A stretch of DNA of 64,000 nt, taken from positions 7,143,501 through 7,207,500 of the forward strand of contig NZ_JAUSYN010000002.1 in the NCBI RefSeq assembly GCF_030816915.1. Direction: 5' to 3'. Made by a program: the position numbers and the translations under genes. Below, piece after piece: positions 1-64,000 of this stretch (positions within the stretch are counted from its first letter, which is position 1; every line of letters begins with the position of its first letter). Below the pieces are notes generated by a model, which ran no database searches, was not told the origin of the DNA, and worked only from the letters and a program-made list of their open reading frames with translations. This DNA comes from Streptomyces sp. B3I8 (GTDB lineage Bacteria > Actinomycetota > Actinomycetes > Streptomycetales > Streptomycetaceae).

Positions 1-295
1 GATGAAATGAAATCCGAAGGCCCCGGAAACGAAAAAAGTGCCCGTCGACAAAGGTCGGAAGAGCACTCGAAGCCTCTGGTAACCAAAACTGCAACAACGT
101 CAACGGTAGCACAATCACGGCCGGACGCCACCCCCGACCAGGGAGGGGAGTGTTCCGGGGTGTCCTGGGAGTGTCTTCGGAGTGCCTCCCGGGTGTCTTC
201 GGAGGTGCGCCCGGCCCGGGCCGGGAGAGCCGTGCGGTGCGGCGTCGGCCTCGCGCCGAGGTGCCCTCCGGCGCCATAGGCGGAGAATGGCAGAG

Positions 296-1942
296 ATGTC
301 CGGAATGGGAGTCGACGGTGGAGGCGGCCTCGGCGACGGTGCGGGGACGGCCGTCGCCGGTGTGCCCGCGCTCGTCGGGATCGGCGGGGTCGTGTGGGAG
401 CCGCCGGCGGGCCGGCTGCACTGCGACGCCACGGCGCTGGCCGTGCTCGGTATGACCCGTGAGGAGTGCGAGCGGCACCCGGAGCTGCTCGCCGCGCGGG
501 TGCTGGCCCAGGACATGCCCCGGCTGTTCGCCGAGGCGCGGCGCGTGCTGGCCCGGCGGACGGCCTTCAGCGTCTACTTCCGGATCCGCCATTCCGACGG
601 CGACATCCGGTGGACCCACGCCCAGGGCCGGACGGTGCGTGACGCCGACGGAGGGCTGTTGCGCGTGGTGGGCGTCGTACGTGACGCCCGCCCCGACGTG
701 GAGGCCCGCGAGTCCCAGGTGGCGGACCCCACTGGCGCCCGCCACGCCGACATGGTGCAGCAACTCACCACCACGCTCACGCAGGCCGCCACCGTCGAGG
801 AGGTCACCGAGGCACTCGTACGGGCGGGGCTGCTCGGCCCCGCGACGGTCAAGAGCGTCGCCATCTGCTGCGAGGACCACGGCCATGTGCTGCTGCTGGC
901 CTTCCGGGGCTTCCCGGCCTCCGTGGTCCGCGCCCTGCGCATGAGCCGGCTGGAGGACTCGCTGCCGCTGAGCGAGACGATCCGCACGGGCCGCCCCGTC
1001 TTCCTCGACCATGCCGGGCTGCTCGACCACTACCCGCAGCTCCGCAGCCTGCTGCCCGCGCACGACAGCGCCGGCTACGCCATGCTGCCGCTGACCGCCG
1101 AGGGCCGTACCTTCGGCGCGGTCGGCCTGGTCTCCGAGGGCGGCGGCTTCTCGCCGCAGGTGCGCACCCTGCTGCTCGCGCTCAGCGGCACCATCGCCCA
1201 GTCGCTGCAGCGCGCCCTGCTCTACGACCGCACCCGGGAGATGGCCGCCGGGCTGCAGACCAGCATGCTGCCGGCCAAACTGCCGCAGACACCCGCGCTC
1301 ACCCTCGCCGCCCGCTACCGCCCCGCGCCTTTCGCGCACGAGGTCGGCGGCGACTGGTACGACGCCCTGCGCCTGTCCCGGGGCCGTACGGCCCTGGTCA
1401 TCGGGGACGTCCAGGGGCACGACGTGCACGCCGCCGCCGTGATGGGCCAGTTGCGCACGGCACTGCGCGCCTATCTCGCCGAGGGGCACTCGGCGCAGGC
1501 CGCGCTGAGCCGGGCCGGACGCTTCCTCGCCGAGCTCGGCACCGACCGGTTCGCCACCTGCACCCTCGCCGTCCTCGACCCCGCGGCCGGCGAGGCCGAG
1601 ATCGTCCGCGCCGGGCACCTCGGCCCGCTGGTGCGGCACGCGGACGGGCGCTGCGCCTGGTACCCCGTGCCCGGGGGCATGCCGCTGGGACCCTTCCCCG
1701 AGGAGGAATGTCCCAGCACCCGCATCCCGTTCGAGGCGGGCGCCACCATGGTGCTGTGCACCGACGGCCTGGTGGAGTCCCGGACGGACGACATACTGGT
1801 GGGCAAGACGGCGCTGCTGCGGTGCCTGGCCTCCGCGCCCGCACCGCTCGAGACACTCGCCGACCACCTGCTCACCGCCGTCGCCGACCCCGCCGGGAAC
1901 GCGGACGACATCGCCCTCCTCCTCGCCCGCCGCGCACGGTGA
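296..1942 (+). CDS. PAS-GAF-SpoIIE (PP2C) sensor phosphatase
   Basis: Predicted cytosolic serine/threonine phosphatase of the SpoIIE/RsbU class, which in Streptomyces usually dephosphorylates anti-sigma antagonists (STAS proteins). Order: a PAS-like fold in roughly the first 150 residues (RIRHSDGDIRWTHAQGR is typical), a GAF-like central part ending in PLTAEGRTFGAVGLVSEGG, then the SpoIIE domain from about residue 315 with EVGGDWYDAL, VIGDVQGHD, LCTDGLVES and GNADDIALLL, the expected metal-binding aspartates. The open frame extends upstream to 182. I chose the ATG at 296 because GGCGGAG (279-285) lies 10 nt before it; the ATG at 287 is too close to that site. No C-terminal kinase domain is present, unlike the phosphatase at 7079. 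Target unknown. Confidence 0.85.
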   Translation: MSGMGVDGGGGLGDGAGTAVAGVPALVGIGGVVWEPPAGRLHCDATALAVLGMTREECERHPELLAARVLAQDMPRLFAEARRVLARRTAFSVYFRIRHSDGDIRWTHAQGRTVRDADGGLLRVVGVVRDARPDVEARESQVADPTGARHADMVQQLTTTLTQAATVEEVTEALVRAGLLGPATVKSVAICCEDHGHVLLLAFRGFPASVVRALRMSRLEDSLPLSETIRTGRPVFLDHAGLLDHYPQLRSLLPAHDSAGYAMLPLTAEGRTFGAVGLVSEGGGFSPQVRTLLLALSGTIAQSLQRALLYDRTREMAAGLQTSMLPAKLPQTPALTLAARYRPAPFAHEVGGDWYDALRLSRGRTALVIGDVQGHDVHAAAVMGQLRTALRAYLAEGHSAQAALSRAGRFLAELGTDRFATCTLAVLDPAAGEAEIVRAGHLGPLVRHADGRCAWYPVPGGMPLGPFPEEECPSTRIPFEAGATMVLCTDGLVESRTDDILVGKTALLRCLASAPAPLETLADHLLTAVADPAGNADDIALLLARRAR

Positions 1943-2371
1943 GGAGCGCGGCGGTCTCGGATCGAGCCGCTCGCCCGAACGTCCGTCGAACGCCCGCCGC
2001 CGTACCTGTCTCGCCCTGACGCGCCGTCACGGCGTGGCCGAGAGGGCGGGCATGGCGCGTGTGTGATGGGGGGCAGGGCCGGGCGCGCGGTGGGGTGCCG
2101 CGTCGGAACGGTGGTCGGCGCGCCCTCGTGGTGGCGGATTCAAGAAGTCGTGTCGACGTTGTTGACGCCCAGTCGAACAAGGCGCACATTACTTCTCGGT
2201 AGAACCGTTCGGTAACCGCACCACCCCTCCCCCTTCTCCCCGACGGTGCACGGAGCGTCCCCGCGCCCACGCCGCCGCCGGCCCCTTCCGAGCCGCAGAG
2301 TTCCCCACCCGTAAGCCGCCGGGCACCGCCGTGCCCGCATCCGGCATGCCCGACTCCGAGGAGACAGCAGA
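1943..2371. other. Intergenic region before the SGNH esterase
   Basis: No convincing coding region in this 429-base stretch. The second half is less GC-rich and carries a possible promoter (see 2162-2190). The rest shows nothing I can assign. Confidence 0.5.
2162..2190 (+). promoter_or_regulatory. Possible promoter of the SGNH esterase gene
   Basis: TTGACG at 2162-2167 and CACATT at 2185-2190 are separated by 17 bases. This fits a vegetative Streptomyces promoter and would give a leader of about 175 bases. Prediction from sequence only. Confidence 0.35.
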
Positions 2372-3247
2372 ATGCCCAGACGTGCACTGCGCCGAGCCCT
2401 GACGGCCGCCGCCACCGCCGTGAGCGCACTGGCGCTCGGCCTGGCCGCACCCGGCGCCCACGCCGCGACACCCCTGCCGTACGTCGCCCTCGGTGACAGT
2501 TACAGCGCCGGATCCGGCGTGCTGCCCGCCGACCTGTCCGCACCCCTGCTCTGCCTGCGCTCCACGCTGAACTACCCGCATGTCGTCGCCGAACGCACCG
2601 GCGCCGCGCTCACCGACGTCACCTGCGGCGCCGCCGAGACCGGTGACATCACCGAGGCCCAGTACCCCGGCGTCCCCGCCCAGCTCGACGCGGTGAAGAG
2701 CGACACCCGCCTGGTCACCCTCACCATCGGCGGCAACGACAACAACACCTTCGTCGGCGCCATGCTGGCCTGTGGCACCGCCGGTCTGGCCACCCTCGGA
2801 CACGGCCACCCCTGCGAGACGCTGTACGGCAGCACGTTCGACGACCAGATCGACGACACCACCTACCCGGCCGTCAAGGCCGCCCTGCGGGCGATCCGCG
2901 ACAAGGCGCCGAACGCCCGGGTCGCCGTGCTCGGTTACCCCTGGATCATGCCGGCCGCCGCCGACGGTTCGTGCTTCGTGAAGATGCCCATCGCCTCCGG
3001 TGACGTGCCCTACCTGCGCACCCTCCAGGCGCATCTGAACACGGTCATCCAGCGTGCCGCCCGGGAGACCGGCGCCGGCTTCGTCGACTTCTCGAAGACC
3101 TCCGACGGACACGACGCCTGCGCGTCGAGCGCCAGCCGCTGGATCGAGCCGCTCCTGTTCGGCACCAACGTCGTCCCCGTCCACCCCAACGCCCGCGGTG
3201 AGCGCGCGATGGCCGAGCAGACGATGACGGCCCTCGGTCTGGGCTGA
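2372..3247 (+). CDS. Secreted SGNH/GDSL-family esterase or lipase
   Basis: 291-residue exported hydrolase. The N-terminus is a Sec signal peptide (charged start, long Ala/Leu core, cleavage near GAHAATP). SGNH blocks follow: GDSYSAGSG with the nucleophile serine just after the signal peptide, TIGGNDNN as block III, and VPVHPNARGERAMAEQ with the catalytic histidine near the C-terminus. Paired cysteines in the mature part suggest the disulfides known from Streptomyces extracellular esterases. A GAGGAGAC ribosome site precedes the ATG. The gene stands alone and ends at a strong hairpin shared with the convergent HAD gene. The family splits ester bonds of lipids, acetylated sugars or aromatic esters; the real substrate cannot be read from the sequence. 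Confidence 0.88.
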   Translation: MPRRALRRALTAAATAVSALALGLAAPGAHAATPLPYVALGDSYSAGSGVLPADLSAPLLCLRSTLNYPHVVAERTGAALTDVTCGAAETGDITEAQYPGVPAQLDAVKSDTRLVTLTIGGNDNNTFVGAMLACGTAGLATLGHGHPCETLYGSTFDDQIDDTTYPAVKAALRAIRDKAPNARVAVLGYPWIMPAAADGSCFVKMPIASGDVPYLRTLQAHLNTVIQRAARETGAGFVDFSKTSDGHDACASSASRWIEPLLFGTNVVPVHPNARGERAMAEQTMTALGLG

Positions 3248-3259
3248 TCCCACCGACCG

Positions 3260-3295
3260 GTGGCCCGCCGCCGTGCCACGCCGGCGGCGGGCCAC
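3260..3295. terminator. Bidirectional hairpin terminator
   Basis: A 14-bp perfect stem (GTGGCCCGCCGCCG paired with its complement at 3282-3295) with an 8-base loop lies between the convergent esterase and HAD genes. Confidence 0.75.
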
Positions 3296-3319
3296 CTCCT
3301 CGCCCTCGACCGGTCGGAG

Positions 3320-4168
3320 TCAGTCCCGGCCCAACAGGGAGGCGAGGGCGGTGACCACGCCGCTCTCGGTGTGCGCCGGTGAGTGGTGGCGGGCGCGCAG
3401 CTTGATCTCGGGGTGGGCGTTGGCCATGGCGAAGGACCAGGTCGCCGTGTCCATCATCTCCAGGTCGTTGAGGTAGTCCCCGAACACCACCGTCTGGTCC
3501 GGCGTGATGCCGAGCCGGCGCTGGAGACCGCGCACGGCGGCGCCCTTGTTCGCGGTCGGGTTCATCACGTCGACCCAGTGCTCGCCGGAGAGCACGACCT
3601 GGTGGGTGAGGCCGTACGGCTTCAGCGCCGGTGCCAGGCCCTCCTCGGCCCGGCCGAAGTCGTAGAAGGCGAGCTTGATGAGGTCGTCGTCGACGGCGGT
3701 GACGTCCTCGACCAGTTCGAGCCGCGCGTAGTAGGTGCGTACCTCGGCGAGGAAGGCGGCGTCGGTGCGCTCGACGTAGGCGGACCTCTTCCCGCACACG
3801 ACCGTGCCGGTGTCGACCCCCTGTGCGGACAGCTCCCGCACCGTGCCGACGGCGTCGGTGACGATGCCCCGGTCCAGCACGTCGGAGCTGAGCTCACGGC
3901 CGTCCTGGACGACGTAGGTGCCGTTCTCGGCGATGAAGACCGTGCCGGCGGCAGCCCTCCGGAACTGCTCCCGCAGGGTGGCGTACTGGCGTCCGCTGGC
4001 GGGACAGAAGACGATGCCGCGCCGCTCCATCCGGTTCAGCAGCGGCCAGAAGCCGTCGGGTATGCGGCCGTCGCCGTCCAGCAGGGTGCCGTCCATGTCG
4101 GTGACGACGAGCCGGATGTCGGGCCCGGTGGGCGACAGCGGGGACGGTCGGTGGTGCGGGGAGTTCAT
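3320..4168 (-). CDS. HAD-superfamily Cof-type phosphatase
   Basis: 282-residue cytosolic phosphatase of the Cof/YbiV type (HAD class IIB cap), a family that acts on sugar phosphates and other small phosphoesters. Motif I is VVTDMDGTLLDGDG near residue 25 (nucleophile Asp and acid/base Asp). The cap contains SGRQYATL and ENGTYVV, and the C-terminal motif is VFGDYLNDLEMM. The open frame runs upstream through the antisense strand of the neighbouring intergenic DNA. I took the ATG at 4168 because the protein then begins just ahead of motif I, as in the family. It faces the esterase and is separated from the deacetylase gene by about 110 bases. Confidence 0.82.
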   Translation of the reverse strand: MNSPHHRPSPLSPTGPDIRLVVTDMDGTLLDGDGRIPDGFWPLLNRMERRGIVFCPASGRQYATLREQFRRAAAGTVFIAENGTYVVQDGRELSSDVLDRGIVTDAVGTVRELSAQGVDTGTVVCGKRSAYVERTDAAFLAEVRTYYARLELVEDVTAVDDDLIKLAFYDFGRAEEGLAPALKPYGLTHQVVLSGEHWVDVMNPTANKGAAVRGLQRRLGITPDQTVVFGDYLNDLEMMDTATWSFAMANAHPEIKLRARHHSPAHTESGVVTALASLLGRD

Positions 4169-4281
4169 GGATGTCCTGAATGGGGGGTGTGCGGTCCTCC
4201 AGTGTAGTGAGGGGTGTTTTCGCAGGTCGCCGAGGGGTGTCGGGGGCTCCGCGCAAGCGGTCTTGCGCGGAGCCCGGGGGG

Positions 4282-5331
4282 TCAGGACGTGGAGCAGGTG
4301 ACCGTCGGCCAGGTCCAGTTGCCGTTGGTCTGGATGGTGACGCCCCAGTTGTTGCCGCTGCCGTTGGGTTTCGCGGTCAGTACCTGGGAGCTGGGGTAGG
4401 AGGCGCTGATGTTCCAGGTGGAGAGGATCTTCGCGGGGGAGGGGACGTTCATGGTGACGGTCCAGTTGCTGGAGCCGCTCACCGCGACGTTCAGGTTGTA
4501 GCGGTCGCTCCACTTGTCGCCGGCGGACAGGGTGGCGGTGCAACCGCCGTTCCCACCGCCACCACCTCCTCCGCCACCGCCGCCCGAGCCGCCCCCGTCA
4601 GGAGCGACCGCCCGGCCGGTGGACGGGGAGATCATGCCGGCGCACAGCCCTTTGGAGGCCAGCGTCTGCGCGATGCGCGGGATGGCCGCGAGGGTGTTGG
4701 CGGGCCACTCGTGCATGAGGATGACCTGCCCGTTGCCGAGCCGGTTCACCGCCTGCACGATCGCGTCGGTGCTCGCCCCGTTCCAGTCCTGTGAGTCGAC
4801 GTCCCAGATGACCTCGGTCAGCCCGTACTTCGCCTCGACCGACTTCAGGGTGGAGTTGGTCTCCCCGTAGGGGGGCCGGAACAGCTTGGGCGTACCGCCA
4901 CCGGCGTTCGCGATGGCCTGCTGGGTCCGGCCCACCTCCGAGTCGATCGCCGACTGGCTCTGCTGGACGAGATGCGGGTGGGTGTAGCTGTGGTTGCCCA
5001 CCCACATGCCGGCGTTGATCTCGGCCTGCACCTGGGACGGGTACGAGGCCGCGTACTGGCCCTCGTTGAACATGGTGGCCCGCAGCCCGTTCTGCTTCAG
5101 GGCGTTGAGCACGGCCGGTGTGTGGTCGTTGGACGGGCCGTCGTCGAAGGTGAGTCCGACGTACCCGTTGCAGGTCGCCGCCGGGGCGGCCTGCGACGGA
5201 GCCGCGTCGACGACCGCCGTGCCCGCCACGGCCAGCGCGACGACCGCAGCCCTGGCGACCAGGGAACGCAACGCCGGTCGTGCCGTGACCCTGTCGGCGC
5301 TGCCGGCTCTGGCGGTCTCGGTGGTTCTCAT
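4282..5331 (-). CDS. axeA: Secreted polysaccharide deacetylase with CBM2 (AxeA-like acetyl xylan esterase)
   Basis: 349-residue exported carbohydrate esterase family 4 (NodB) enzyme. Signal peptide (about 1-48), then the NodB domain with [11 protein letters not shown] (catalytic base and metal Asp), [10 protein letters not shown] (metal histidines), RPPYGE, and WDVDSQDW. A poly-Gly linker and a C-terminal family 2 carbohydrate-binding module follow (starts near [16 protein letters not shown], ends in a Cys). In Streptomyces lividans the gene directly after xylanase xlnB encodes the acetyl xylan esterase AxeA with this layout, and here it also follows a GH11 xylanase by 25 bases on the same strand. 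Expected role: removing acetyl groups from xylan outside the cell. The CBM is almost identical in DNA to that of the xylanase. Confidence 0.85.
4299..4581 (-). repeat. Direct repeat copy 1: CBM2 plus start of Gly linker
   Basis: This 283-bp segment is repeated at 5374-5656 in the same orientation, with only 3 differences that I can count, all clustered in one short patch. It encodes the cellulose/xylan-binding module of the deacetylase. Confidence 0.95.
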
Positions 5332-5356
5332 GGGGCCTCCTCTCGTGCCGTCGCGG

Positions 5357-6382
5357 TCAGCTCGCGCTGCAACTGACCGTCGGCCAGGTCCAGTTGCCGT
5401 TGGTCTGGATGGTGACGCCCCAGTTGTTGCCGCTGCCGTTCGGCTTGGCGGTCAGTACCTGGGAGCTGGGGTAGGAGGCGCTGATGTTCCAGGTGGAGAG
5501 GATCTTCGCGGGGGAGGGGACGTTCATGGTGACGGTCCAGTTGCTGGAGCCGCTCACCGCGACGTTCAGGTTGTAGCGGTCGCTCCACTTGTCGCCGGCG
5601 GACAGGGTGGCGGTGCAACCGCCGTTCCCACCGCCACCACCTCCTCCGCCACCGCCACCGCCACCGCCGCCTCCACCCGAACCGGTGTCGTCCACCGTGA
5701 TGTTGGAGTTGCCGCTGCTCTGGTAGCCCTCGGTCGCGAGGATCATGTAGTGGTTGAAGCTGCCCATCGGCATGCCATGGGCCTGCCAGGCGTCGAAGTG
5801 GTTGCCGGTGGTGATGGTGCCGCCGGTGCGCTTGGACTGCCGGACGCTCCAGTACTGGTTGAACGTCTTGTTGTCGCCCTCGATGGAGGGGGCGTTGACG
5901 CGGGTCGTCTCGTAGATGTCGTACGTACCGCCGTCACTGGTGACCGTGCCCTTGTAGGTGCCGGTGGGCCGGAAGGTGCCCCAGTTGTCGACGATGTAGT
6001 ACTCGACGAGCGGGTTCGACGTCCAGCCGTAGAGCGAGAGGTACGCGTTGCCGGACGGGTTGAAGCTGCCGGAGTAGTTGACGGCCCTGCGGCTGCCGTT
6101 GCTCCAGCCCTTGCCCGCGACGAAGTTGCCCGTGTTGCGCCAGGACGTGCTGTAGTTCCCGCCGGACCCGGTGTTCATGGAGACGGTGCCCGGGCTGTCG
6201 GTCCAGAACGAGTAGAAGTAACCGCCGCTGGTCCCGGTCTGGTTGGAGGTGATCGTGTCGGCACTCGCGGTGCCGGACAGCATCAGCGAGGCCACGGCGG
6301 CCAGGGCGACGGCCCAGGCTGCCCTGACCAGCAGGGTGAGGCGGCCGGCTGTGCGGCCTCTCGGATGTACGAGCGCGTTCAT
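5357..6382 (-). CDS. xlnB: Secreted GH11 endo-1,4-beta-xylanase with CBM2 (XlnB-like)
   Basis: 341-residue extracellular xylanase. Signal peptide of about 40 residues ending near SGTASA, then a GH11 jelly-roll domain ([53 protein letters not shown] segment, [12 protein letters not shown]). The catalytic Glu pair lies in VEYYIV and ATEGYQ. A long poly-Gly linker leads to a C-terminal CBM2. Close in layout and text to S. lividans XlnB. It is the first gene of a two-gene operon with the acetyl xylan esterase. The upstream region holds a promoter with repeated CGAAAC motifs, the type of site described for xylanase control in Streptomyces. The start ATG at 6382 is preceded by AGGAGG at a good distance. 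Confidence 0.92.
5374..5656 (-). repeat. Direct repeat copy 2: CBM2 plus start of Gly linker
   Basis: Second copy of the 283-bp segment at 4299-4581 (offset 1075), within the xylanase gene. The flanking linker differs in length. Confidence 0.95.
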
Positions 6383-6460
6383 GTCCGTGCTTCCTCCTGG
6401 GGAGTGGCTGGTGGGGGGCGGGCGGCGCCGGCACGGCCCGTGGGGCTCTCAACGGCGAAC

Positions 6461-6489
6461 AGTGTTGGCTTGCCCCTGTCAACTGTCAA
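6461..6489 (-). promoter_or_regulatory. Promoter of the xylanase-deacetylase operon
   Basis: Read on the minus strand: TTGACA (6484-6489), a 17-base spacer, then AACACT (6461-6466). A second TTGACA starts 7 bases further on. The leader to the xylanase ATG is about 70 bases. Confidence 0.6.
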
Positions 6490-6527
6490 TAGTTTCGGGT
6501 GCCCTGACGAAACGTTCGAGAGTTTCG
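6487..6527 (-). promoter_or_regulatory. Cluster of three CGAAAC-type xylanase operator motifs
   Basis: Three motifs resembling CGAAACTTTCG, a palindrome described upstream of Streptomyces xylanase genes: CGAAACTATTG (6487-6497, minus), CGAAACGTTCG (6508-6518, plus) and CGAAACTCTCG (6517-6527, minus). The first touches the -35 box, as expected for repression. Confidence 0.6.
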
Positions 6528-6635
6528 GGATTGCGTGAACGGAGTAAGTGCTGGTCACGTCTTGCGGCGAGGTCGCTACCTGGAAAGTCATACTTAAAGC
6601 TGCGGGGTATCGCCTGGGTATTGATCAACCGTATG

Positions 6636-6646
6636 CGAAACTTTCG
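6636..6646. promoter_or_regulatory. Exact CGAAACTTTCG operator
   Basis: A perfect copy of the CGAAACTTTCG palindrome lies about 110 bases beyond the proximal motif cluster. It could act as an auxiliary operator for the xylanase operon or control the gene at 6774. Confidence 0.55.
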
Positions 6647-6773
6647 AAGCTCGCGTACGTCACCGTGACGCGCTTTTCTGTGTCGCCGCGTGTCGTCCGG
6701 GGGCCGGTGCAGGTGAACCGGGAAGAGCAGGGAACGATGGGGGTGAGAACGCGGGCGGGGGCGGAGGAGCGCG

Positions 6774-6998
6774 GTGAGCGAGCATCGGGACCGGGAGTGG
6801 ACGGCCATGACGCCCGGCGACTTCGACCGGGACGCGCCGCTGTGCCTGAACGTGGGCACCGGACCCACCCCCGTGCCGGCCGAGCCCGACGAGTACGGCA
6901 CCGCGCCCCTCTTCGGTGACGAGGCGCCCATCCGGCCCGCCGCACGCCGGCCCGCCAGGCGCCGCGGCGCCCGCGTCGAACAGGACCGGTTGTTCTGA
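6774..6998 (+). CDS. Small hypothetical protein
   Basis: 74 residues from a GTG preceded by GGAGG (6762-6766). It is acidic and proline-rich in the middle, ends in an Arg-rich stretch, and has no signal peptide or membrane segment. No function recognised. It lies between the xylanase operators and the phosphatase gene and reads in the same direction as the phosphatase, 80 bases away. Confidence 0.5.
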   Translation: MSEHRDREWTAMTPGDFDRDAPLCLNVGTGPTPVPAEPDEYGTAPLFGDEAPIRPAARRPARRRGARVEQDRLF

Positions 6999-7066
6999 GC
7001 CCCCTCGGGGCTTTGGCTCCGCCCGCCCGTCGGTCCGCCCGAAAGGTCCGTAACGCCTGGCGCGCC

Positions 7067-7079
7067 TATATTGGGCTGG
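7067..7079 (+). promoter_or_regulatory. Possible leaderless promoter -10 box
   Basis: TATATT at 7067-7072 lies 6 bases before the GTG at 7079, and no ribosome-binding site is visible. This arrangement suggests a leaderless transcript, common in Streptomyces. Confidence 0.4.
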
Positions 7080-9649
7080 TGATCAGTCGTCTGGATTTCC
7101 TGCGCGCCGCCGACGACAGTGTCACCGACAGTGACGTCCTCCGGCTCGCCCTGCAGCACGCCATGGCGGAACTGGGCGCGCTGGGCGGGTGCGTCCATGT
7201 GCGCGGCAGCGGGGGAGAGCTCCACCTGGTGTCCTCGGCGGGCCTGCCCGCGGTGTCCGTACGGGCCTGGGAGGTGCTCCCCGGTGACAGCGCCTCCGCG
7301 ACGGCGCGCGCGGTGGCCTGCGACGGGTGCGCGTGGGACCCGCCGGGCAGCAGGCCGACCGACGCCGTCGTGCCGCCGGCCGGCTCGGCCGGGCGCGCCG
7401 CCGTCCCGCTGCACGGCGCCAGGGAACGCGCGGGGGAGGACGGGAGGGAAGGCGCAGGGGAGAGCGTCGGCGTGCTGACCCTGCTGACCGGCCGCCACTC
7501 GCAGCCCTCGCCCGACGACTGGTGGTTCCTGCGGCAGGTCGCAGGCTGGGTCCGCGACCGGCTCACCGCCCGGCCGTTCCCGGACCCGGCGGCCCCCGCC
7601 CCCGGGCCGCCCCTCGCCGGCTCCGCGGATCTCTTGCCGGCCGGGGCGGGTGAGCTGGCCCGCGCGCTCTGGAACGCGGAGGACGCCGTCCTCCGCGTCG
7701 ACACCGCCTGGCGGGTGACCGCGGCCAACCCCGCCGCCCGCGCGCTGCTCGGCCACCCGGACGAGGCCGCCGCCGACCGGGTCCTGTGGCGGGAGCCCGG
7801 CCCCTGGCAGACACCGGACGCCGAGGAACGCTGCCGTCTCGCCGCCGCCCGAGGACGCGCCGTCGGCTTCGACGCCGTGCTGCCCGCCACCGGCCGCTGC
7901 CACCACGTACGGGTGCTGCCCGTGTCGGAGGGAGCGGTCGTGCACGTCATGGAGGTGCCCCCCTGGCGGGTCCGCCAGGCCGACGAGGTCGCCGCCATCC
8001 GCGACTCCGCGGAACGGGCCCGCAGGACCGCCGAGCTGACCACCGCGCTGGCCGCCGCCCGCACCCCGAAGGACGTGGTCGAGGCCGTGGCCGCGCGCGT
8101 GCTGCCGCCCTTCGCCGCACAGGGCCTGCTCGTCCTCGTCCGCGAGGACGACCGACTCGCGTACATAGGGTCCGTGGGCTATCCCCGCGCCTTCCTGGAG
8201 CACATGGGAGGCCCCCGCGGCCTGCCCATGACCGGCCGTCTGCCCGCCGAACGGGCACTCCTGCGCGACGAGCCGCTGTTCTACGCGTCCCGTGAGGAGT
8301 GGATGGCCGACAACCCGTACGGCGACCGGCCGCCCAGCACCAAGCACGCCTGGGCGTTCCTGCCGCTGACCGCCTCGGGGCGCACCTTCGGCGTCTGCGT
8401 CGTGGCGTTCGACACCGAACGCCGCCTCACCCCCGAGGAACGCACCCTGCTCCTCACAGTCAGCGCCCTGGTGGCCCAGGCGCTGGAGCGGGCCCGGCTG
8501 TCCGATGCCGAGCTCACCCGCGCCCGTGAGCTGCAGCGCGACCTGCTGCCCCGGCACCTGCCCCACCTGCGCGAGGTGACCGCTGTGGCCCGCTACGTGC
8601 CCGCCGGACAGGGCTCTGACGTCGGCGGCGACTGGTACGACCTCATCCCGCTCTCGGCCGGCCGGGTCGCCCTGGTGTGCGGGGACGTGATGGGGCACGG
8701 ACTGTCCGAGGCGGCCACGATGGGCCGGCTGCGCACCGCGACGCACACTCTGGCCGCCCTCGAGCTGCCGCCGGACGAACTCATGGGCCACCTCAACGAC
8801 ATCGTCTCGGACATCGGCCCCGACGCGTACGCCACCTGCCTGTACGCCCTGTACGACGCCACCACCGGGACCTGCACCGTGGTCCGGGCCGGCCACCCGC
8901 CCCCGCTGGTGGTGCACCCGGACGGCCGCGCCGGCTACCCGGACGTCCCCGACAACCCGCCGCTCGGCGGAGCCCGGCCCCCCTTCGAGACGGCGGAACT
9001 GGTGCTGCCGGCCGGCACCCTGCTGCTCCTGTACACCGACGGCCTGGTCGAGTCGGCGCGGCGGGACATCGACGAGGGCATGGTCGCACTCGCCCGCCTC
9101 GTGGAGCACGCCGACCGCGGCGACCTCGGCCGGCTCGCGGACCATCTCGTCGGACGGCTCCTGCCCGGCGGGCAGCCCGTCACCGACGACGCCGCGCTGC
9201 TGGTGGCATGCCTGCACGCGCTGCCCCGGGCGGACGTGGCGTCCTGGCGGCTGCCCGACGGCCCCCGGGCGGCCGGCGAGGCCCGCAAGCACGTGCGCGA
9301 GCAGCTGGCGACCTGGCACCTGGACGAGCTGACCGTCACGACGGAACTGCTGGCCAGCGAACTCGTCGGCAACGTGGTGCGACACGCCAAGGGGCCCATC
9401 GGTTTCCGTCTGCTGCGCACCGGCGCCCTGGTGTGCGAGGTCAGCGACGCCAGCCTCACCATGCCGCGGATCAGGCGTGCCTCCGAGACCGACGAGGGCG
9501 GCCGGGGCCTGCAACTGGTCAGTGTGCTGGCCGAGCGGTGGGGCAGCCGGTTCACCTCCCACGGCAAGACCATCTGGACCGAACAGCCGCTGACGCCGAC
9601 GCAGGACACGGTCGCGGCGGCCCTCCTCTCCCTGGCGGACGCCGACTGA
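7079..9649 (+). CDS. GAF-PAS-GAF-SpoIIE phosphatase with C-terminal HATPase (anti-sigma kinase) domain
   Basis: 856-residue multidomain regulator combining an RsbU-like phosphatase with an RsbW-like kinase in one chain. An N-terminal GAF-like part (about 1-180), a PAS-like part around RVDTAWRVTAANPAAR, a second GAF (about 325-470, FLPLTASGRTFGVCVVAF), then the SpoIIE domain (GQGSDVGGDWYDLI, CGDVMGHG, LLYTDGLVES, VTDDAALLV). The C-terminal HATPase_c domain has the N-box ELVGNVVRHA and G-box DEGGRGLQLVS. Such fusions can both phosphorylate and dephosphorylate STAS antagonists in partner-switching control of sigma factors. The frame is open from 7013, but the GTG at 7079 follows a TATATT box, so I start there. 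A STAS protein at 60395 is a possible but unproven partner type. Confidence 0.85.
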   Translation: MISRLDFLRAADDSVTDSDVLRLALQHAMAELGALGGCVHVRGSGGELHLVSSAGLPAVSVRAWEVLPGDSASATARAVACDGCAWDPPGSRPTDAVVPPAGSAGRAAVPLHGARERAGEDGREGAGESVGVLTLLTGRHSQPSPDDWWFLRQVAGWVRDRLTARPFPDPAAPAPGPPLAGSADLLPAGAGELARALWNAEDAVLRVDTAWRVTAANPAARALLGHPDEAAADRVLWREPGPWQTPDAEERCRLAAARGRAVGFDAVLPATGRCHHVRVLPVSEGAVVHVMEVPPWRVRQADEVAAIRDSAERARRTAELTTALAAARTPKDVVEAVAARVLPPFAAQGLLVLVREDDRLAYIGSVGYPRAFLEHMGGPRGLPMTGRLPAERALLRDEPLFYASREEWMADNPYGDRPPSTKHAWAFLPLTASGRTFGVCVVAFDTERRLTPEERTLLLTVSALVAQALERARLSDAELTRARELQRDLLPRHLPHLREVTAVARYVPAGQGSDVGGDWYDLIPLSAGRVALVCGDVMGHGLSEAATMGRLRTATHTLAALELPPDELMGHLNDIVSDIGPDAYATCLYALYDATTGTCTVVRAGHPPPLVVHPDGRAGYPDVPDNPPLGGARPPFETAELVLPAGTLLLLYTDGLVESARRDIDEGMVALARLVEHADRGDLGRLADHLVGRLLPGGQPVTDDAALLVACLHALPRADVASWRLPDGPRAAGEARKHVREQLATWHLDELTVTTELLASELVGNVVRHAKGPIGFRLLRTGALVCEVSDASLTMPRIRRASETDEGGRGLQLVSVLAERWGSRFTSHGKTIWTEQPLTPTQDTVAAALLSLADAD

Positions 9650-9731
9650 GCGGACGCGTGGGCCCGTCGGTGCGGCAGGGACCGGGGCCGGGCGTGTACA
9701 GTCCCTGGCGCGCCAACAGCCCTGTCCTGCC

Positions 9732-9745
9732 CACGTGTTCACGTG
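9732..9745. promoter_or_regulatory. Paired CACGTG palindromes upstream of the amidase
   Basis: Two CACGTG hexamers (9732-9737 and 9740-9745) separated by two bases, about 60 bases before the amidase start. Possible operator; no known regulator assigned. Confidence 0.3.
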
Positions 9746-9805
9746 CGCGATGTGACGGCGACGGCGCGCGATCCCCCACGAGCGCACGGAAGCCAGGTAT
9801 CGCAA

Positions 9806-11725
9806 GTGCATGAGCGCAAGCCGCGTCGGCGGCTGTCCCTGACCGTCACCGCGGGCCTGCTGGCCGCGGCGGGACTCGCCACAGCCCCGCCCCTCGCCCT
9901 CGCGTCCTCCGCGGGACCGGCGAACGCGTCGGCGCGGAGCGCGGACTCCGCCCGCCAGAGCGCCTTCGCGCGGGCCGCGGCCGAGTACCACGTCCCCCTG
10001 CCGGTCCTCCTCGCCGTCGCCTACCACGAGTCCGCGTGGGAGGCGCCGGAGGGGGAGCACAGCACCAGCGGCGGCTACGGTCTCATGCACCTGACGGACG
10101 TGACGCCGACCATGATGGCCGGGGGCGACGCGGGGGCCGCCGGCCGCGCCGACGTCGAGAAGATGACCGCCGACCCCGCCCTGCACACCCTCGGTGCGGC
10201 GGCCGACCTGACCGGCCTGTCGTCCGGCGCGCTGCGCGAGGACCAGGAGGCCAACATCCGGGGCGGCGCGGCCCTGCTCGCCTCCTACGCGAAGGACACC
10301 GTCGGCGGCACCCCGGCGGACCCCGGCAAGTGGTACGCCGCCGTGGCCCGTTACAGCGGCTCCCGGGAGGAGCGCGCCGCCCGTGCCTTCGCCGACCGGG
10401 TGTTCGCCACGATCGGCGAGGGCGCCGAGGAGAAGACCGGGGACGGACAGCGCGTACGCCTGCCCGCCGCCCCGGACGTCCGGCCCGCCACCGGCCAACT
10501 GGCCTCGCTGCACCTGAAGAGGACGACGACGGCCGCCGGCACCGAGTGCCCGCCGGAGCTCGACTGCTCCTTCGTCCCGGCGGCGTCCGCCAACGGCCAG
10601 GTCTCGAACCGGCCGGCCAACGGCATCCGCATCGACTCGATCGTCATCCACGACACCGAGTCCTCCTACGAGTCGGCCGTCAACGCCTTCCAGCAGCCGG
10701 GCGGCGGTTCGGCGCACTACGTCATCCGCTCCTCGGACGGCGCCGTGACCCAGATGGTGCCCACCAAGGACCTCTCCTTCCACGCGGGCAACTACTCGGT
10801 CAACATGCACTCGCTCGGCATCGAGCACGAGGGATACGCCGCCGCCGGGGGCACCTGGTACACCGAGACCGAGTACGAGACCAGCGCCGCACTCGTCAGG
10901 TATCTGGCCGGCCGCTTCGACATCCCCCTGGACCGGCAGCACATCGTCGGCCACGACAACGTGGCCGGGCCCAGCTCCGCCCTCGTCTCCGGCATGCACT
11001 GGGACCCGGGTCCGTCCTGGGACTGGGGGCGCTTCATGCGCCTGCTCAAGGCCCCGGTGGACGGCAGGCACGGTGTGGGTCCGGTCGGCACGGCCGTGAC
11101 GATCACGCCGGACTACGCGCACAACGAGCAGACCGTGCGGGTGTGTCCGTCCGACGACCCCACGGGGAACACGCCGGAGTGCACCGAGCGGACCCAGCCG
11201 TCGAACTTCGTGTACCTGCGCACCGCGCCCAGCGACACCGCGCCGCTCTTCGGCGACCAGGCCCTGCACGCGGACGGCGTCGGCACCGACCGCGTCAACG
11301 ACTGGGGCGGCACCGCACAGGCCGGGCAGCAGTTCGTCGTCGCCGACCGGCAGGGCGACTGGACGGCGATCTGGTTCAGCGGCGCCAAGGTGTGGTTTTA
11401 CAACCCGCACGGCTGCAACACCACCCCCGCCCCCGGCGTGACCCTGGTCGGCGCGGCCGGCACCTCGCCGGCGGCGGTGTACGGGACGAGCTACCCGGAC
11501 GCCGGCGAGTACCCCGACGGCCTCTCGCCCTCCACCCAGGCCCCGCTGAGCGCCTACCAGGTGCCGCCCGGCCAGGCCTACGTGGCCACCGCGCAGGCCG
11601 AGCCCACCGACGACTACTTCCCCTCCGGCGGACGCGTCGTCACCGGCGGCAAGAAGATGTACACCATCCAGTACAACCACCGCACGGCGCTGGTGTACGA
11701 GGGGGACGTGACCGCGGACCGGTGA
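9806..11725 (+). CDS. Secreted N-acetylmuramoyl-L-alanine amidase with N-terminal lysozyme-like domain
   Basis: 639-residue exported cell-wall hydrolase. After a signal peptide (to about residue 45) comes a transglycosylase-like helical domain with AVAYHESAW (possible catalytic Glu) and [10 protein letters not shown]. An Amidase_2/PGRP domain (about 280-430) follows with zinc ligands in VIHDTES, HAGNYS, IEHEG and HWDPGPSW. The C-terminal ~190 residues form an SH3-like, cysteine-containing wall-binding region ([10 protein letters not shown]). It cuts the amide between muramic acid and the stem peptide. The start is the GTG at 9806, 7 bases after GAAGCCAGG; an upstream ATG in frame at 9743 would add a non-signal-like tail. 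The last bases run to a strong terminator. Confidence 0.85.
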
Positions 11726-11761
11726 CGGCCGCACCCCTGGCCGACCCCCGGCCGACACGGA

Positions 11762-11804
11762 CCGGGCCCCTCACTCCGCCGCATGAGCGGGGTGAGGGGC
11801 CCGG
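11762..11804. terminator. Terminator between amidase and sigma remnant
   Basis: A 13-bp perfect stem (CCGGGCCCCTCAC at 11762-11774 with 11792-11804) around a 17-base GC-rich loop, placed between convergent genes. Confidence 0.7.
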
Positions 11805-11812
11805 GTCGTTCC

Positions 11813-12292
11813 TCAGCCGTCCAGCGACGCCACGAACGGCGCCAGCTTCTCCGGGTTGAGCATCCGCATGAGCCGGTCGATGCCCCCCGCCGAGACGTCG
11901 GCGGACAGCAGTGCCGTCGCCGTACCGCCGGACGGGACCAGCACGGCGGGACGGCCGTTGGCCTCGACCCACCGCACCTCGACGTCGTCCCAGAACCGCG
12001 GTGCGAAGGCCACGAGCACCTTCGCCACCCGCGTCCGCCCGCCGACCGGGACACGGGCCGCGTTGCGGATGCCACCACCGTCGGAGCAGTGCACGACGTC
12101 GGCGGTGAGGACCTGCTCCAGCGCCGCCACGTCACCCGTGCGCGTCGCGTTCAGGAACACCTCAAGCAGCCGCCGGTGCTCCGCCGGACTCGCCTGCTTC
12201 CTGCGCTCGGCGGCCAGGTGACGGCGTGCCCGGCTCACCAACTGGTGGGCGCCCGCCTCGCTGATCTCCAGGATCTCCGCGACCGCGCTCAT
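11813..12292 (-). pseudogene. N-terminally truncated ECF41-type (SigJ-like) sigma factor
   Basis: 159 residues that match only the back half of an ECF41 sigma factor. The chain opens in the second half of region 4 (EISEAGAHQLVSRARRHLA, the recognition helix) and continues into a SnoaL-like domain (LEVFLNATRTGDVAALEQVL, DVVHCSDGGGIRNAA), the hallmark C-terminal extension of this group. The whole of region 2, which binds core polymerase and the -10 box, is absent, so it cannot act as a normal sigma factor. ECF41 genes usually sit next to a carboxymuconolactone-decarboxylase/AhpD gene, and that gene is directly upstream, 36 bases away. I infer a deletion that removed roughly the first 130-150 residues. 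The ribosome site is weak. Confidence 0.75.
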
Positions 12293-12328
12293 GGCAATGC
12301 CGCCCCCGCCCTCACCGGCGCGGGCGAC

Positions 12329-12802
12329 TCAGCCGAACCGGCCGGGCTGGTAGTCGCCGGCCGGTTGCTGGTTGATCACATTGATGCGGTTGTAGGCGTT
12401 GATGACCGCGATGAGCGAGAGCAGCGCCACCAGTTGCTCCTCGTCGTAGTGCTTGGCCGCGTTCGCCCACACCTCGTCGGAGACACCGCCGGAGGCGTCG
12501 GCCAGCCGCGTGCCCTGCTCCGTCAGCTCCAGCGCGGCTCGCTCCGCCTCGGTGAAGACCGTGGCCTCGCGCCAGACGGCGACCAGGTTGAGGCGCACCG
12601 GGGTCTCACCGGCGGCGGTGGCGTCCTTGGTGTGCATGTCGGTGCAGAAACCGCACCCGTTGATCTGGCTGGCACGGATCTTCACCAGTTCCTGGGTGGC
12701 GGCCGGCAACCCCGATTCCGAGGCCACCCGGCCGGCCGAGTTGATGTGCCTGAGCACCTTGCCGCCGAGGGCACTGCCGAAGAAGTCGAGCCGCGATTCC
12801 AT
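12329..12802 (-). CDS. Carboxymuconolactone decarboxylase / AhpD-family protein
   Basis: 157-residue AhpD-like protein. The core has the redox motif CGFCTDMH with its two cysteines and following histidine, which in AhpD relatives supports alkylhydroperoxidase activity. Next come AGETPVRLN and a helical C-terminus ending in QPGRFG. Start ATG at 12802 with AGGAGAT just upstream; the frame is open far beyond it without family similarity. It is the usual partner and target of ECF41 sigma factors, and here it heads a pair with the truncated sigma gene, so its original control may be lost. Confidence 0.85.
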   Translation of the reverse strand: MESRLDFFGSALGGKVLRHINSAGRVASESGLPAATQELVKIRASQINGCGFCTDMHTKDATAAGETPVRLNLVAVWREATVFTEAERAALELTEQGTRLADASGGVSDEVWANAAKHYDEEQLVALLSLIAVINAYNRINVINQQPAGDYQPGRFG

Positions 12803-13122
12803 GACGATCTCCTGAGCGATTGAGCGGGTTACGCACGCTTGACCGGACAGGCCGACGGGACGTGACACGCCCCCGGAGGAAGGCCGCGCCGTTCGCCGTT
12901 CTCCCGCGTGGTCCCCCTCCCGCCGCCTCTCCCGAATGGGCGCCGTGGGCGGGCGGGACCGGGGCGGCGTGCGTACGTTCGGTGACGAGCCCGTCGCCCT
13001 GCGCGCATCCTTCCCGGGTGGCGGGGCGTGGCTCCGGGCCGGTGTCCGGTCCGTCTCTCCTCTCCCATCCCGCCCGCGCACGGGAGCTCTCCCCGCGCCG
13101 GCCCGGCGGAAGGTTCTCGGAA
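12803..13122. other. Divergent intergenic region, AhpD-like / DUF305
   Basis: 320 bases between divergent genes. I see no RNA gene or coding signal. An ECF41-type promoter for the AhpD gene would be expected here but I cannot single one out. Confidence 0.4.
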
Positions 13123-14019
13123 GTGGCGATATCCCTTGTCCGGCGCGTCACGGTGATGGCGACGTGTACGGCGACCCTGGTTCTCACGGGCGGTGCGGCG
13201 GCGTGGAGCGCGCCCGGCGTCACCGTCGTCGCGGCCCCGCACGGCGGCCCGACCCCGCCCGGTGGTGACACCGGGGGCGGCGCGGCGATGCCGGCCGACC
13301 CCATGGCCTACGAACTCGGCCGCATCCTGGCGTCCCTGGACGTGGAGCAGCTCGAGACGACGTTCCTCGCCCAGCTCGTCGCCCACCATCGGGCTGTCGT
13401 CGACATGGCGAAGCTGGAGGTCGAGCGCGGTGCCGACACCGCCGTCCGGGACCGGGCCAGGACCATGGTCACCGACCAGGAGAAGCAGGCCGACCAGGGC
13501 GCGAAGTGGCTGCGTGACTGGTACGGCATGACGCCGGAACAGGCCACGCGGAAGGCGCCGGCCGGGGCCCGCAAGGCGATGACCGCCCTGCGGGAGGGCA
13601 TGACACGGATGGTGGAGGACCTGCGCGGGGTCGACAAGGGCAAGAACTTCGACACCGAGTTCGCGCGCCGGATGGTGTCCCTGGACTCCGCCGCCGCCGT
13701 CGAGTTCCCCGCAGCGCAGGTGCGCGCCACGCACCCGGAGCTGCGCGCGGCGGCAGCCTCCGGCATGACCTCCCAGCTCGCCGGGATCACGGAACTGATC
13801 GGCTGGCTGACCGGTCAGGTCGCCGACGCCCAGGAGCGGGGAACGCTGCCCGCGCCGGCGACGCGGATGCCCCGGGGGACGGCACACGCCGGGGCCGGTG
13901 GCACCCAGGCGTCGGCCGCCCTGCCCGCGGTGGCCGGCGCCGCGCTGCTCGCGTGCGGCGCGGGCCTCGGCCTGACCCTGGCACGCCGCAGGCGCGCGGC
14001 CGCCGTACGGCGGGGCTGA
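13123..14019 (+). CDS. DUF305 family membrane-anchored protein
   Basis: 298 residues. An N-terminal export signal, then a DUF305 (ferritin-like helical) region with the family signature HHRAVVDMAKLE near residue 90. DUF305 proteins often have two such HHxxAxxMA repeats. Here the second half (MVSLDSAAAVEFPAAQVR) has lost the His pair, so metal binding may be altered. A C-terminal hydrophobic segment (VAGAALLACGAGLGLTL) followed by RRRR-type residues anchors it in the membrane. Start at GTG 13123, which has GGAAGG 9 bases upstream; the frame is open to 12820 but without signal-peptide character. Function of the family is not settled; a metal role is often proposed. Confidence 0.75.
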   Translation: MAISLVRRVTVMATCTATLVLTGGAAAWSAPGVTVVAAPHGGPTPPGGDTGGGAAMPADPMAYELGRILASLDVEQLETTFLAQLVAHHRAVVDMAKLEVERGADTAVRDRARTMVTDQEKQADQGAKWLRDWYGMTPEQATRKAPAGARKAMTALREGMTRMVEDLRGVDKGKNFDTEFARRMVSLDSAAAVEFPAAQVRATHPELRAAAASGMTSQLAGITELIGWLTGQVADAQERGTLPAPATRMPRGTAHAGAGGTQASAALPAVAGAALLACGAGLGLTLARRRRAAAVRRG

Positions 14020-14151
14020 GCGTCACCGCGGCCCAGGCCCGTGGCCGAGGTCCGTACCCGGGCCCGTACCCCGGCTTCCGCGTGGGCCGGGGCGCGGGCC
14101 GGGTGCCGCCTCGTGGTACGACCCGTCGAAGCCAAACAATTCAAGACACAT

Positions 14152-14162
14152 GCAAATGTTTG
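14152..14162. promoter_or_regulatory. Small inverted repeat upstream of arabinofuranosidase
   Basis: GCAAA-TG-TTTG lies in an unusually AT-rich patch 23 bases before the predicted -35 box. Possible operator of a sugar regulator. Confidence 0.3.
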
Positions 14163-14184
14163 TGCAAGCCCAAAGCAACAAATC

Positions 14185-14213
14185 TTGACGAGAACAACCG
14201 CCGCGCGTACGTT
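14185..14213 (+). promoter_or_regulatory. Promoter of the arabinofuranosidase gene
   Basis: TTGACG (14185-14190), 17-base spacer, TACGTT (14208-14213). Good match to the Streptomyces vegetative consensus; leader of about 75 bases. Confidence 0.6.
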
Positions 14214-14295
14214 CCGCAACGGTCACAGGTGCGTGAATTCGGCCTGGAAGCCTGCCCGTTGGAAGCTTCTCCCCACCTTCCTCGAGGAGTGCGCC

Positions 14296-16161
14296 GTGCA
14301 CGGTACAAGATCTATTGTCATGCTCGGATCCAGAACGCGCGGGCGGCTGCTGTCGCTCCTCGCAGCCCTCGGGCTCGCCCTCGGCGCCCTGGTCGGCCTC
14401 CCCGGTGCGGCCCAGGCCGCCGGCTCACTGCCGTGTGACCTCTACGGCGACGCCGGCACACCGTGTGTCGCCGCGCACAGCACAGTGCGCGCCCTCTTCT
14501 CCTCGTACAACGGCCCGCTCTACCGGGTCACCCGCGTCTCGGACGGCGCCGCCACCGACATCGGGCTGCTGGCGCCGGGCGGTTACGCCGACGCCCAGCG
14601 CCAGGACACCTTCTGCGGCGGCACGAGCTGCCGCATCACCAAGATCTACGACCAGACCTCGCGCCACAACGACCTGAACCCCGGCCCCGCGGGCACCGCC
14701 GGCATGGGCGCGGACCGCGGCGCGGACGCGAGCGAACTCGCCGTCACCGCGGGCGGCCACAAGGTGTACGGCATCTTCACCTCGCCCGGCGTCGGCTACC
14801 GCTCCACCGGCGCCGCCTCCGGGGTCGCCGTCAACGGGCAGCCCGAGGGCGTCTACATGGTGGCCAGCGGTACCCACGTCGGCTCCGCCTGCTGCTTCGA
14901 CTACGGCAACGCCGAGAGCACCCCGGCCGACACCGGCAACGGGCACATGGACGCCGTGTCCATCGCGACCACCTGCTACTTCGCGCCCTGCACCGGTTCC
15001 GGCCCCTGGGTCGAGGCCGACCTGGAGAACGGCATGTTCCAGGGCGACAACGGCTCCAACACCGCCAACCGCGGCAACAACAGCACGTACGTCACGGCCG
15101 TGCTCAAGAACAACGGGCAGACCCGGTACGCGCTCAAGGGCGGCAACTCGCAGTCCGGCGGGCTGACCACCTGGTGGGACGGCGGCCTGCCCACCCGCGG
15201 CGGCTACAAGCCCATGCAGCAGGAGGGCGGCATCATCCTGGGCACCGGCGGCGACAACAGCAACTGGAACATGGGCACCTTCTTCGAGGGCGCGATGGTC
15301 TCGGGCTACCCGACCGACGCCGTCGAGAACGCCGTCCAGGCGAACGTCGTCTCCGTCGGCTACTCCGGCCAGACCAGCGTGCCCAACGGCCCCCAGGGCA
15401 CGGTCACCGGGCCCGGCGGCAAGTGCGTCGACGTGGCGGCCGACGACACCGGGGTGAACGGCGCCGCCGTGCAGCTCTGGGACTGCCAGTCCTACGCGGA
15501 GGACCAGCACTGGACCCACAACCCCGACGGCTCCCTCTCCACGATCGGCCGGTGCCTGGACGTCGTCGGCAACAGTTCGGCGAACGACGCCAAGCTGGAG
15601 CTGTACGACTGCAACGGGGTGGGCGGTCAGAAGTGGGTGCAGCAGGCGGACGGTTCGCTGCGCAACCCGCAGTCCGGCCGCTGCCTCGACTCGCCCAACG
15701 GCGCCACCGGCAACGGGACCCGGCTGCAGATCCACGACTGCAACGGCTCCGCCGCGCAGAAGTTCTCGGTGAACGCCGGCGCCCCGGTCGCCGGACCGGG
15801 CGGCAAGTGCGTCGACGTCGCCGCCGACGACACCGGGGTCAACGGCACCGCCGTCCAGCTCTGGGACTGCCAGACCTGGGCCGTCGACCAGCACTGGTAC
15901 CACGCCTCCGACTCCTCGCTCCGCACGCTCGGCCGGTGCCTGGACATCGAGGGCAACGGCACGGCGAACGACGCCAAGCTGGAGCTGTACGACTGCAACG
16001 GGGTGGGCGGTCAGAAGTGGGTGCAGCAGGCGGACGGTTCGCTGCGCAACCCGCAGTCCGGCCGCTGCCTCGACTCGCCCAACGGGACCACGGGCAACGG
16101 GACCCGGCTGCAGATCCACGACTGCAACGGCTCCGCCGCGCAGAAGTTCGCACTGGGCTGA
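14296..16161 (+). CDS. Secreted GH54-like alpha-L-arabinofuranosidase with two ricin-B lectin domains
   Basis: 621-residue exported enzyme. The signal peptide ends near GAAQAAGS. The catalytic domain resembles ArabFuran-catal (GH54): LPCDLYGDAGTPCVAAHSTV, KIYDQTSRHNDL, SACCFDYGNAES and GTFFEGAMVSG are typical, with several disulfide cysteines. It removes arabinose side groups from arabinoxylan or arabinan. Two ricin-type beta-trefoil domains follow (about 375-490 and 497-621), each with QLWDCQ and ELYDCNGVGGQKW repeats. Starts at GTG 14296 after GAGGAG; another possible start is the ATG 27 bases on. Its role fits with the xylanase operon upstream in the window. Ends before a strong hairpin. 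Confidence 0.85.
   Translation: MHGTRSIVMLGSRTRGRLLSLLAALGLALGALVGLPGAAQAAGSLPCDLYGDAGTPCVAAHSTVRALFSSYNGPLYRVTRVSDGAATDIGLLAPGGYADAQRQDTFCGGTSCRITKIYDQTSRHNDLNPGPAGTAGMGADRGADASELAVTAGGHKVYGIFTSPGVGYRSTGAASGVAVNGQPEGVYMVASGTHVGSACCFDYGNAESTPADTGNGHMDAVSIATTCYFAPCTGSGPWVEADLENGMFQGDNGSNTANRGNNSTYVTAVLKNNGQTRYALKGGNSQSGGLTTWWDGGLPTRGGYKPMQQEGGIILGTGGDNSNWNMGTFFEGAMVSGYPTDAVENAVQANVVSVGYSGQTSVPNGPQGTVTGPGGKCVDVAADDTGVNGAAVQLWDCQSYAEDQHWTHNPDGSLSTIGRCLDVVGNSSANDAKLELYDCNGVGGQKWVQQADGSLRNPQSGRCLDSPNGATGNGTRLQIHDCNGSAAQKFSVNAGAPVAGPGGKCVDVAADDTGVNGTAVQLWDCQTWAVDQHWYHASDSSLRTLGRCLDIEGNGTANDAKLELYDCNGVGGQKWVQQADGSLRNPQSGRCLDSPNGTTGNGTRLQIHDCNGSAAQKFALG
15579..15765 (+). repeat. Internal lectin repeat, copy 1
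   Basis: 187 bp repeated at 15963-16149 (offset 384) with about 3 differences that I can count. It covers the beta and gamma parts of the ricin-type domain. Confidence 0.9.
15963..16149 (+). repeat. Internal lectin repeat, copy 2
   Basis: Second copy of 15579-15765. The first parts of the two lectin domains are less alike, so this segment was homogenised or duplicated recently. Confidence 0.9.
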
Positions 16162-16180
16162 CGGCCGCGGGTACGGCACG

Positions 16181-16211
16181 GGGGTACGGCACCGCTCGGG
16201 TGCCGTACCCC
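16181..16211. terminator. Terminator after arabinofuranosidase
   Basis: A perfect 13-bp stem (GGGGTACGGCACC at 16181-16193 with 16199-16211) and a 5-base loop, between convergent genes. Confidence 0.8.
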
Positions 16212-16220
16212 TCCGCGCGT

Positions 16221-16979
16221 TCAGCCGCCGGCCCCCGCGCGCACCGCCCGGCCCACCTTCGCCCGCAGCGCGACGAACGCGTCGCAGCCGCGGGTGGTGA
16301 TCTGCTCTCGTTCCACGGGGAGTTCGACCGGGAGGTCGAGGACGACATGGGCGGCGGGACCGGGAGAGAGGACCACCACCCGGTCGCCCACGTAGACGCT
16401 CTCGTCGATGTCGTGGGTGACCAGGACCGTCGTCGTGCCCTCGGCGCGGTGCACCTCCCGCAGCAGATCCTCCAGGTCCTCCCGGGTCTGCGCGTCCAGG
16501 GAGCCGAACGGCTCGTCCAGCAGGAGCAGGGCCGGCCGGCACACCAACGCCCGTGCCAGCGCCACACGTTGCTGCATCCCGCCGGAGAGCTGCCAGGGGT
16601 GGCGCCGGGCGGTGCCGGCCAGGCCGACCCGCTCCAGCATGCGCGCGGCCTCGGCACGCCGCTCGGCCCGGCGCAGGCTCCGGCGGCGCAGCGGCAGGGC
16701 GACATTGTCGAGGACCGTCAGCCAGGGCAGCAGCGAGCGGCCGTAGTCCTGGAAGACGACCGCCAGCCGGTCGGGGACCCCGGTGACCGGCGTCCCGTCC
16801 AGGCTGACCGTGCCCTCCGCCGCGGGCAGCAGCCCGGCGAGGGTGCGCAGCAGCGTGGACTTGCCGCAGCCCGAGGGGCCGGCCACGCACAGCAGCTGGC
16901 CGTCGGGCACGGTGAGGGTGAGGTCGCGCAGCACCGGGTGGTCGCCGTAGCGCTGGCCGACGGAGTCGAGGCGGAGCAT
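16221..16979 (-). CDS. ABC transporter ATPase, nitrate/sulfonate (SsuB/TauB) type
   Basis: 252-residue cytoplasmic ATP-binding subunit. Walker A GPSGCGKST near residue 35, Q-loop VFQDYGRSLLPW, signature LSGGMQQRVALARAL, Walker B LLLLDEPFGSLD and the switch histidine in VTHDIDES. The sequence style is that of importers for sulfonates, nitrate or aromatic acids. It is the last gene of a five-gene operon, 9 bases after the decarboxylase gene, and should energise the two permeases encoded upstream. Confidence 0.88.
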   Translation of the reverse strand: MLRLDSVGQRYGDHPVLRDLTLTVPDGQLLCVAGPSGCGKSTLLRTLAGLLPAAEGTVSLDGTPVTGVPDRLAVVFQDYGRSLLPWLTVLDNVALPLRRRSLRRAERRAEAARMLERVGLAGTARRHPWQLSGGMQQRVALARALVCRPALLLLDEPFGSLDAQTREDLEDLLREVHRAEGTTTVLVTHDIDESVYVGDRVVVLSPGPAAHVVLDLPVELPVEREQITTRGCDAFVALRAKVGRAVRAGAGG

Positions 16980-16988
16980 GCCGGCCGC

Positions 16989-18650
16989 TCACCCGGCCCA
17001 GGGGTCGCTGTACATCGCCGCCCCCAAAGCGGCGACACGCAGGTGCAGCAGGCGTGGGCCGTCCCCGTCGCCCGGCGCGAGCAGCCGGTCCAGGGCGGCA
17101 GGCAGGGCGGCGGGGTCCTCCGCGTACTCCGCCGGGCAGCCGAAGGCCCCGGCCAGAGCGGAGAAGTCGACGCCGCCGAGGTCCGTGCCCGGGACCGGGG
17201 CGATGCCGATACGGCGGCCCAGCCCGCGTACGGCCTCGTAGCCGCCGTTGTCGAGGACGACGTAGCCGACAGGTGCCCGATACCGGGCGGCGGTCCACAG
17301 CGCCTGGACCGAGTACAGCGCCGATCCGTCGCCGAGCACGCACACGACGCGCCGCCGGTCGGCCAGTGCGCGCCCCACCGCCAGCGGCAGTCCCCAGCCG
17401 AGCGCCCCGCTGCCGGTGGTGAGGAACCCTCCCGTGACGTCGACGGGCACGCGCGCGTGGAAGGCGTCGCGGTGGCTGGGCGCCTCCTCGACGAGGACCC
17501 GGTCGCGGGGCAGCCGGGAGCGCAGATGGTCGAAGACGTACTCCGCGGTGAGCGCGTCGCCCGGCTCGGCGGCCCCGGGCGCCGGGCGGGGCGGGGGCGG
17601 CTCCCGGTCGGCGGGCTCCAGCAGCGTGGTGAGGCGGGCGAGGGCGGGGGAGAGGGTGGTGACGATGCTGGTGCCGACGGGCAGCCAGGCCGCCTGCGCC
17701 GGATCGCAGTCCAGGTGGAACAGTTCGGTGCCCGGCCGCAGCGGCGGGTCGTCGCCGGCGACGTGGTACGTGAACACCGGTGCGCCGAGGGCGACCACGA
17801 CGTCGTACGGGGCGAGCCGGCCGGCCAGCGGGCCGGGGACCGGCGGCAGGAACCCCTGGAAGAGCGGATGCCGTTCGGGGAAGCCGGACCGCCCGGAGAG
17901 CGGGCTGATCCACACCGCCGCCCGCAGCCGCTCGGCGAGCGCGACGGCCCCCGGCAGCGCCCCCTCGTCGTCCACGCCCGGACCCACCACCAGTGCGGGG
18001 CGGACGCACGCGGCCAGGCGGGCGGCCAGCGCGGACAGGGCGTCCGGGTCCGCGGTGAAACCACCGTGCACGGTACGCGGCGGCACGGGCTCGGCGGGCC
18101 GGTCCCAGTCGTCCTCGGGGACGGAGACGAAGACCGGGCCGCGCGGCGGCGTCATCGCGATCCGGTGCGCCTCGGCGAGCACGGCGGGCACGTCGGCGGC
18201 GCGCTCGGGCTGCCGGGAGAACTTGACGTAGGGGCGCGGGAAGAGCGCCGGTTCGTCCGCGCCGAGAAACGGCCGCAGCCGCAGCAGGGAGCGGGCCTGC
18301 TGCCCGGCGACGATCACCAGCGGGACGCGGTCGCGGTGGGCGTTGAAGACGGCGCCGAGCGAGTGGCCGACGCCACCGGCCGAGTGCAGGCTGACTAAGG
18401 TGGCGTGCCCGGTGCCGAGGGCGTGGCCCGCTGCCATGGCGACGGCCGTGGACTCCTGCAGGCCCAGGACGTAGGTGAAGTCGTCGGGCCAGTCGCGGAA
18501 CATGCGCAGTTCCGTCGAGCCCGGGTTGCCGAAGACGGTCGTCATGCCGGCGTCCCGCAGGAACCCCAGCACGGCCTCCCGCACGGTGGTGCCGTGCTTG
18601 GAGGCGGGCCGTCCGCCGGTGGCCCCGGCCGCCCCGTCGGATGTGTTCAT
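16989..18650 (-). CDS. Thiamine-diphosphate enzyme, benzoylformate decarboxylase-like
   Basis: 553-residue ThDP-dependent decarboxylase. It carries the residues that define benzoylformate decarboxylase: Ser in FGNPGSTELR, the activating Glu in LQESTAVAMA, His in LHSAGGVGHS, and the second His in PVFTYHVAGDD. The ThDP/Mg site is GDGSALYS...DNGGYE. Known family reaction: benzoylformate to benzaldehyde plus CO2 in mandelate breakdown; other 2-keto acids are possible. The ATG at 18650 overlaps the stop of the permease gene by 4 bases, so it is translated with the importer. The open frame extends far upstream only as a GC artefact. No benzaldehyde dehydrogenase or mandelate dehydrogenase is visible in the window. 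Confidence 0.85.
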   Translation of the reverse strand: MNTSDGAAGATGGRPASKHGTTVREAVLGFLRDAGMTTVFGNPGSTELRMFRDWPDDFTYVLGLQESTAVAMAAGHALGTGHATLVSLHSAGGVGHSLGAVFNAHRDRVPLVIVAGQQARSLLRLRPFLGADEPALFPRPYVKFSRQPERAADVPAVLAEAHRIAMTPPRGPVFVSVPEDDWDRPAEPVPPRTVHGGFTADPDALSALAARLAACVRPALVVGPGVDDEGALPGAVALAERLRAAVWISPLSGRSGFPERHPLFQGFLPPVPGPLAGRLAPYDVVVALGAPVFTYHVAGDDPPLRPGTELFHLDCDPAQAAWLPVGTSIVTTLSPALARLTTLLEPADREPPPPRPAPGAAEPGDALTAEYVFDHLRSRLPRDRVLVEEAPSHRDAFHARVPVDVTGGFLTTGSGALGWGLPLAVGRALADRRRVVCVLGDGSALYSVQALWTAARYRAPVGYVVLDNGGYEAVRGLGRRIGIAPVPGTDLGGVDFSALAGAFGCPAEYAEDPAALPAALDRLLAPGDGDGPRLLHLRVAALGAAMYSDPWAG

Positions 18651-19552
18651 ACGCCTCTCTCTCCGTTCCTTCCCCCGCCGAGGAGTCGTCCCTCGACCGC
18701 CAGCAGACCGGTGTTGAGCAGATGACCGAGCGCGCCGAGCAGGAGCAGCACGGCCCACACGGTGAGCAGGTCCGAGCGTGACTGCGCGTCGGTGAGGGTG
18801 AAGCCGATGCCGTTCGCGGTGCCCGGCAGCAGTTCCGAGAAGACCATCAGGATGAGACAGAGCGACAGGCTCAGCCGCAGCCCCGCGAAGATCCGCGGCA
18901 GCGCGGAGGGCAGCAGCAGGAACCACAGCCGCTCCGGCGCGGTCAGCCGCAGCACCGCCGCCGTGTCGAGCCGCAGCGGGTCCGTGGCCCGGGCGCCCTC
19001 CGCCGTGTTGACCAGCACCGGCCAGACGGCGCTGAACGTGATCGACGCGAGCTGCATCGGGGTGCCGAAGTCGAACACGACGACGAACACGGGCACCAGG
19101 GCCGGCGGCGGGACCGCCCGCGCGAACTGCAGCACCGGGTCGCACAGGGCGTAGGCGCGCTCCGAGCGGCCGACCGCCATGCCGAGCGCGATCCCGGCGA
19201 CGGCGGCGAGCAGGAACCCGGCGCACAGCCGGCCGAGGCTGGGCAGGATGTCGTCGACCGCGGCGCGGGTCAGGAACGCGTGCCGCACGGGGCCGGAGAA
19301 CCACAGGGCGCGGGCGTGCCGGACGATGCGGACGGGCGGCGGGAAGTAGACGCTGCGGTGGGCGAGGGTGACCGCCTGCCAGAGGCCCGCGGCGAGGACG
19401 GGCACGCCGAGGCGGAGCAGGAGTGCCCGCGACACGCCCGCCCGGCGCGCCGCCCGCACCCCGCGCGACGGCTTCCCCGTGCCGTTTGGCGGCGTGCCCG
19501 CCCGGCCCGTCGGCGCGCGAGTGCCGTCCGGCGGTGCGCCCCGGCCGCTCAC
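18647..19552 (-). CDS. ABC transporter permease (SsuC/TauC type)
   Basis: 301-residue inner-membrane permease with about six helices (for example LLRLGVPVLAAGLWQAVTLAH and FLLAAVAGIALGMAVG). The cytoplasmic coupling loop around LRLTAPERLWFLLLPSALP matches the EAA-loop of nitrate/taurine importers. Starts at GTG 19552, which overlaps the stop of the previous permease (GTGA). The N-terminus is a long Pro/Gly/Arg-rich tail. It probably pairs with the permease at 19549. Confidence 0.85.
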   Translation of the reverse strand: MSGRGAPPDGTRAPTGRAGTPPNGTGKPSRGVRAARRAGVSRALLLRLGVPVLAAGLWQAVTLAHRSVYFPPPVRIVRHARALWFSGPVRHAFLTRAAVDDILPSLGRLCAGFLLAAVAGIALGMAVGRSERAYALCDPVLQFARAVPPPALVPVFVVVFDFGTPMQLASITFSAVWPVLVNTAEGARATDPLRLDTAAVLRLTAPERLWFLLLPSALPRIFAGLRLSLSLCLILMVFSELLPGTANGIGFTLTDAQSRSDLLTVWAVLLLLGALGHLLNTGLLAVEGRLLGGGRNGERGV

Positions 19553-20331
19553 GTGTCCGCCTTCCGGCGGTGGTCCGGCGTCCACGGGAACAGCCGTCGC
19601 TCCGCCCACACCAGGACGCCGTTGAGGACCAGGCCCAGCGCGCCCGCCCAGACCACGCCCGCCAGGACGTCACGGGAGCCGTCGGTCGCCGTCTGTGCCT
19701 GGGCGAGGAAGATGCCGAGCCCCTCACCGAAGCCGGACAGCAGCTCGGTGGCCACCGCCAGGATGAGCGCGACCGCCGCCGAGATGCGCACCCCGGCGGC
19801 GACGAACGGCGCGGTGGCGGGCAGCTCCACGCGCAGCAGCACTGAGAGCCGCCCGAAGCCGAAGGCGCGCAGGGTCTCCTCGGCGAGCGGGTCCACCTCG
19901 CCGAGGCCGTACACCGTGTTGAACAGGACGGGCCACACGCACGCGTAGGTGATCAGGGCCACCTCGGTGCGGGTCCCCGTGCCGAGGAGCAGTGAGACGA
20001 GCGGGATCAGCGCCACGGACGGCAGTGGCCGCAGGAACTCCACGAGGGTCCGCACGGCGGCGCCGATCAGCGGCGAGGTGCCGAGCAACAGCCCCAGCGG
20101 GACGGCGATCGCGCAGGCCAGGCCCAGCCCGAAAGCCCAGGCGCGCAGGGTGGCACCGACCCCGTCCAGGAACACGGGGTCGCCCGCCAGCCGGACGGCC
20201 CGCGCCACCACCTCCGAGGCCGGAGGGAGGTACGCGCGCCGTACGATCCCGGCGCGGCCCAGCGCCTCGCACACCCCGAAGGCGAGCAGGACGCCGAGCA
20301 CGCCGAGGGCGAACCGCCGCGCCCGGCTCAC
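19549..20331 (-). CDS. ABC transporter permease (SsuC/TauC type)
   Basis: 260-residue membrane permease, paralogous to its neighbour. Hydrophobic helices start at FALGVLGVLLAFGVCEALG; the EAA-like loop is around AFGFGRLSVLLRVELPATAP. The GTG start at 20331 overlaps the stop of the substrate-binding protein gene by 4 bases. Two different permeases in one operon suggest a heterodimeric channel. Confidence 0.85.
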   Translation of the reverse strand: MSRARRFALGVLGVLLAFGVCEALGRAGIVRRAYLPPASEVVARAVRLAGDPVFLDGVGATLRAWAFGLGLACAIAVPLGLLLGTSPLIGAAVRTLVEFLRPLPSVALIPLVSLLLGTGTRTEVALITYACVWPVLFNTVYGLGEVDPLAEETLRAFGFGRLSVLLRVELPATAPFVAAGVRISAAVALILAVATELLSGFGEGLGIFLAQAQTATDGSRDVLAGVVWAGALGLVLNGVLVWAERRLFPWTPDHRRKADT

Positions 20332-21305
20332 TTCACCAGCAGGGTCGCCGGGTCGAGCGGCTTCTTCAGCAGGCCGTGCTTCGACATCAGCGCGGTGAGC
20401 GCGCGCAGTCGGGCGACGTCGGTGCCGGTGGCGTAGGCGGGCAGCGCCATCGACTTCGCCTGTGCCGGGGTGACCTCGGTGTACTTAAGCAGTTCGGCGC
20501 GTACGGCGTCGGGGTCCTCGGCGGCGGTCTTCGAGGCGGCGCGGATGGCGCGCTGGAAGGCGGCGACGGCCTTGGCGTGCCCCTCGGTGTACTTCCCTGT
20601 GGAGAGGTAGCCGCTGATGGGCAGCGAGGAGACGGGCGACGAGCCGCCGTCGAGCAGGACGCGTGCGTGCACCTGGTCCCGGATGGCGCTGTCGAAGGGC
20701 TCCACCGCGTGCACGGCGTCGACCTGGTGCCGTTGCAGCGCGGGGCCCATCTGCGGGAAGGCGATCTGCCGGTAGACGGGATGCCCCAGGCCGCGCGCGT
20801 CGAGGATGGCGTCGAGCGTCAGCGACTGGATGTTGTTGAGGATGTTGACCGCGACCGTGCGGCCCTTCAGGTCGGCGGCGCTCTTGACGGGCGAGTCCTT
20901 CGGCACCAGCAGGTCCATCATGTGCGGCGCCACCCGGATGCCCTCGCTGACGATGCGGGTGTCGAGGGTGCCCTTCTCGTCGGCCTGGAGGAAGGTGACG
21001 TAGTTGGCGCCGGCGATCACGTCGACCTGGCCGTTCTTCAGGGCGGGCAGCGCCTGGATGCTCTGCTGCACCGGCTGGATGCGGACGTCCAGCCCCTCCT
21101 TGGTGAACAGCCCGTGGTCCCGGGCCAGATACAGCGCGGCGACGTCCGCCAGCGGCAGGGCCGCCACCGTGATCCTCTCCCGGCCGCCCGACGACGCCGA
21201 GCCGCTTCCCCCTCCGCCGTCGCCGCAGGCGGTGAGGGACAGCGCGCAGGCAACCGTCGCCGCCGCCAGCTTCCCCCGAGTTCCCCGTAAGTGACGTGAC
21301 GTCAT
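20328..21305 (-). CDS. ABC substrate-binding lipoprotein, NMT1/THI5-like
   Basis: 325-residue lipoprotein that should catch the substrate outside the cell. Signal with lipobox LSLTAC near residue 26, then the NMT1/THI5/SsuA fold: VAALYLARDHGLFTKEGLDV, GQVDVIAGANYV, DLKGRTVAVN, and VDAVHAVEPFDSAI. These families bind sulfonates, nitrate, pyrimidine precursors or aromatic acids. Coupling to a benzoylformate decarboxylase gene points to an aromatic 2-keto or hydroxy acid, which is inference. Start ATG at 21305 after GGTAGG; another in-frame ATG lies 9 bases upstream. First gene of the operon. Confidence 0.85.
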   Translation of the reverse strand: MTSRHLRGTRGKLAAATVACALSLTACGDGGGGSGSASSGGRERITVAALPLADVAALYLARDHGLFTKEGLDVRIQPVQQSIQALPALKNGQVDVIAGANYVTFLQADEKGTLDTRIVSEGIRVAPHMMDLLVPKDSPVKSAADLKGRTVAVNILNNIQSLTLDAILDARGLGHPVYRQIAFPQMGPALQRHQVDAVHAVEPFDSAIRDQVHARVLLDGGSSPVSSLPISGYLSTGKYTEGHAKAVAAFQRAIRAASKTAAEDPDAVRAELLKYTEVTPAQAKSMALPAYATGTDVARLRALTALMSKHGLLKKPLDPATLLVK

Positions 21306-21322
21306 GGACAGCATGCCTACCA

Positions 21323-21332
21323 GACACGTGTC
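21323..21332. promoter_or_regulatory. GACACGTGTC palindrome upstream of the importer operon
   Basis: Perfect 10-bp palindrome 17 bases before the start codon of the substrate-binding protein gene. Possible operator. Confidence 0.35.
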
Positions 21333-21405
21333 ATGAACACCATCAGCCGAACGGGTGAGAACGCCGCGCCCCGGGAAAAGCCGCGCAAAGAAGGGACGCG
21401 TCCGC

Positions 21406-21422
21406 GGAAGTGTCACACTTCC
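21406..21422. promoter_or_regulatory. GGAAGTGT-C-ACACTTCC palindrome
   Basis: A perfect 8-bp inverted repeat about one base centre, 100 bases upstream of the importer operon and at the edge of the transposase remnant. It could be an operator for the operon. Confidence 0.35.
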
Positions 21423-22085
21423 GGTCGGAGCCGTACGCGTGTCTGACCGCACGGGGCGACGCGTTGCTGTGCACGGACGGGCCGGTGCGGACGCTGGTTG
21501 ATCTCGCGTTCGCGCCCGAATACCGCCGTGGGCATGGAGCTCTGTACGGCGGACTCGATCAGGGCCGGATCGGCGTCGCCCGGCTGCGTCGGGCTCTGGC
21601 AGGGGTGCCGCTGCCCAGGGCGGCGGACGGCCGGCTCGTGCTGGCGGTGGATGTCTCGCCGTGGCTCCGGCCGGACGCCAACACCAGTGCCGACCGGGCC
21701 TTCTGCCACACGTTCGGCCGGGGTGAGGGCAAGCATCAGATGGTGCTCGGCTGGCCTTGCTCGGTGGTGGCCGCGCTGGAGGCCGGCCGCACGTCCTGGA
21801 CGGCGGTGCTGGACGCGGTGCGCCTGGACCCGGCGCCGACGTCGCCGCGGTGACCACGGTCCAGCTCCGCGAGGTCGTCGAACGGCTCGTCGCCGCCGGC
21901 CGGTGGAAGCAGGGCGACCCCAACGTCCTGGTCGTGCTGGACGCCGGACACGACGCGCCCCGCATCGCTCACCTGCTGGGCGACCTGCTCGTCGAGATCA
22001 TGGGCCGACTGCGGTCGGAACCGGGTGATGCGCCGGCCGAAGCCCTCGCTCGAGGAGTACGCCCTGTCCGGTATGGGCCGGGCAG
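21413..22085 (+). pseudogene. Broken DDE transposase gene (Streptomyces NF041680-like family)
   Basis: Fragments of one transposase in shifting frames. Frame 1 (to about 21835) contains LLCTDGPVRTLVDLAFAPE, RRGHGALYGGL and the conserved LVLAVDVSPWLRPDANTS. A one-base loss near 21828-21840 shifts to DVAAVTTVQLREVVERL and VLVVLDAGHDAPRIAHLL. A second shift near 22019 leads to RVMRRPKPSLEEYAL, after which similarity stops. Both the N-terminus and the C-terminal third are missing. It cannot make an active enzyme. The family name is from memory of similar Streptomyces proteins. Confidence 0.7.
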
Positions 22086-22099
22086 GCGCATCTGAGAAG

Positions 22100-22136
22100 C
22101 GTTCGCCGAACGGTCACCGTGACCGATCGGCGAACG
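22100..22136. repeat. 37-bp near-perfect inverted repeat
   Basis: Arms of 18 bp (22100-22117 and 22119-22136) with one mismatch and a single-base centre; each arm contains CGTTCGCCGA. It follows the transposase remnant. It could be a terminator or a recombination site. Confidence 0.6.
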
Positions 22137-22498
22137 GCGCGAGGTGTCAGTTACTTGCCCAGCCAGGTGCGGACCGCCTGCCTGTCCACCCCGCCCTCCC
22201 GGGCGAACCCGGCCTCCGGCCGGTGGCCGGCCGGGATCAACCGGGTGGCGGCCTGGCGCAAGCCTGACAGCGCGGCCGACTCGGCGGTGCGCGCCGCGGT
22301 GCGGGCGGCGGCCAGCTCGACGACCACCGCGCCGGAGTCCTCGACCCGTGGCCGGGATGCGGCTGTTTCTGCTCCGGATACGCGTGCGTTCCGGCCAAAC
22401 ACGGGGTCCGGCACGTGTCGTCGGTGACCGCGGGGCCGGACGTGGGCACACTGGTGCGCGGAGAGGCTGCAACTCCACCCGGCCCAGGAGGGATCACG

Positions 22499-22957
22499 AT
22501 GCGAGTCGCTCGTACGGTCGCAGTGCTGACAGCCACCACCGCCGCGCTCGGGCTGAGCCTGGCGACCGCCGGTTCCGCCTCGGCTGCCGCCGGCAGTTGG
22601 AAGGCGTACGGCAACACGAACCCGATCACCTCCAGCTCCGCCACGTGGGGCTGCCACGGGAGCGTGACGATCGCGAGCAGCGTGCTCGCGCAGGTCTGCG
22701 CGATCAGGTCGGCGGGCGGAGGAGCAGTGCAGGCGGCGGTGATCGTGCGCAACAACCGATCCACCCTCTTCAGCGTGTCGGCCGCCGCCGACCTGTGGAC
22801 CAGCGCCGGTTCGCTCGGTGACTGGGCGTGCTCGTCCTCCGGGGTCGGGGCGAACTCCTGGTCAGTGTGCTTCGGGAAGTCCCTCGCCGAGAGCGCCTCG
22901 GTGAACTCGGTGGGCACGGCCAACGGCGTGACCCTCGGCCAGTCGTCGACCGTCTGA
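22499..22957 (+). CDS. Small secreted protein of unknown function
   Basis: 152 residues from an ATG preceded by AGGAGGG. The signal peptide ends near AGSASAAAG. The mature part (about 120 residues) is Ser/Ala-rich with four cysteines (WGCHGS, AQVCAI, DWACSS, SVCFGK), consistent with two disulfides. Rich in beta-forming residues. No family recognised; similar secreted proteins are frequent in Streptomyces. Confidence 0.7.
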   Translation: MRVARTVAVLTATTAALGLSLATAGSASAAAGSWKAYGNTNPITSSSATWGCHGSVTIASSVLAQVCAIRSAGGGAVQAAVIVRNNRSTLFSVSAAADLWTSAGSLGDWACSSSGVGANSWSVCFGKSLAESASVNSVGTANGVTLGQSSTV

Positions 22958-23156
22958 ACCGGAGCCGCCCCCGGGGCGGGCCAGGCACGCGCGCATCCGG
23001 GCCGCTACCAACGGCGTTGATCCGATGACCGGCAGCGGGCCGTTGGTCGGGCCAGGCGGCCCGCTGGGTCAGCCGCGGGTGCTTCGTCGCCTGGCGCGCG
23101 ACCGCCCGCCACCCGTGCCAGGAACCACGCGGAGGTGAAAAAAACAAGCTTGTGCG

Positions 23157-23185
23157 GACGACGGGACTCTCGCAACAGGGCCTAG
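23157..23185 (-). mobile_element. Solo end of the GGGCCTGTTGCG MITE family
   Basis: Read on the minus strand this begins TAGGGCCCTGTTGCGAGAGT and continues like the terminal repeats of the elements at 44346 and 60229. No second end is recognisable. The TA-G at the tip forms the TAG stop of the neighbouring SDR gene. Confidence 0.65.
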
Positions 23186-23961
23186 TGGACCGAGAACCCG
23201 CCGTCCACGAAGAGCGACTGCCCGGTGACGTACGCGGAGGCGGGGCCGGCCAGGAAGACGGCCGCGCCGGCGAAGTCCTCGGCCACACCGTTGCGTCCGG
23301 TCATCGTGCGTGCGGCGAGCGCCGCGACCTTCTCCGGGTCGGACGACAGCCGCGCGTTGAGCGGCGTCATCACGAAACCCGGCACGAGGGTGTTGCAGGT
23401 GACGCCGTACGGCGACCACGCCTCGGCCTGCGAGCGGGCCAGCGACTCCAGCGCCCCCTTGGAGACCCCATAGGCGCCGCTCCGCACGAACGCCCGGTGC
23501 GCCTGCTGCGAGGTGACGTGGATGATCCGCCCGAAGCCCCGTTCTGCCATGCCGGGCCCGAACCGCTGCCCCAGCAGGAACGGTGCCTCCAGGTTCACCG
23601 CCATGGTGGTGTCCCACACCCGCGTGTCCAGCTCGTCCATCGGGGGCCGCAGGTTCACCCCCGCGCAGTTGACGAGGATGTCCGGCTCCCCGAACACCCC
23701 GGCCGCTTCCTCGGCGGCCGCGCGCACCCCGTCACGGGTGGCGAGGTCCGCGCTCACCCACGCCGCCCGGCAGCCGTCGGCCGTCAGTTCCGCCACGGTG
23801 CCGGCCAGCCGCTCCTCGTCACGCGCCACGACCACCACCCGGGCCCCGGCCCGCGCCAGCGCCCCGGCGACGGCGCGCCCGATGCCGGAACTGCCTCCGG
23901 TCACCACGGCCGCCCGGTCGTCCAGGGCGAACAGGCCGCTGAGGTAGTCCTTCGCACTCAT
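23182..23961 (-). CDS. SDR-family oxidoreductase
   Basis: 259-residue short-chain dehydrogenase/reductase. NAD(P) motif TGGSSGIG near residue 22, NCAG-type motif ILVNCAGVN, catalytic serine in HVTSQQAH, and YGVSKG (Tyr-x-x-x-Lys). The C-terminus DGGFSVH is typical of gluconate-5-dehydrogenase or 3-oxoacyl reductase relatives. Substrate unknown. The TAG stop is made by the tip of a MITE end. It stands alone. Confidence 0.85.
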   Translation of the reverse strand: MSAKDYLSGLFALDDRAAVVTGGSSGIGRAVAGALARAGARVVVVARDEERLAGTVAELTADGCRAAWVSADLATRDGVRAAAEEAAGVFGEPDILVNCAGVNLRPPMDELDTRVWDTTMAVNLEAPFLLGQRFGPGMAERGFGRIIHVTSQQAHRAFVRSGAYGVSKGALESLARSQAEAWSPYGVTCNTLVPGFVMTPLNARLSSDPEKVAALAARTMTGRNGVAEDFAGAAVFLAGPASAYVTGQSLFVDGGFSVH

Positions 23962-24096
23962 GCGCGCAGCCTAACCGGGCCGGACCGGGCCCCGCGGGCA
24001 CGGCCCGGCAGCCGCGGGGGCCGTCAGGCAGGGCAACTCCCGACATTTGAGCGGGCGTTGAGCCTCATACCGGGAGTAACAAGATCCAATGCGGGC

Positions 24097-24273
24097 ATGC
24101 ATTCTTCGCAGAGCCCACTGGAACGGGCCCGTCTGGACTACGAGAACCACCTCGCGGCGTGTCGGCAGTGCGCCCAGGACCGGATGCCGTGCGCCGCGGC
24201 GAAACACCTGCGGCGGCTGTACAACAACCTCGGCAGAGCGGCCGACAAGGAACGGGCCCGCCACCGCCCCTGA
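24097..24273 (+). CDS. Tiny Cys-containing hypothetical protein
   Basis: 58 residues: mostly charged and helical, with CRQCAQDRMPC giving a CxxC plus a third cysteine, then a basic C-terminus. No clear ribosome site. It could be a small zinc-binding or DNA-associated protein. Its stop codon lies in the loop of a hairpin terminator. Coding status is moderate: the codon positions show the usual GC3 bias. Confidence 0.5.
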   Translation: MHSSQSPLERARLDYENHLAACRQCAQDRMPCAAAKHLRRLYNNLGRAADKERARHRP

Positions 24274-24291
24274 AGGGTGATGGCGGGCCCG
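24253..24291. terminator. Terminator between small ORF and GH4 gene
   Basis: An 11-bp perfect stem CGGGCCCGCCA (24253-24263) with 24281-24291; a second hairpin (GGGCCGGC arms, 24304-24325) follows. They separate convergent genes. Confidence 0.65.
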
Positions 24292-24331
24292 CGGCGTGCT
24301 CGGGGGCCGGCGTTCTGGCCGGCCCGCGTTC

Positions 24332-25669
24332 TCAGTGGCCGAGCGTCGCGCGCAGCGAGGGCTGGAGCAGGTCGGCGTGGGCCCGCACCATGTCGTCGCA
24401 CAGGTCCCAGATGCGCTCCACGGGCAGCGTGGCCGCGGTCGCCGGGTCGGTCATGGCGGCCTGGCGGATCGAACGCGGGTCGTCCTCCAGGGCGGCCCGC
24501 ACCACCAGGTCGTTCATGCTCAGATACGTACGGTTCAGCGCGGCGCACTGGGCGGGCAGCGCCCCCACCCGCGTCGGCTGGACACCGCCGCCGTCCACCA
24601 GGCAGGGCACCTCGACGGTTCCGGAGGCGGGCAGGTTGTCGATCAGCCCCCGGTTCGGGACGTTGCCGTACACCGTGCGCGGGGTGCCCGTGGTGATGCT
24701 GTGGATGATCTGCGGGGCGTACTCCATCGTGCCCTCGACGGTGAGCGGTTCGCCCTTGTCGAGTGCGTCCCGCGTCCGCTCGTACTCGGCGACGTTCTCG
24801 TCGACGATGCCGAGGTAGGCCCCCACCGGCAGCCGCAGCCGCTCGATCTCGCTGTCGTGGTGCAGGTACCACGGCACGTACTCCGAGGAGTGCTCGCTCG
24901 TCTCGGTCGGGTAGAAGCCGAGCCGCCGGTACATGTCCACCCGTACCCGGCGCCGCAGTTGCGGGTCCTCGGCGATCAGCGCGTCCAGCTTCGGGTACAG
25001 GTCCGCCCCCTGGTGCTCCAGCCGCAGCAGCCACGCCTGGTGGTTGACGCCGGCGGCGCGGTAGGTGACCTCGTCGTAGGGGACGCCGAGCAGGTCGGAC
25101 AGGTCGCGGACGGTCCAGTACACCGAGTGGCACAGGCCGACGACACGTGTCAGTCCGGTGGCCTGCGTGAGGTACTGGACGTTCATCGCCATCGGGTTGG
25201 TGTAGTTGAGCAGCCAGGCGTCGGGGCACACCTCGGCGATGTCCTCGCCGAGCGACCTCAGCAGCGGGAAGGTGCGCAGCGCGCGGAAGATGCCGCCGAC
25301 GCCGAGGGTGTCGCCGATGGTCTGCCGCAGCCCGTACCGGGCCGGGATCTCGAAGTCGGTGCGGGTGGACTCCCGCATGCCGACCTGGACGATGTTGATG
25401 ACGAAGTCCGCGTCCGTCAGCGCCTCGCGCCGGTCGGCGTGCGCGGTGATCCGCGGCCGGGGGCCGCCCTCACCATCCTGTCCGGTGCGCTCGTCCGCGA
25501 TGTACTGGGCGGCGCCGCGCGCGGTGGCCAGGCGCTCGGGGTCGATGTCGTGCAGGGCGATGTGCGCGCCCCGCAGCTCGGGGAAGGCCAGCAGGTCGGC
25601 CAGGAGCCCCTGGGTGAACACGACGCTGCCCGCGCCGATGAACGCGATCTTCGGGGTGGTGAGGGACAT
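24332..25669 (-). CDS. GH4 family glycosidase, alpha-galactosidase (MelA)-like
   Basis: 445-residue cytosolic glycosidase of the unusual NAD- and metal-dependent family 4. N-terminal Rossmann motif FIGAGSVVFTQGL, the family segments NYTNPMAMNVQ, GLCHSVYWT (metal Cys in the alpha-glycosidase branch) and AAGVNHQAWLL. The CHS type of motif favours an alpha-galactosidase or alpha-galacturonidase over phospho-beta-glucosidases. Most downstream gene of a sugar ABC operon, 134 bases after the second permease, so it probably hydrolyses the imported oligosaccharide. Confidence 0.85.
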   Translation of the reverse strand: MSLTTPKIAFIGAGSVVFTQGLLADLLAFPELRGAHIALHDIDPERLATARGAAQYIADERTGQDGEGGPRPRITAHADRREALTDADFVINIVQVGMRESTRTDFEIPARYGLRQTIGDTLGVGGIFRALRTFPLLRSLGEDIAEVCPDAWLLNYTNPMAMNVQYLTQATGLTRVVGLCHSVYWTVRDLSDLLGVPYDEVTYRAAGVNHQAWLLRLEHQGADLYPKLDALIAEDPQLRRRVRVDMYRRLGFYPTETSEHSSEYVPWYLHHDSEIERLRLPVGAYLGIVDENVAEYERTRDALDKGEPLTVEGTMEYAPQIIHSITTGTPRTVYGNVPNRGLIDNLPASGTVEVPCLVDGGGVQPTRVGALPAQCAALNRTYLSMNDLVVRAALEDDPRSIRQAAMTDPATAATLPVERIWDLCDDMVRAHADLLQPSLRATLGH

Positions 25670-25802
25670 CAGGATTCTTCTCCGTTGCAGGCACCGGCGA
25701 AGCGGGCCTCGTTCGGGGTGGTCCGGGCGGCGCGAGGAGTGCCGCCGGGGAGGGACGGGTCGTAGGGGTGCGGCGGGTGACGAGGCCGTGCCTCGCGCGG
25801 GG

Positions 25803-26723
25803 TCATCCCTTCAGGCCGCTGGAGGTGATGGACTGGATGAAGGTCTTCTGCGCGGCGAGGAAGGCCAGCAGCACCGGGAGCACGGTGAGCACGTTGCCCG
25901 CCATGACCGCGGACCAGTGGGTGTGGTGCTGCCCCTGGAAGGTCGTCAGACCGAGTTGCAGCGTGTACTGGGTATCGTGGTTGATGGCGATCAGCGGCCA
26001 GCTCAGGTCGTTCCAGGTGGTGAGGAACGTCAGCACCGCCACCGTGCTCAGGGCCGGCCGGGACAGCGGCAGCACGATCGTGAACAGCACCCTCAGCCGC
26101 GAGCAGCCGTCGAGCCAGGCCGCCTCCTCCAGTTCCCTGGGCAGGGACAGGAAGAACTGGCGCAGCAGGAACACGGCGAACGGTGTCACCAGCGAGGGCA
26201 CGATCAGCGCGCCCAGGGAGTCGATCAGCCCCAGCCGTTTCATCACCAGAAACGTGGGGATCATCGTGAGCTGGAACGGGATCGCCATGGTGGCCAGCAT
26301 CAGCCCCAGCAGCAGCCGGGAGCCCGCGAACCGCATCCGGGCGAACGCGTAACCGCCCAGCGCCCCCAGCAGCAGGTTGGAGATCACCGCGGTGACCGAC
26401 ACGATCAGCGAGTTGGCGAACCAGCGCGGGAAGAGGGCGTTGCCGATGACGAACCGGTAGCCGTCCAGATGGATGCCCGAGGGCCACAGGGCGGGCGGGA
26501 ATCGGTTGATCTCCGCGTCGCTCATGACGGAGCTGAGCACCAGCCAGATCAGCGGCACGGCGAAGAGCAGGCACAGCGGCGCCAGCAGCAGGTGCCAGGC
26601 GCTGAACGGCAGTCGTCCGCGGCGCCGGCCGGTGCCGCTGACCGCCGTCGTCGTGCGCGCGGCGGCCGGGGAGGCCGGGGAGGGGAGAGGAGGGACGGAG
26701 GGGACGGAGGACGTGGCGGTCAT
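25803..26723 (-). CDS. Sugar ABC transporter permease (MalG/CUT1 type)
   Basis: 306-residue inner-membrane permease. About six helices, starting with FSAWHLLLAPLCLLFAVPLIW. The EAA loop is EEAAWLDGCSRLRVLFTIVLP. The N-terminus is a Ser/Pro-rich cytoplasmic tail. Its ATG overlaps the stop of the MalF-type gene by 4 bases. No ATPase gene is present in the cluster; Streptomyces sugar importers of this class commonly share the MsiK ATPase encoded elsewhere. Confidence 0.88.
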   Translation of the reverse strand: MTATSSVPSVPPLPSPASPAAARTTTAVSGTGRRRGRLPFSAWHLLLAPLCLLFAVPLIWLVLSSVMSDAEINRFPPALWPSGIHLDGYRFVIGNALFPRWFANSLIVSVTAVISNLLLGALGGYAFARMRFAGSRLLLGLMLATMAIPFQLTMIPTFLVMKRLGLIDSLGALIVPSLVTPFAVFLLRQFFLSLPRELEEAAWLDGCSRLRVLFTIVLPLSRPALSTVAVLTFLTTWNDLSWPLIAINHDTQYTLQLGLTTFQGQHHTHWSAVMAGNVLTVLPVLLAFLAAQKTFIQSITSSGLKG

Positions 26724-27691
26724 CGGGTGGCTCCTTGGATGCCGCGGCCGTTACGTGCCCGCAGTGCCCGGGCCAGCCGGGGCACCACGGCGAGAAGGAT
26801 CAGGGCGAGCGCCAGGGTGTAGGCGGCCGCGGCACCGTAACCGGCGGTGAAGTTCTTGAAGGCCTGCTCCCAGATGAAGTAGACGATGACCGAGGTGGAG
26901 CCCAGCGGCCCGCCCTTCGTCGTCACGTACACCAGGTCGAAGACCTGTAGTGCGTTGATGGTCTGCCACAGCAGCAGGAAGACCAGGACCGGGGTGATCG
27001 CGGGGAGGGTGACGTGGCGCAGCAGATGGCGGCGCCCGGCACCGTCCAGCCGGGCCGCCTCGATCAGCGAGGCCGGCACGTCCTGGAGGGCGGCGAGCAG
27101 TACCACCACGCAGAAGCCGGTGCCGCTCCACAGCGAGATCGCGATGAGCGCGTACAGCGCCTGGCCGGGGTCGGTGAGGAAGCCCTGGGGCGAGATGCCG
27201 AACGTGTGCAGCACGGAGTTGGCGGCGCCGAACTCCGGGTCGAGGATGAAGGAGAACAGCACGCCCTGCGCGGTGGCCGAGACCACGAACGGCACGAAGA
27301 CCAGCGTGCGGTACAGGCCGACCAGCCGGATCCTCCGGTTCAGCGCGAGCGCCAGCAGCAGCCCGAGACCGATGCTGAGCGGCACGTACAGCACCGTGTA
27401 CAGCAGGGTGCTGCGGACCGCCTCGGCGAAGTGCGGGTCCTGGGCGAGCGCGCGGTAGTTGTCCAGGCCGACCCAGCGGCTGGGGGTGACCAGGTCGTCG
27501 GCCTGGAACGACAGCAGCAGCGACCAGATGACCGGGACGACGCTCAGGCCGAGGATGACCAGGACCGAGGGCGAGATGAACGCCCAGGCGGTGGCGGACT
27601 CCCGGCGTCGGCGCCGGCGTACGGAGTTGGTGCGGGCGCCCTGCTTGTCGCCGCGGTCCGCGAGGGTGAGGGGAGTGGGTAGACGGGGCAT
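26720..27691 (-). CDS. Sugar ABC transporter permease (MalF/CUT1 type)
   Basis: 323-residue inner-membrane permease beginning with a basic segment and WAFISPSVLVILGLSVVPVIW. The EAA loop is around IEAARLDGAGRRHLLRHVTLP. It partners the MalG-type permease, with which it overlaps by 4 bases, and it lies 10 bases after the substrate-binding protein gene. Confidence 0.88.
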   Translation of the reverse strand: MPRLPTPLTLADRGDKQGARTNSVRRRRRRESATAWAFISPSVLVILGLSVVPVIWSLLLSFQADDLVTPSRWVGLDNYRALAQDPHFAEAVRSTLLYTVLYVPLSIGLGLLLALALNRRIRLVGLYRTLVFVPFVVSATAQGVLFSFILDPEFGAANSVLHTFGISPQGFLTDPGQALYALIAISLWSGTGFCVVVLLAALQDVPASLIEAARLDGAGRRHLLRHVTLPAITPVLVFLLLWQTINALQVFDLVYVTTKGGPLGSTSVIVYFIWEQAFKNFTAGYGAAAAYTLALALILLAVVPRLARALRARNGRGIQGATR

Positions 27692-27701
27692 GGTGGTCCT
27701 C

Positions 27702-29045
27702 TCAACGCGGGATGAGCAGGGCGGCGTTGGCTTCGTCCGCGCAGGTGCGCAGCGCCTTGGCCGGGGAGCTGCGGCCGAGGAGCACGGAGACGATCGCCTG
27801 GCCGAGTGCCTGGGAGATCTGCGGATAGGCGGGGTGCACCGGGCGGGCCCGGGCCGACTCCAGCGCCGCGGTGAACACGTGCAGTCCCTCGGTGTGTTTC
27901 TCCTGGGCCCGCCAGGCCGGCAGTGCCTCGGTGCTGCGGCTCAGCGGGAGGCTGCCTGCGTTGACGTCCCACCGCACGTCCTGTGCGGGCCGGGAGAGCC
28001 AGGTCACGAAGGTGCGGGCCGCCCGGACCCGGGCCGGGCCGTTGTCGAAGACCGTCCAGGTGTCGGGGCCCGAGATCGTCATCTGCTTGCCGCTGTACGT
28101 GGGCAGCGGCACCACGTGGTAGTCGATCTTCGCCTGGCGGATGTCGGGGAGCTGCCACGGCCCGGTGGGCACCATGCCCATCCGGCCGGAGTCGAAGACC
28201 TGGTACATCTGCTCGCTGCCCGGCTTGGGATCGATGTAGACGCTTTTGTCGCGGGCGAGCGCGGCGACCGTCTCCAGCGCCCTGGCCCCGGTGTCGGCGA
28301 AGCCGATGTGCTTGCCGTCCTCGGAGACGACGTCACCGCCCAGGTCCCAGATCATCGGCCACAGCCGCCACACGGTGTCCTCGTCGCCGACGCCGGGCCA
28401 GCCGGTGCCGAAGACGCCGCGGCCCGCGTCGGTCAGCTTGCGGGCGGTGGCGACGAACTCGTCCCAGCTCCAGCCCGCCTCGGGCAGCGGCAGCCCGGCA
28501 TCCCGGAACAGTTTCTTGTTGCACACCACGGCGAGCGCGTCGAGCAGCGCGGGCGCGGCCCGCACCTGCCCGTTGAGGGTGACCGCCGCCCGCGCCGGGG
28601 CCCAGAAGCTCTTCCACGGCACAGGGCCGTCGTGGAAGGTGTCGGTCAGGTCGACCACCGAGGGGCTGCGGGCCACGCTCGCCAGGTCGGAGCCGAAGAC
28701 GTAGGCGATGTCGGGGAAGGAGCCGGAGGCGAGGGCCGCGGTGATCTTCTGCAGCATGGCGTCGGCCAGCACGCCGCCGCCGGCGTCGACCCGGATGCCG
28801 GGGTGGGTGCGGTTGAACTCCGCCACCAGCTTCTCGATGGCGGCCCGGCCGGTGTCCGTCTGCCCGTGCCAGAGCTCGACCGTGACCCGGCCGTCGGCGC
28901 CGACCCCGTCGTGAGCGCCCGACCCGCAGCCGGCCAGGGCGGCGCCGGCGGCGGTGCCGAGGGCCAGGTGACCGCCCGTGCGCAGGAGAGTGCGGCGGGA
29001 CGGGCCGGCCGGTGGGCCGGACGGGCGGTGTGGGCTTGCGGCCAT
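27702..29045 (-). CDS. Extracellular sugar-binding lipoprotein of the ABC importer
   Basis: 447 residues. The N-terminus has SRRTLLRTGGHLALG followed by a lipobox LAGC, so it may leave by the Tat route and be lipid-anchored. The SBP_bac family 1 fold follows: VTVELWHGQTDTGRAAIEKL, VAEFNRTHPGIRVD, and a WSWDEFVATARKLTDAG segment. It binds an oligosaccharide and hands it to the two permeases. Start ATG at 29045 after GGGAGC. The specific sugar is unknown; the nearby GH4 and GH114 enzymes suggest alpha-linked galactose or galactosamine oligomers. Confidence 0.87.
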   Translation of the reverse strand: MAASPHRPSGPPAGPSRRTLLRTGGHLALGTAAGAALAGCGSGAHDGVGADGRVTVELWHGQTDTGRAAIEKLVAEFNRTHPGIRVDAGGGVLADAMLQKITAALASGSFPDIAYVFGSDLASVARSPSVVDLTDTFHDGPVPWKSFWAPARAAVTLNGQVRAAPALLDALAVVCNKKLFRDAGLPLPEAGWSWDEFVATARKLTDAGRGVFGTGWPGVGDEDTVWRLWPMIWDLGGDVVSEDGKHIGFADTGARALETVAALARDKSVYIDPKPGSEQMYQVFDSGRMGMVPTGPWQLPDIRQAKIDYHVVPLPTYSGKQMTISGPDTWTVFDNGPARVRAARTFVTWLSRPAQDVRWDVNAGSLPLSRSTEALPAWRAQEKHTEGLHVFTAALESARARPVHPAYPQISQALGQAIVSVLLGRSSPAKALRTCADEANAALLIPR

Positions 29046-29309
29046 GGGTGCTCCCGGGGAGACGCGGAACGGTGTGGATGTCCCGGGCCTCGGGGGCGTC
29101 ACGGACGCCGGGGGCCGGGCGGGACATCACGGGAAGGAGGTACCGGCACGGCGGCGGTGTGGGGGTACTGCGCGGTGCGGGGCGAAGAGAGGTGGGGTGG
29201 GGCTGCGTGGGTGGGGCGGGGCCCGTCGGCGCACCGCGATCCGCGGAGTCCGGTGCGCCGGGCGGGGCGGCGGTACGCCCGGAAGGGCGCCCGCCGCGGT
29301 AGGGGTCCG

Positions 29310-30164
29310 TCAGCAGGTCTGGCGTACGTAACCGCTGCTGCCGGGGGCGGAGACGTCGACGTCGCGCAGGACGATGCTCAGCCGGTCACCGAACTGGGAG
29401 CAGGCCTTGTTCAGGTTGGCCTTCTTGTACTCGATGACGACGACGTGGTCGTCGTAGGCGTCGGCGTAGTCCCCGCACTCGCCGTACTCCGCGCACTCCT
29501 CGGCGACGGCGAAGTCCGTGCCCATCTCCGCGTGCGCGGAGGCGAGTTCGGCGGTGTTCTTCTGCCCGATCGCCAGGCCCTTGGCGTGGGCGTGGGCGGA
29601 GAGCAGCTTCATGAACGCCTTGGCGTTGGACTCGCTGATCAGGTTCGTGCGGTCGAAGGTGTCCAGGTTGTCCGGTTCGACGGCGTCGAAGCCCTTGCCG
29701 GCGCAGGAGTCGATCCAGGTGTCGACGTGGTCGGCGATCCGCTGCCGCTTGTCGGCGGTGCGGATGTCGAGCATCGCCTCGCCCCAGTCCTCGTCGTACA
29801 CCACCTTGCCGTTCGCGTCCTTCAGGAGCAGGTCGCCCCACTCGTTCTCGGCGCCGGGCTGCGCCTGGAACGCGTTGACGTAGCAGATGTTGTACAGGCC
29901 CTTCGCCGGGGAGGCGCCGTGGTCACGGCTGACCACCTTCACCCCGGTGGGCGGAGTGTAGGGCTCGCCGATCTGATAGTCGAAGTTCGCGTGTACGGGG
30001 GGCAGTTTCACGGACGCCGCCGTGGAGGCGCCGGCCTTGGCGGTGGCGGCCGCCGTCGTGGAGGCACCGGCCGTGCTGCACGCCAGCAGCGGACACAGGA
30101 CCGCCGCGGTGGCCGCCCCGACCAGGGCGCGCCTGCGGAATCGTGGGTGAGAAGTGTGGGGCAT
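29310..30164 (-). CDS. Secreted GH114-like endo-alpha-1,4-polygalactosaminidase
   Basis: 284 residues with a lipoprotein-like or Sec signal (basic start, VLCPLLACSTAGA). The mature part is the TIM-barrel of the GH114/TM1410 family: FDYQIGEPYTPPTGVKVV, YNICYVNAFQAQPG, and GFDAVEPDNLDTFD with acidic residues at the end of strand 4. Known members cut alpha-1,4-linked galactosamine polymers such as those in fungal walls. It has a 264-base gap to the sugar-binding protein gene and reads in the same direction. A GGAG site lies 7 bases upstream of the ATG. Confidence 0.8.
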   Translation of the reverse strand: MPHTSHPRFRRRALVGAATAAVLCPLLACSTAGASTTAAATAKAGASTAASVKLPPVHANFDYQIGEPYTPPTGVKVVSRDHGASPAKGLYNICYVNAFQAQPGAENEWGDLLLKDANGKVVYDEDWGEAMLDIRTADKRQRIADHVDTWIDSCAGKGFDAVEPDNLDTFDRTNLISESNAKAFMKLLSAHAHAKGLAIGQKNTAELASAHAEMGTDFAVAEECAEYGECGDYADAYDDHVVVIEYKKANLNKACSQFGDRLSIVLRDVDVSAPGSSGYVRQTC

Positions 30165-30321
30165 CTCCTGCGCTCCAGAGGATGTGGGGGCACGTCCCCG
30201 CCTCGGACCCCGGCTCCGCGCGGAAGTCCTGGCGACTCAGTCCGGACTTACGGCGCAGGGCCGTGCTACCGGCTGGGCGTACCTCTGACGCCGGGTGCTC
30301 GACCCAGGCGTTGCATGGAGT

Positions 30322-30336
30322 AAAGCGAGCAGCTTT
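30322..30336. promoter_or_regulatory. AAAGC-N5-GCTTT inverted repeat
   Basis: Inverted repeat in the divergent region between GH114 and the DeoR regulator gene. Candidate operator. Confidence 0.35.
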
Positions 30337-30358
30337 CGCCATGTCAACAGATCGAACA

Positions 30359-30373
30359 TGCGCACTTTGCGCA
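30359..30373. promoter_or_regulatory. TGCGCA-N3-TGCGCA repeat
   Basis: Two identical hexamers, each a palindrome, 3 bases apart, in the same divergent region. Candidate DeoR operator. Confidence 0.4.
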
Positions 30374-30486
30374 CATGGTCATGGTGCTGTGGGCCTCGTG
30401 GCGGACCCGCGCCCGCCGCCGACCGCCCGTATACCAGGCAGAAAGGTGGATGTCGGGTCGGCGTACGGCGGTCTATGCTTCCTCGC

Positions 30487-31260
30487 ATGCTGAAGACCGA
30501 GCGTCATGCGCGCATACTTGAGCATGTGTCCGCGCGTGGTGCCATGGACGTGACCGAGCTGTCCCGGCTGCTCAAGGTCTCGGGAGCCACCATCCGGCGC
30601 GACCTGCAACAGCTCAGCCGACAGAACCTGCTGCGCCGCACGCACGGGGGAGCGGTACTGGGTGGCGCGGCGCTGCGCGGTGCGGGACCCGAGCTCCCGG
30701 TCCCGCACCGCAGCGGGCACCGCCGCGCCGAGAAGCAGGCCATCGCGCGGGCCGCGGCCGAACTCGTGCCCGAGGGCGCGGTGGTGGGGATGACGGGTGG
30801 CACCACCGTCACCGAGATCGCCCGGGTGCTGGCCGCGCGCGGCCGCGTCACGATCGTGACCAACGCGGTCAACATCGCCGCCGAGATGGTGCCGCACAAG
30901 GACGTCACCCTGGTCGTCGTGGGCGGCTCCGCCCGCACCGAGAGCTACGAACTCGTGGGCCCCATCGCCGAGAAGACACTCGCCGACCACCACACCGACG
31001 TCACCTTCCTCGGCGTGGACGGCGTCGGCGCGGCCCACGGATGCACGACGCACGACCAGTTGGAGGCGGCCACCGACAGGGCGTTCCTCGCCAGCAGCGA
31101 CCGCACGGTCGTGGTTGCCGACCATTCGAAGATCGGCCGGGTCACCTTCGCGAAGATCTGCCCACTGCGTGACATCGACCGCCTGGTCACCGACGCCGCC
31201 GCACCTCAGGCCGTCCTCGCGGACATCATGGACGCGGGCGTGGCGGTGACGGTGGTGTGA
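30487..31260 (+). CDS. DeoR-family transcriptional regulator
   Basis: 257 residues. N-terminal winged helix (RHARILEHVSARGAMDVTELS, GATIRRDLQQL) and a C-terminal DeoR effector domain with GGTTVTEIARVL and FLGVDGVGAAHG, which binds sugar phosphates. It is transcribed away from the GH114/ABC/GH4 genes and is the natural candidate to control them. The ATG at 30487 starts exactly at the usual MLKTERH; another ATG lies 12 bases upstream. Confidence 0.88.
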   Translation: MLKTERHARILEHVSARGAMDVTELSRLLKVSGATIRRDLQQLSRQNLLRRTHGGAVLGGAALRGAGPELPVPHRSGHRRAEKQAIARAAAELVPEGAVVGMTGGTTVTEIARVLAARGRVTIVTNAVNIAAEMVPHKDVTLVVVGGSARTESYELVGPIAEKTLADHHTDVTFLGVDGVGAAHGCTTHDQLEAATDRAFLASSDRTVVVADHSKIGRVTFAKICPLRDIDRLVTDAAAPQAVLADIMDAGVAVTVV

Positions 31261-31506
31261 GGACGGGGCGTCGGACGCGCTGCCCCGTGGGGTCCGAGTC
31301 GCCCGGTGCCCGGTGCCCGGTGCCCGGGCCGGGCCGGGGCGTCGGCGGACCGCTGGTGCGGCAGCTCGACGGCGGCCGGGGCCGGGACGGGGGCGGGCCC
31401 GCACCGGCACGACCGGTGCCGACATAGACGCAGGACTCCCGACCGGCATATCGTTCACCGGCCGCGAGCGGTTTCTTCCGTTCTTGTCCATGGGGGGCCA
31501 GCCATC

Positions 31507-32280
31507 ATGTCCGCATCCAGTGAGCCGGGTCCGGGACCGGCGGAACCACCCACGGCACCGGGGGCGCGCGCGCGGGCCGTGCCGCTCGCGAAGCCGGCGA
31601 GGCCGGGCGGGGCGTCCTCCGTCCTGCTCGCCGTCGCCGTCGCGGGACTCGCCCTCGTGGCCGCCACCGATCTGCTGAGCGTCTTCGCCGGAGTGCGGCT
31701 GCGGGGCGTGGTCGACGGGGACACCGACTTCCTCACGGCGCCGCAGCAGGAACTGGACGACGCGGCCTCCTTCTACGACTCGGTCGCCCGCTACCAGGTC
31801 ATCGCCTACGTGCCCTGTGCGATCGCCTTCGTGGCCTGGTTCTTTCACATGCGTCGCCTGACCGGCCCGCTCGCCCCCGACCGTTTCCGGCACGGGCCCG
31901 GATGGGCCGTCGCGGCCTGGTTGATCCCGTTCGCCAACTTCCTGCTGCCCTACCGCGTCGCCACCGACATGTGGCGGGCCGCCACCCCGCTGCCCTCCGA
32001 GGGGACGCCGTACCGGGAACGCCTGTGGCCGATACGCCTGTGGTGGGCCCTGTTCGTACTCGGCATCCTCTACAACCGGGTGGCCGGGACCAAGTACGAC
32101 GATGCCGAGACGCTGACGGACATCGACTCAGGAGTGGCGCAGTACATGGTCGCCGACGCGCTCAACATCGTCGCCGCGGCCGCCGCCGTGCATTTCGCCG
32201 TGCGGCTGACCCGGATGCAGCGCCGCAAGGCGGCCGAGGGGCCCCGCCCCGCCCCGCCGTTCACCGGCGCGCCGCTCTGA
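31507..32280 (+). CDS. DUF4328 membrane protein
   Basis: 257 residues with about four membrane helices (VLLAVAVAGLALVAATDLL, YVPCAIAFVAWFFHM, GPGWAVAAWLIPFANFLLP, LWWALFVLGILYN). The run WLIPFANFLLPYRVATDMW and the order of helices match DUF4328. Pro/Ala-rich cytoplasmic N-terminus. Function unknown. GGGGGG upstream of the ATG could act as ribosome site. Confidence 0.8.
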   Translation: MSASSEPGPGPAEPPTAPGARARAVPLAKPARPGGASSVLLAVAVAGLALVAATDLLSVFAGVRLRGVVDGDTDFLTAPQQELDDAASFYDSVARYQVIAYVPCAIAFVAWFFHMRRLTGPLAPDRFRHGPGWAVAAWLIPFANFLLPYRVATDMWRAATPLPSEGTPYRERLWPIRLWWALFVLGILYNRVAGTKYDDAETLTDIDSGVAQYMVADALNIVAAAAAVHFAVRLTRMQRRKAAEGPRPAPPFTGAPL

Positions 32281-32298
32281 GACCCACCGCGCGGCACA

Positions 32299-32334
32299 CA
32301 GGGACCGGTCACCCCAGAGGGCGACCGGTCCCTG
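32299..32334. terminator. Terminator between DUF4328 and GAPDH genes
   Basis: Perfect 12-bp stem CAGGGACCGGTC (32299-32310) with 32323-32334, 12-base loop, between convergent genes. Confidence 0.75.
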
Positions 32335-32351
32335 CCTGTCGTACGGTGTGC

Positions 32352-33350
32352 TCAGCCGGCGGCGAGCAACTGCAGTGTGTCGATGACGCGGTGGGAGAAA
32401 CCCCACTCGTTGTCGTACCAGGCGACCACCTTGATGTGGCGGCCGTCGACGCGGGTGAGTGCCGAGTCGAAGATCGCCGAGGCCGGGTTGCCGGTGATGT
32501 CGGAGGAGACCAGCGGGTCCTCCGAGTACTCGAGGATCCCGGCGAGCGGCCCCTCGGCCGCCTCCCGGTACGCCGCCAGCACCTCGTCACGGGTCACGTC
32601 GCGCGCGACCGTCGTGTTGAGCTCGACGATCGAACCCACCGGTACCGGCACCCGGATCGAGTCGCCCGACAGCTTGCCCTCGAGGTTCGGCAGCACCAGG
32701 CCGATCGCCTTGGCGGCGCCCGTGGTGGTCGGCACGATGTTCACCCCGGCGGCGCGGGCGCGGCGGGGGTCGCGGTGCGGCCCGTCCTGGAGGTTCTGCT
32801 CCTGCGTGTAGGCGTGCACGGTGGTCATGAACCCGTGCTCCACACCGGCGAGTTCGTCGAGCACCGAGGCCAGCGGCGCGAGCGCGTTGGTGGTGCACGA
32901 GGCGTTGGAGACGACGGTGTGCGCCGCCGGGTCGTACGCCTCGGTGTTGACGCCGTAGGCGAGTGTCACGTCGGCGCCCGCCGACGGGGCGCTGACGAGC
33001 ACCTTGCGCGCACCGGCGGTCAGGTGGACACGCGCGGCCTCGGCCGAGGTGAAGCGGCCGGTGGCCTCCAGCACCAGGTCGACGCCCAGCTCCGACCAGG
33101 GCAGCTTCGCCGGCTCCCGCTCGGCGAGTACCTTGATGCGGTGGCCGTCCACCACCAGCGTGTTGCCGTCGACGCTCACCGGGCGGCCGAGCCGGCCGGC
33201 GGCGGTGTCGAAGGCGAGCAGCCGGGCGAGCGTGGCGGGCTCGGTGAGGTCGTTGACGGCGACGACCTCCAGGTCGCCGCCGCGCTCCAGCAGTGCACGC
33301 AGCACGTTGCGTCCGATGCGGCCGAATCCGTTGATGGCGATGCGAGTCAT
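32352..33350 (-). CDS. gap: Glyceraldehyde-3-phosphate dehydrogenase
   Basis: 332-residue cytosolic GAPDH. N-terminal INGFGRIGRN, the catalytic cysteine in SNASCTTNALAPL, and the C-terminal YDNEWGFSHRVIDTL. Converts glyceraldehyde 3-phosphate to 1,3-bisphosphoglycerate with NAD(P). It is not in a glycolytic gene cluster: the neighbours are a GlxA-type regulator and DUF4328, so it may be a second, specialised copy (inference). Confidence 0.93.
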   Translation of the reverse strand: MTRIAINGFGRIGRNVLRALLERGGDLEVVAVNDLTEPATLARLLAFDTAAGRLGRPVSVDGNTLVVDGHRIKVLAEREPAKLPWSELGVDLVLEATGRFTSAEAARVHLTAGARKVLVSAPSAGADVTLAYGVNTEAYDPAAHTVVSNASCTTNALAPLASVLDELAGVEHGFMTTVHAYTQEQNLQDGPHRDPRRARAAGVNIVPTTTGAAKAIGLVLPNLEGKLSGDSIRVPVPVGSIVELNTTVARDVTRDEVLAAYREAAEGPLAGILEYSEDPLVSSDITGNPASAIFDSALTRVDGRHIKVVAWYDNEWGFSHRVIDTLQLLAAG

Positions 33351-33481
33351 GAGTGTTCAATCCCTCCGTGGTTCACCACCAGACTCGCGCGCCGCGCCCG
33401 CGCGGGACAGCGGCTGGATCGCCACGGTCCGCAAGGATCGTGCCAGGCCGGAGGACGGGCCGGGATCGGGAGCCGCGCGGC

Positions 33482-34438
33482 CTACTCGCCCTTGGCGAAG
33501 GTGCGCCGGTACTCGCTGGGCGTGGTGCCGAGGATCCGCTGGAAGTGCAGCCGCAGATTGGCCCCCGTGCCCAGGCCGACGTCGCCCGCGATCTGCTCGA
33601 CACTGCGCTGCGAGCGCTCCAGCAGCTCCCGCGCCATGTCGATGCGGGCCCGCATGACCCACTGCATCGGCGTGTATCCGGTGTCCTCGACGAACCGCCG
33701 CGAGAACGTCCGCGGCGACACCTCCGCGTGCCGGGCCAGCGTCTGGAGGGTGAGGTGTTCGTCCAGCCGGTGCAGCGCCCACTCCCGGGTCGCGGCGAAC
33801 CGCTCGCCCAGCGGCTCCGGCACACTGCGCGGAACGTACTGAGCCTGGCCGCCGCTGCGGTAGGGCGCCGCGACCAGCCGCCGGGCGGCGTGGTTCGACG
33901 CGGCCACGCCGAGATCGCCGCGGAGCAGGTGCAGACACAGGTCGATCCCGGAGGCGGCGCCGGCGGAGGTCAGCACACTGCCCTCGTCGACGAAGAGCAC
34001 GTTCTCGTCCACCCGGACGGCCGGGTGCTTCGCGGCGAGCGCCCGGGTGTAGTGCCAGTGGGTGGTGGCGCGCCGGCCGTCCAGCAGCCCGGTGGCGGCG
34101 AGCGCGAACGCGCCCGTGGAGATCGCGGCGAGCCGTGCGCCCCGGTCGTGCGCGGCGACCAGCGCCTCGACGACGGCGGGCGGCGGGTCCTCCCGGTCCG
34201 GGAAGCGGTAGCCGGGCACGAACACGATCTCGGCCCATGCCAGCGCCTCCGGACCGTGCGCCACGTGGTACGACAGCCCGTCCCCACCGGTCACCAGCCC
34301 GGGCGCCGCCCCGCACACCCGCACCTCGTACGGCATGCTCGCACGCGTGGTGAACACCTGCGCCGGAATCCCGACATCCAGGGGCTTGGCCCCCTCGAGC
34401 ACGAGAACGGCGACGCGGTGAAGAGGGGAGTCGGGCAC
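33482..34438 (-). CDS. GlxA-type AraC-family regulator with DJ-1/PfpI domain
   Basis: 318 residues. The N-terminal DJ-1/PfpI-like domain starts VAVLVLEGAKPLDVGIPAQVF and includes LAAISTGAFALAATGLLDG, with Thr-Gly where active DJ-1 proteins have a Cys. The C-terminal double helix-turn-helix (TLQTLARHAEVSPRTFSRRF, NLRLHFQRILGTTPSEYRR) binds DNA. It lies 131 bases upstream of the gap gene in the same direction and could regulate it. Confidence 0.87.
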   Translation of the reverse strand: MPDSPLHRVAVLVLEGAKPLDVGIPAQVFTTRASMPYEVRVCGAAPGLVTGGDGLSYHVAHGPEALAWAEIVFVPGYRFPDREDPPPAVVEALVAAHDRGARLAAISTGAFALAATGLLDGRRATTHWHYTRALAAKHPAVRVDENVLFVDEGSVLTSAGAASGIDLCLHLLRGDLGVAASNHAARRLVAAPYRSGGQAQYVPRSVPEPLGERFAATREWALHRLDEHLTLQTLARHAEVSPRTFSRRFVEDTGYTPMQWVMRARIDMARELLERSQRSVEQIAGDVGLGTGANLRLHFQRILGTTPSEYRRTFAKGE

Positions 34439-34447
34439 GAATCCAGA

Positions 34448-34720
34448 TTACGGTGACCGGGGGGTGTCCCGTGCCTGCTGGTCATGGGTAGCGCCGTACT
34501 GGACGAGGTCGCCCTCGAACACCCACCCGCGGACGGCTCCCCCGAGGCGTGCCTGCGGACGGCCGGAGGACAGCAGGGGGAACTGCCGGTCGGCGCCGTC
34601 CTGTTCCCGACAGGGTGCGGTGAACGCGTGCACTGACGCCCCCGCGTCGGCATTCGGGAAGGCGTGTTCCCGGACGAGGGTGACGACGGGCAGGATCGCC
34701 GGGACCAGTACGCCGCGCAT
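34448..34720 (-). CDS. Uncertain 90-residue ORF
   Basis: Open frame of 90 residues between the TetR and GlxA-type genes, in the same direction as both. No signal peptide, membrane helix or family recognised, and the GAGG before the ATG is too close to be ideal. It could be a real small gene or a decayed fragment. Included because it is the only frame filling this gap. Confidence 0.3.
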   Translation of the reverse strand: MRGVLVPAILPVVTLVREHAFPNADAGASVHAFTAPCREQDGADRQFPLLSSGRPQARLGGAVRGWVFEGDLVQYGATHDQQARDTPRSP

Positions 34721-34729
34721 TCCTCGGTC

Positions 34730-35308
34730 TCAGGTCGTGCGCGGGGCGCCATGGCGCAGGCCGTCGAGGAGGAGGCCGGTGATCTGGCGGGCCTCGTCGA
34801 GCCATCCCTCGCTCACGCGCATGGCGCAGATGCCGCCCAGGGCCCGCAACAGGGTGGGGCCGGTGACGTCACCGCGGACGGTGCCGGCCGCGGTGCCGGC
34901 GTCGAGCAGCCGCGTCAGGGCGTCACCCATGCGGGTACGGGCGTCGTCGAAGACCGGGGAGTCGGTCGCCATGATGCTCTCCAGCGCGAGGGACATCCCC
35001 TTGCCCACGGCGGCGTGGTCCACGAGCAGGAGCAGGAAGCGGCTCAGGGCTTCCTCGGGGCTGTGGCGTCCCAGCAGGTGTTCCGGCGAGGCACACAGGT
35101 CGTCCACCTCTTTGCGATAGACCTCCTCGATCAGGGCCTCGCGGGTATCGAAGTGGCGGTAGAGCGTTCCGACGGAGACCCCGGCGCTGCGGGCGATCTC
35201 CTCCACGTGTGCGTCGGTGTCACCGGCGAGGAACGCTTCGCGGGCCGCGGACAGCAGCGCCTCGCGGTTGCGGCGCGCGTCGGCGCGCAGTGGACGTGAT
35301 GCCGGCAA
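34730..35308 (-). CDS. TetR-family regulator (divergent from SDR)
   Basis: 192 residues. N-terminal HTH: RNREALLSAAREAFLAG, VEEIARSAGVSVGTLYRHF. The C-terminal part is a helical ligand domain. It is divergent from the SDR gene at 35390, and the 81-base gap holds a nested symmetric repeat, so autorepression and control of the SDR are likely. Confidence 0.87.
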   Translation of the reverse strand: MPASRPLRADARRNREALLSAAREAFLAGDTDAHVEEIARSAGVSVGTLYRHFDTREALIEEVYRKEVDDLCASPEHLLGRHSPEEALSRFLLLLVDHAAVGKGMSLALESIMATDSPVFDDARTRMGDALTRLLDAGTAAGTVRGDVTGPTLLRALGGICAMRVSEGWLDEARQITGLLLDGLRHGAPRTT

Positions 35309-35316
35309 GGGAACCT

Positions 35317-35377
35317 CCGTAAGGTGAATCGGACTCCGTTTGCATGTATCGTTTCCGGAGTCGGACTCATCTTACGG
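35317..35377. promoter_or_regulatory. Nested symmetric operator between TetR and SDR
   Basis: Two inverted repeats share one centre (35347): CCGTAAG/CTTACGG at 35317-35323 and 35371-35377, and GACTCCG/CGGAGTC at 35332-35338 and 35356-35362. It covers most of the divergent promoter region. Confidence 0.65.
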
Positions 35378-35389
35378 AAGGAACGTGCC

Positions 35390-36163
35390 GTGCCGATCAC
35401 CAGTGAGGGTTTTGAGGGCCTCCGGGTCCTGGTCACCGGAGGCAGCCGGGGCCTGGGCGCCGCCACCGTGCGTCGATTCGTCGCCGGTGGCGCGACCGTA
35501 CTGACGGCTTCCCGCACTCGCCCCCCACAGGACACCGGCGCCGTCTTCATCGCGGCGGACCTCTCCACGCGGGAGGGCGTGGCCGAACTCGGCCGCCGCG
35601 TCGTCGACCATGTGGGCGGCGTGGACGTGCTCGTCAACAACGCCGGCGCTGCGAGCGCCCCGGCACCCACCCTGTCCAGGTCGGACGCCTCCTGGCAGGC
35701 CGACCTGGACATCAACCTCCTGAGCATCGTCCGCCTCGATCGGGCCCTGGTGCCGGGAATGGTCGAGCGGGGTTCCGGCGTCGTGGTGCACGTCTCCTCG
35801 ATCGCCAGCCGACTGCCCCAGCGCGCCGAAGCCTCCTACGCCGCCGCCAAGGCCGCGCTCAACGCCTACAGCCGCGAACTGGCCACCGAGGTCGGCGGAC
35901 ACGGGGTACGCGTGCTCTGCGTTCTCCCCGGTTTCGTCGTCACCGACGGCGCCGCCGCCCACCTCCGGCACATGGCCGAGGAGCAGGGCGTGTCCGAGGA
36001 CGAGGCCGTCCGTCGGCTCACGGACCGGCTGAACGTTCCCATGGGGCGTCCCGGGGACCCCGAGGACGTCGCCGAGATGATCGCCTTCCTCGCCTCCAGC
36101 CGTGCGAAGTGGCTCACCGGAGCGCAGTTCCGCGTCGACGGCGGCATCCTCCCGACCGTCTGA
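35390..36163 (+). CDS. SDR-family oxidoreductase
   Basis: 257 residues. TGGSRGLG cofactor motif, VLVNNAGAAS, catalytic Ser in VSSIASRLPQ and YAAAKAALN. C-terminal LTGAQFRVDGGILPTV. Starts at GTG 35390 with GGAAGGA 7 bases before; an upstream in-frame ATG would add an unrelated stretch lying inside the operator. Probable target of the divergent TetR; likely first gene of a run with the VOC protein. Confidence 0.85.
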   Translation: MPITSEGFEGLRVLVTGGSRGLGAATVRRFVAGGATVLTASRTRPPQDTGAVFIAADLSTREGVAELGRRVVDHVGGVDVLVNNAGAASAPAPTLSRSDASWQADLDINLLSIVRLDRALVPGMVERGSGVVVHVSSIASRLPQRAEASYAAAKAALNAYSRELATEVGGHGVRVLCVLPGFVVTDGAAAHLRHMAEEQGVSEDEAVRRLTDRLNVPMGRPGDPEDVAEMIAFLASSRAKWLTGAQFRVDGGILPTV

Positions 36164-36208
36164 GCGTCGACCGGCACGAGGAACACGAAGAAAAGGACCA
36201 CTGCCACC

Positions 36209-36577
36209 ATGCCCATGACCCTGGCTTCCGTCGTCATCGACGCCGCCGACATCGAGGCGGAGGGCGCCTTCTGGCACCGACTGCTCGGCGGCTCCCTCAC
36301 CCGCACGCCCACCCACCGCTTCGTCCATCCGCCCGGCCTGCCCGTGGTGGTCGTTCAGTCCGCCCCCGGCCACCTCGCCCCGAACCGGCCCGACGGCTCC
36401 GGTCAGCAGATGCACCTCGACTTCCGCGTCGAGGACCTCACGACCGCCGACCGGACCGCCACGGACGCCGGCGCCGTCCGGCTGCGGCCCACGGAGGAGG
36501 CGGCCCCCGGAACCCGCACCGGCAGCCGCGTCTACGCCAGCCCCGCCGGACACCCCTTCTGCCTGCGCGCGGCCTGA
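36209..36577 (+). CDS. VOC-superfamily (glyoxalase-like) protein
   Basis: 122 residues with the glyoxalase/bleomycin-resistance fold: FWHRLLGGSLT at the first repeat, QMHLDFRVEDL in the second, and a C-terminal SPAGHPFCL motif. Members bind a metal and act on or sequester small molecules. It lies 45 bases after the SDR gene and likely shares its transcript. Confidence 0.8.
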   Translation: MPMTLASVVIDAADIEAEGAFWHRLLGGSLTRTPTHRFVHPPGLPVVVVQSAPGHLAPNRPDGSGQQMHLDFRVEDLTTADRTATDAGAVRLRPTEEAAPGTRTGSRVYASPAGHPFCLRAA

Positions 36578-36709
36578 GCGTCGTGAACGGCGTCCGGACA
36601 CTCGGGCGCCCAGGCGCCCAGGCGCCCGGACAGCACACGGGCCACTTCGTTGTCAGTGGTGCCGTGCATGATCGACGCGTCAGTTCTTCCACGGAGACGG
36701 GAAAAAGCC

Positions 36710-37051
36710 GTGCCGATCACGAACCAGCGGATGTCGAAGCACGCCTTTCTGCGGCAGATGCACGCGGACTCGTACTTCCCCGATCACGTCGTCGACCGGG
36801 GCGGGGCGATCCTCGCGCGGCTGTGCGAGCGGATCGAGGCCGAGCGGCCGTCGGACCTGGCGGCTCTGTATGCGCTCACCCATGCGGCGACGGAGGAATT
36901 CAACCTCCTGCAGGCGGAGTTCGAGGCAGCCGGGAGCGAGATCGAGACGGTTGCTCGCGAGGTGATTGCCGAGGACTTCTGGCATGTCGCATCGGCATAC
37001 GGGTTCACGGACGCGGATGTGGAGGAACTGATCGCCACCCGTGACTGGTGA
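36710..37051 (+). CDS. DUF5713 family protein
   Basis: 113 residues from GTG 36710. The text LYALTHAATEEFNLLQAEF, ETVAREVIAEDFWHVA and the ending EELIATRDW fit DUF5713. All-helical and acidic, no signal peptide. Function unknown. The first 11 bases of the gene are the same as those of the SDR gene at 35390. Confidence 0.75.
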   Translation: MPITNQRMSKHAFLRQMHADSYFPDHVVDRGGAILARLCERIEAERPSDLAALYALTHAATEEFNLLQAEFEAAGSEIETVAREVIAEDFWHVASAYGFTDADVEELIATRDW

Positions 37052-37054
37052 GTG

Positions 37055-37240
37055 ATGTGCTGCGATCGTGCGGGCGGGTGATGCCGAGCACGGCGTGAGG
37101 GACGCCGTCGCCTTCGAGACGGCAGTCGCCACGGCAGGGCGGAGGACCGTCCAGGTCTTCATCCGGGCGAGGGCGCGCTCGACGCGGGCGCGGACTTCGC
37201 TGTGCGAGCGGTTGTGCTCCTCCCGCGCAGGAGGGGCGGC
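37055..37240 (-). pseudogene. C-terminal remnant of an IS5-like transposase
   Basis: On the minus strand one frame reads EEHNRSHSEVRARVERALAR and MKTW, a typical DDE transposase C-terminus. A frame change near 37125-37140 then gives CRLEGDGVPHAVLGITR, which is the expected continuation. The rest of the transposase is absent; the downstream GH31 gene starts its stop codon 39 bases away. Dead relic. Confidence 0.65.
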
Positions 37241-37278
37241 GGGGGTGAGGAAACCCACCCCCGCCGCCCCCGGCCCCG

Positions 37279-40200
37279 CTACCGGAACGAAACCGTCACC
37301 GGTGCGTGCACCGACCGACTCGGCAACGTCACGGTCAACGACCCCGCGTCCTTGTCGAGGTGGTACGACTTCGACGACAGCGGCTTGCCGTTCGCCGACA
37401 CCGTCGACGGCACGTGGTCACCGAGACCCACCAGCGTGACCGTCCACTCACGCTTCTTCACCTGGCCGCGGAAGGATCCGCTCACCCCGCCGATCGACAC
37501 GGAGTGCTGCGCACCCTTCACCCGGTACCGCACGGTCGTCGTGGCGCTGTGGTGGCGCCCCGTACCGACCCCGTCGTCCTCGTACAGCCGGTACGAGCCC
37601 GACTTCCCGGCCGCGACGGTGAGCGTCACGTCGGTCAGCGGGTGGTGGTCGCTGGAGGAGACGTCGTGCGTCCGGGTCGGCAGGATGCCACCGGCCTTGA
37701 TGAACACCGGCATGGTGTCCAGCGTGGTGGTGACGTTCTGCGTCGTGCCCCCGGTGTACGTCTTGCCGGTGAAGTAGTCGGTCCACTGCCCCGGCGGGAA
37801 CCACACCGAGGTCGTGGCCGAGCCGCCCGGGCTGGTGACCGGGGCGACCAGCATGTCGGACCCGTAGAAGTACTCGCTGCCGGCGGTGGCGTACGCCTGC
37901 GCCTCGTCCGGGTACTCCAGGTAGGTGGGCCGGACGATCGGCACACCGGTGCGGTTGGCCTCCTCGGCGAGCGAGTAGGTGTACGGCACCAGGTTCTCGC
38001 GCAGGTTGAGGAACGCGTCGGCCGACTTGCGCGCCGCCGTGCCGTACTGCCAGGGCAGCCGGTCGCTGTGGTTGCTGTGCAGCCGGTCGATGGGCTGGAA
38101 GGTGCCGAACTGCACCCACCGCGCGTACAGGTCGTCGGGCAGCTTGTGCGTGGTGCGCGTCTGCCCGCCGTCGGTGTACTGCTCCGAACCGGTCAGCCCG
38201 GTGGTGTCGTTGTGCCCGCCGATGTCGTGGGTGATCGACGCCATGCCGGTCGCGGCGGACTCGCCCGGGGTGTAGCCGACCTCCATCTTCAGCACGCCCC
38301 ACGTGGAGGACGTGTCACCGGTGAAGTGGACGGTGGAGCGCTTGTCCGCCCACGGTCCCGTCGGCAGACCCGCCTGGCCGCTGTACCCGGCCGCCTGCAG
38401 CGAGCCGTAGGCGCGGGAGAGCACGAAACCGCGGCCCTCGTTCTTCGCGGTCATGGCGGCGTACTGCTGGTTGATCCAGGCATCCGGGGTCACGCCCGGC
38501 ATCGACGACTGGGAGGCGTCGCAGCACCAGTCGAGCCACCAGAAGTCGTTGCCCTGCTGGTCCATGGTGCGGTGCAGATCCATGTACGCCTGGAGCTGGT
38601 CGGGGTCGCCGAAGTCGAAGATGTAGCAGTTGTCCTCGACGCTGGCGCCACCGGCGCAACCGCCCCGCTTCAGCTTGCCCTTGGCGGTCTCCTGCGCCTT
38701 CGCGAACTGCGGGTCGGAGGCGAGGATGCTCGGGTGCACGTTGAGCGTGTTGTGCAGGCCCTGGGCGTCGGACCAGTCCTTGAAGAAGCCGGTGGGGTCG
38801 GGGAACCGCTTCTTGTCGATCTCCCAGCCGCTCCAGTTGTTGACGGCCTTGAAGTCCGTGTCCGTCACCAGCACGTCGAGCGGGACGTTCTCGGAGCGGA
38901 AGGCAGGCAGGATCTTCTTCTGGTAGTCGTCGGCCGTACGGTCGATGTACTCCGAGTACCAGACGCCGTACGCCCACTGGGGCAGCAGCGCGGGCGGGCC
39001 GGTGAGCGTGGCCAGGTCGGTGAGGCCCTGCTTGTAGTCGTGGCCGTAGCCGAAGAGGTAACCGTCCTGGTAGGCACCGCCGTTGTGGTCCGGGCGCTGC
39101 CGGACCTTCTGCGTGGCGGTGTCGTACAGCGCCGACGGGGTGTCGTCGAGGAGGTACCAGCCGTCCTTGTTGAGCAGGCCGGGCGTGGTGACGGGGGCGG
39201 CGCCGCTGCCGGTCACACCGTCCAGACCGCGGCGGTACCCGCCGAGCGGGAGGTGCGGCGCGGGCGCGGGGTCGCCCGCGGCGGCCACCGAGACGGTGTC
39301 CAGATTGACGTGGCAGCTGGCGTCGTCGGGGCAGCCGAGGGTGAGGTCGTTGTCGCCCTTGGCGAGCTGGACCGTCGTCGAGGCCGTCTGCCAGTCGTCC
39401 CAGTTGTCCGTCGCCGGGAAGTTGATCGTGCCGCTCGCGCCCTTGGCGGTGACGGAGGCGGTACGGGCCTTGTGCTGGCCGTCGCCGCCGGTGCCGTTGG
39501 CGTAGCGCACCCGCACGGTGTAGGTGCCGTCGGCCGGTACGCCGACCACGTGCGTGGTCAGGCTGGCACCCTTGTCGAGCTCGGCGACGAAGCCGGTGCC
39601 CGCGTAGCCGGTGTGGTCCGTGGCGCCGCCCGCCGAGCCGCCGATGCGGCCGGCCTCGGCCTCGCAGCTCACGCCGAACAGGCAGTCCCTGATCGCGGTG
39701 GTGGACACGGCCGGGTACGGGTCGCCGGGGCGGACCAGCGCCACGCTGTCCAGGTTGACATCGCCGGAGTCCGACGCGGTCCGGGTCAGGGCGAGAGTGT
39801 GGTGGCCCGCGCCGAGCTGCACCTTGGCGGTGACGAGCTTCCAGGTGTCCCAGTTGTCGGTGGTCGGCAGGGAGACCTTCTGCGGCGAGCCGCCGTCCAC
39901 GGTCAGGGTGAGCGTGCGCGTCTCGTTCTTGCCGTCCCCGCCGACGGAGTTGGCGTACCGCACGTCGAACTGGTAGGAACCGGCCTCCTTGACATCGATG
40001 TCGGAGGATGCCGAGGCGCCCGTCCCCTCGAAGCCCGCAGCGAATCCGACCCCGGTGTGGTCGCGGTGGTCGGAGGCCACGGCGGCCCCGCTGAGCTGGA
40101 GGTCCTCCGCCTCGCACAGCGCGCCGAGGGTGCACGTCAGACGGTGCCAGGGGGCGGCGGTGACGGGGGTGTCGCCGGCCGTCACGTTCACGGAGAGGTT

Positions 40201-40575
40201 GCTCGCGTCGAACGGACCCGAGCCGACCTTGTACCGCAGGGTCACCGCGCTGGTCTTGACGGTGAGCCAGCCGTCGGAGGTCCGTGAGGTGTACGAGGTC
40301 GGGGTGAAGCCGGCGCGTCCGATCGCGTTGAACGTCGGGTCGTCGGTGAACTTCCCGTCGGCCGCGTACTCGGTGCGTATCAGCGTCGGTGAGAGAACCT
40401 GGAAGCGGGCGTCACCGGAGGTGACGGTCGGGATGCGGTGGCTCTGCGCTCCCTTGGCCGTCGCGGCGCCGGTGCCCGCCACGGTCATGGCGGCGGCGAC
40501 CGCGAGGACGGTGGCCACCCCCGTGTGTCGTCGTACGGTTCTCAGCCGTCTTCTCGGTGGTGCGGTGCTGGTCAT
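37279..40575 (-). CDS. Secreted GH31 glycosidase with two inserted CBM6/35-like modules
   Basis: 1098-residue exported glycosidase. Signal peptide (about 1-42), first part of the GH31 N-terminal beta-sandwich, then two beta-sandwich carbohydrate-binding modules (about 155-285 beginning CEAEDLQLSG, and 305-430 beginning CEAEAGRIGG; each ends in VNLDSV or VNLDTV). The GH31 barrel follows with PQWAYGVWYSEY, VLVTDTDFKAV and DFWWLDWCCDAS, and the C-terminus has YRLYEDDGVGTG of DUF5110. The family includes alpha-xylosidases and alpha-glucosidases. Start at the ATG at 40575, directly before the signal peptide. Confidence 0.87.
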   Translation of the reverse strand: MTSTAPPRRRLRTVRRHTGVATVLAVAAAMTVAGTGAATAKGAQSHRIPTVTSGDARFQVLSPTLIRTEYAADGKFTDDPTFNAIGRAGFTPTSYTSRTSDGWLTVKTSAVTLRYKVGSGPFDASNLSVNVTAGDTPVTAAPWHRLTCTLGALCEAEDLQLSGAAVASDHRDHTGVGFAAGFEGTGASASSDIDVKEAGSYQFDVRYANSVGGDGKNETRTLTLTVDGGSPQKVSLPTTDNWDTWKLVTAKVQLGAGHHTLALTRTASDSGDVNLDSVALVRPGDPYPAVSTTAIRDCLFGVSCEAEAGRIGGSAGGATDHTGYAGTGFVAELDKGASLTTHVVGVPADGTYTVRVRYANGTGGDGQHKARTASVTAKGASGTINFPATDNWDDWQTASTTVQLAKGDNDLTLGCPDDASCHVNLDTVSVAAAGDPAPAPHLPLGGYRRGLDGVTGSGAAPVTTPGLLNKDGWYLLDDTPSALYDTATQKVRQRPDHNGGAYQDGYLFGYGHDYKQGLTDLATLTGPPALLPQWAYGVWYSEYIDRTADDYQKKILPAFRSENVPLDVLVTDTDFKAVNNWSGWEIDKKRFPDPTGFFKDWSDAQGLHNTLNVHPSILASDPQFAKAQETAKGKLKRGGCAGGASVEDNCYIFDFGDPDQLQAYMDLHRTMDQQGNDFWWLDWCCDASQSSMPGVTPDAWINQQYAAMTAKNEGRGFVLSRAYGSLQAAGYSGQAGLPTGPWADKRSTVHFTGDTSSTWGVLKMEVGYTPGESAATGMASITHDIGGHNDTTGLTGSEQYTDGGQTRTTHKLPDDLYARWVQFGTFQPIDRLHSNHSDRLPWQYGTAARKSADAFLNLRENLVPYTYSLAEEANRTGVPIVRPTYLEYPDEAQAYATAGSEYFYGSDMLVAPVTSPGGSATTSVWFPPGQWTDYFTGKTYTGGTTQNVTTTLDTMPVFIKAGGILPTRTHDVSSSDHHPLTDVTLTVAAGKSGSYRLYEDDGVGTGRHHSATTTVRYRVKGAQHSVSIGGVSGSFRGQVKKREWTVTLVGLGDHVPSTVSANGKPLSSKSYHLDKDAGSLTVTLPSRSVHAPVTVSFR

Positions 40576-40747
40576 GGACAATTCCGTTTCTCCTGTCGGC
40601 CATGCCGCTCGGTCACGCCGGGCGGGCCGCGACGGATCACCGGCCGCACGACGTGCACCTCGCATAGGAGCACGGAACTCCGGTTCATGTCCATGCAAGT
40701 GACCCTGCGGAATCGGGGAGTTCCGGCGATTTGCCCGGTACCTGTCG

Positions 40748-41401
40748 CTACGCGTCCTGAGAGACGGCGGCGCTGGTCAGCGTGGTCGCCGTGCGTACCG
40801 CGCTGGCGATCGCGTCCTCGGGCGGAAGACCGCACAGATCGGTGAGGACGAACAGTGCCTCGGCGCTCACCGCCACCGCGAGGTCCCGCTTCAACTGTGC
40901 GAACGCCTCCGGATCGGCGGCCTTGAGGGTGTCCTCCAGCGGCAGCAGCGCGTGGTCGATCAGCCCGAACCGGATTCCGGGACGGGCGATCGCGGCCTCC
41001 GGCCGGACGATCGTCGCCGCGATCATGGCGCGAACCGCACCCTGGCGGGCGAGCACGCCGCGGAGCAGGAACTCGGTCGCGAACGCCACGCGTTCGACCG
41101 GGTCGGTGCTGTCCCCGACCGGCGCCAGCGCCTCGGCGGGGGGCGGCCAGGCATCCCTCAGGGCCTCGCTGACCAATGAGGGCAGGTCGGGGAAGTAGCG
41201 GTAGGCGGTGGCCTCCGAGACCAGAGCCGCACGTGCGACCAGCGGCATGGTCAGCTCCGTGCCGGCGGCGATGAGATCGCGGGCGGCCGTCACGATCGCC
41301 GTCCGGGTGCGCTGCCGCTGGTTGGCGCGTCCGGTGCCGGTCCCTTTGCCGGTGGCGTCGCCCCCGTGGGCCCCTGCACCCGTGTCCGTGCGTGCCGTCA
41401 T
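40748..41401 (-). CDS. TetR-family regulator
   Basis: 217 residues. N-terminal HTH region RTRTAIVTAARDLIAAG and LVARAALVSEATAYRYF, preceded by a Gly/Thr-rich tail. Start taken at ATG 41401; an upstream ATG at 41467 is possible but would overlap the operator region. Divergent from the cupin/hydrolase/MFS operon, whose promoter region is full of CTCTCAT/ATGAGAG repeats. Confidence 0.85.
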   Translation of the reverse strand: MTARTDTGAGAHGGDATGKGTGTGRANQRQRTRTAIVTAARDLIAAGTELTMPLVARAALVSEATAYRYFPDLPSLVSEALRDAWPPPAEALAPVGDSTDPVERVAFATEFLLRGVLARQGAVRAMIAATIVRPEAAIARPGIRFGLIDHALLPLEDTLKAADPEAFAQLKRDLAVAVSAEALFVLTDLCGLPPEDAIASAVRTATTLTSAAVSQDA

Positions 41402-41479
41402 CGCGGGTCCCCTCCTCCTGTGGTCCGTTCCGTCGTCCGAGCCGTTCGGCCGGTGAGGAGCCTCCATGGTAGCGCCTAC

Positions 41480-41545
41480 CTCTCATTATGAGAGTTCACT
41501 TGCATTGCGGAGGGGTCCTCCCTACTCTCATGAGAGTCAACTCTC
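41480..41545. promoter_or_regulatory. CTCTCAT/ATGAGAG operator cluster
   Basis: CTCTCAT-T-ATGAGAG (41480-41494), perfect palindrome ACTCTCATGAGAGT (41524-41537), and GAGAGT-CA-ACTCTC (41532-41545). Placed between the TetR and cupin genes; probable binding sites of the TetR protein. Confidence 0.7.
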
Positions 41546-41568
41546 ACGAACACCGGAAAGGGGACGTC

Positions 41569-42036
41569 ATGAGCGCCACGAACCGACCGTCCGTCGTCGG
41601 CCCCGACGACGGCGAGAGCATCCGGCTCGGCAGTACCCGCATGCGCATCCTCGAGGACGGCAGCACCACCGGGCACCGCCTCGGCATCGGCGAGATCACC
41701 CTCGCCCCGCACACCGAGGGCCCGCCCCAGCACCGCCATGCCCAGCACGACGAGGGCTTCTACGTCGTCTCCGGCACCGTCCACTTCACCGTCGGGGACA
41801 CCACGTACGAGGCCCCGGCCGGCACGCTGGCGATGATCCCGCCGGGCGCCCCGCACACGTTCGCCAACCTCGGCGACGAACCGGCCGTCCTCCTCAACAC
41901 CTTCACGCCCGACCTGTACGTGCGGTACTTCCACGACCTGCGGGACATGATCGCCGACGGCCAGGAGCTGACGCCGGAGTCGACGGTCGCCGTGATGAGC
42001 CGTTACGCCACGGTTCCGGCGACCGACTTCGCCTGA
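41569..42036 (+). CDS. Cupin-domain protein
   Basis: 155 residues, single cupin barrel. Motif 1 HRHAQHDEGFYVVSG with metal ligands (His, His, Glu), motif 2 PPGAPHTFANLGDEP. Could be a small dioxygenase or a binding protein. First gene of the operon opposite TetR, 82 bases before the hydrolase gene. Confidence 0.85.
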   Translation: MSATNRPSVVGPDDGESIRLGSTRMRILEDGSTTGHRLGIGEITLAPHTEGPPQHRHAQHDEGFYVVSGTVHFTVGDTTYEAPAGTLAMIPPGAPHTFANLGDEPAVLLNTFTPDLYVRYFHDLRDMIADGQELTPESTVAVMSRYATVPATDFA

Positions 42037-42117
42037 CGGCCCCGCCGCCACCCGCACCGCGGCCCCCTTCCCACCCCTCGTCCCACGGCTCGACCGAGCC
42101 GCCCAAGGAGCACCGAC

Positions 42118-42927
42118 ATGACCCGCGCCACCCACACCCTCACCCTCGACCAGGGCGCCCTCGAACTCGCCGTCGACCGGCACGGCGAGCAGGGCCACCC
42201 CTTCCTCCTGCTGCACGGCGGCGGCGGCCCGGCCACCGTCGCCCCGTTCGCCGCACTGCTGGCCGAACAGCGCCCGGCCAGGGTGTTCAGCCCCGTCCAC
42301 CCCGGCTTCGACGGCACCACCCGCCCCGACTGGCTGACCGACGTCCCCACCCTGGCCCGGATCTACGCGGACCTGCTCGACACCCTCGACCTGCGGGACG
42401 TCGCCGTCGTCGGCAACTCCATCGGCGGCTGGATCGCCGCCGAACTGGCGGTCCTGGGCAGCGACCGGATCACCAGCGTCACCCTCGTCAACGCCGTCGG
42501 CATCGCCGTCCCCGGCCACCCCGTTGCCGGCACCTTCTCCCTGACGCCGGTGGAACTCTCCCGGCTCTCCTTCCACGACCCCTCGAAGTTCCGCTTCGAC
42601 CCCTCGGCGCTCTCCACGGAGCAGCGCGCGGTCATGGCCGGCAACCGGGCCGCCCTCCAGGTCTACTCGGGCCCGCACACCATGGCCGACCCCACCCTCA
42701 CCGACCGGCTGGCCAAGATCACCCACCCGACGCTGGTGGCCTGGGGCGAGAGCGACAAGGTCGTGGACGCCGACTACGGGCGCGCCTACGCCGAGGCCGT
42801 GCCCGGCGCCGAGTTCCGGCTCCTTGCGGCCACCGGGCACCTGCCGCAGACCGAGACCCCCGACCAACTCCTCCCGCTGGTCTGGGACTTCGCCGACGCC
42901 CACGCCACCCACCGGCCGCAGCGCTGA
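42118..42927 (+). CDS. Alpha/beta hydrolase
   Basis: 269 residues. Oxyanion segment LLLHGGGGPATV, nucleophile elbow VVGNSIGGWIA (Ser), acid near WGESDKVVDADYG, and catalytic His in AATGHLPQTE. Related to ring-cleavage-product (MhpC-type) and haloalkane-type hydrolases. With the cupin and exporter it forms a TetR-controlled three-gene unit that may modify and expel a small toxic compound (inference). Confidence 0.85.
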   Translation: MTRATHTLTLDQGALELAVDRHGEQGHPFLLLHGGGGPATVAPFAALLAEQRPARVFSPVHPGFDGTTRPDWLTDVPTLARIYADLLDTLDLRDVAVVGNSIGGWIAAELAVLGSDRITSVTLVNAVGIAVPGHPVAGTFSLTPVELSRLSFHDPSKFRFDPSALSTEQRAVMAGNRAALQVYSGPHTMADPTLTDRLAKITHPTLVAWGESDKVVDADYGRAYAEAVPGAEFRLLAATGHLPQTETPDQLLPLVWDFADAHATHRPQR

Positions 42928-42950
42928 CCGGCGGCGGGCGGAGCACCGAC

Positions 42951-44348
42951 GTGCCGACGACCGACCGCGGGCGACCGACGGTGATCCTGGCCGTGTGCTG
43001 CCTCAGCGTGCTGGTGGTCGGCCTCGACACCACGATCCTCAACGTCGCCCTGCCCTCGATCCAGGCGGACCTGCACTGCTCGCTGGCGGGACTGCAGTGG
43101 ACCCTGGACGCGTACACCCTCGTACTGGCCTCGCTGCTCATCCTGGCCGGCGCCACCGCCGACCGGGTGGGACGGCGACGCGTCTTCCACCTCGGACTGA
43201 TGCTGTTCACCGGCGGCTCCGCCCTGTGCAGCCTGGCCCCCTCACTGGACTGGCTGATCGTCTTCCGCATGGCGCAGGCCCTCGGCGGCTGCATGCTGAC
43301 CCCGGTCGCCATGGCCATCCTCACGCACGCCCACCCGCGGCCGAAGGAGCGGGCCCGCGCCATCGGCGTGTGGGGCGGGGTGGTCGGCATCAGTATGGCG
43401 GCCGGGCCGATCCTCGGTGGCGTCCTGGTGCAGAGCGCCGGGTGGCGCTCGGTGTTCTGGCTCAACGTGCCCATCGGGCTCGCCGCCCTGCTGCTGGCCA
43501 CCGTGTTCGTCCCGGAGTCGCGCGCGCCGCGCCCCCGCCGGGCGGACCCGGTCGGCCAGCTGCTGCTGACCGCCGCGCTCGGGGCACTGACGTACGCCGT
43601 CATCGAGGCGCCGGGCCATGGCTGGACCTCGCCCCTGATCCTGTCCTGCCTGCTCGCCTCGGCGGGCGCGTCGGCCGTGCTCGTCCCCTACGAGCTGCGG
43701 CGCCACGAGCCGCTGATCGATCCCCGGCTCTTCCGCGCCGCCCCCTTCGCCGGGGCGACGGTGATGGCGGTGTGCGCCTTCACCGCGCTCGGCGGCTTCC
43801 TGTTCGCCGCCACCCTGCACCTGCAACGGGACCTGGGGCTCGGAGCGCTGGCGGCCGGGACACAGCTGCTGCCGATGGCGGTGCCGTCGCTGCTGTGCCC
43901 GCCGCTGGCCGGACGGATGGTCGCCGGCCGGGGCCCGCGCCTTCCGCTGCTGCTCGCCGGTACCGGCATGGCCGCGGGCGGTCTGCTGGCGCTCCCGGCC
44001 ACCCGTCCCGACGTCCACTCCACCCTGCTCCTGGACGTGGCGTTCGCGCTGTTCGGGGTGGGATTCGGCTTCGTCAACGCGCCCATCACCGACACGGCGG
44101 TCTCCGGGCTGCCGCGCGACCGGGCGGGGGTGGCCGCCGCCATCGCCGCCACCGGCCGTCAGGTCGGCGCGGCGCTGGGCATCGCGGTGACCGGCGCGGT
44201 GCTCGCGGCGGGGAGCCGTGCGGGTGCGTGGTGGATCATCGCGGGCTGCGGCCTGACGGTGCTCGTGGTGAGCCCCCTCACCACGAGCCCCCGGGCCGCA
44301 GCCCCGGACCCCGACGCGGTGATGGTGCGCCGGCCGGTGCGGGGCTAG
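42951..44348 (+). CDS. MFS drug exporter, DHA2 (14-helix) type
   Basis: 465-residue membrane transporter. Starts at GTG 42951 after GGCGGAG. Motif A-like segment LADRVGRRRVF-type (ADRVGRRRVFHLGLM), motif C-like GPILGGVL, and WTLDAYTLVLASLLILAG in helix 2. Twelve or more hydrophobic helices are seen. Typical antibiotic or aromatic efflux pump driven by protons. Its stop codon TAG (44346-44348) is made by the first bases of the adjacent MITE, so the original C-terminus was probably different. Confidence 0.87.
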   Translation: MPTTDRGRPTVILAVCCLSVLVVGLDTTILNVALPSIQADLHCSLAGLQWTLDAYTLVLASLLILAGATADRVGRRRVFHLGLMLFTGGSALCSLAPSLDWLIVFRMAQALGGCMLTPVAMAILTHAHPRPKERARAIGVWGGVVGISMAAGPILGGVLVQSAGWRSVFWLNVPIGLAALLLATVFVPESRAPRPRRADPVGQLLLTAALGALTYAVIEAPGHGWTSPLILSCLLASAGASAVLVPYELRRHEPLIDPRLFRAAPFAGATVMAVCAFTALGGFLFAATLHLQRDLGLGALAAGTQLLPMAVPSLLCPPLAGRMVAGRGPRLPLLLAGTGMAAGGLLALPATRPDVHSTLLLDVAFALFGVGFGFVNAPITDTAVSGLPRDRAGVAAAIAATGRQVGAALGIAVTGAVLAAGSRAGAWWIIAGCGLTVLVVSPLTTSPRAAAPDPDAVMVRRPVRG

Positions 44349-44588
44349 GGCCTGTTGCGACGAGTCCCGCCTGCCCCGCGACGCCATGCGCGCTCCCCCG
44401 AGCTCCCGGCTTCGCTCGGGCAGGGGGACCCCCTCTCGCCGCACCGGGCCCGGACCCGAGTACATCCGGTACGAGGGCCTGGGCCCGGCATTCCCCCGAG
44501 CTCTTCGAGCAGGGGCCCCAGAGCACGCACCTGACGCCGCAGGACCCGCCCTCCGGGCGGGCGACGGGACTTTCGCAACAGGCCCTAC
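44346..44588. mobile_element. MITE (non-coding element with 22-bp terminal inverted repeats), 243 bp
   Basis: The left end begins TAGGGCCTGTTGCGACGAGT and the right end is its near-perfect inverse (CGGGACTTTCGCAACAGGCC then CTA). TA flanks both ends, suggesting a TA target-site duplication. The interior has two hairpins of the type CCCGAGC...GCTCGGG. No ORF. Related copies: 60229-60383 and the end at 23157-23185. Confidence 0.8.
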
Positions 44589-44658
44589 GCGTTCCGGGCG
44601 GCCCGGTGTCCACCCGCACCACCGGGATCGCCCCTGCCATGCGGGTACCCGTCCGGTC

Positions 44659-45576
44659 CTACGGACGTACCCGAACGACGGTCTTCCCCTTGCGCCGCCC
44701 GGTCGAGTTGAAGGTGGCGACCGCGTCGTCGAGGGACACGGTGGTGCCGATGTTCGTACGCAGCCGCCCGTCCCGCACCCGCTGCACGATCTCACCCAGT
44801 TGGGCGCGGTCGGCCTCGACCACGAAATCGATCGCCAGGCCGTCGGCGGGACGGGCCTCGACCGGGCCCACGACCGACACCAGCGTCCCGCCGGCCCTGA
44901 GCAGAGCCGCGGAGCTCCGCTGGACATCGCCCCCGATCACGTCGAAGACCAGGTCGACACCGCCGACGTCTGCCAGGGCGTCGTGCCCGAGGTCGACGAA
45001 CTCGTGTGCGCCGAAGTCGAGCACCTTGTCCCGGTCGGCGGCGCGCCCGGTGCCGATGACGTGGGCGCCGGCCTCGCGTGCGAGCTGGGTCACCATCGTC
45101 CCGACCGCTCCGGCCGCGCCGTGGGCGAGGACGGTCCGGCCGGCCTGGAGACGGCCGTGCTGGAACAGCCCCTGCCAGGCGGTCAGACCCGAGATGGGCA
45201 GGGACGCGCCCACCGTGAAGTCGACGTCGCCGGGCAGTGGTGCGAGGTTGCGCGCCTCGATCGCCACGTACTCCGCGAGGGTGCCGTCGCGGTGCCAGTC
45301 GGCGAGGCCGAACACCCGCTGTCCGACCGACAGTCCCGTCGTGCCGTAGCCGAGGGCGGTGACCACTCCGGCCAGCTCGTGGCCGGGGATCGACGGGGTC
45401 CTGTCACGGCCGGCGCGATCGGTCCAGGTCGACGGCCACTCCCATTCGGTCGGGACGAAGCCCGACGCGTGAACGCGGACGATGACGTCGTTGATCGCCG
45501 CGGACGGCTCGGGCCGGTCCGTCAGCGTCGTCCCGGCCGTTCCCGCGGCCGGGTCGGTGGCCACAACGGCTTTCAT
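44659..45576 (-). CDS. Zinc-free NADP-dependent alcohol dehydrogenase / quinone oxidoreductase (MDR family)
   Basis: 305 residues. MDR fold: catalytic-domain segment PGHELAGVVTALGYG, nucleotide motif AHGAAGAVGTMVTQLA, and C-terminal FNSTGRRKGKTVVRVRP. No zinc ligand cysteines, so a quinone oxidoreductase type. Start at the ATG 45576 following GAGAGGGG. It lies 66 bases after the TetR gene in the same direction. Confidence 0.85.
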   Translation of the reverse strand: MKAVVATDPAAGTAGTTLTDRPEPSAAINDVIVRVHASGFVPTEWEWPSTWTDRAGRDRTPSIPGHELAGVVTALGYGTTGLSVGQRVFGLADWHRDGTLAEYVAIEARNLAPLPGDVDFTVGASLPISGLTAWQGLFQHGRLQAGRTVLAHGAAGAVGTMVTQLAREAGAHVIGTGRAADRDKVLDFGAHEFVDLGHDALADVGGVDLVFDVIGGDVQRSSAALLRAGGTLVSVVGPVEARPADGLAIDFVVEADRAQLGEIVQRVRDGRLRTNIGTTVSLDDAVATFNSTGRRKGKTVVRVRP

Positions 45577-45642
45577 CACAGTGTTCCCCTCTCGCCGCAC
45601 GGAGACCCCCGCGGCCACGACGCCGGACGGTCCTGTCGCTCA

Positions 45643-46239
45643 TCATGGCCTGTCGTCGGCGGGCTGTCGCAGTCCCGCGACGAGGATGCCGACGAGGCGG
45701 CGGGCGTCGTACTCCGGATCCCGTTCCGCCCCGATGCAGAGGTTGCCGACGCCGCGCATCAGCTGGTACGGCTTCAGGCCGGGGCGGATCTCGCCGGAAG
45801 CGACCGCCGCGTCCAGCAGCTCGGAGCACACCGGGAGGAGCCGGTCGAGGAAGTGGGCGTGCAGGGACTGGAAACCGGGGTCGTCCGAGCGGAGCACGGA
45901 GGCGAGGCCGTGCTTGGTCACCAGGAAGTCGACGAAGAGGTCGATCCACCGGCCCAGCGCGGCGTGCGGGGACGCGGCACTGGCCAGCAGGGCCGGACCG
46001 GCTTCGGCGCACGCCTCGATCTGGTGCCGGTAGACGGCGACGATGAGGTCCGCCCGGGTGGGGAAGTGGCGGTAGATCGTGCCCGTCCCGACGCCCGCCC
46101 TGGCCGCGATGTCCCGCACCGGCGCCTCGACGCCGGAGGCGACGAACACCGCGGCGGCCGCGTCCAGCAGGGTCTGCTCGTTGCGCCGGGCGTCCGCCCG
46201 CTTGGACCGGACCGTGGGCTCGTGGGCGTCGTCCACCAC
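45643..46239 (-). CDS. TetR-family regulator
   Basis: 198 residues. HTH region RRNEQTLLDAAAAVFVASG and IAARAGVGTGTIYRHFPTRA. Helical C-terminal ligand domain. It precedes the quinone oxidoreductase gene and probably controls it. Confidence 0.86.
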   Translation of the reverse strand: MVDDAHEPTVRSKRADARRNEQTLLDAAAAVFVASGVEAPVRDIAARAGVGTGTIYRHFPTRADLIVAVYRHQIEACAEAGPALLASAASPHAALGRWIDLFVDFLVTKHGLASVLRSDDPGFQSLHAHFLDRLLPVCSELLDAAVASGEIRPGLKPYQLMRGVGNLCIGAERDPEYDARRLVGILVAGLRQPADDRP

Positions 46240-46384
46240 GTGGGGCTCCTCTCAGCGCCCCCACCGTACGGCACGGGGTCCCTCCCGTACGGCCGAGCGT
46301 TCTGCCGTCTGCCTGCGTCGCCGGGGTCCGCCCCGGCACCCCATTTTCCCACCGGCCCTCCGGCCGGAAGACCACCCCTCCCGA

Positions 46385-47065
46385 CTACCGGGTGGGTGAG
46401 GTGGCGACCCAGGGGGTCCGGGTCTCCGGCACGGGGCCGGTGGTGACCTCGAAGCGGTCCCCGACGCGGGCGCGGTCGTAGAACCACTTGGCGTCCCCGG
46501 CCCCCAGGCCCAGCCACCCCGTGTCGGTGCCGAGCGAACCGGCCGCCTTCTCGGGTGCGAGGGCACCGGCGTAGACCTGTGTGTTGTCGGCCGTCCGCAG
46601 TTCCACCACGTACGGGACCTTGAACGAGGCGCGACCCTTGACGGCCGCGTCCGGGAGCAGCAGCGGCCGGCGCTTGGCGGTGACCGTCAGCGTGCCACCG
46701 GTCGGGAAGGCGGTGAGGGAGGCGGAGTCGATCCGCAGCACCCGGTCCCCGGAGTGCAGGGTGTGCCCGCCCAGGTCGAGGGAGCCGTCCGCCTGCCGCG
46801 GCGCCGGGGTCGACACGGGGCGGGGGGCGGTGCCGGAGGCCGCGGCCGATCGGTGGTGGCGCGGGGCGGGCCCCTCCTCGTGCAGGGTGAACGCGGCGAC
46901 CGTCAGCGCACAGGCCGCCGTGGCCGCCGCGCCGAACGCCGCCGTCACCCGACGGCGCAGCAGCCGGCGCCGCGCCCGGACGCGGATCTCGGCGGGGGGT
47001 ACGGGAGCCGCGGCCTCGTGTGCGCTCGCCAGCTCGCGCAGCGCGGTGGCCAGCTCATCCGACAC
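46385..47065 (-). CDS. Membrane protein coupled to the ECF sigma gene
   Basis: 226 residues starting at GTG 47065, inside the last codons of the sigma gene. A short cytoplasmic N-terminus (about 35 residues), one membrane helix (VTAAFGAAATAACALTVAAF), then an extracytoplasmic part of about 165 residues with no recognised domain. The position and topology suggest an anti-sigma or regulatory partner, but the cytoplasmic part is short and lacks the zinc anti-sigma motif. Confidence 0.7.
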   Translation of the reverse strand: MSDELATALRELASAHEAAAPVPPAEIRVRARRRLLRRRVTAAFGAAATAACALTVAAFTLHEEGPAPRHHRSAAASGTAPRPVSTPAPRQADGSLDLGGHTLHSGDRVLRIDSASLTAFPTGGTLTVTAKRRPLLLPDAAVKGRASFKVPYVVELRTADNTQVYAGALAPEKAAGSLGTDTGWLGLGAGDAKWFYDRARVGDRFEVTTGPVPETRTPWVATSPTR

Positions 47066-47570
47066 GGCCGCTCTCCCTCCAGGCAGACTCCTCGGCCTCG
47101 TCCACCGCCAGCCGCCGGGCCAGCGCCGCCCGTCCGCGCGACAGCCGGGCCTTGACCGTTCCCGCGGGCGCACCGGTCTCGGAGGCTACCTGCTCGACAC
47201 TGAGGTCGCACAGATGGTGGAGGACGATCGCCATGCGCTGACTCTCCGGGAGCTCCCGCAGCGCGGCGACCAGGGCGGCGCGCTCGGGCCCGGGACCGGG
47301 GTCCGGTTCGGGCGGCGGACTGTGCCGCACCAGCTCCACCCACCGCTTGGCCCGGCGCCAGCGGCTGACCGCGAGCCGCATGGCCACCGTACGTGTCCAC
47401 GCCTCCGGCGCCTCGTCGACCAGGAGCTTGTGACGCCGGCCCCAGGCGCGCACGAACGCCTCCTGCACCACGTCCTGCGCCTCGCCCAGGTCCCCGGTGA
47501 AGGCGTAGAGCTGCCCGGTCAGACGGGGGAACGCGGCCGCGTAGAAGGCGTCGAACTCGTCCTCGGTCAT
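47055..47570 (-). CDS. RNA polymerase ECF sigma factor (SigE family of Streptomyces-type small factors)
   Basis: 171 residues. Region 2: EFDAFYAAAFPRLTGQLYAF and EAQDVVQEAFVRAWGR. Region 4: LPESQRMAIVLHHL, DLSVEQVASETGAPAGTVKA. Start ATG at 47570; the longer frame has no sigma similarity. Its end overlaps the membrane protein gene by 11 bases, implying coupled translation. Complete, unlike the sigma remnant at 11813. Confidence 0.87.
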   Translation of the reverse strand: MTEDEFDAFYAAAFPRLTGQLYAFTGDLGEAQDVVQEAFVRAWGRRHKLLVDEAPEAWTRTVAMRLAVSRWRRAKRWVELVRHSPPPEPDPGPGPERAALVAALRELPESQRMAIVLHHLCDLSVEQVASETGAPAGTVKARLSRGRAALARRLAVDEAEESAWRESGRVG

Positions 47571-47766
47571 GCTCTCCACCGAACGTCTCGGAATCCCGTG
47601 CGACCCACCCGTCACGCTACGAACGGATCCCACGGGTCGCGCACATCGAAGCACACCCCCAGAGGGAGACGGCGAACACGGGTACCGGGATCCGGCGGTC
47701 GCGAGATTCTTCGGGCGCCCGCCACCGGGGCGCTGCCGGCAACGCCTGGCCGCCCCGACACGCCTG

Positions 47767-47795
47767 TGCCGGGCGACAGTTGGTGTCGCCCGGCA
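47767..47795. terminator. Terminator of the GH76 operon
   Basis: Perfect 12-bp stem TGCCGGGCGACA (47767-47778) with 47784-47795, 5-base loop, just after the second GH76 gene. Confidence 0.8.
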
Positions 47796-47808
47796 CGTCG
47801 GGGAGCGG

Positions 47809-49774
47809 TCAGAGGCCGTCGGCCGCGGTCAGTGCCTCCAGGGCACCGGCCTGGGTGCGCCAGTCACTGACGTTCGGTGAACCGCCGGACCAGCGCTGGC
47901 CGAGGCGGTTGAGGGGATCGCGGTCGGTGGTCCAGATCGTGTCGGCCTGCTTCACGAGGAAGGCGCGGTAGGCGGCCGAGTTCGTGGCGTCCGCCAGGTC
48001 GGCCAGGTGGCGGACGAAGATGCCCTTGAACTGCTTCTGGTTGTCGTCACAGGTGTTCGTGCCGGTGTCGCAGGATTCCGTCAGGACACCGTTCCGGGTC
48101 AGCAGGGGAGAGGAGAGGGCCGCGTCGGCGAGACGCCTCGCGGTGCTCCGGTAGCGGTCGTCACCGGTGGACCGCCACAGCTGGGTGAACGCGCCGATGG
48201 CCAGTCCCTGGTTGTAACTCCACACCGTCTGCCCGTTGTTGGCACAGCCGCCGGTGAGGCCGTCGTTGACGAGGCCCGAGGAGTCGATCAGGCCGCTGTT
48301 CAGGTACCAGCCGGCCGCCGTGGTCGCGCGCGTGCCCCATGTGGTGTCACCGGGGAGCCGCTGGTGCAGCGAGGTGGTGAGCCACAGATAGAGGCCGTTG
48401 GTCACCGCGTTCTTGTATGTGCGCTCACGGTTCCACCACACCCCGCCGCCGCAGGTGCCGGTGTCCCAGAACGTGTGGATGTACGAGGTGATCGTGACCG
48501 CCTCGTCCAGGTACCGGCGTTCGTGCGTGAGGTCGTACGCGTCCAGCCAGGCGATCGCCCACCAGGCCGCGTCGTCGACGGCGCGGCTGATGAAGTGGCC
48601 CTCGATCGGGTCGGAACCGCGGCCGCCCGCGGGGAAGACCCCCCGGTTCTGCTCGAAGGTACGGGCGATCGCCCAGTCGTAGTCGTGGTCCCCGGTACGC
48701 CGGGCGAAGTCGACGAGCGCGGTGAGAGTGGCCGCCGAGTTCCACCAACTGCTGCGCCACCAGCCCTCGTCGGTCCGGTACGACGCCATCAGCGCGTCCG
48801 CTGCCGCGCGGGCCCGGGTGGGCGCGGGGCGGGCCCACGCGGTGCAGCTCCCCTCCGCGTGGCCGGCCTCCCGGCCGCAGGCGCGGACCGCACCGCCGTA
48901 GAGCAGCCCGCGCGGGTCGCGGGTGGCGAACATGGCCGTACGGGCCGATGTGGCGCCGGAGGACACGCCGGTGCGGCCCAGGGAGGAGCCCTCGGGCCAG
49001 GTGGCGCCCTCGTCCCCAGGAACGGTCCAGCCAGATCTCGTCGCCCGGACCGCCGTTCTCGATCGTGCCCCAGGCCGTCGCGTCGCGCTGGTCGACGTGA
49101 AGGCTGATGGTGCGTCCGAAGAGCGTGGTGGAGGGCACCGGACGCTCGTCGGACGGCGCGGTGGCGGGGTCCGCGCCGTCGCAGTGGGTGCCGTCGCACA
49201 CCTTGGGGTACACCCAGTCGGTGCAGGTGACACCGGCGGCGTCACCGCAGGCGCGGATCCAGCCGCGGCGGTGCCCCACCGGGTCGGTGATGTTGTACAT
49301 GAGGGTGCGCGTGCCGGTCCAGGAGCTGGGGATGCTCGCCTTGCCGAGCAGTCCCTCCCAGGTGGCGCCCCGGTCCCAGGAGCGGTCGAGCCAGACGGCG
49401 TCGCCCCGCGTGCCGTTGTCGATGCTCGCCCACGCCATGTCGTCCGGGTCGGAGACGTGCAGCCGCAGTACGCGCCCGTTGACCGTGCGGTCGGCGACCG
49501 GGAAGGTCTCCTTCCGCGCCTGGGAGGGGTCGAGGGCGTCGCATGCCAGGGCGCAGACCTGCCCGGTCGCCGCCCGGGAGGGCGTGGGCAGGGCGACGAC
49601 ACCGGCCAGCGCCCCGGTGAGGACCAGGAGGAGTGAGAGGAGGACGGGGAGAGCCGCCCTCGCGGTCGTCCTCCCTCCGCGCCCGGACAACGTTGTCGAC
49701 GACCGCGGCCGCCGCGAGTGACGCGCGGCCCCGCTCACGGCCGCGCTCACGGTTCCGCCCGTGATCCCGCTCAT
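47809..49774 (-). pseudogene. Secreted GH76 alpha-1,6-mannanase-like gene with one frameshift
   Basis: Reads from ATG 49774 (overlapping the previous stop by 4 bases) as a signal peptide, then two copies of an about 125-residue module with cysteines and Asp-box motifs (RSWDRGATW). At 49014-49017 the run CCCC (GGGG on the coding strand) puts the frame out by one within the second Asp-box; removing one base restores SWDEGATWPEGSSL and continues to the stop at 47809. The C-terminal GH76 domain contains the catalytic pair in RAVDDAAWWAIAW and GGGVWWNRERTYKNA. As written it would be cut short, but a sequencing error in the run is possible. It is the second gene of the GH76 operon. Confidence 0.75.
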
Positions 49775-51252
49775 GACGCCGCGTTCAGCAGGTCGAGGGC
49801 ACTCTGCTGGCGTGCCGCGTCCACCTTGTCCAGCGGACCCGACCAGCGCAGGCCGTACTGGTCCAGCGCGTTGCGGTCGGCGGAGTAGGCACGGTCCGCC
49901 TGGCGCCGCAGGTAGGACGTGTAAGGATGGTCGGAGAGCACGGAGTTGAGCCGGGCCAGGCCGCGCACGTCCGCGCCCTTGAAGGACGGACCGTCGCCCC
50001 CGCAGTCGCCGCTCTCGCACGGGTCGCGCAGGATGCCGTCACCGGTGTGCAGGGAGGACGTGGTGGTCGCCGCGTCGGCGATCTGCCGGGCGGCGGTCAG
50101 GGTGCCACCGTCATTCGTGGCCTTGTACAGCTCGGTCAGCGCGCCGAGGAGGACACCCTGGTTGTAGGACCAGACGGTGTCGCCGTTGTTGCGGCAGGTG
50201 GAGAGGTTCACGCCGTCGTTGACCAGGTGGGAACCGTTGATCATGCCGGTGCCCTGGAACCAGCTCCAGCCGGACCGCGCGCGGGACAGGTACGCGGTGT
50301 CACCGGGGATGCGGTTGTGCAGGGCCGCGTCGAGCTGGATGTACAGGGAGTTGGTGATGGCGTTCTTGTAGGTGCGCGCGGTGCTCCACCACACGCCGCC
50401 GCCGCACGTGCCGTCCCAGTAGGCGGCCATGTGGTCGGCGTCGGCCCGCGCGGTGTTCAGATAGCGGCTGTCACCCGTGAGGTCGTACGCGGCGACCCAG
50501 GCCAGGCCCCACCAGCCGGTGTCGTCGAGGTAGTCGTTGCGGAACTGCCCGCCCTGCGCGTTGATGTTCTGGTCGTAGGTGCGGGCGATCGCGTAGCGGT
50601 AACTGCCCATGCCCGTCAGGCGGATGTTGTCGATGACGGCGGTCAGGGCGTTGGCCGAGTTCCACCAGCCGGTGGTGTCGAACAGGCCGGTGCCGTAGTT
50701 GTACAGGCTCATCAGGCCGGTGGCAGCGGCGGTGCGCCGCTCGCCGGCGTTCCACGTGGTGCGCGCCCACGGGGTGCAGGCGATCTCGCCGCGGTCCCCG
50801 GCCTTGCCGCAGGCCCGCAGGGCGCCGACGCCGTGGTTGTTCCAGTCGTCGATGTTGTACATCTGGGTGCGCCGGCCGCTCTGTCCGGCGGGCACGGTGG
50901 TGTCGCCCAGTTTGCTGCCGGAGTTCCAGGTGCGGCCGCCGTCGAGGGAGCGGTCCAGCCAGACCTCGTCGCCGGGGCTGCCGTTGGTGAGGGAGGCCCA
51001 GCCCATCGCGTCGGAGTCGTCGAAGTGCAGGGTGAGGGAGCGGCCGTAGATGCTCGCGGTGACGGATGTGCGGTCGCCGGGGGAGGCGGCGGGGTCGCGG
51101 GCGTCGCAGTAGGTGTTGCAGATGGTCGCCGCCGTGGAGGTGTCCGCGGCGGTGGCCGGGGTGGGAGTGAGGGCCGCGAGGGCGGCGCCGAGGACCGTGG
51201 CGAGTACGACGGCGGGCCGGCGCAGCGCTCCGGGTCTGGACATGGTGGTCAT
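49771..51252 (-). CDS. Secreted GH76 alpha-1,6-mannanase-like enzyme with N-terminal Asp-box module
   Basis: 493 residues. Signal peptide (about 1-35), one module of about 125 residues (cysteines [21 protein letters not shown]; Asp-box SLDGGRTW), then the GH76 (alpha/alpha)6 domain from about 165: [17 protein letters not shown] has the neighbouring catalytic aspartates, [19 protein letters not shown] is the family hallmark. It hydrolyses alpha-1,6-mannan, for example from fungal or mycobacterial-type walls. AGGGAGG lies 10 bases upstream. First gene of a two-gene operon; a LacI-type palindrome lies 216 bases upstream. Confidence 0.87.
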
Positions 51253-51467
51253 GGGGGGAGGACCTCCCTGCTCGGTGGGGGACCCCGGGCCGGGGCGGCG
51301 AGGACGGGTGTGCCGTGCGGTCGCAGGTCGTGACGGTGGGCCCGGGGGTGTGGGGTGAGAGCGGGGCGAAGGCGATGCGGGGGTGGAGCGTGATGGGGGA
51401 GTGCGATGGGGGAGTACGCGAGGGGGGAGCGGGCTTTCGGTGAGGCGCTCGCGCGGCGCCTGACACA

Positions 51468-51479
51468 GAGAGCGCTCTC
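51468..51479. promoter_or_regulatory. GAGAGCGCTCTC LacI-type operator
   Basis: Perfect 12-bp palindrome of the kind bound by LacI-family sugar regulators in Streptomyces (CebR and relatives use GGGAGCGCTCCC-like sites). Upstream of the GH76 operon. No LacI gene is in the window. Confidence 0.6.
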
Positions 51480-51685
51480 AGACGGTAGTGCTGAGCTGGG
51501 GGGACGTCAACGGGGCCGGACGGAAGCCGAGTTGCACTTCGCGGTGGCGGGGCCCGGCCGCGGGCCGACGCCCGGGTGGGCGCGGCGGCGGTGGGCGCGC
51601 CAGGGGCGGCGCGCCGGTTGCGCCCGTCCTGGGCCGCGCCCACCGCGGGCCGGCCTCTGGCCCGCGTGCGAGGCCGGCGCCCTGC

Positions 51686-52285
51686 TCAGGTGCTCGTACT
51701 TGCGCTTGTGCTCGTGCTGATGCGCAGGCCGTCCAGGGTGAGGTCCAGAAGGCGCTCCGCCCGGGCGCGGTCCTCGCGGCCGGAGGAGGTGAGGGCGATG
51801 CCCTCCAGCGCGGTGCCCATGTCGTCGGGGCCGATGTCGGTGCGGATCGCGCCCGCGGCCACGCACGCGTCCATGAGGACGCGCAGTGCGCCCCAGATCA
51901 GCTCGCGGCTGTGGCCGTACGGGTTGCCGCGCCCCGACGCGGCGATGGCGCGCAGGGCGTCGATCACGCCGTACTTGACCGTCACGTAGTCCAGGAAGAG
52001 CCGGGTCCAGTCGTGCAGCGCCTCCAGGGGAGGCTTCTGCGCCAGCAGGGCGGGGGCCGCCTCGCAGAGCTGGGCCACCTCGTTGCGGTAGACGGCCTCG
52101 ACCAGCGCCTCACGGGTGGGGAAGTTGCGGTACAGCGTGGCGCTGCCCACCCCCGCCTCCTTGGCGATGCGCTCCAGATGGGCGTCGAGTCCCTCCGTCG
52201 CGAAGACGCGCACGGCGGCGGCGAGGATCTTCTCCCGGTTGCGCCGCGCGTCGGCGCGCAGGGGGCGTGCCGCTTCCTCGGTCAT
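51686..52285 (-). CDS. TetR-family regulator (divergent from SDR)
   Basis: 199 residues. HTH: RRNREKILAAAVRVFATEG and IAKEAGVGSATLYRNFPTRE. Closely resembles the TetR at 34730 in its first 70 residues and shares its divergent layout with an SDR gene. The C-terminus ends in a Ser/Thr repeat. Confidence 0.87.
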   Translation of the reverse strand: MTEEAARPLRADARRNREKILAAAVRVFATEGLDAHLERIAKEAGVGSATLYRNFPTREALVEAVYRNEVAQLCEAAPALLAQKPPLEALHDWTRLFLDYVTVKYGVIDALRAIAASGRGNPYGHSRELIWGALRVLMDACVAAGAIRTDIGPDDMGTALEGIALTSSGREDRARAERLLDLTLDGLRISTSTSASTST

Positions 52286-52321
52286 CGGTGTTCGTCATCC
52301 CTTCCCAGGCATCCCGGCTTG

Positions 52322-52377
52322 CTAAGTGGGGGCGTCCCCACTTAGCCTCGAAGGGAAGTGGGGACGCCTCCACTTCC
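52322..52377. promoter_or_regulatory. Two AAGTGGGG/CCCCACTT operators
   Basis: Site 1: CTAAGTGGGG (52322-52331), 4-base spacer, CCCCACTTAG (52336-52345), perfect. Site 2: GGAAGTGG (52354-52361) with CCACTTCC (52370-52377). Their centres are 32 bases apart between TetR and SDR. Confidence 0.72.
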
Positions 52378-52430
52378 ACTGTAGGCCACCCATCGGCCTG
52401 CCCATCCACCGATCCTTCGAAGGACGTGTC

Positions 52431-53168
52431 ATGTCGGGAATCAAGGACAAGGTCATCGCGCTCACGGGCGCCAGCAGCGGCATCGGTGAGGCGACGGCGC
52501 TGCATCTCGCCGCGCGGGGAGCCCGCGTCGTGCTCGGCGCCCGGCGCAAGGACCGGCTGGACGGCGTGGTGGACCGGATCACCGCGCAGGGCGGCTCGGC
52601 CGTCGGAGTCGTCGTGGACGTCAGGCACCGTGCGGACCTCGCGCTGCTCACCGGCACGGCGGTGGACCGCTTCGGCCGGCTCGACGTCCTGGTCTCCAAC
52701 GCGGGCACCATGGCGGTCTCCCCGTTCGACGAACTGCGCCAGGACGACTGGGACGCCATGGTCGCCACCCACATCACGGGCCTGCTCAACGGCATCGGCG
52801 CGGCACTGCCGGTCTTCCGGCGGCAGCGCTCCGGCCAGTTCGTCAACGTGGCCTCCACCGCCGCCTACGTGGTGAAGGCGCCCATGGGCGTCTACGCGGC
52901 GACGAAGACGGCGGTGAAGATACTGACCGAGGGGCTGCGCCAGGAGTCGGGACCCGACCTGCGCGTCACCCTCGTCTCCCCGGGGTTCACCGACACGGAG
53001 GGCGTGGGCAAGGCGGGGAGCCCCGACATCGCCGGGGCGCTGGTCCGGCGGCGCGACGAGATCGCCATGCCGCCCTCGGCGGTCGCCTCCGCCATCGCCT
53101 ACGCGATCGAGCAGCCCGCGGGCGTCGACGTCGGCGAGATCGTCGTCCGCTCGACCGCGCAGGACTGA
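52431..53168 (+). CDS. SDR-family oxidoreductase
   Basis: 245 residues. TGASSGIGEA cofactor motif, VLVSNAGTM, catalytic Ser in VASTAAYVVK, YAATKTAVK. C-terminus of the YdfG/serine-dehydrogenase type (VDVGEIVVRSTAQ). Likely under control of the divergent TetR; substrate unknown. Confidence 0.86.
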   Translation: MSGIKDKVIALTGASSGIGEATALHLAARGARVVLGARRKDRLDGVVDRITAQGGSAVGVVVDVRHRADLALLTGTAVDRFGRLDVLVSNAGTMAVSPFDELRQDDWDAMVATHITGLLNGIGAALPVFRRQRSGQFVNVASTAAYVVKAPMGVYAATKTAVKILTEGLRQESGPDLRVTLVSPGFTDTEGVGKAGSPDIAGALVRRRDEIAMPPSAVASAIAYAIEQPAGVDVGEIVVRSTAQD

Positions 53169-53235
53169 GGGCGGGCCCGCGCGGTCGAGCGTAAGGGCGC
53201 GGTCGGGCGGCGGGCGCCCCCGGGCGGCGGCCGGT

Positions 53236-54744
53236 TCAGCCGCCGTGGGTGGATCCGCTGCGGTAGTCCGTGTACGTGTACGGGTTGTCGAGGATCTTCG
53301 TCTCCGGCACGTCCGGATTCATGCCCTTCCGCCAGCCCTCCTCGCCGAGCGACTCGCGCAGATACGCCACCGTGCCGTCGATCTCCCGCCGTGCGGCGGC
53401 CAGGTCGACGCCCAGCAGCCGGTGCTCGTGCTTGACGACCCTGCCGTTCACCAGGACCGTGTGCACATCGCCGCGCTGGGCCTGGAAGGCCACGTGACCG
53501 TAGGGGTTGAGCAGGGGGAACGAGACCGGCGAGTGGTCGTTCTTGATCAGGACCAGGTCCGCCTTCCTGCCGGGTTCCAGGCTGCCCAGATCGTCACGGC
53601 CGAGGGCGTGCGCGCCCCCGCGCGTGGCCCAGGAGACCACCTCCTCGGCGCGCAGCGCGACGTGCGTGACGGTGTCGCCGTTCGCCTGCGCCTGGAGGTG
53701 CTCCCGGGAACGGTCGGCGCCGAGAGTGGTCCGCATCGCGGAGAACAGGTCGCCGCTCCACCAGACGCTGGTGTCCATGGACAGCGACACCGGGATGCCG
53801 TGGGCGCGGATCGCCCAGGTGGGCGGGTAGCCCTGGCCCGCGCTCTGCTCGCTCTCGGTCGAGACCGAGACGGAGCCGCCGGTCGCGGCGATGCGGTGGT
53901 AGGAGTCGGCGGACAGCGAGGCGGCGTGCACGTAGACCGTCTGCGGGGTCATGAACCCGTGGTCGTACATGAGCCGGATGCTGTCGTCGCCCGTTGCGCC
54001 CCACACGCCGGCGTGCGTGGTCACCGGCACGCCGAGTTCGCGGGCCACCTCGAACGCCGGCCTCTCCGGGAAGGCGGGGTCGCCGGTCACGTCGAAGGCG
54101 AGCTGGAAGCCCAGCATGTCGTCCCCGGTGATCCGGCGCCGCACGAAGTCGCGGAACTCCGGGCTGCCGGTCCACTCGGCGGGCGGCTGCTGGATGTTGC
54201 CGTAGGCGAGGACGGCCCGGCCGGGCACCGAGCGCAGGGCGTCGACGGCGGCGTCCGCGTGGTCCACGGTCCGCAGACCGTGCGACCAGTCCACCACCGT
54301 GGTGACACCGGCGTCGATCGCCTCCATCGCCGCCAGCAGGTTGCCCGCGTGGACGTCCTCGGGGCGGAAGAGCTTGCCGGACTCCAGGTAGTACCAGACG
54401 AAGTACTGGGTGAGGGTCCAGTCGGCGCCGTAGCCGCGCATCGCGGTCTGCCACATGTGGCGGTGGGTGTCGATCATGCCGGGCATCACGATGCCGTCCG
54501 TGGCATCGATGACGGCGGTGCCCTCGGGAACCTCCAGACCGTGCCCGACGGCGGCTATCCGGTCGTCGACGACGAGCACGTCGGCGCCCGTGAGGACCCG
54601 GCGTGAGGCGTCCATCGGCAGCACCGTCCCGCCCCTCAGGACCACCGGTCGTCCAGGGCGGAACTCGCTCGCCCCGCTCGATCCGCTCGCCCCGCTCGGC
54701 CTGCTCGATCCGCCCGGCTCACCCGGTCCGCTCGACTCGCTCAT
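53236..54744 (-). CDS. Amidohydrolase (AtzA/TrzN/SsnA type deaminase)
   Basis: 502-residue metal-dependent hydrolase. After a Ser/Gly-rich tail of about 28 residues the chain has the outer beta-sandwich, then metal ligands MIDTHRHMWQT (HxH), VPVTTHAGVW (His), YVHAASLSADS (His) and SMDTSVWWSGD (Asp). These define the cytosine-deaminase/chlorohydrolase group acting on amino- or chloro-substituted heterocycles and guanine-like rings. Start ATG at 54744. Divergent from the IclR gene, with boxes shared with the CoA-transferase promoter, so it belongs to the same regulon. Its place in the pathway is not known. Confidence 0.82.
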   Translation of the reverse strand: MSESSGPGEPGGSSRPSGASGSSGASEFRPGRPVVLRGGTVLPMDASRRVLTGADVLVVDDRIAAVGHGLEVPEGTAVIDATDGIVMPGMIDTHRHMWQTAMRGYGADWTLTQYFVWYYLESGKLFRPEDVHAGNLLAAMEAIDAGVTTVVDWSHGLRTVDHADAAVDALRSVPGRAVLAYGNIQQPPAEWTGSPEFRDFVRRRITGDDMLGFQLAFDVTGDPAFPERPAFEVARELGVPVTTHAGVWGATGDDSIRLMYDHGFMTPQTVYVHAASLSADSYHRIAATGGSVSVSTESEQSAGQGYPPTWAIRAHGIPVSLSMDTSVWWSGDLFSAMRTTLGADRSREHLQAQANGDTVTHVALRAEEVVSWATRGGAHALGRDDLGSLEPGRKADLVLIKNDHSPVSFPLLNPYGHVAFQAQRGDVHTVLVNGRVVKHEHRLLGVDLAAARREIDGTVAYLRESLGEEGWRKGMNPDVPETKILDNPYTYTDYRSGSTHGG

Positions 54745-54789
54745 CCGTGGACTCCTCACACCGCGGGTACGACCTCGGTGGCGGACGAC

Positions 54790-54806
54790 TGTCCGCCAAG
54801 CGGTCG
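54790..54806. promoter_or_regulatory. Candidate IclR box 1 (weak)
   Basis: TGTCCGCCAAGCGGTCG; agrees at 13 of 17 positions with box 3. Lies close to the amidohydrolase start. Confidence 0.4.
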
Positions 54807-54903
54807 CCAAGGGATGGTTGTCACTCTGGGCAGCGGGTCCGACGGTGTCAAGCGCCCGTACGGAATCGATCGGCGCGGGGGCGGGACGGCGAGGCGGGCA
54901 GGG

Positions 54904-54920
54904 CGTCCGTACACCGGTCG
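54904..54920. promoter_or_regulatory. Candidate IclR box 2
   Basis: CGTCCGTACACCGGTCG; 16 of 17 bases as in box 3 at 56167. Confidence 0.6.
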
Positions 54921-55149
54921 CACGTCGACCAATGCCTGCGCGGGCCGCGCATGGGAAGGGCTCACGCATGCCGTGCGCACGCTCTCCACCTGTGGTTCCG
55001 CCGCTCGTGAGTGGGCGGGAGGGGCGGAGGGACCGCCCTTGACGGCTGTCCGTCTGCCGGACGCACCGGCGCACCCGTGCAGTAGGGTGGCGCCCGCTCC
55101 GTCAGGCGGTTCCCCCGCCGTCCCCGACAGATCGTTGCGAGGAGAGACC

Positions 55150-55947
55150 ATGCCGCGCGAGGGCACCGGACCGGATTTCATCGAGGCACTGGCCCGCGGC
55201 CTGGAGGTGATCACCGCGTTCGCTCCGCACCGGCCCGTCATGGCGCTGAGCGAACTCGCGACGGCGACCGGGCTGGCGCGGCCCACCGTGCGCCGCATCC
55301 TGCTCACTCTGCAGGAACTGGGGTACGTGCGGGCGGACCCGCAGGGGTTCGCCCTGACCCCGCGCGTGCTGGAGCTGGGGGTCGCCTATGTGCGGTCCAT
55401 GGGACTGTGGGACGTGGCCCGGCCGCACATGGAACGGCTGTCGGCGGGAACCGGCGAGTCCGTGTCCGCGGCCCAGCTCGACGGCTCCGACATCGTGTAC
55501 GTGGCGCGCGTGTCGGTGCCGAAGATCGTCGCCCTCGCCGTGCAGATCGGCACGCGCTTCCCGGCGTTGCAGACGTCGCTCGGCAAGGTGTTGCTCGCCG
55601 CGCTCGACCCGGGGCGGCTGGACGAGGTCCTGGCCGAGCCCAGCAGGTCCGGCCTGGTACCGCGCTGGCAGCCGGAACGCGCCGAGCGCGACGCGGAGCT
55701 GCGCGAGGTGCGGGCGCGTGGCTGGGCGCTCACCGACGAGCAGCTCACCCTGGGGATCCGCTCGGTGGCCGTGCCGCTGCGCGACGGCTCGGGCCGGGTG
55801 ATCGCCGCGCTCAACGTCAACGCCCACGCCGCCGAGACTTCCGTCGAGCGGCTGCTCGACCACCATCTGCCGCTGCTGTTGCAGGCGGCCGGCGAGATCA
55901 GCGCGGACTTCGCCCGTCTGGAGACGGCCCCCCACGTCGTCCGGTAA
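55150..55947 (+). CDS. IclR-family transcriptional regulator (PcaR/PobR-like)
   Basis: 265 residues. N-terminal winged helix (LSELATATGLARPTVRRIL, LTLQELGYV) and C-terminal effector domain (VALAVQIGTRFPALQTSLGK, LGIRSVAVPLRDGSGRVIAALN). PcaR/PobR relatives respond to aromatic acids and govern ring-cleavage genes. It stands between the amidohydrolase and the CoA-transferase/dioxygenase genes and is the likely regulator of both. GAGGAGA precedes the ATG. Confidence 0.88.
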   Translation: MPREGTGPDFIEALARGLEVITAFAPHRPVMALSELATATGLARPTVRRILLTLQELGYVRADPQGFALTPRVLELGVAYVRSMGLWDVARPHMERLSAGTGESVSAAQLDGSDIVYVARVSVPKIVALAVQIGTRFPALQTSLGKVLLAALDPGRLDEVLAEPSRSGLVPRWQPERAERDAELREVRARGWALTDEQLTLGIRSVAVPLRDGSGRVIAALNVNAHAAETSVERLLDHHLPLLLQAAGEISADFARLETAPHVVR

Positions 55948-56070
55948 CCAGTGCCGCAACAGGCATCGTTCGCCCCGCCGCGACGACCGGCACGCTCCCT
56001 CGGGCTCTCGGCATCGCTCGAACCGAGGGGCCCCCGCTCGCCGCACCACCAGGCAGCGGTTCCCTCGTTC
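55945..56070. mobile_element. Possible decayed MITE relative
   Basis: The stretch after the IclR stop contains CACGCTCC...CTCTCGGCATCGCTCG...CTCGCCGCAC in the same order as the interior of the 44346 element, but the ends are degraded. Weak. Confidence 0.3.
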
Positions 56071-56120
56071 CGTGCGTGCGCTCGGCGGCCCCGGAGGAGC
56101 GCACGCGCACTCTCCGACCC

Positions 56121-56151
56121 TTGACGTCCGCGCCGTCCGTCGTGCCAGAAT
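56121..56151 (+). promoter_or_regulatory. Promoter of the CoA-transferase/dioxygenase operon
   Basis: TTGACG (56121-56126), 19-base spacer, CAGAAT (56146-56151). The IclR box at 56167-56183 lies just downstream, fitting repression. Confidence 0.5.
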
Positions 56152-56166
56152 CGGAGAGCGGACAGT

Positions 56167-56183
56167 CGTCCGTACAGCGGTCG
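56167..56183. promoter_or_regulatory. Candidate IclR box 3
   Basis: CGTCCGTACAGCGGTCG, imperfect palindrome (GTCCG and CGGTC arms), 20 bases before the CoA-transferase start. Confidence 0.6.
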
Positions 56184-56203
56184 ACGCTTGGAGGCGGTCT
56201 CTG

Positions 56204-57424
56204 ATGGCAGACGACACCGGACCCGACTCGCAGGCCGGGGGCGGCGGTCCCCTGTCGGGACTGCTGGTCGCCGACTTCTCCCGCATCCTGGCGGGTCCCT
56301 ACGCCACCATGCTGCTCGCCGACATGGGCGCCGACGTCATCAAGGTCGAGGGGCCGCGCGGCGACGACACCCGCACCTGGATGCCCCCGGTACGCGACGG
56401 CGTCTCCACGTACTACCTGGGCGTCAATCGCGGCAAGCGTGCCCTCGCACTGGATCTGCGCGACCCCGACGACGCCGCCGCGGCCCGCGAACTCGCCCGC
56501 CGCGCGGACGTCCTGATCGAGAACTTCAAGCCCGGCGGCCTCGACCGCTACGCACTCGGCTTCGACTCCGTGCGGGAGGACAACCCCGGCATCGTCTACG
56601 CCTCCATCAGCGGCTTCGGCACCGGTCCGGGGCGGAACGTGCCCGGGTACGACCTCATGGTGCAGGCGATCTCCGGGCTGATGAGCCTGACCGGCGACCC
56701 GGACGGGCCGCCGTACCGGGCGGGGATCTCCGTCTTCGACGTGATGGCCGGCAACCATGCCGTCATCGGCATCCTGGCCGCCCTGCGCCACCGCGATGCC
56801 ACCGGCACCGGCCAGCACGTCGAGGTCAATCTGCTGTCGTCGGCGCTGACCGGACTGGTCAACCACAGCTCCGCCTACGCGGCCGGCGGCGTCGTCCCCT
56901 ACCGGATGGGCAACGCCCACCCCAGCGTCTTCCCCTACGAGCCGCTGCCCACCGCCGACAACGACCTCATCGTCACCGCCGCCAACGACGGCCAGTTCCG
57001 CAGGCTCTGCGAGGTGCTCGGCATCCCCGAGGTCGCCGACGACCCACGGTTCGCCCGCAACGCCGACCGCACCGAGCGCCGCGACGAGCTCCGGCCGCTG
57101 CTCGTCGAACGGCTGCGCGTCCGCGGCGCCCTCGAGTGGTTCGACCTGCTGGTGGCGGCCGGGGTGCCGTGCGGCCCCATCAACACCATCGACGGCGGCT
57201 TCGCCATGGCCGAACGCTTCGGCCTGGAGCCGGTCGTGGAGGTCGGCGAGGGGGACCGCACGGTGCCCACCACCCGGCATCCCATCCGCTTCTCCGCGAC
57301 CCCGGCCACCTACCGACTGCCCCCGCCCGAACCCGACGAGCACGGCGCCGAGATCCGGGCCTGGCTCAACGCCCCCCAAAGCGCCGGGACTTCAACGACC
57401 TCCCAGGAGGACGGCGATGGCTGA
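56204..57424 (+). CDS. CaiB/BaiF-type (class III) CoA transferase
   Basis: 406 residues. Family motifs: LLVADFSRILAGPYATMLLAD, ADVIKVEGPRGDDTR, IENFKPGGLDRYALG and SGFGTGPG, followed by PGYDLMVQAISGLMSLTG with the catalytic Asp. It moves CoA between carboxylic acids. It is first in an operon with a citryl-CoA-lyase-like gene (8-base overlap) and the LigAB-type dioxygenase, so it may activate a ring-cleavage tricarboxylate. GGAGGCGG precedes the ATG. Confidence 0.87.
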   Translation: MADDTGPDSQAGGGGPLSGLLVADFSRILAGPYATMLLADMGADVIKVEGPRGDDTRTWMPPVRDGVSTYYLGVNRGKRALALDLRDPDDAAAARELARRADVLIENFKPGGLDRYALGFDSVREDNPGIVYASISGFGTGPGRNVPGYDLMVQAISGLMSLTGDPDGPPYRAGISVFDVMAGNHAVIGILAALRHRDATGTGQHVEVNLLSSALTGLVNHSSAYAAGGVVPYRMGNAHPSVFPYEPLPTADNDLIVTAANDGQFRRLCEVLGIPEVADDPRFARNADRTERRDELRPLLVERLRVRGALEWFDLLVAAGVPCGPINTIDGGFAMAERFGLEPVVEVGEGDRTVPTTRHPIRFSATPATYRLPPPEPDEHGAEIRAWLNAPQSAGTSTTSQEDGDG

Positions 57425-58280
57425 CGACCGCCCCGCGCCCACTACCGGCCCCGGGCCCGCGCCCGCACCCGTGTACCCCACCGCCCTCGGCGCGTCCTCC
57501 CGTGAGTCGATCACCCTGCTCGGACACGACCTGGCCCGCGACATCATGGGTGAGGTCGGCTTCGGTGAACTCGCCTTCTGGCTGGCCACCCAGCGACGGC
57601 CCACCCCCGGCGAGACCCGCGTCTTCGAGGCCGTGCTCGCCGCCCTCGCCGACCACGGCTTCACGCCCACCGCGATGGTGACCCGGCTGACCTACCTCTC
57701 CGCGCCGGACTCCGTGCAGGGTGCGCTCGCCGCCGGACTGCTGGGTGGCGGCTCCCGCTTCCTCGGCGTCACCGAGGACTGCGGCCGCTGGCTGCACGAC
57801 GTGCTGACCGGACTCGACGGCGCGCTGCCCGAGGACGACGCCGGCTGGGACGCGGTGGCACTGGAGACCGTACGGGCCCGGCGCGCGAGCGGCCGGTTCG
57901 TCCCCGGGCTCGGCCACCACGTCCACAAGGACGGCGACCCGCGCACCCCCCGGCTGCTCGCCCTCGCGGCGGAGGAGGACCTCCTCGGGCCGCACCTGAC
58001 GCTCTTCACCGCGATCGGCCGGGTCCATCCGCACGTGCTCGGCCGTACCCTGCCGTTGAACGGCGCAGGCGTCTGCGGGGCCGCGCTGGCCGACCTCGGC
58101 CTGCCGCTGGAACTACTGCGCGGCTTCGCCCTGCTGGCCCGCACCGCCGGACTGATCGGCCAGCTCGCCGAAGAACTGCGGCACCCGGTCGCGAACGAGA
58201 TGTTCCTCTCCGTCGACCTCAACAACCGCTCGGTACCACCCGACCCGTACACCCCCGGTCCGTGCACCCCCGACTCGTGA
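57417..58280 (+). CDS. Citryl-CoA lyase-like (citrate synthase superfamily) protein
   Basis: 287 residues, shorter than citrate synthase (about 370-430) and in the size range of citryl-CoA lyase. Small and large domain segments include LLGHDLARDIMGEVGFGELA, LTYLSAPDSVQGALAAGLLG, and the active-site loop VPGLGHHVHKDGDPRT with the catalytic His. A later NGAGVCGAALADLGLP resembles the second catalytic stretch. It should cleave or form a C-C bond beta to a CoA thioester. The start overlaps the CoA-transferase stop, with CCAGGAGG before it. A Pro-rich tail follows. Confidence 0.8.
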   Translation: MADDRPAPTTGPGPAPAPVYPTALGASSRESITLLGHDLARDIMGEVGFGELAFWLATQRRPTPGETRVFEAVLAALADHGFTPTAMVTRLTYLSAPDSVQGALAAGLLGGGSRFLGVTEDCGRWLHDVLTGLDGALPEDDAGWDAVALETVRARRASGRFVPGLGHHVHKDGDPRTPRLLALAAEEDLLGPHLTLFTAIGRVHPHVLGRTLPLNGAGVCGAALADLGLPLELLRGFALLARTAGLIGQLAEELRHPVANEMFLSVDLNNRSVPPDPYTPGPCTPDS

Positions 58281-58408
58281 CCTCCCGACTCGTCCCCCCG
58301 GCCCCCGCTCCCTGCTCCCCGCTCCCTGCTCCCCGCCCCCCGACCCCTGCACCGCCGAGCCGCTCGGGCCGAAGCCGACGCCCGCCGGTCCCACCAACGG
58401 AGGTCCGC

Positions 58409-59272
58409 ATGGCTGAACTGGTCGCGGTCATCGCGTCCACGCACCACCCCTTCTACTACCGCGCCAGCACCTCCACCGGCGACGACCGCCCGCCCTTCGC
58501 GGACGAATGGGTGCGCAAGATCGAGGCGTTCCGCGAGACCCTGACGAAGGCGCGCCCGGACGTGCTGGTGATGGTGGGCTCGGACCACTTCCACCAGCTC
58601 TGGCTGGACAACATGCCCCAGTTCCTGGTCGGTAAGGCGCCCGTCTACGACGCCAACTTCCACAACGAGGAACGCGAGTTCGGCCTGCCGAGAATGGTCC
58701 TCCAGGGCCAGGAGGACCTCTCCGCGCACCTCCTGCGCGGCGGCCTGGACGCCGGCTTCGACCTGGCCTTCTCCAACGAGCTGCGGATCGACCACTCCAT
58801 CACATGCCCGATCATCACGCTCCGCCCGCAGAACGACCTGCCGATCGTCCCTGTCTACACCAACATCTTCGCGCCCCCGCTGCCGCGCCCCGAACGGTTC
58901 GTCCAGCTCGGGCGCGCGATCCGGGCCCTGGTGGAGTCCTGGCCCGCCGACCAACGGGTCGCGGTGATCGGCACCGGTCACCTGTCCCTGGAGCTGGGCG
59001 GGCCCCGGCAGTTCGGACCCACCGGACCCGACCCGGAGTTCGACCGCAAGGCGGTCCGGTGGATCGGGTCGGGCGACATCGAGGGCTGCCTGTCCGAGGT
59101 CACCCTCGACAGCCTCCATCTGCCCGGCAACGCCACCCACGGCTTCATGGACTTCATGCTGATGATGGGCGTGGCGGGGGAGGGACTGCGGGCCGACTAC
59201 GTCGACACCTACGACCTCTTCCACACGATGGAGGCGTACTTCACCTGGTACCCGAAGGGCGGCCGGCCGTGA
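58409..59272 (+). CDS. Class III extradiol ring-cleavage dioxygenase, catalytic (LigB-like) subunit
   Basis: 287 residues. LigB fold: the Fe(II) ligands lie in ASTHHPFYY (His pair) and near the Glu/His segments; GSDHFHQLWLDNMP carries the catalytic histidine; later GTGHLSLELGG and DYVDTYDLFHTME. Related to protocatechuate 4,5-dioxygenase and gallate dioxygenase beta chains. It opens a diphenol ring next to the hydroxyls using O2. GGAGGT precedes the ATG; 4-bp overlap with the small-subunit gene. Confidence 0.85.
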   Translation: MAELVAVIASTHHPFYYRASTSTGDDRPPFADEWVRKIEAFRETLTKARPDVLVMVGSDHFHQLWLDNMPQFLVGKAPVYDANFHNEEREFGLPRMVLQGQEDLSAHLLRGGLDAGFDLAFSNELRIDHSITCPIITLRPQNDLPIVPVYTNIFAPPLPRPERFVQLGRAIRALVESWPADQRVAVIGTGHLSLELGGPRQFGPTGPDPEFDRKAVRWIGSGDIEGCLSEVTLDSLHLPGNATHGFMDFMLMMGVAGEGLRADYVDTYDLFHTMEAYFTWYPKGGRP

Positions 59273-59628
59273 GCAAGTATCTGCTGAACAAGTTCCTGTT
59301 CACCGTCGACCGAGATGCGGAGCTGGTCGAGCGCTACCGCGAGGACCCGCGCGCCACGGTGACCTGGTGGGAGGAGGAGTACGCCAACCGCATCCTCAAC
59401 TGCGTCACCGGCGAGTCCTCCACCTGGTTGCGGTTCGACGAGGCCGAACGGGAGGCGCTGGCCACCCACGACTACGTCACGCTCTTCGAAATGGGCGCGC
59501 ACCCGTTCCTGACCCTCACCCTGTTCATCGGCCTCTTCGAGCGTGACCACCCGCCGATGGGCTTCCAGACCGAGTACGCGAGGAGACTGGCGCACATGTC
59601 GCTGCCCTACCCCGACATCGCCACCTGA
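59269..59628 (+). CDS. Extradiol dioxygenase small (LigA-like) subunit
   Basis: 119 residues, LigA-type all-helical alpha chain: SKYLLNKFLFTVDRDAELVE, WLRFDEAEREALATHDYV, LFEMGAHPFLTLTLFIGLFE. It caps the active site of the LigB subunit. Starts at GTG 59269, overlapping the LigB stop (GTGA). Last gene of the operon. Confidence 0.83.
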   Translation: MSKYLLNKFLFTVDRDAELVERYREDPRATVTWWEEEYANRILNCVTGESSTWLRFDEAEREALATHDYVTLFEMGAHPFLTLTLFIGLFERDHPPMGFQTEYARRLAHMSLPYPDIAT

Positions 59629-59889
59629 GGGCGACGGGACCGGAGCCGGCGCCGGCTGCGTGTGCACGGGCGCGTGGGTGCGCGGAAGCGGGTAGGGCGG
59701 AACGGCACGGCCGGGCGGGAAAACGTCGTCATCCGGCGTCGGGTCGGCCAGTACGGGTACTTCACCGGCGAGGGCCCGCACGGCCCGGTCCGCGTCGTCA
59801 CGCGACGGTCGCGCCGTGCCGTACACGGTCGACCGCAGCCGCCGTCGCGCGGCGCGACCGTCGCAGCGCCGCACTTCAAGGAGCGCCTC

Positions 59890-60231
59890 ATGGACTACGA
59901 ACGTGAGCTGGCCGAGATCGAGCGGCAACTCCTGACCCAGGATCCCGACCTCGCGGCCGAACTGGACACCTTCGGCGACATCACGAAGGCCCAGCCGGTC
60001 CCCTGCCGGCCCGCGCCCGCCGTTCCCCCGCCCGCCGAGCCGTCGCGCCTCCGCGCCGTGCGCCGCAGACGACGGCTGCTCATCGCGGCCTGCGTGGCCG
60101 TCGCGCTGATCGTCGTCGCCCTCATGTCCGCCCTCGGCGCCGGTGCCGCGACCCACCGGCCGGACCACCGGACTCACCGGCCCGGCCACGCCCTCCAGGG
60201 CCCGGGGCCGGGCGTGTACGGGCGCGCCTAG
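59890..60231 (+). CDS. DUF3040 family membrane protein
   Basis: 113 residues. The start MDYERELAEIERQLLTQDPD is the DUF3040 signature, followed by a Pro-rich stretch, a basic cluster and one membrane helix (LLIAACVAVALIVVALMSAL). The C-terminus ends GPGVYGRA and the TAG stop belongs to a MITE end, so the natural C-terminus may be altered. GGAGCG precedes the ATG. Confidence 0.75.
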   Translation: MDYERELAEIERQLLTQDPDLAAELDTFGDITKAQPVPCRPAPAVPPPAEPSRLRAVRRRRRLLIAACVAVALIVVALMSALGAGAATHRPDHRTHRPGHALQGPGPGVYGRA

Positions 60232-60383
60232 GGCCTGTTGTGAAAGTCCCGCCTGGCCCCGCGACGCCATGCACGCTCCCCCAAGTTCTCGGCTTCGTTC
60301 GAGCAGGGGGACCCCCAGAGCACTCACCTGACGCCGCAGGGCCCGCCCTCCGGGCGGACGACGGGACTTTCGCAACAGCCCCA
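60229..60383. mobile_element. MITE, shorter copy (about 155 bp)
   Basis: Left end TAGGGCCTGTTGTGAAAGTC, right end GACGGGACTTTCGCAACAGC. The interior matches 44346-44588 except for an internal loss of about 88 bp. The first three bases form the stop codon of the DUF3040 gene. Confidence 0.8.
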
Positions 60384-60394
60384 GCCGAATGCCG

Positions 60395-60745
60395 TCAGGC
60401 CGCGGCGGCGAACGCCGCGTCGATGGCGGTGGCCGTACGCGCGTGCACGACCAGTCGACAGCCACCGGTGTCCGCGCCCGCCTCCAGCAGTCGCCGCGCG
60501 GGCGCACTGTGGGTGGACACGGACATCAGGACGCCCAGGCCGCTGCACAGGCGGTGGGCGCGCAGTACCGCGCCGACCGTGGGGTCTCCCGTGGCGGGCT
60601 CCTCGAGGACGACCACGACGGGCCTCGGCCGGTACGCGTGGACCAGATTGCCGATCTCCGCGGCGAGCGCGGCACGCCCGGCGGGGCCGGGATCGCGGTG
60701 CACGGTGAGGACGAGGACACCACGCTCGAGCGCATGAGACAGCAT
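60395..60745 (-). CDS. STAS-domain anti-sigma antagonist-like protein
   Basis: 116 residues with a STAS fold pattern (GVLVLTVHRDPG, NLVHAYRPRPVVVVLEEP, GVLMSVSTHSAPARRLLE). The loop expected to hold the phosphorylated Ser reads ATGDPTVGAVLR, with Thr in place of the usual Ser, so regulation may differ. Partner-switching proteins of this type are substrates of SpoIIE phosphatases such as those at 296 and 7079, but no direct link is shown. Confidence 0.75.
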   Translation of the reverse strand: MLSHALERGVLVLTVHRDPGPAGRAALAAEIGNLVHAYRPRPVVVVLEEPATGDPTVGAVLRAHRLCSGLGVLMSVSTHSAPARRLLEAGADTGGCRLVVHARTATAIDAAFAAAA

Positions 60746-60909
60746 GCCTGCTCCCTTCCAGCGACCGGCGGCCAGTGCCAGTGCGTCACCGCGGAAGTAC
60801 CCCGCGTGGGCCGAGCGAATCGGGGTGCCGGTTGTTTACGCCCGATCCGGAGGGTGACTTGACCCGGAACCGTGCGTTTCACCAGAAACCATCCCGAAGG
60901 AGCAGCGCC

Positions 60910-61104
60910 ATGGCCGGCATCAGCCCCATCGACCTCCAGAAGGCCCTCAAGGGCGCCGACTATCCCGCGAGCCGCGACGATCTGGTCGAGCTGGCCAGGA
61001 ACAACGGGGCGGACAGCGCCCTCGTCGACAAGCTGTCGCACGCCGACGTGGCGGAGTTCGACGGCCCCAACAAGGTGCAGAAGGCCGTGTTCGACAACGG
61101 GTGA
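60910..61104 (+). CDS. DUF2795 small protein
   Basis: 64 residues: SPIDLQKALKGADYPASRDD, LVELARNNGAD, and FDGPNKVQKAVF are the DUF2795 pattern. Soluble, helical. Function unknown, often stress-induced in actinobacteria. GGAGCAG lies before the ATG. Confidence 0.85.
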   Translation: MAGISPIDLQKALKGADYPASRDDLVELARNNGADSALVDKLSHADVAEFDGPNKVQKAVFDNG

Positions 61105-61267
61105 CGGGGCGGCCGGCCTGACCGGCCGAGCCGGCCGACGGACGGACGACCGTGCCCCCCGGCGCACCCCTGCGGGCTTCAGCGGCCCCCGCGCGCTGTG
61201 TCCCCCGCGCTTGCGGGGCCGCCGGGCCCGCGCGGGGCCGAGGTGTCCGAAGGGTGGATTCCCTACG

Positions 61268-61281
61268 TTTCCCATAGGAAA
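61268..61281. promoter_or_regulatory. TTTCC-CATA-GGAAA inverted repeat
   Basis: Perfect 5-bp arms, 18 bases before the ATG of the TauE/SafE gene; a plausible operator. Confidence 0.4.
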
Positions 61282-61299
61282 ACTCACTAGTGTGCGGCC

Positions 61300-62295
61300 A
61301 TGGATCTTTCCGGGCCGCTCATCCTTTCCGGGGCTCTCGTCGGCCTTGCCGTAGGGCTCACCGGTATGGGTGGCGGCGCGCTCATGACGCCGATCATGGT
61401 CATGTTCTTCGGGGTGAACCCCACCGCGGCCATCGGCAGCGACCTCGCCGCATCCGTGTTCATGAAGCCGTTCGGAGCGGTCGTGCACCAGCGTGCCGGC
61501 ACCGTGCGCTGGGACATCGTGCGCAGGCTGCTGCCCACCGCCGTTCCTGCCGCGTTCGGCGGCGTCTTCCTGCTCCGCACGCTCGGCGACGGCGACGCGC
61601 TGCAGCGACGAGTCAAGTACGTCATCGGCGCTGGGCTGCTCCTCGCGGTCCTCGGCATGCTCGTCCGCATGTGGCTCGACCGGAGGCGCGATGCCGCCGG
61701 GGACGAGTCCGGCGACGTGGCCGTGCGCCCGCTCGTGACCCTGGGAATCGGACTGGTCGGTGGCACCGTCGTCGGCATGACCTCGGTCGGCTCCGGGTCC
61801 CTGATCATCGTGATGCTGATGCTGGCCCATCCACGGCTCAAGGCGAACCAGCTCGTCGGCACGGACCTCGTGCAGGCCATTCCGGTGGTCGCCGCGGCCG
61901 CGCTCGGGCATCTGCTGAGCGGCGACGCGGATCTCGGACTCGCGGCGACGCTGCTCGTCGGGGCGGTCCCGGGTGTCGTCGTCGGAGCCCTGCTGTCGAC
62001 CCGGGTCACGGGACCGGCGCTGCGGTGGGTCCTCGTGGTGCTGCTGACGGGGTCGGGTCTGTCCATGCTGAAGGTGCCGGGCGGCGTCCTCGTGGCCGTG
62101 TCGGTGCTGATCGCCGGGGCGGGGGCCGGGCTCACGCTGAGGGACCGAAGGCGAGGTGCCGTACCCGTCCGGGCGCCGGCGCCGGCGCCGGTGCCGGAAC
62201 CGGTGCCGGTGCCGGGGTCGGGGTCGGGGTCGGGGCCGGCGGAGGGCGACGACGCGACGCACGTCGCCGCGGAGGAGGCGCGCCTGTCGTCCTGA
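61300..62295 (+). CDS. TauE/SafE (TSUP) family membrane exporter
   Basis: 331 residues, about eight helices. Two TSUP signature regions: GLAVGLTGMGGGALMTPIM in the N-half, GGTVVGMTSVGSGSLIIVML in the C-half. TSUP members export sulfite, sulfoacetate or related anions. The cytosolic C-terminus after the last helix is a low-complexity Pro-Val/Gly-Ser stretch encoded by a GC tandem repeat near 62170-62240. Confidence 0.87.
   Translation: MDLSGPLILSGALVGLAVGLTGMGGGALMTPIMVMFFGVNPTAAIGSDLAASVFMKPFGAVVHQRAGTVRWDIVRRLLPTAVPAAFGGVFLLRTLGDGDALQRRVKYVIGAGLLLAVLGMLVRMWLDRRRDAAGDESGDVAVRPLVTLGIGLVGGTVVGMTSVGSGSLIIVMLMLAHPRLKANQLVGTDLVQAIPVVAAAALGHLLSGDADLGLAATLLVGAVPGVVVGALLSTRVTGPALRWVLVVLLTGSGLSMLKVPGGVLVAVSVLIAGAGAGLTLRDRRRGAVPVRAPAPAPVPEPVPVPGSGSGSGPAEGDDATHVAAEEARLSS
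62170..62240 (+). repeat. Low-complexity GCC GGY tandem repeat
   Basis: Short repeats of GGCGCC, GGTGCC and GGGTCG units code for the Ala/Val-Pro then Gly-Ser tail of the TauE protein. Likely length-variable between strains. Confidence 0.7.
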
Positions 62296-62444
62296 GCGGG
62301 CCCGCCACCGACCGGCATCCGCCGCTCCTCGGGGGAACCCCGTCTCCGCCCCGTTTGCTCACCCCCTCCCTGGGGGTACTCCGCATCCCCCGGCAGGGGG
62401 CGCCCCCCCGTCCGAGGACGATCACGCGATCGAGAACCGGGAAC

Positions 62445-62480
62445 CGGGGACCGAGGACCGAGGACCGAGGACCGAGGAGA
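62445..62480 (+). repeat. GACCGAG tandem repeat in leader of SDR gene
   Basis: About four tandem copies of a 7-base unit (accgagg) directly before the ribosome site GGAGAGAG of the SDR gene at 62489. Confidence 0.7.
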
Positions 62481-62488
62481 GAGCACTG

Positions 62489-63505
62489 ATGCCGAGCAGG
62501 ACAGGGCGAAAGCTCGCGGTGGTGACCGGCGGGACCGCCGGAGTCGGCCGGGCGACCGTGCGCGAGTTCGCGGCACGCGGATACGACGTGGCGGTGCTCG
62601 CCCGCGGCCGGGCCGGTCTGGACGGCGCGGTGAAGGACGTCGAGGAGGCCGGAGGCAGCGCACTGGCTATTCCCACCGACGTGGCCGACCACGAGGGGGT
62701 GCGGCGCGCGGCCGAGCAGGTGGAGCGAGAACTGGGCGAGATCGACGTCTGGGTCAACGTGGCCTTCGCCGGTGCGCTCACCTTCTTCTGGGACACCTCG
62801 CCCGAGGAGTACGAACGCATGACCAGGGTCACCTACCTGGGCCAGGTCAACGGGACCCGGGCCGCTCTCGCGCACATGCGGCCCCGCGACCGGGGTGTCG
62901 TCGTCAACGTCGGCTCGGCCATGGCCTACCGCTCCATCCCGTTGCAGTCCGCTTACTGCGGCGCCAAGCACGCGGTCAAGGGCTTCACCGAGTCGGTCAG
63001 GACGGAACTGATCCACGAGCGCAGCAAGGTCAGGATCTGCATGATCCAACTGCCCGGCCTGAACACCCCGCAGTTCAACTGGAACCTCAGCCGGATGCCG
63101 AAGCACCCCCAGCCGGTGCCGCCCGTGTTCCAGCCGGAGCTCCCCGCGAAGGGCATCGTCTTCCTCGCCGAGCACCCGCGGCGCAACCTGTGGGTGGGCC
63201 TGTCCACCGCGTACACCATCCTGGGTGAACGCCTCGCCCCCGCGTTCATGGACTTCTACCTCGGACGCAAGGTCGTCCAGGCCCAGCAGACGGACGAGGA
63301 CCTGCCGCGCTGGGGGGCCAACCTCGACGAGCCCTCCGACGCGACGGAGGACCGGGGAGCGCACGGGGCCTTCGGCGAGCAGGCGCACGGCCGCGACCCG
63401 GTGCTGTGGCTGTCCCGGCACCGGCGGGCCCTGCTCGGCGGCCTCACGGCCACGGCGGCGGGCCTCGGCGTGGTCGCGGCGCTCACGGGTTCCCGCAGCC
63501 GGTGA
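62489..63505 (+). CDS. SDR-family oxidoreductase with C-terminal membrane segment
   Basis: 338 residues, longer than a classic SDR. TGGTAGVGRA motif, WVNVAFAGA (NAG replaced), catalytic Ser in VGSAMAYRSI, YCGAKHAVKG. A basic linker leads to a C-terminal hydrophobic segment (ALLGGLTATAAGLGVVAAL), so it may be membrane-associated. Typical of actinobacterial SDRs acting on lipids or alcohols. Confidence 0.85.
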   Translation: MPSRTGRKLAVVTGGTAGVGRATVREFAARGYDVAVLARGRAGLDGAVKDVEEAGGSALAIPTDVADHEGVRRAAEQVERELGEIDVWVNVAFAGALTFFWDTSPEEYERMTRVTYLGQVNGTRAALAHMRPRDRGVVVNVGSAMAYRSIPLQSAYCGAKHAVKGFTESVRTELIHERSKVRICMIQLPGLNTPQFNWNLSRMPKHPQPVPPVFQPELPAKGIVFLAEHPRRNLWVGLSTAYTILGERLAPAFMDFYLGRKVVQAQQTDEDLPRWGANLDEPSDATEDRGAHGAFGEQAHGRDPVLWLSRHRRALLGGLTATAAGLGVVAALTGSRSR

Positions 63506-63610
63506 CCAGGCAGCCGGTCACCACGCCGCGGAGGGGACCGGGCGCCGGGGGCGCCCACCGGGCTCCGTGACCCGTGTCATCCCCCCTGCCACTGCCGCGG
63601 TCACCTCCTG

Positions 63611-64000
63611 TCACGAGGCCGGCGGCGGCGGTCCGAGCACCGCTTCGACCGCGGCACACGCCTGCTCCCGCAGCCACCGGTGGGCCTGGTCGTTGTCGTG
63701 GCGCCGGTGCCACATGAGATGAACCGGGATCGGCGCCATGGGCACCGGCAGCGGATGCGTCGTCAGCCCCAGCGCGTCGAGCGCGGTGCGAATGATGGTG
63801 CCGGGGACCGTGACCAGCAGATCGGTCTCTCGGGCCAACTGCAGGGCGGTGGCCGCGCTGGGCGCCGCCGCGACGACCGTCCGCCGCAGCCCGAGGCCCT
63901 CCAGGGCGGCGTCGACCGGGTCGTGCAGCCGGCCGCGGCGGGAGACGGTGAGATGGCCGGCCGCGGCGTACCGCTCGGCGGTCAACGGCCGCGCGGTGAG
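63611..64000 (-). CDS. LysR-family regulator, C-terminal part (cut by window end)
   Basis: The frame is open to the window edge and ends at 63611. The visible 130 residues match the second half of the LysR effector domain (LQLARETDLLVTVPGTI, PVHLMWHRRHDNDQAHRWLREQ). The DNA-binding N-terminus lies beyond the window. Confidence 0.8.
   Translation of the reverse strand, partial: LTARPLTAERYAAAGHLTVSRRGRLHDPVDAALEGLGLRRTVVAAAPSAATALQLARETDLLVTVPGTIIRTALDALGLTTHPLPVPMAPIPVHLMWHRRHDNDQAHRWLREQACAAVEAVLGPPPPAS

Follow-up and report, generated by a model that had tools for sequence, protein, structure and literature searches.

A conserved gene cluster of Streptomyces sp. B3I8 that looks like an undescribed route of aromatic degradation, with the usual catalytic residues replaced in two of its enzymes

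Gene content of the locus

The window, that is the whole stretch of DNA that was analysed, comprises 64,000 nucleotides of the Streptomyces sp. B3I8 genome (contig NZ_JAUSYN010000002.1, positions 7,143,501 to 7,207,500), and positions are counted from its first nucleotide. Open reading frame and profile checks of the region 53236-59628 identified genes for an amidohydrolase, an IclR-type regulator, a CaiB-type CoA-transferase, a citrate-synthase-fold protein resembling citryl-CoA lyase (here called Ccl), and proteins related to the LigB and LigA dioxygenase subunits (Table 1), confirming both the set of six genes and the positions given in the initial annotation. That annotation had described the genes as all tightly packed or overlapping, which holds for CaiB/Ccl (8 bases of overlap) and LigB/LigA (4 bases, with the start codon of LigA over the stop codon of LigB), but is slightly overstated, since IclR and CaiB are 256 bp apart and a gap of 128 bp separates LigB from Ccl. 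The reported absence of classical meta-pathway genes from the cluster was borne out, as no LigC-, LigI-, LigJ- or LigK-type gene was present among the ten genes profile-scanned from 51686 to 62295. Genes were called acyl-CoA-synthetase-like on visual inspection.

Table 1. Genes of the cluster, with positions in the window
Product	Position	Strand	Remarks
Amidohydrolase	53236-54744	-	PF01979, PRK08204-like; divergent from the operon
IclR-type regulator	55150-55947	+	TIGR02431, 275.7 bits (cut-off 284.75); near PcaR/PcaU/PobR
CaiB-type (family III) CoA-transferase	56204-57424	+	PF02515, 392.6 bits
Ccl, citrate-synthase-fold 'citryl-CoA lyase'-like protein	57417-58280	+	NF004868, 261.8 bits (cut-off 193)
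LigB-fold putative catalytic subunit	58409-59272	+	PF02900
LigA-like small subunit	59269-59628	+	GTG start; PF07746, E 0.0021, 18.6 bits (cut-off 25.3)

Elsewhere in the genome we found a canonical LigAB (C2:2463434), nine Amidohydro_2 matches (not counting the amidohydrolase of the cluster) and a single RraA-like match. Judged from the listed gene starts only, the neighbourhood of the canonical LigAB shows no complete meta-pathway.

Conservation of the cluster

Conservation of gene content was assessed in 80 loci, the best of 159 retrieved with LigA as query; several of the 80 are cut by contig ends. Ccl and LigB accompanied LigA in 80/80 of these loci, CaiB in 79/80, the amidohydrolase in 76/80 and the IclR regulator in 73/80. 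This co-occurrence, which the initial annotation had put forward as a check, is thus near-complete, and the cluster is a real module and not a chance neighbourhood. It was also found in Alphaproteobacteria and in one Chloroflexi bin, while two loci (L207 and L208) have the cluster without the amidohydrolase. Within a sample of 246 genomes, seven encode a LigB with at least 79% identity, and Ccl adjoins it in six of the seven. The seventh, genome G173 (L160), is a counter-example, its LigBA being accompanied by no Ccl or CaiB within the 13 kb of sequence retrieved, and two rhizobial plasmids carry LigBA without Ccl or CaiB nearby according to an incomplete gene table.

A quinone-oxidoreductase-like MDR gene, absent from the gene list of the initial annotation, is a frequent member of the cluster. 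It directly follows LigA in 56/80 loci (74/80 have >600 bp of sequence there), and overlaps the LigA stop codon in the near relative G438 (L191); no copy was found after LigA in the window.

Active site of LigB

The predicted structure of LigB has a mean pLDDT of 77.5, with values <50 at residues 61–64, 68–73 and 193–200, and among solved structures its fold comes closest to those of the gallate dioxygenase DesB and of LigAB. Alignment with these proteins showed that LigB keeps His12, His60 and His129, the first two of which correspond to the metal ligands His12 and His61 of LigAB and are present in 81/81 rows. The carboxylate ligand Glu242 of LigAB (Glu239 in DesB) is replaced by Gly245, and the catalytic His195 (the essential His192 in DesB) by Leu194, again in 81/81 rows, and both the iron-ligand Glu and the catalytic His are absent from LigB in 80/80 loci. 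Two other histidines are conserved, His191, three residues before Leu194, and His244. The conservation figures for LigB and Ccl come from the best 120 of 1457 and the best 120 of 8000 scored homologues, respectively, and hence both lean to close relatives.

By its PF02900 fold LigB belongs with the class III extradiol dioxygenases, but lacking the iron-ligand Glu and the catalytic His it cannot be classed as a LigAB-type enzyme by active site, which weakens the initial description of it as such. A plain LigAB-pathway annotation was rejected as a claim of membership, since the equivalents of Glu242 and His195 are missing. The alpha subunit of 2-aminophenol dioxygenase is a non-catalytic LigB subunit, and a corresponding role for the LigB described here was rejected because the cluster showed only one LigB gene. 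According to PMC3962378, activity of the DesB His192Phe variant is undetectable, and with two catalysis-linked residues gone, LigB may not be an oxygenase. PMC11926856 describes a His as third metal ligand in DODA, which makes a shifted ligand possible in LigB, and the sequence would allow His244 to be, perhaps, that third ligand.

Ccl, CaiB and the amidohydrolase

Ccl passes the NCBIfam cut-off for citryl-CoA lyase (Table 1), matches the citryl-CoA lyase 6hxp with 85.5 bits in phmmer, and keeps the GLGH motif, with His167 in 81/81 rows. The NVDG motif, the Asp of which we take to be a catalytic residue in citrate synthase, citryl-CoA lyase and ACLY, is changed to NGAG, with Ala217 in 81/81 rows and also in the best 120 of the 8000 homologues scored, and the first catalytic His of citrate synthase and citryl-CoA lyase is a Phe, so that lyase chemistry is not assured. 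With the exception of two rows, the remaining Ccl-type proteins of the alignment also have Ala, Thr or Ser in place of the Asp.

CaiB is a family III CoA-transferase by its PF02515 match and its conserved Asp150 in the sequence GYDLMVQ, this Asp presumably being the nucleophile. The amidohydrolase keeps the HxH, His, His and Asp residues, and its six best solved relatives (65–96 bits) are amidohydrolases, deaminases and one chlorohydrolase. The Glu of the HxxE motif, present in the aligned deaminase-like 3hpa and presumably functional in such relatives, is absent from 7/7 amidohydrolase sequences aligned. Deamination of the s-triazine type, or the dechlorination or deamination of a heterocycle suggested initially, is a candidate function of the enzyme.

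An intradiol dioxygenase in place of LigBA

In a sample of 35 genomes anchored on Ccl, the gene directly downstream of Ccl encodes LigB in 21 and an intradiol dioxygenase in six, never both, with neither in the remaining eight. Five of the 35 Ccl matches (G515, G499, G593, G231 and G119) have an internal stop within the matched stretch. LigB lies directly after Ccl in L206, where the computed gap of -1219 is an artefact of open-frame extension. The intradiol protein of L147, the sole one of the six compared with solved structures, has its closest matches among hydroxyquinol 1,2-dioxygenases, suggesting a product of the maleylacetate type and not of the citrate type; four other intradiol proteins are 37–41% identical to it. 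An amidohydrolase is retained in 6/6 intradiol-type loci, although that of L148 belongs to another amidohydrolase clade. A maleylacetate reductase hidden in the cluster was ruled out, as neither the six intradiol-type genomes nor the genome of the window gave a match to PF00465 (Fe-ADH, the maleylacetate reductase family) up to 30 kb from the cluster. Replacement of LigBA by an intradiol enzyme in the same position, together with the near-complete co-occurrence in the 80 loci, argues for one pathway.

VOC proteins are encoded near Ccl in 6/8 of the genomes with neither enzyme. We do not claim these as direct replacements of LigBA, since their distance of 1.5–8 kb from Ccl does not make for a clean replacement comparable to the intradiol one, and one type also occurs together with LigB in L085 and L099. 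G066 and G119 have a membrane-protein-like frame after Ccl.

Proposed pathway and alternatives

We propose, with a probability of about one half, that the cluster forms a dedicated catabolic module, with ring opening, CoA transfer and C–C cleavage acting on a hydroxyquinol- or pyrogallol-type ring. The reactions, substrate class and order of steps that we infer are as follows. An easily oxidised polyhydroxylated ring of this type would be opened with O2 by LigB and LigA at a remodelled metal site in which His12 and His60, and perhaps also His244, would serve as ligands, while His191 may substitute for the usual base, and the product would be the same kind of dicarboxylic acid as that formed by an intradiol hydroxyquinol 1,2-dioxygenase. 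CaiB would load CoA onto the acetate-like end of this product, and C–C cleavage by Ccl would yield acetyl-CoA together with an oxo- or dicarboxylic acid. In most relatives, the quinone-reductase-like protein encoded after LigA would probably keep the triol reduced, and the amidohydrolase may hydrolyse either a precursor or the ring-opened product. A more specific proposal, which we make tentatively, is that a LigB fold without the 2-His-1-carboxylate set and base cleaves the ring just as the intradiol hydroxyquinol dioxygenase does. The product would then enter a new lower pathway, being converted to a CoA ester and split by an Asp-less citrate-synthase-fold enzyme, with maleylacetate reductase as well as LigC/I/J/K bypassed. 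The cluster thus looks like an undescribed aromatic-degradation route in which two enzymes have their usual catalytic residues replaced. From the earlier interpretation we retain the sequence of ring cleavage, CoA transfer and a citrate-synthase-fold enzyme, as a unit kept across phyla; its order of CoA ester, then lyase gains support from the intradiol dioxygenase in the LigBA slot in 6/35 Ccl-anchored genomes. Its LigAB-type enzyme is weakened by the residues missing from LigB, and its citrate-like acid by the lack of an identified hydratase in the main cluster, the missing catalytic Asp of Ccl and the hydroxyquinol-type enzyme of L147.

In an unlikely alternative, LigBA would cleave a ring resembling that of gallate or protocatechuate. 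Hydration of the product (e.g. 4-oxalomesaconate) would yield a tertiary alcohol similar to citrate, which CaiB would activate, and a genuine citryl-CoA-lyase-type reaction would then release acetyl-CoA and an oxo acid. Such a route is consistent with DesB and LigAB as nearest solved folds of LigB, with the 277.6 bits of CaiB against succinyl-CoA:mesaconate CoA-transferase (cut-off 700), and with the LeuD-type hydratase subunit after LigA in Rhodococcus NBC_00297 and the LeuCD or MmgE/PrpD genes adjoining other Ccl-type genes. However, the main cluster has no hydratase, unless the amidohydrolase is one, Ccl has lost the catalytic Asp and first His, LigB the equivalents of Glu242 and His195, and the enzyme taking the LigBA slot in 6/35 genomes is hydroxyquinol-type where tested. 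We consider it rather improbable that the amidohydrolase is the ring-opening oxygenase, with LigBA carrying out a non-oxidative step. This would follow the example of KpiC of Arthrobacter, an amidohydrolase_1 protein which opens 3,4-dihydroxypyridine according to PMC7356986, and would agree with the missing HxxE Glu and the two key residues missing from LigB, but LigB keeps His12, His60 and His129, an amidohydrolase stays in all six loci where an intradiol dioxygenase replaces LigBA, and the comparison with KpiC is one of described function. That LigBA is an extradiol dioxygenase of the ordinary LigAB type in which the ligands have shifted, and that the CaiB/Ccl pair serves an unrelated short-chain acid under a merely common regulator is very improbable in view of the co-occurrence and the intradiol replacement at the same position, even with LigBA lacking CaiB/Ccl in G173 and the two rhizobial plasmids and with CaiB/Ccl pairs lacking ring-cleaving genes, such as that next to LeuCD on Cupriavidus pBB2.

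If the proposed CoA-dependent pathway is true, it adds a lower route, common to soil actinomycetes and rhizobia, to the known ring-cleavage pathways, and constitutes a natural experiment with extradiol-fold and intradiol-fold enzymes in the same job. It would also suggest that the database name 'extradiol dioxygenase' and many 'citryl-CoA lyase' names rest on folds without the catalytic residues.

Comparison with known systems

We found no description of this cluster in the open-licence literature. Compared with LigAB protocatechuate 4,5-dioxygenase and DesB, to which it is ~22–24% identical, LigB has Leu for His195 and Gly for Glu242, and the neighbouring genes of the cluster differ from theirs. 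Ccl shares fold family, length class and the GLGH His with citryl-CoA lyase (6hxp) and the C-terminal domain of ATP-citrate lyase, but has Ala for the catalytic Asp of NVDG and Phe for the first His. The KpiA/B/C 4-hydroxypyridine pathway of Arthrobacter IN13 likewise includes an amidohydrolase_1 protein among its ring-opening genes, and FAD hydroxylase and hydrolase partners comparable to those of L148 and L162; according to PMC7356986, the kpi cluster has no LigB homologue, and the available part of the paper mentions neither CaiB nor a citrate-synthase-fold enzyme. The hydroxyquinol 1,2-dioxygenase/maleylacetate reductase pathway is similar in that an intradiol enzyme, nearest to its family where tested (L147), occupies the place of LigBA in 6/35 genomes, but differs in that the cluster has no Fe-ADH gene nearby, its dioxygenase gene lies after those for CaiB and Ccl, and the window carries LigBA and not an intradiol enzyme.

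Organisation and conservation of the gene cluster

The window corresponds to C2:7143501–7207500 of an 8.0 Mb genome (G000), with Streptomyces as the closest fetched relatives, and all six genes which the initial annotation had placed at 53236–59628 were found there (see table). The CaiB and Ccl genes overlap, as do those for LigB and LigA, with gaps of 256 bp between IclR and CaiB and 128 bp between Ccl and LigB. When LigA was used as the query against the genome_contigs collection, 159 relatives were identified; the analysis retained the best 80 of these, in which Ccl (80/80), LigB (80/80), CaiB (79/80), the amidohydrolase (76/80) and IclR (73/80) were present, with some loci ending early. 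The cluster is a real unit, and in these best 80 loci its hosts were Streptomyces, Nonomuraea, Microbispora, Pseudonocardia, Amycolatopsis, Actinomadura, Micromonospora and others, together with one Chloroflexi bin. A quinone oxidoreductase-like MDR gene lies directly 3′ of LigA in 56/80 loci (74/80 have >600 bp there) and overlaps the LigA stop in the near relative G438, while a search 3′ of LigA in the window did not find a copy.

When LigB was the starting point, seven of 246 evenly sampled genomes from the phylum carried it at ≥79% identity, and Ccl adjoined it in six; one of the seven, G173, had neither Ccl nor CaiB within the 13 kb fetched. LigB also matched in 189 plasmid records, reaching ≥60% identity in 11, six of which were examined. 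CaiB and Ccl were present in four of the six (Aminobacter MSH1 pUSP2, Rhodococcus NBC_00297, Martelella and Sinorhizobium B11), and neither was found within the stretch shown of the other two, where the gene table is incomplete. Rhodococcus NBC_00297 and G207 carry an MhpA-type FAD hydroxylase, an FrsA-like hydrolase and another amidohydrolase 5′ of the module, and the alphaproteobacterial versions have extra TRAP or ABC transporters, with an FMN_red-family reductase in 2/3. A MetE-like (Meth_synt_2) gene is located near the cluster in nine loci (L048, L076, L082, L085, L091, L098, L099, L107 and L108), and a gene of L161 annotated as uroporphyrinogen decarboxylase family reads like these.

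Features of the window and of fetched loci (L, loci of relatives or of the same genome)
Feature	Position	Strand	Description
TetR/SDR pair	51686–53168		Divergent, 5′ of amidohydrolase; same arrangement only in the two nearest of 80 loci (L036, L037)
Amidohydrolase	53236–54744	−	Divergent
IclR	55150–55947	+	Regulator
CaiB	56204–57424	+	Family III CoA-transferase
Ccl	57417–58280	+	Citrate synthase-fold, citryl-CoA lyase-like
LigB	58409–59272	+	Lacks LigAB/DesB Fe-ligand Glu and catalytic His
LigA	59269–59628	+	Small subunit
LigB/LigA pairs	L171:9974–11202; L172:4425–5653		Two rhizobial plasmids; LigB ~65% identical; near cytochrome P450 and alpha/beta-hydrolase genes; no annotated CaiB or Ccl nearby
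Sister LigB clade	L156:7465–10488; L166:10001–11163		34–37% identity, likewise without Glu and His; in L156 behind CaiB-like and Amidohydro_2 genes
Ccl-type gene set	L168:8974–13016		Cupriavidus necator N-1 pBB2; with CaiB and both 3-isopropylmalate dehydratase-like subunits; RraA and tricarboxylate transporter protein nearby
Canonical LigAB	G000:C2:2463434–2464219 (L187)		LigB with GTGGMSHQL and AGSEGIEM; LigA-like frame upstream and adjoining aldehyde dehydrogenase-like frame (both named by eye); Amidohydro_2 match ~30 kb away

Exchange of the candidate ring-opening gene downstream of Ccl

To avoid a LigA-based choice, genomes were also sampled by Ccl matches at E ≤ 1e-60, found in 20/297 genomes of the family and 17/396 of the phylum (35 distinct, including that of the window), and all 35 neighbourhoods were inspected. 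LigB was directly downstream of Ccl in 21/35, while an intradiol dioxygenase gene occupied this position on the same strand in six (G153, G072, G207, G310, G326 and G350), with homology starting at most about 105 bp from the Ccl stop. None of the 35 had both (Fisher p 0.0019, only a guide since the genomes are related). These genomes contain 80 intradiol-family matches in a total of about 228 Mb, and for six to fall in a 1-kb slot by chance p is about 3e-15, again a guide only given this relatedness. Well-supported branches of the Ccl tree require that the intradiol label changed at least twice. A stop lies inside the matched Ccl stretch in 5/35 (G515, G499, G593, G231 and G119).

The intradiol protein of L147 was nearest to PnpC and named hydroxyquinol 1,2-dioxygenases (240–192 bits), with catechol and chlorocatechol enzymes at ≤122. 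The solved-structure comparison covered this protein, to which that of L148 is 82% and the other four are 37–41% identical; the Tyr, Tyr, His, His set of intradiol enzymes is readable in L147 and L146. Fe-ADH genes (PF00465, maleylacetate reductase family) had no match ≤30 kb from the cluster in the six intradiol genomes and that of the window, the nearest on a shared contig being ~32 kb away (G310). In G326 and G350 intradiol and Fe-ADH genes adjoin elsewhere in the genome, providing an internal positive control, and these pairs suggest that the Ccl-linked intradiol enzyme serves a different ring.

Eight of the 35 had neither gene. In four (G032, G045, G241 and G557) CaiB was not found beside Ccl, which adjoins an acyl-CoA synthetase-like gene (named by eye), with a two-domain VOC protein in 3/4; G066, G264 and G422 have a one-domain VOC protein 1.6–8 kb from Ccl, and the frame 3′ of Ccl in G066 and G119 is membrane protein-like. 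CoA activation and Ccl thus stay constant, and it is the candidate ring-opening enzyme that varies.

Active site of Ccl

Ccl scores 261.8 bits with NF004868, the NCBI model for citryl-CoA lyase, which is above the cut-off of 193. In the alignment to 6hxp, however, Ala217 (NGAG) takes the position of the NVDG Asp and Phe that of the His in GSAHGG, with the GLGH His retained. Judged by these residues, which are catalytic in citrate synthase and citryl-CoA lyase, Ccl is, by its predicted active site, not a citryl-CoA lyase. The best 120 homologues listed share this pattern. Among 25 Ccl-type rows (the window, 22 relatives, G057 and G034) only G057 and G034 keep NVDG, the rest having Ala, Thr or Ser at the Asp position, where four citrate synthase rows have Asp or Glu. 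Since many of the aligned proteins lacking this Asp are annotated as citryl-CoA lyase, this database annotation may be a misnomer across a large subfamily. The gene set of L168 possibly represents a citramalate- or itaconate-like pathway with the same atypical lyase.

Proposed pathway and comparison with known enzymes

We propose that LigBA would open a polyhydroxylated ring, that CaiB would convert the product to a CoA ester, and that Ccl would cleave a C–C bond of this ester to give acetyl-CoA and an acid, a scheme to which we assign a probability of about one half; the quinone reductase-like partners may hold the substrate in a reduced state. The route from ring cleavage over a CoA ester to C–C cleavage, as first suggested, gains support, while its LigAB and citrate-like acid details lose it. 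A ring of the hydroxyquinol or pyrogallol type is favoured, because extradiol-fold and intradiol-fold enzymes can yield the same diacid from such rings, as replacement in one slot requires. The amidohydrolase retains HxH, His, His and Asp and lacks the HxxE Glu; KpiC, of the same family, is reported to be a ring-opening dioxygenase (PMC7356986), so that a protein of this type can have such an activity.
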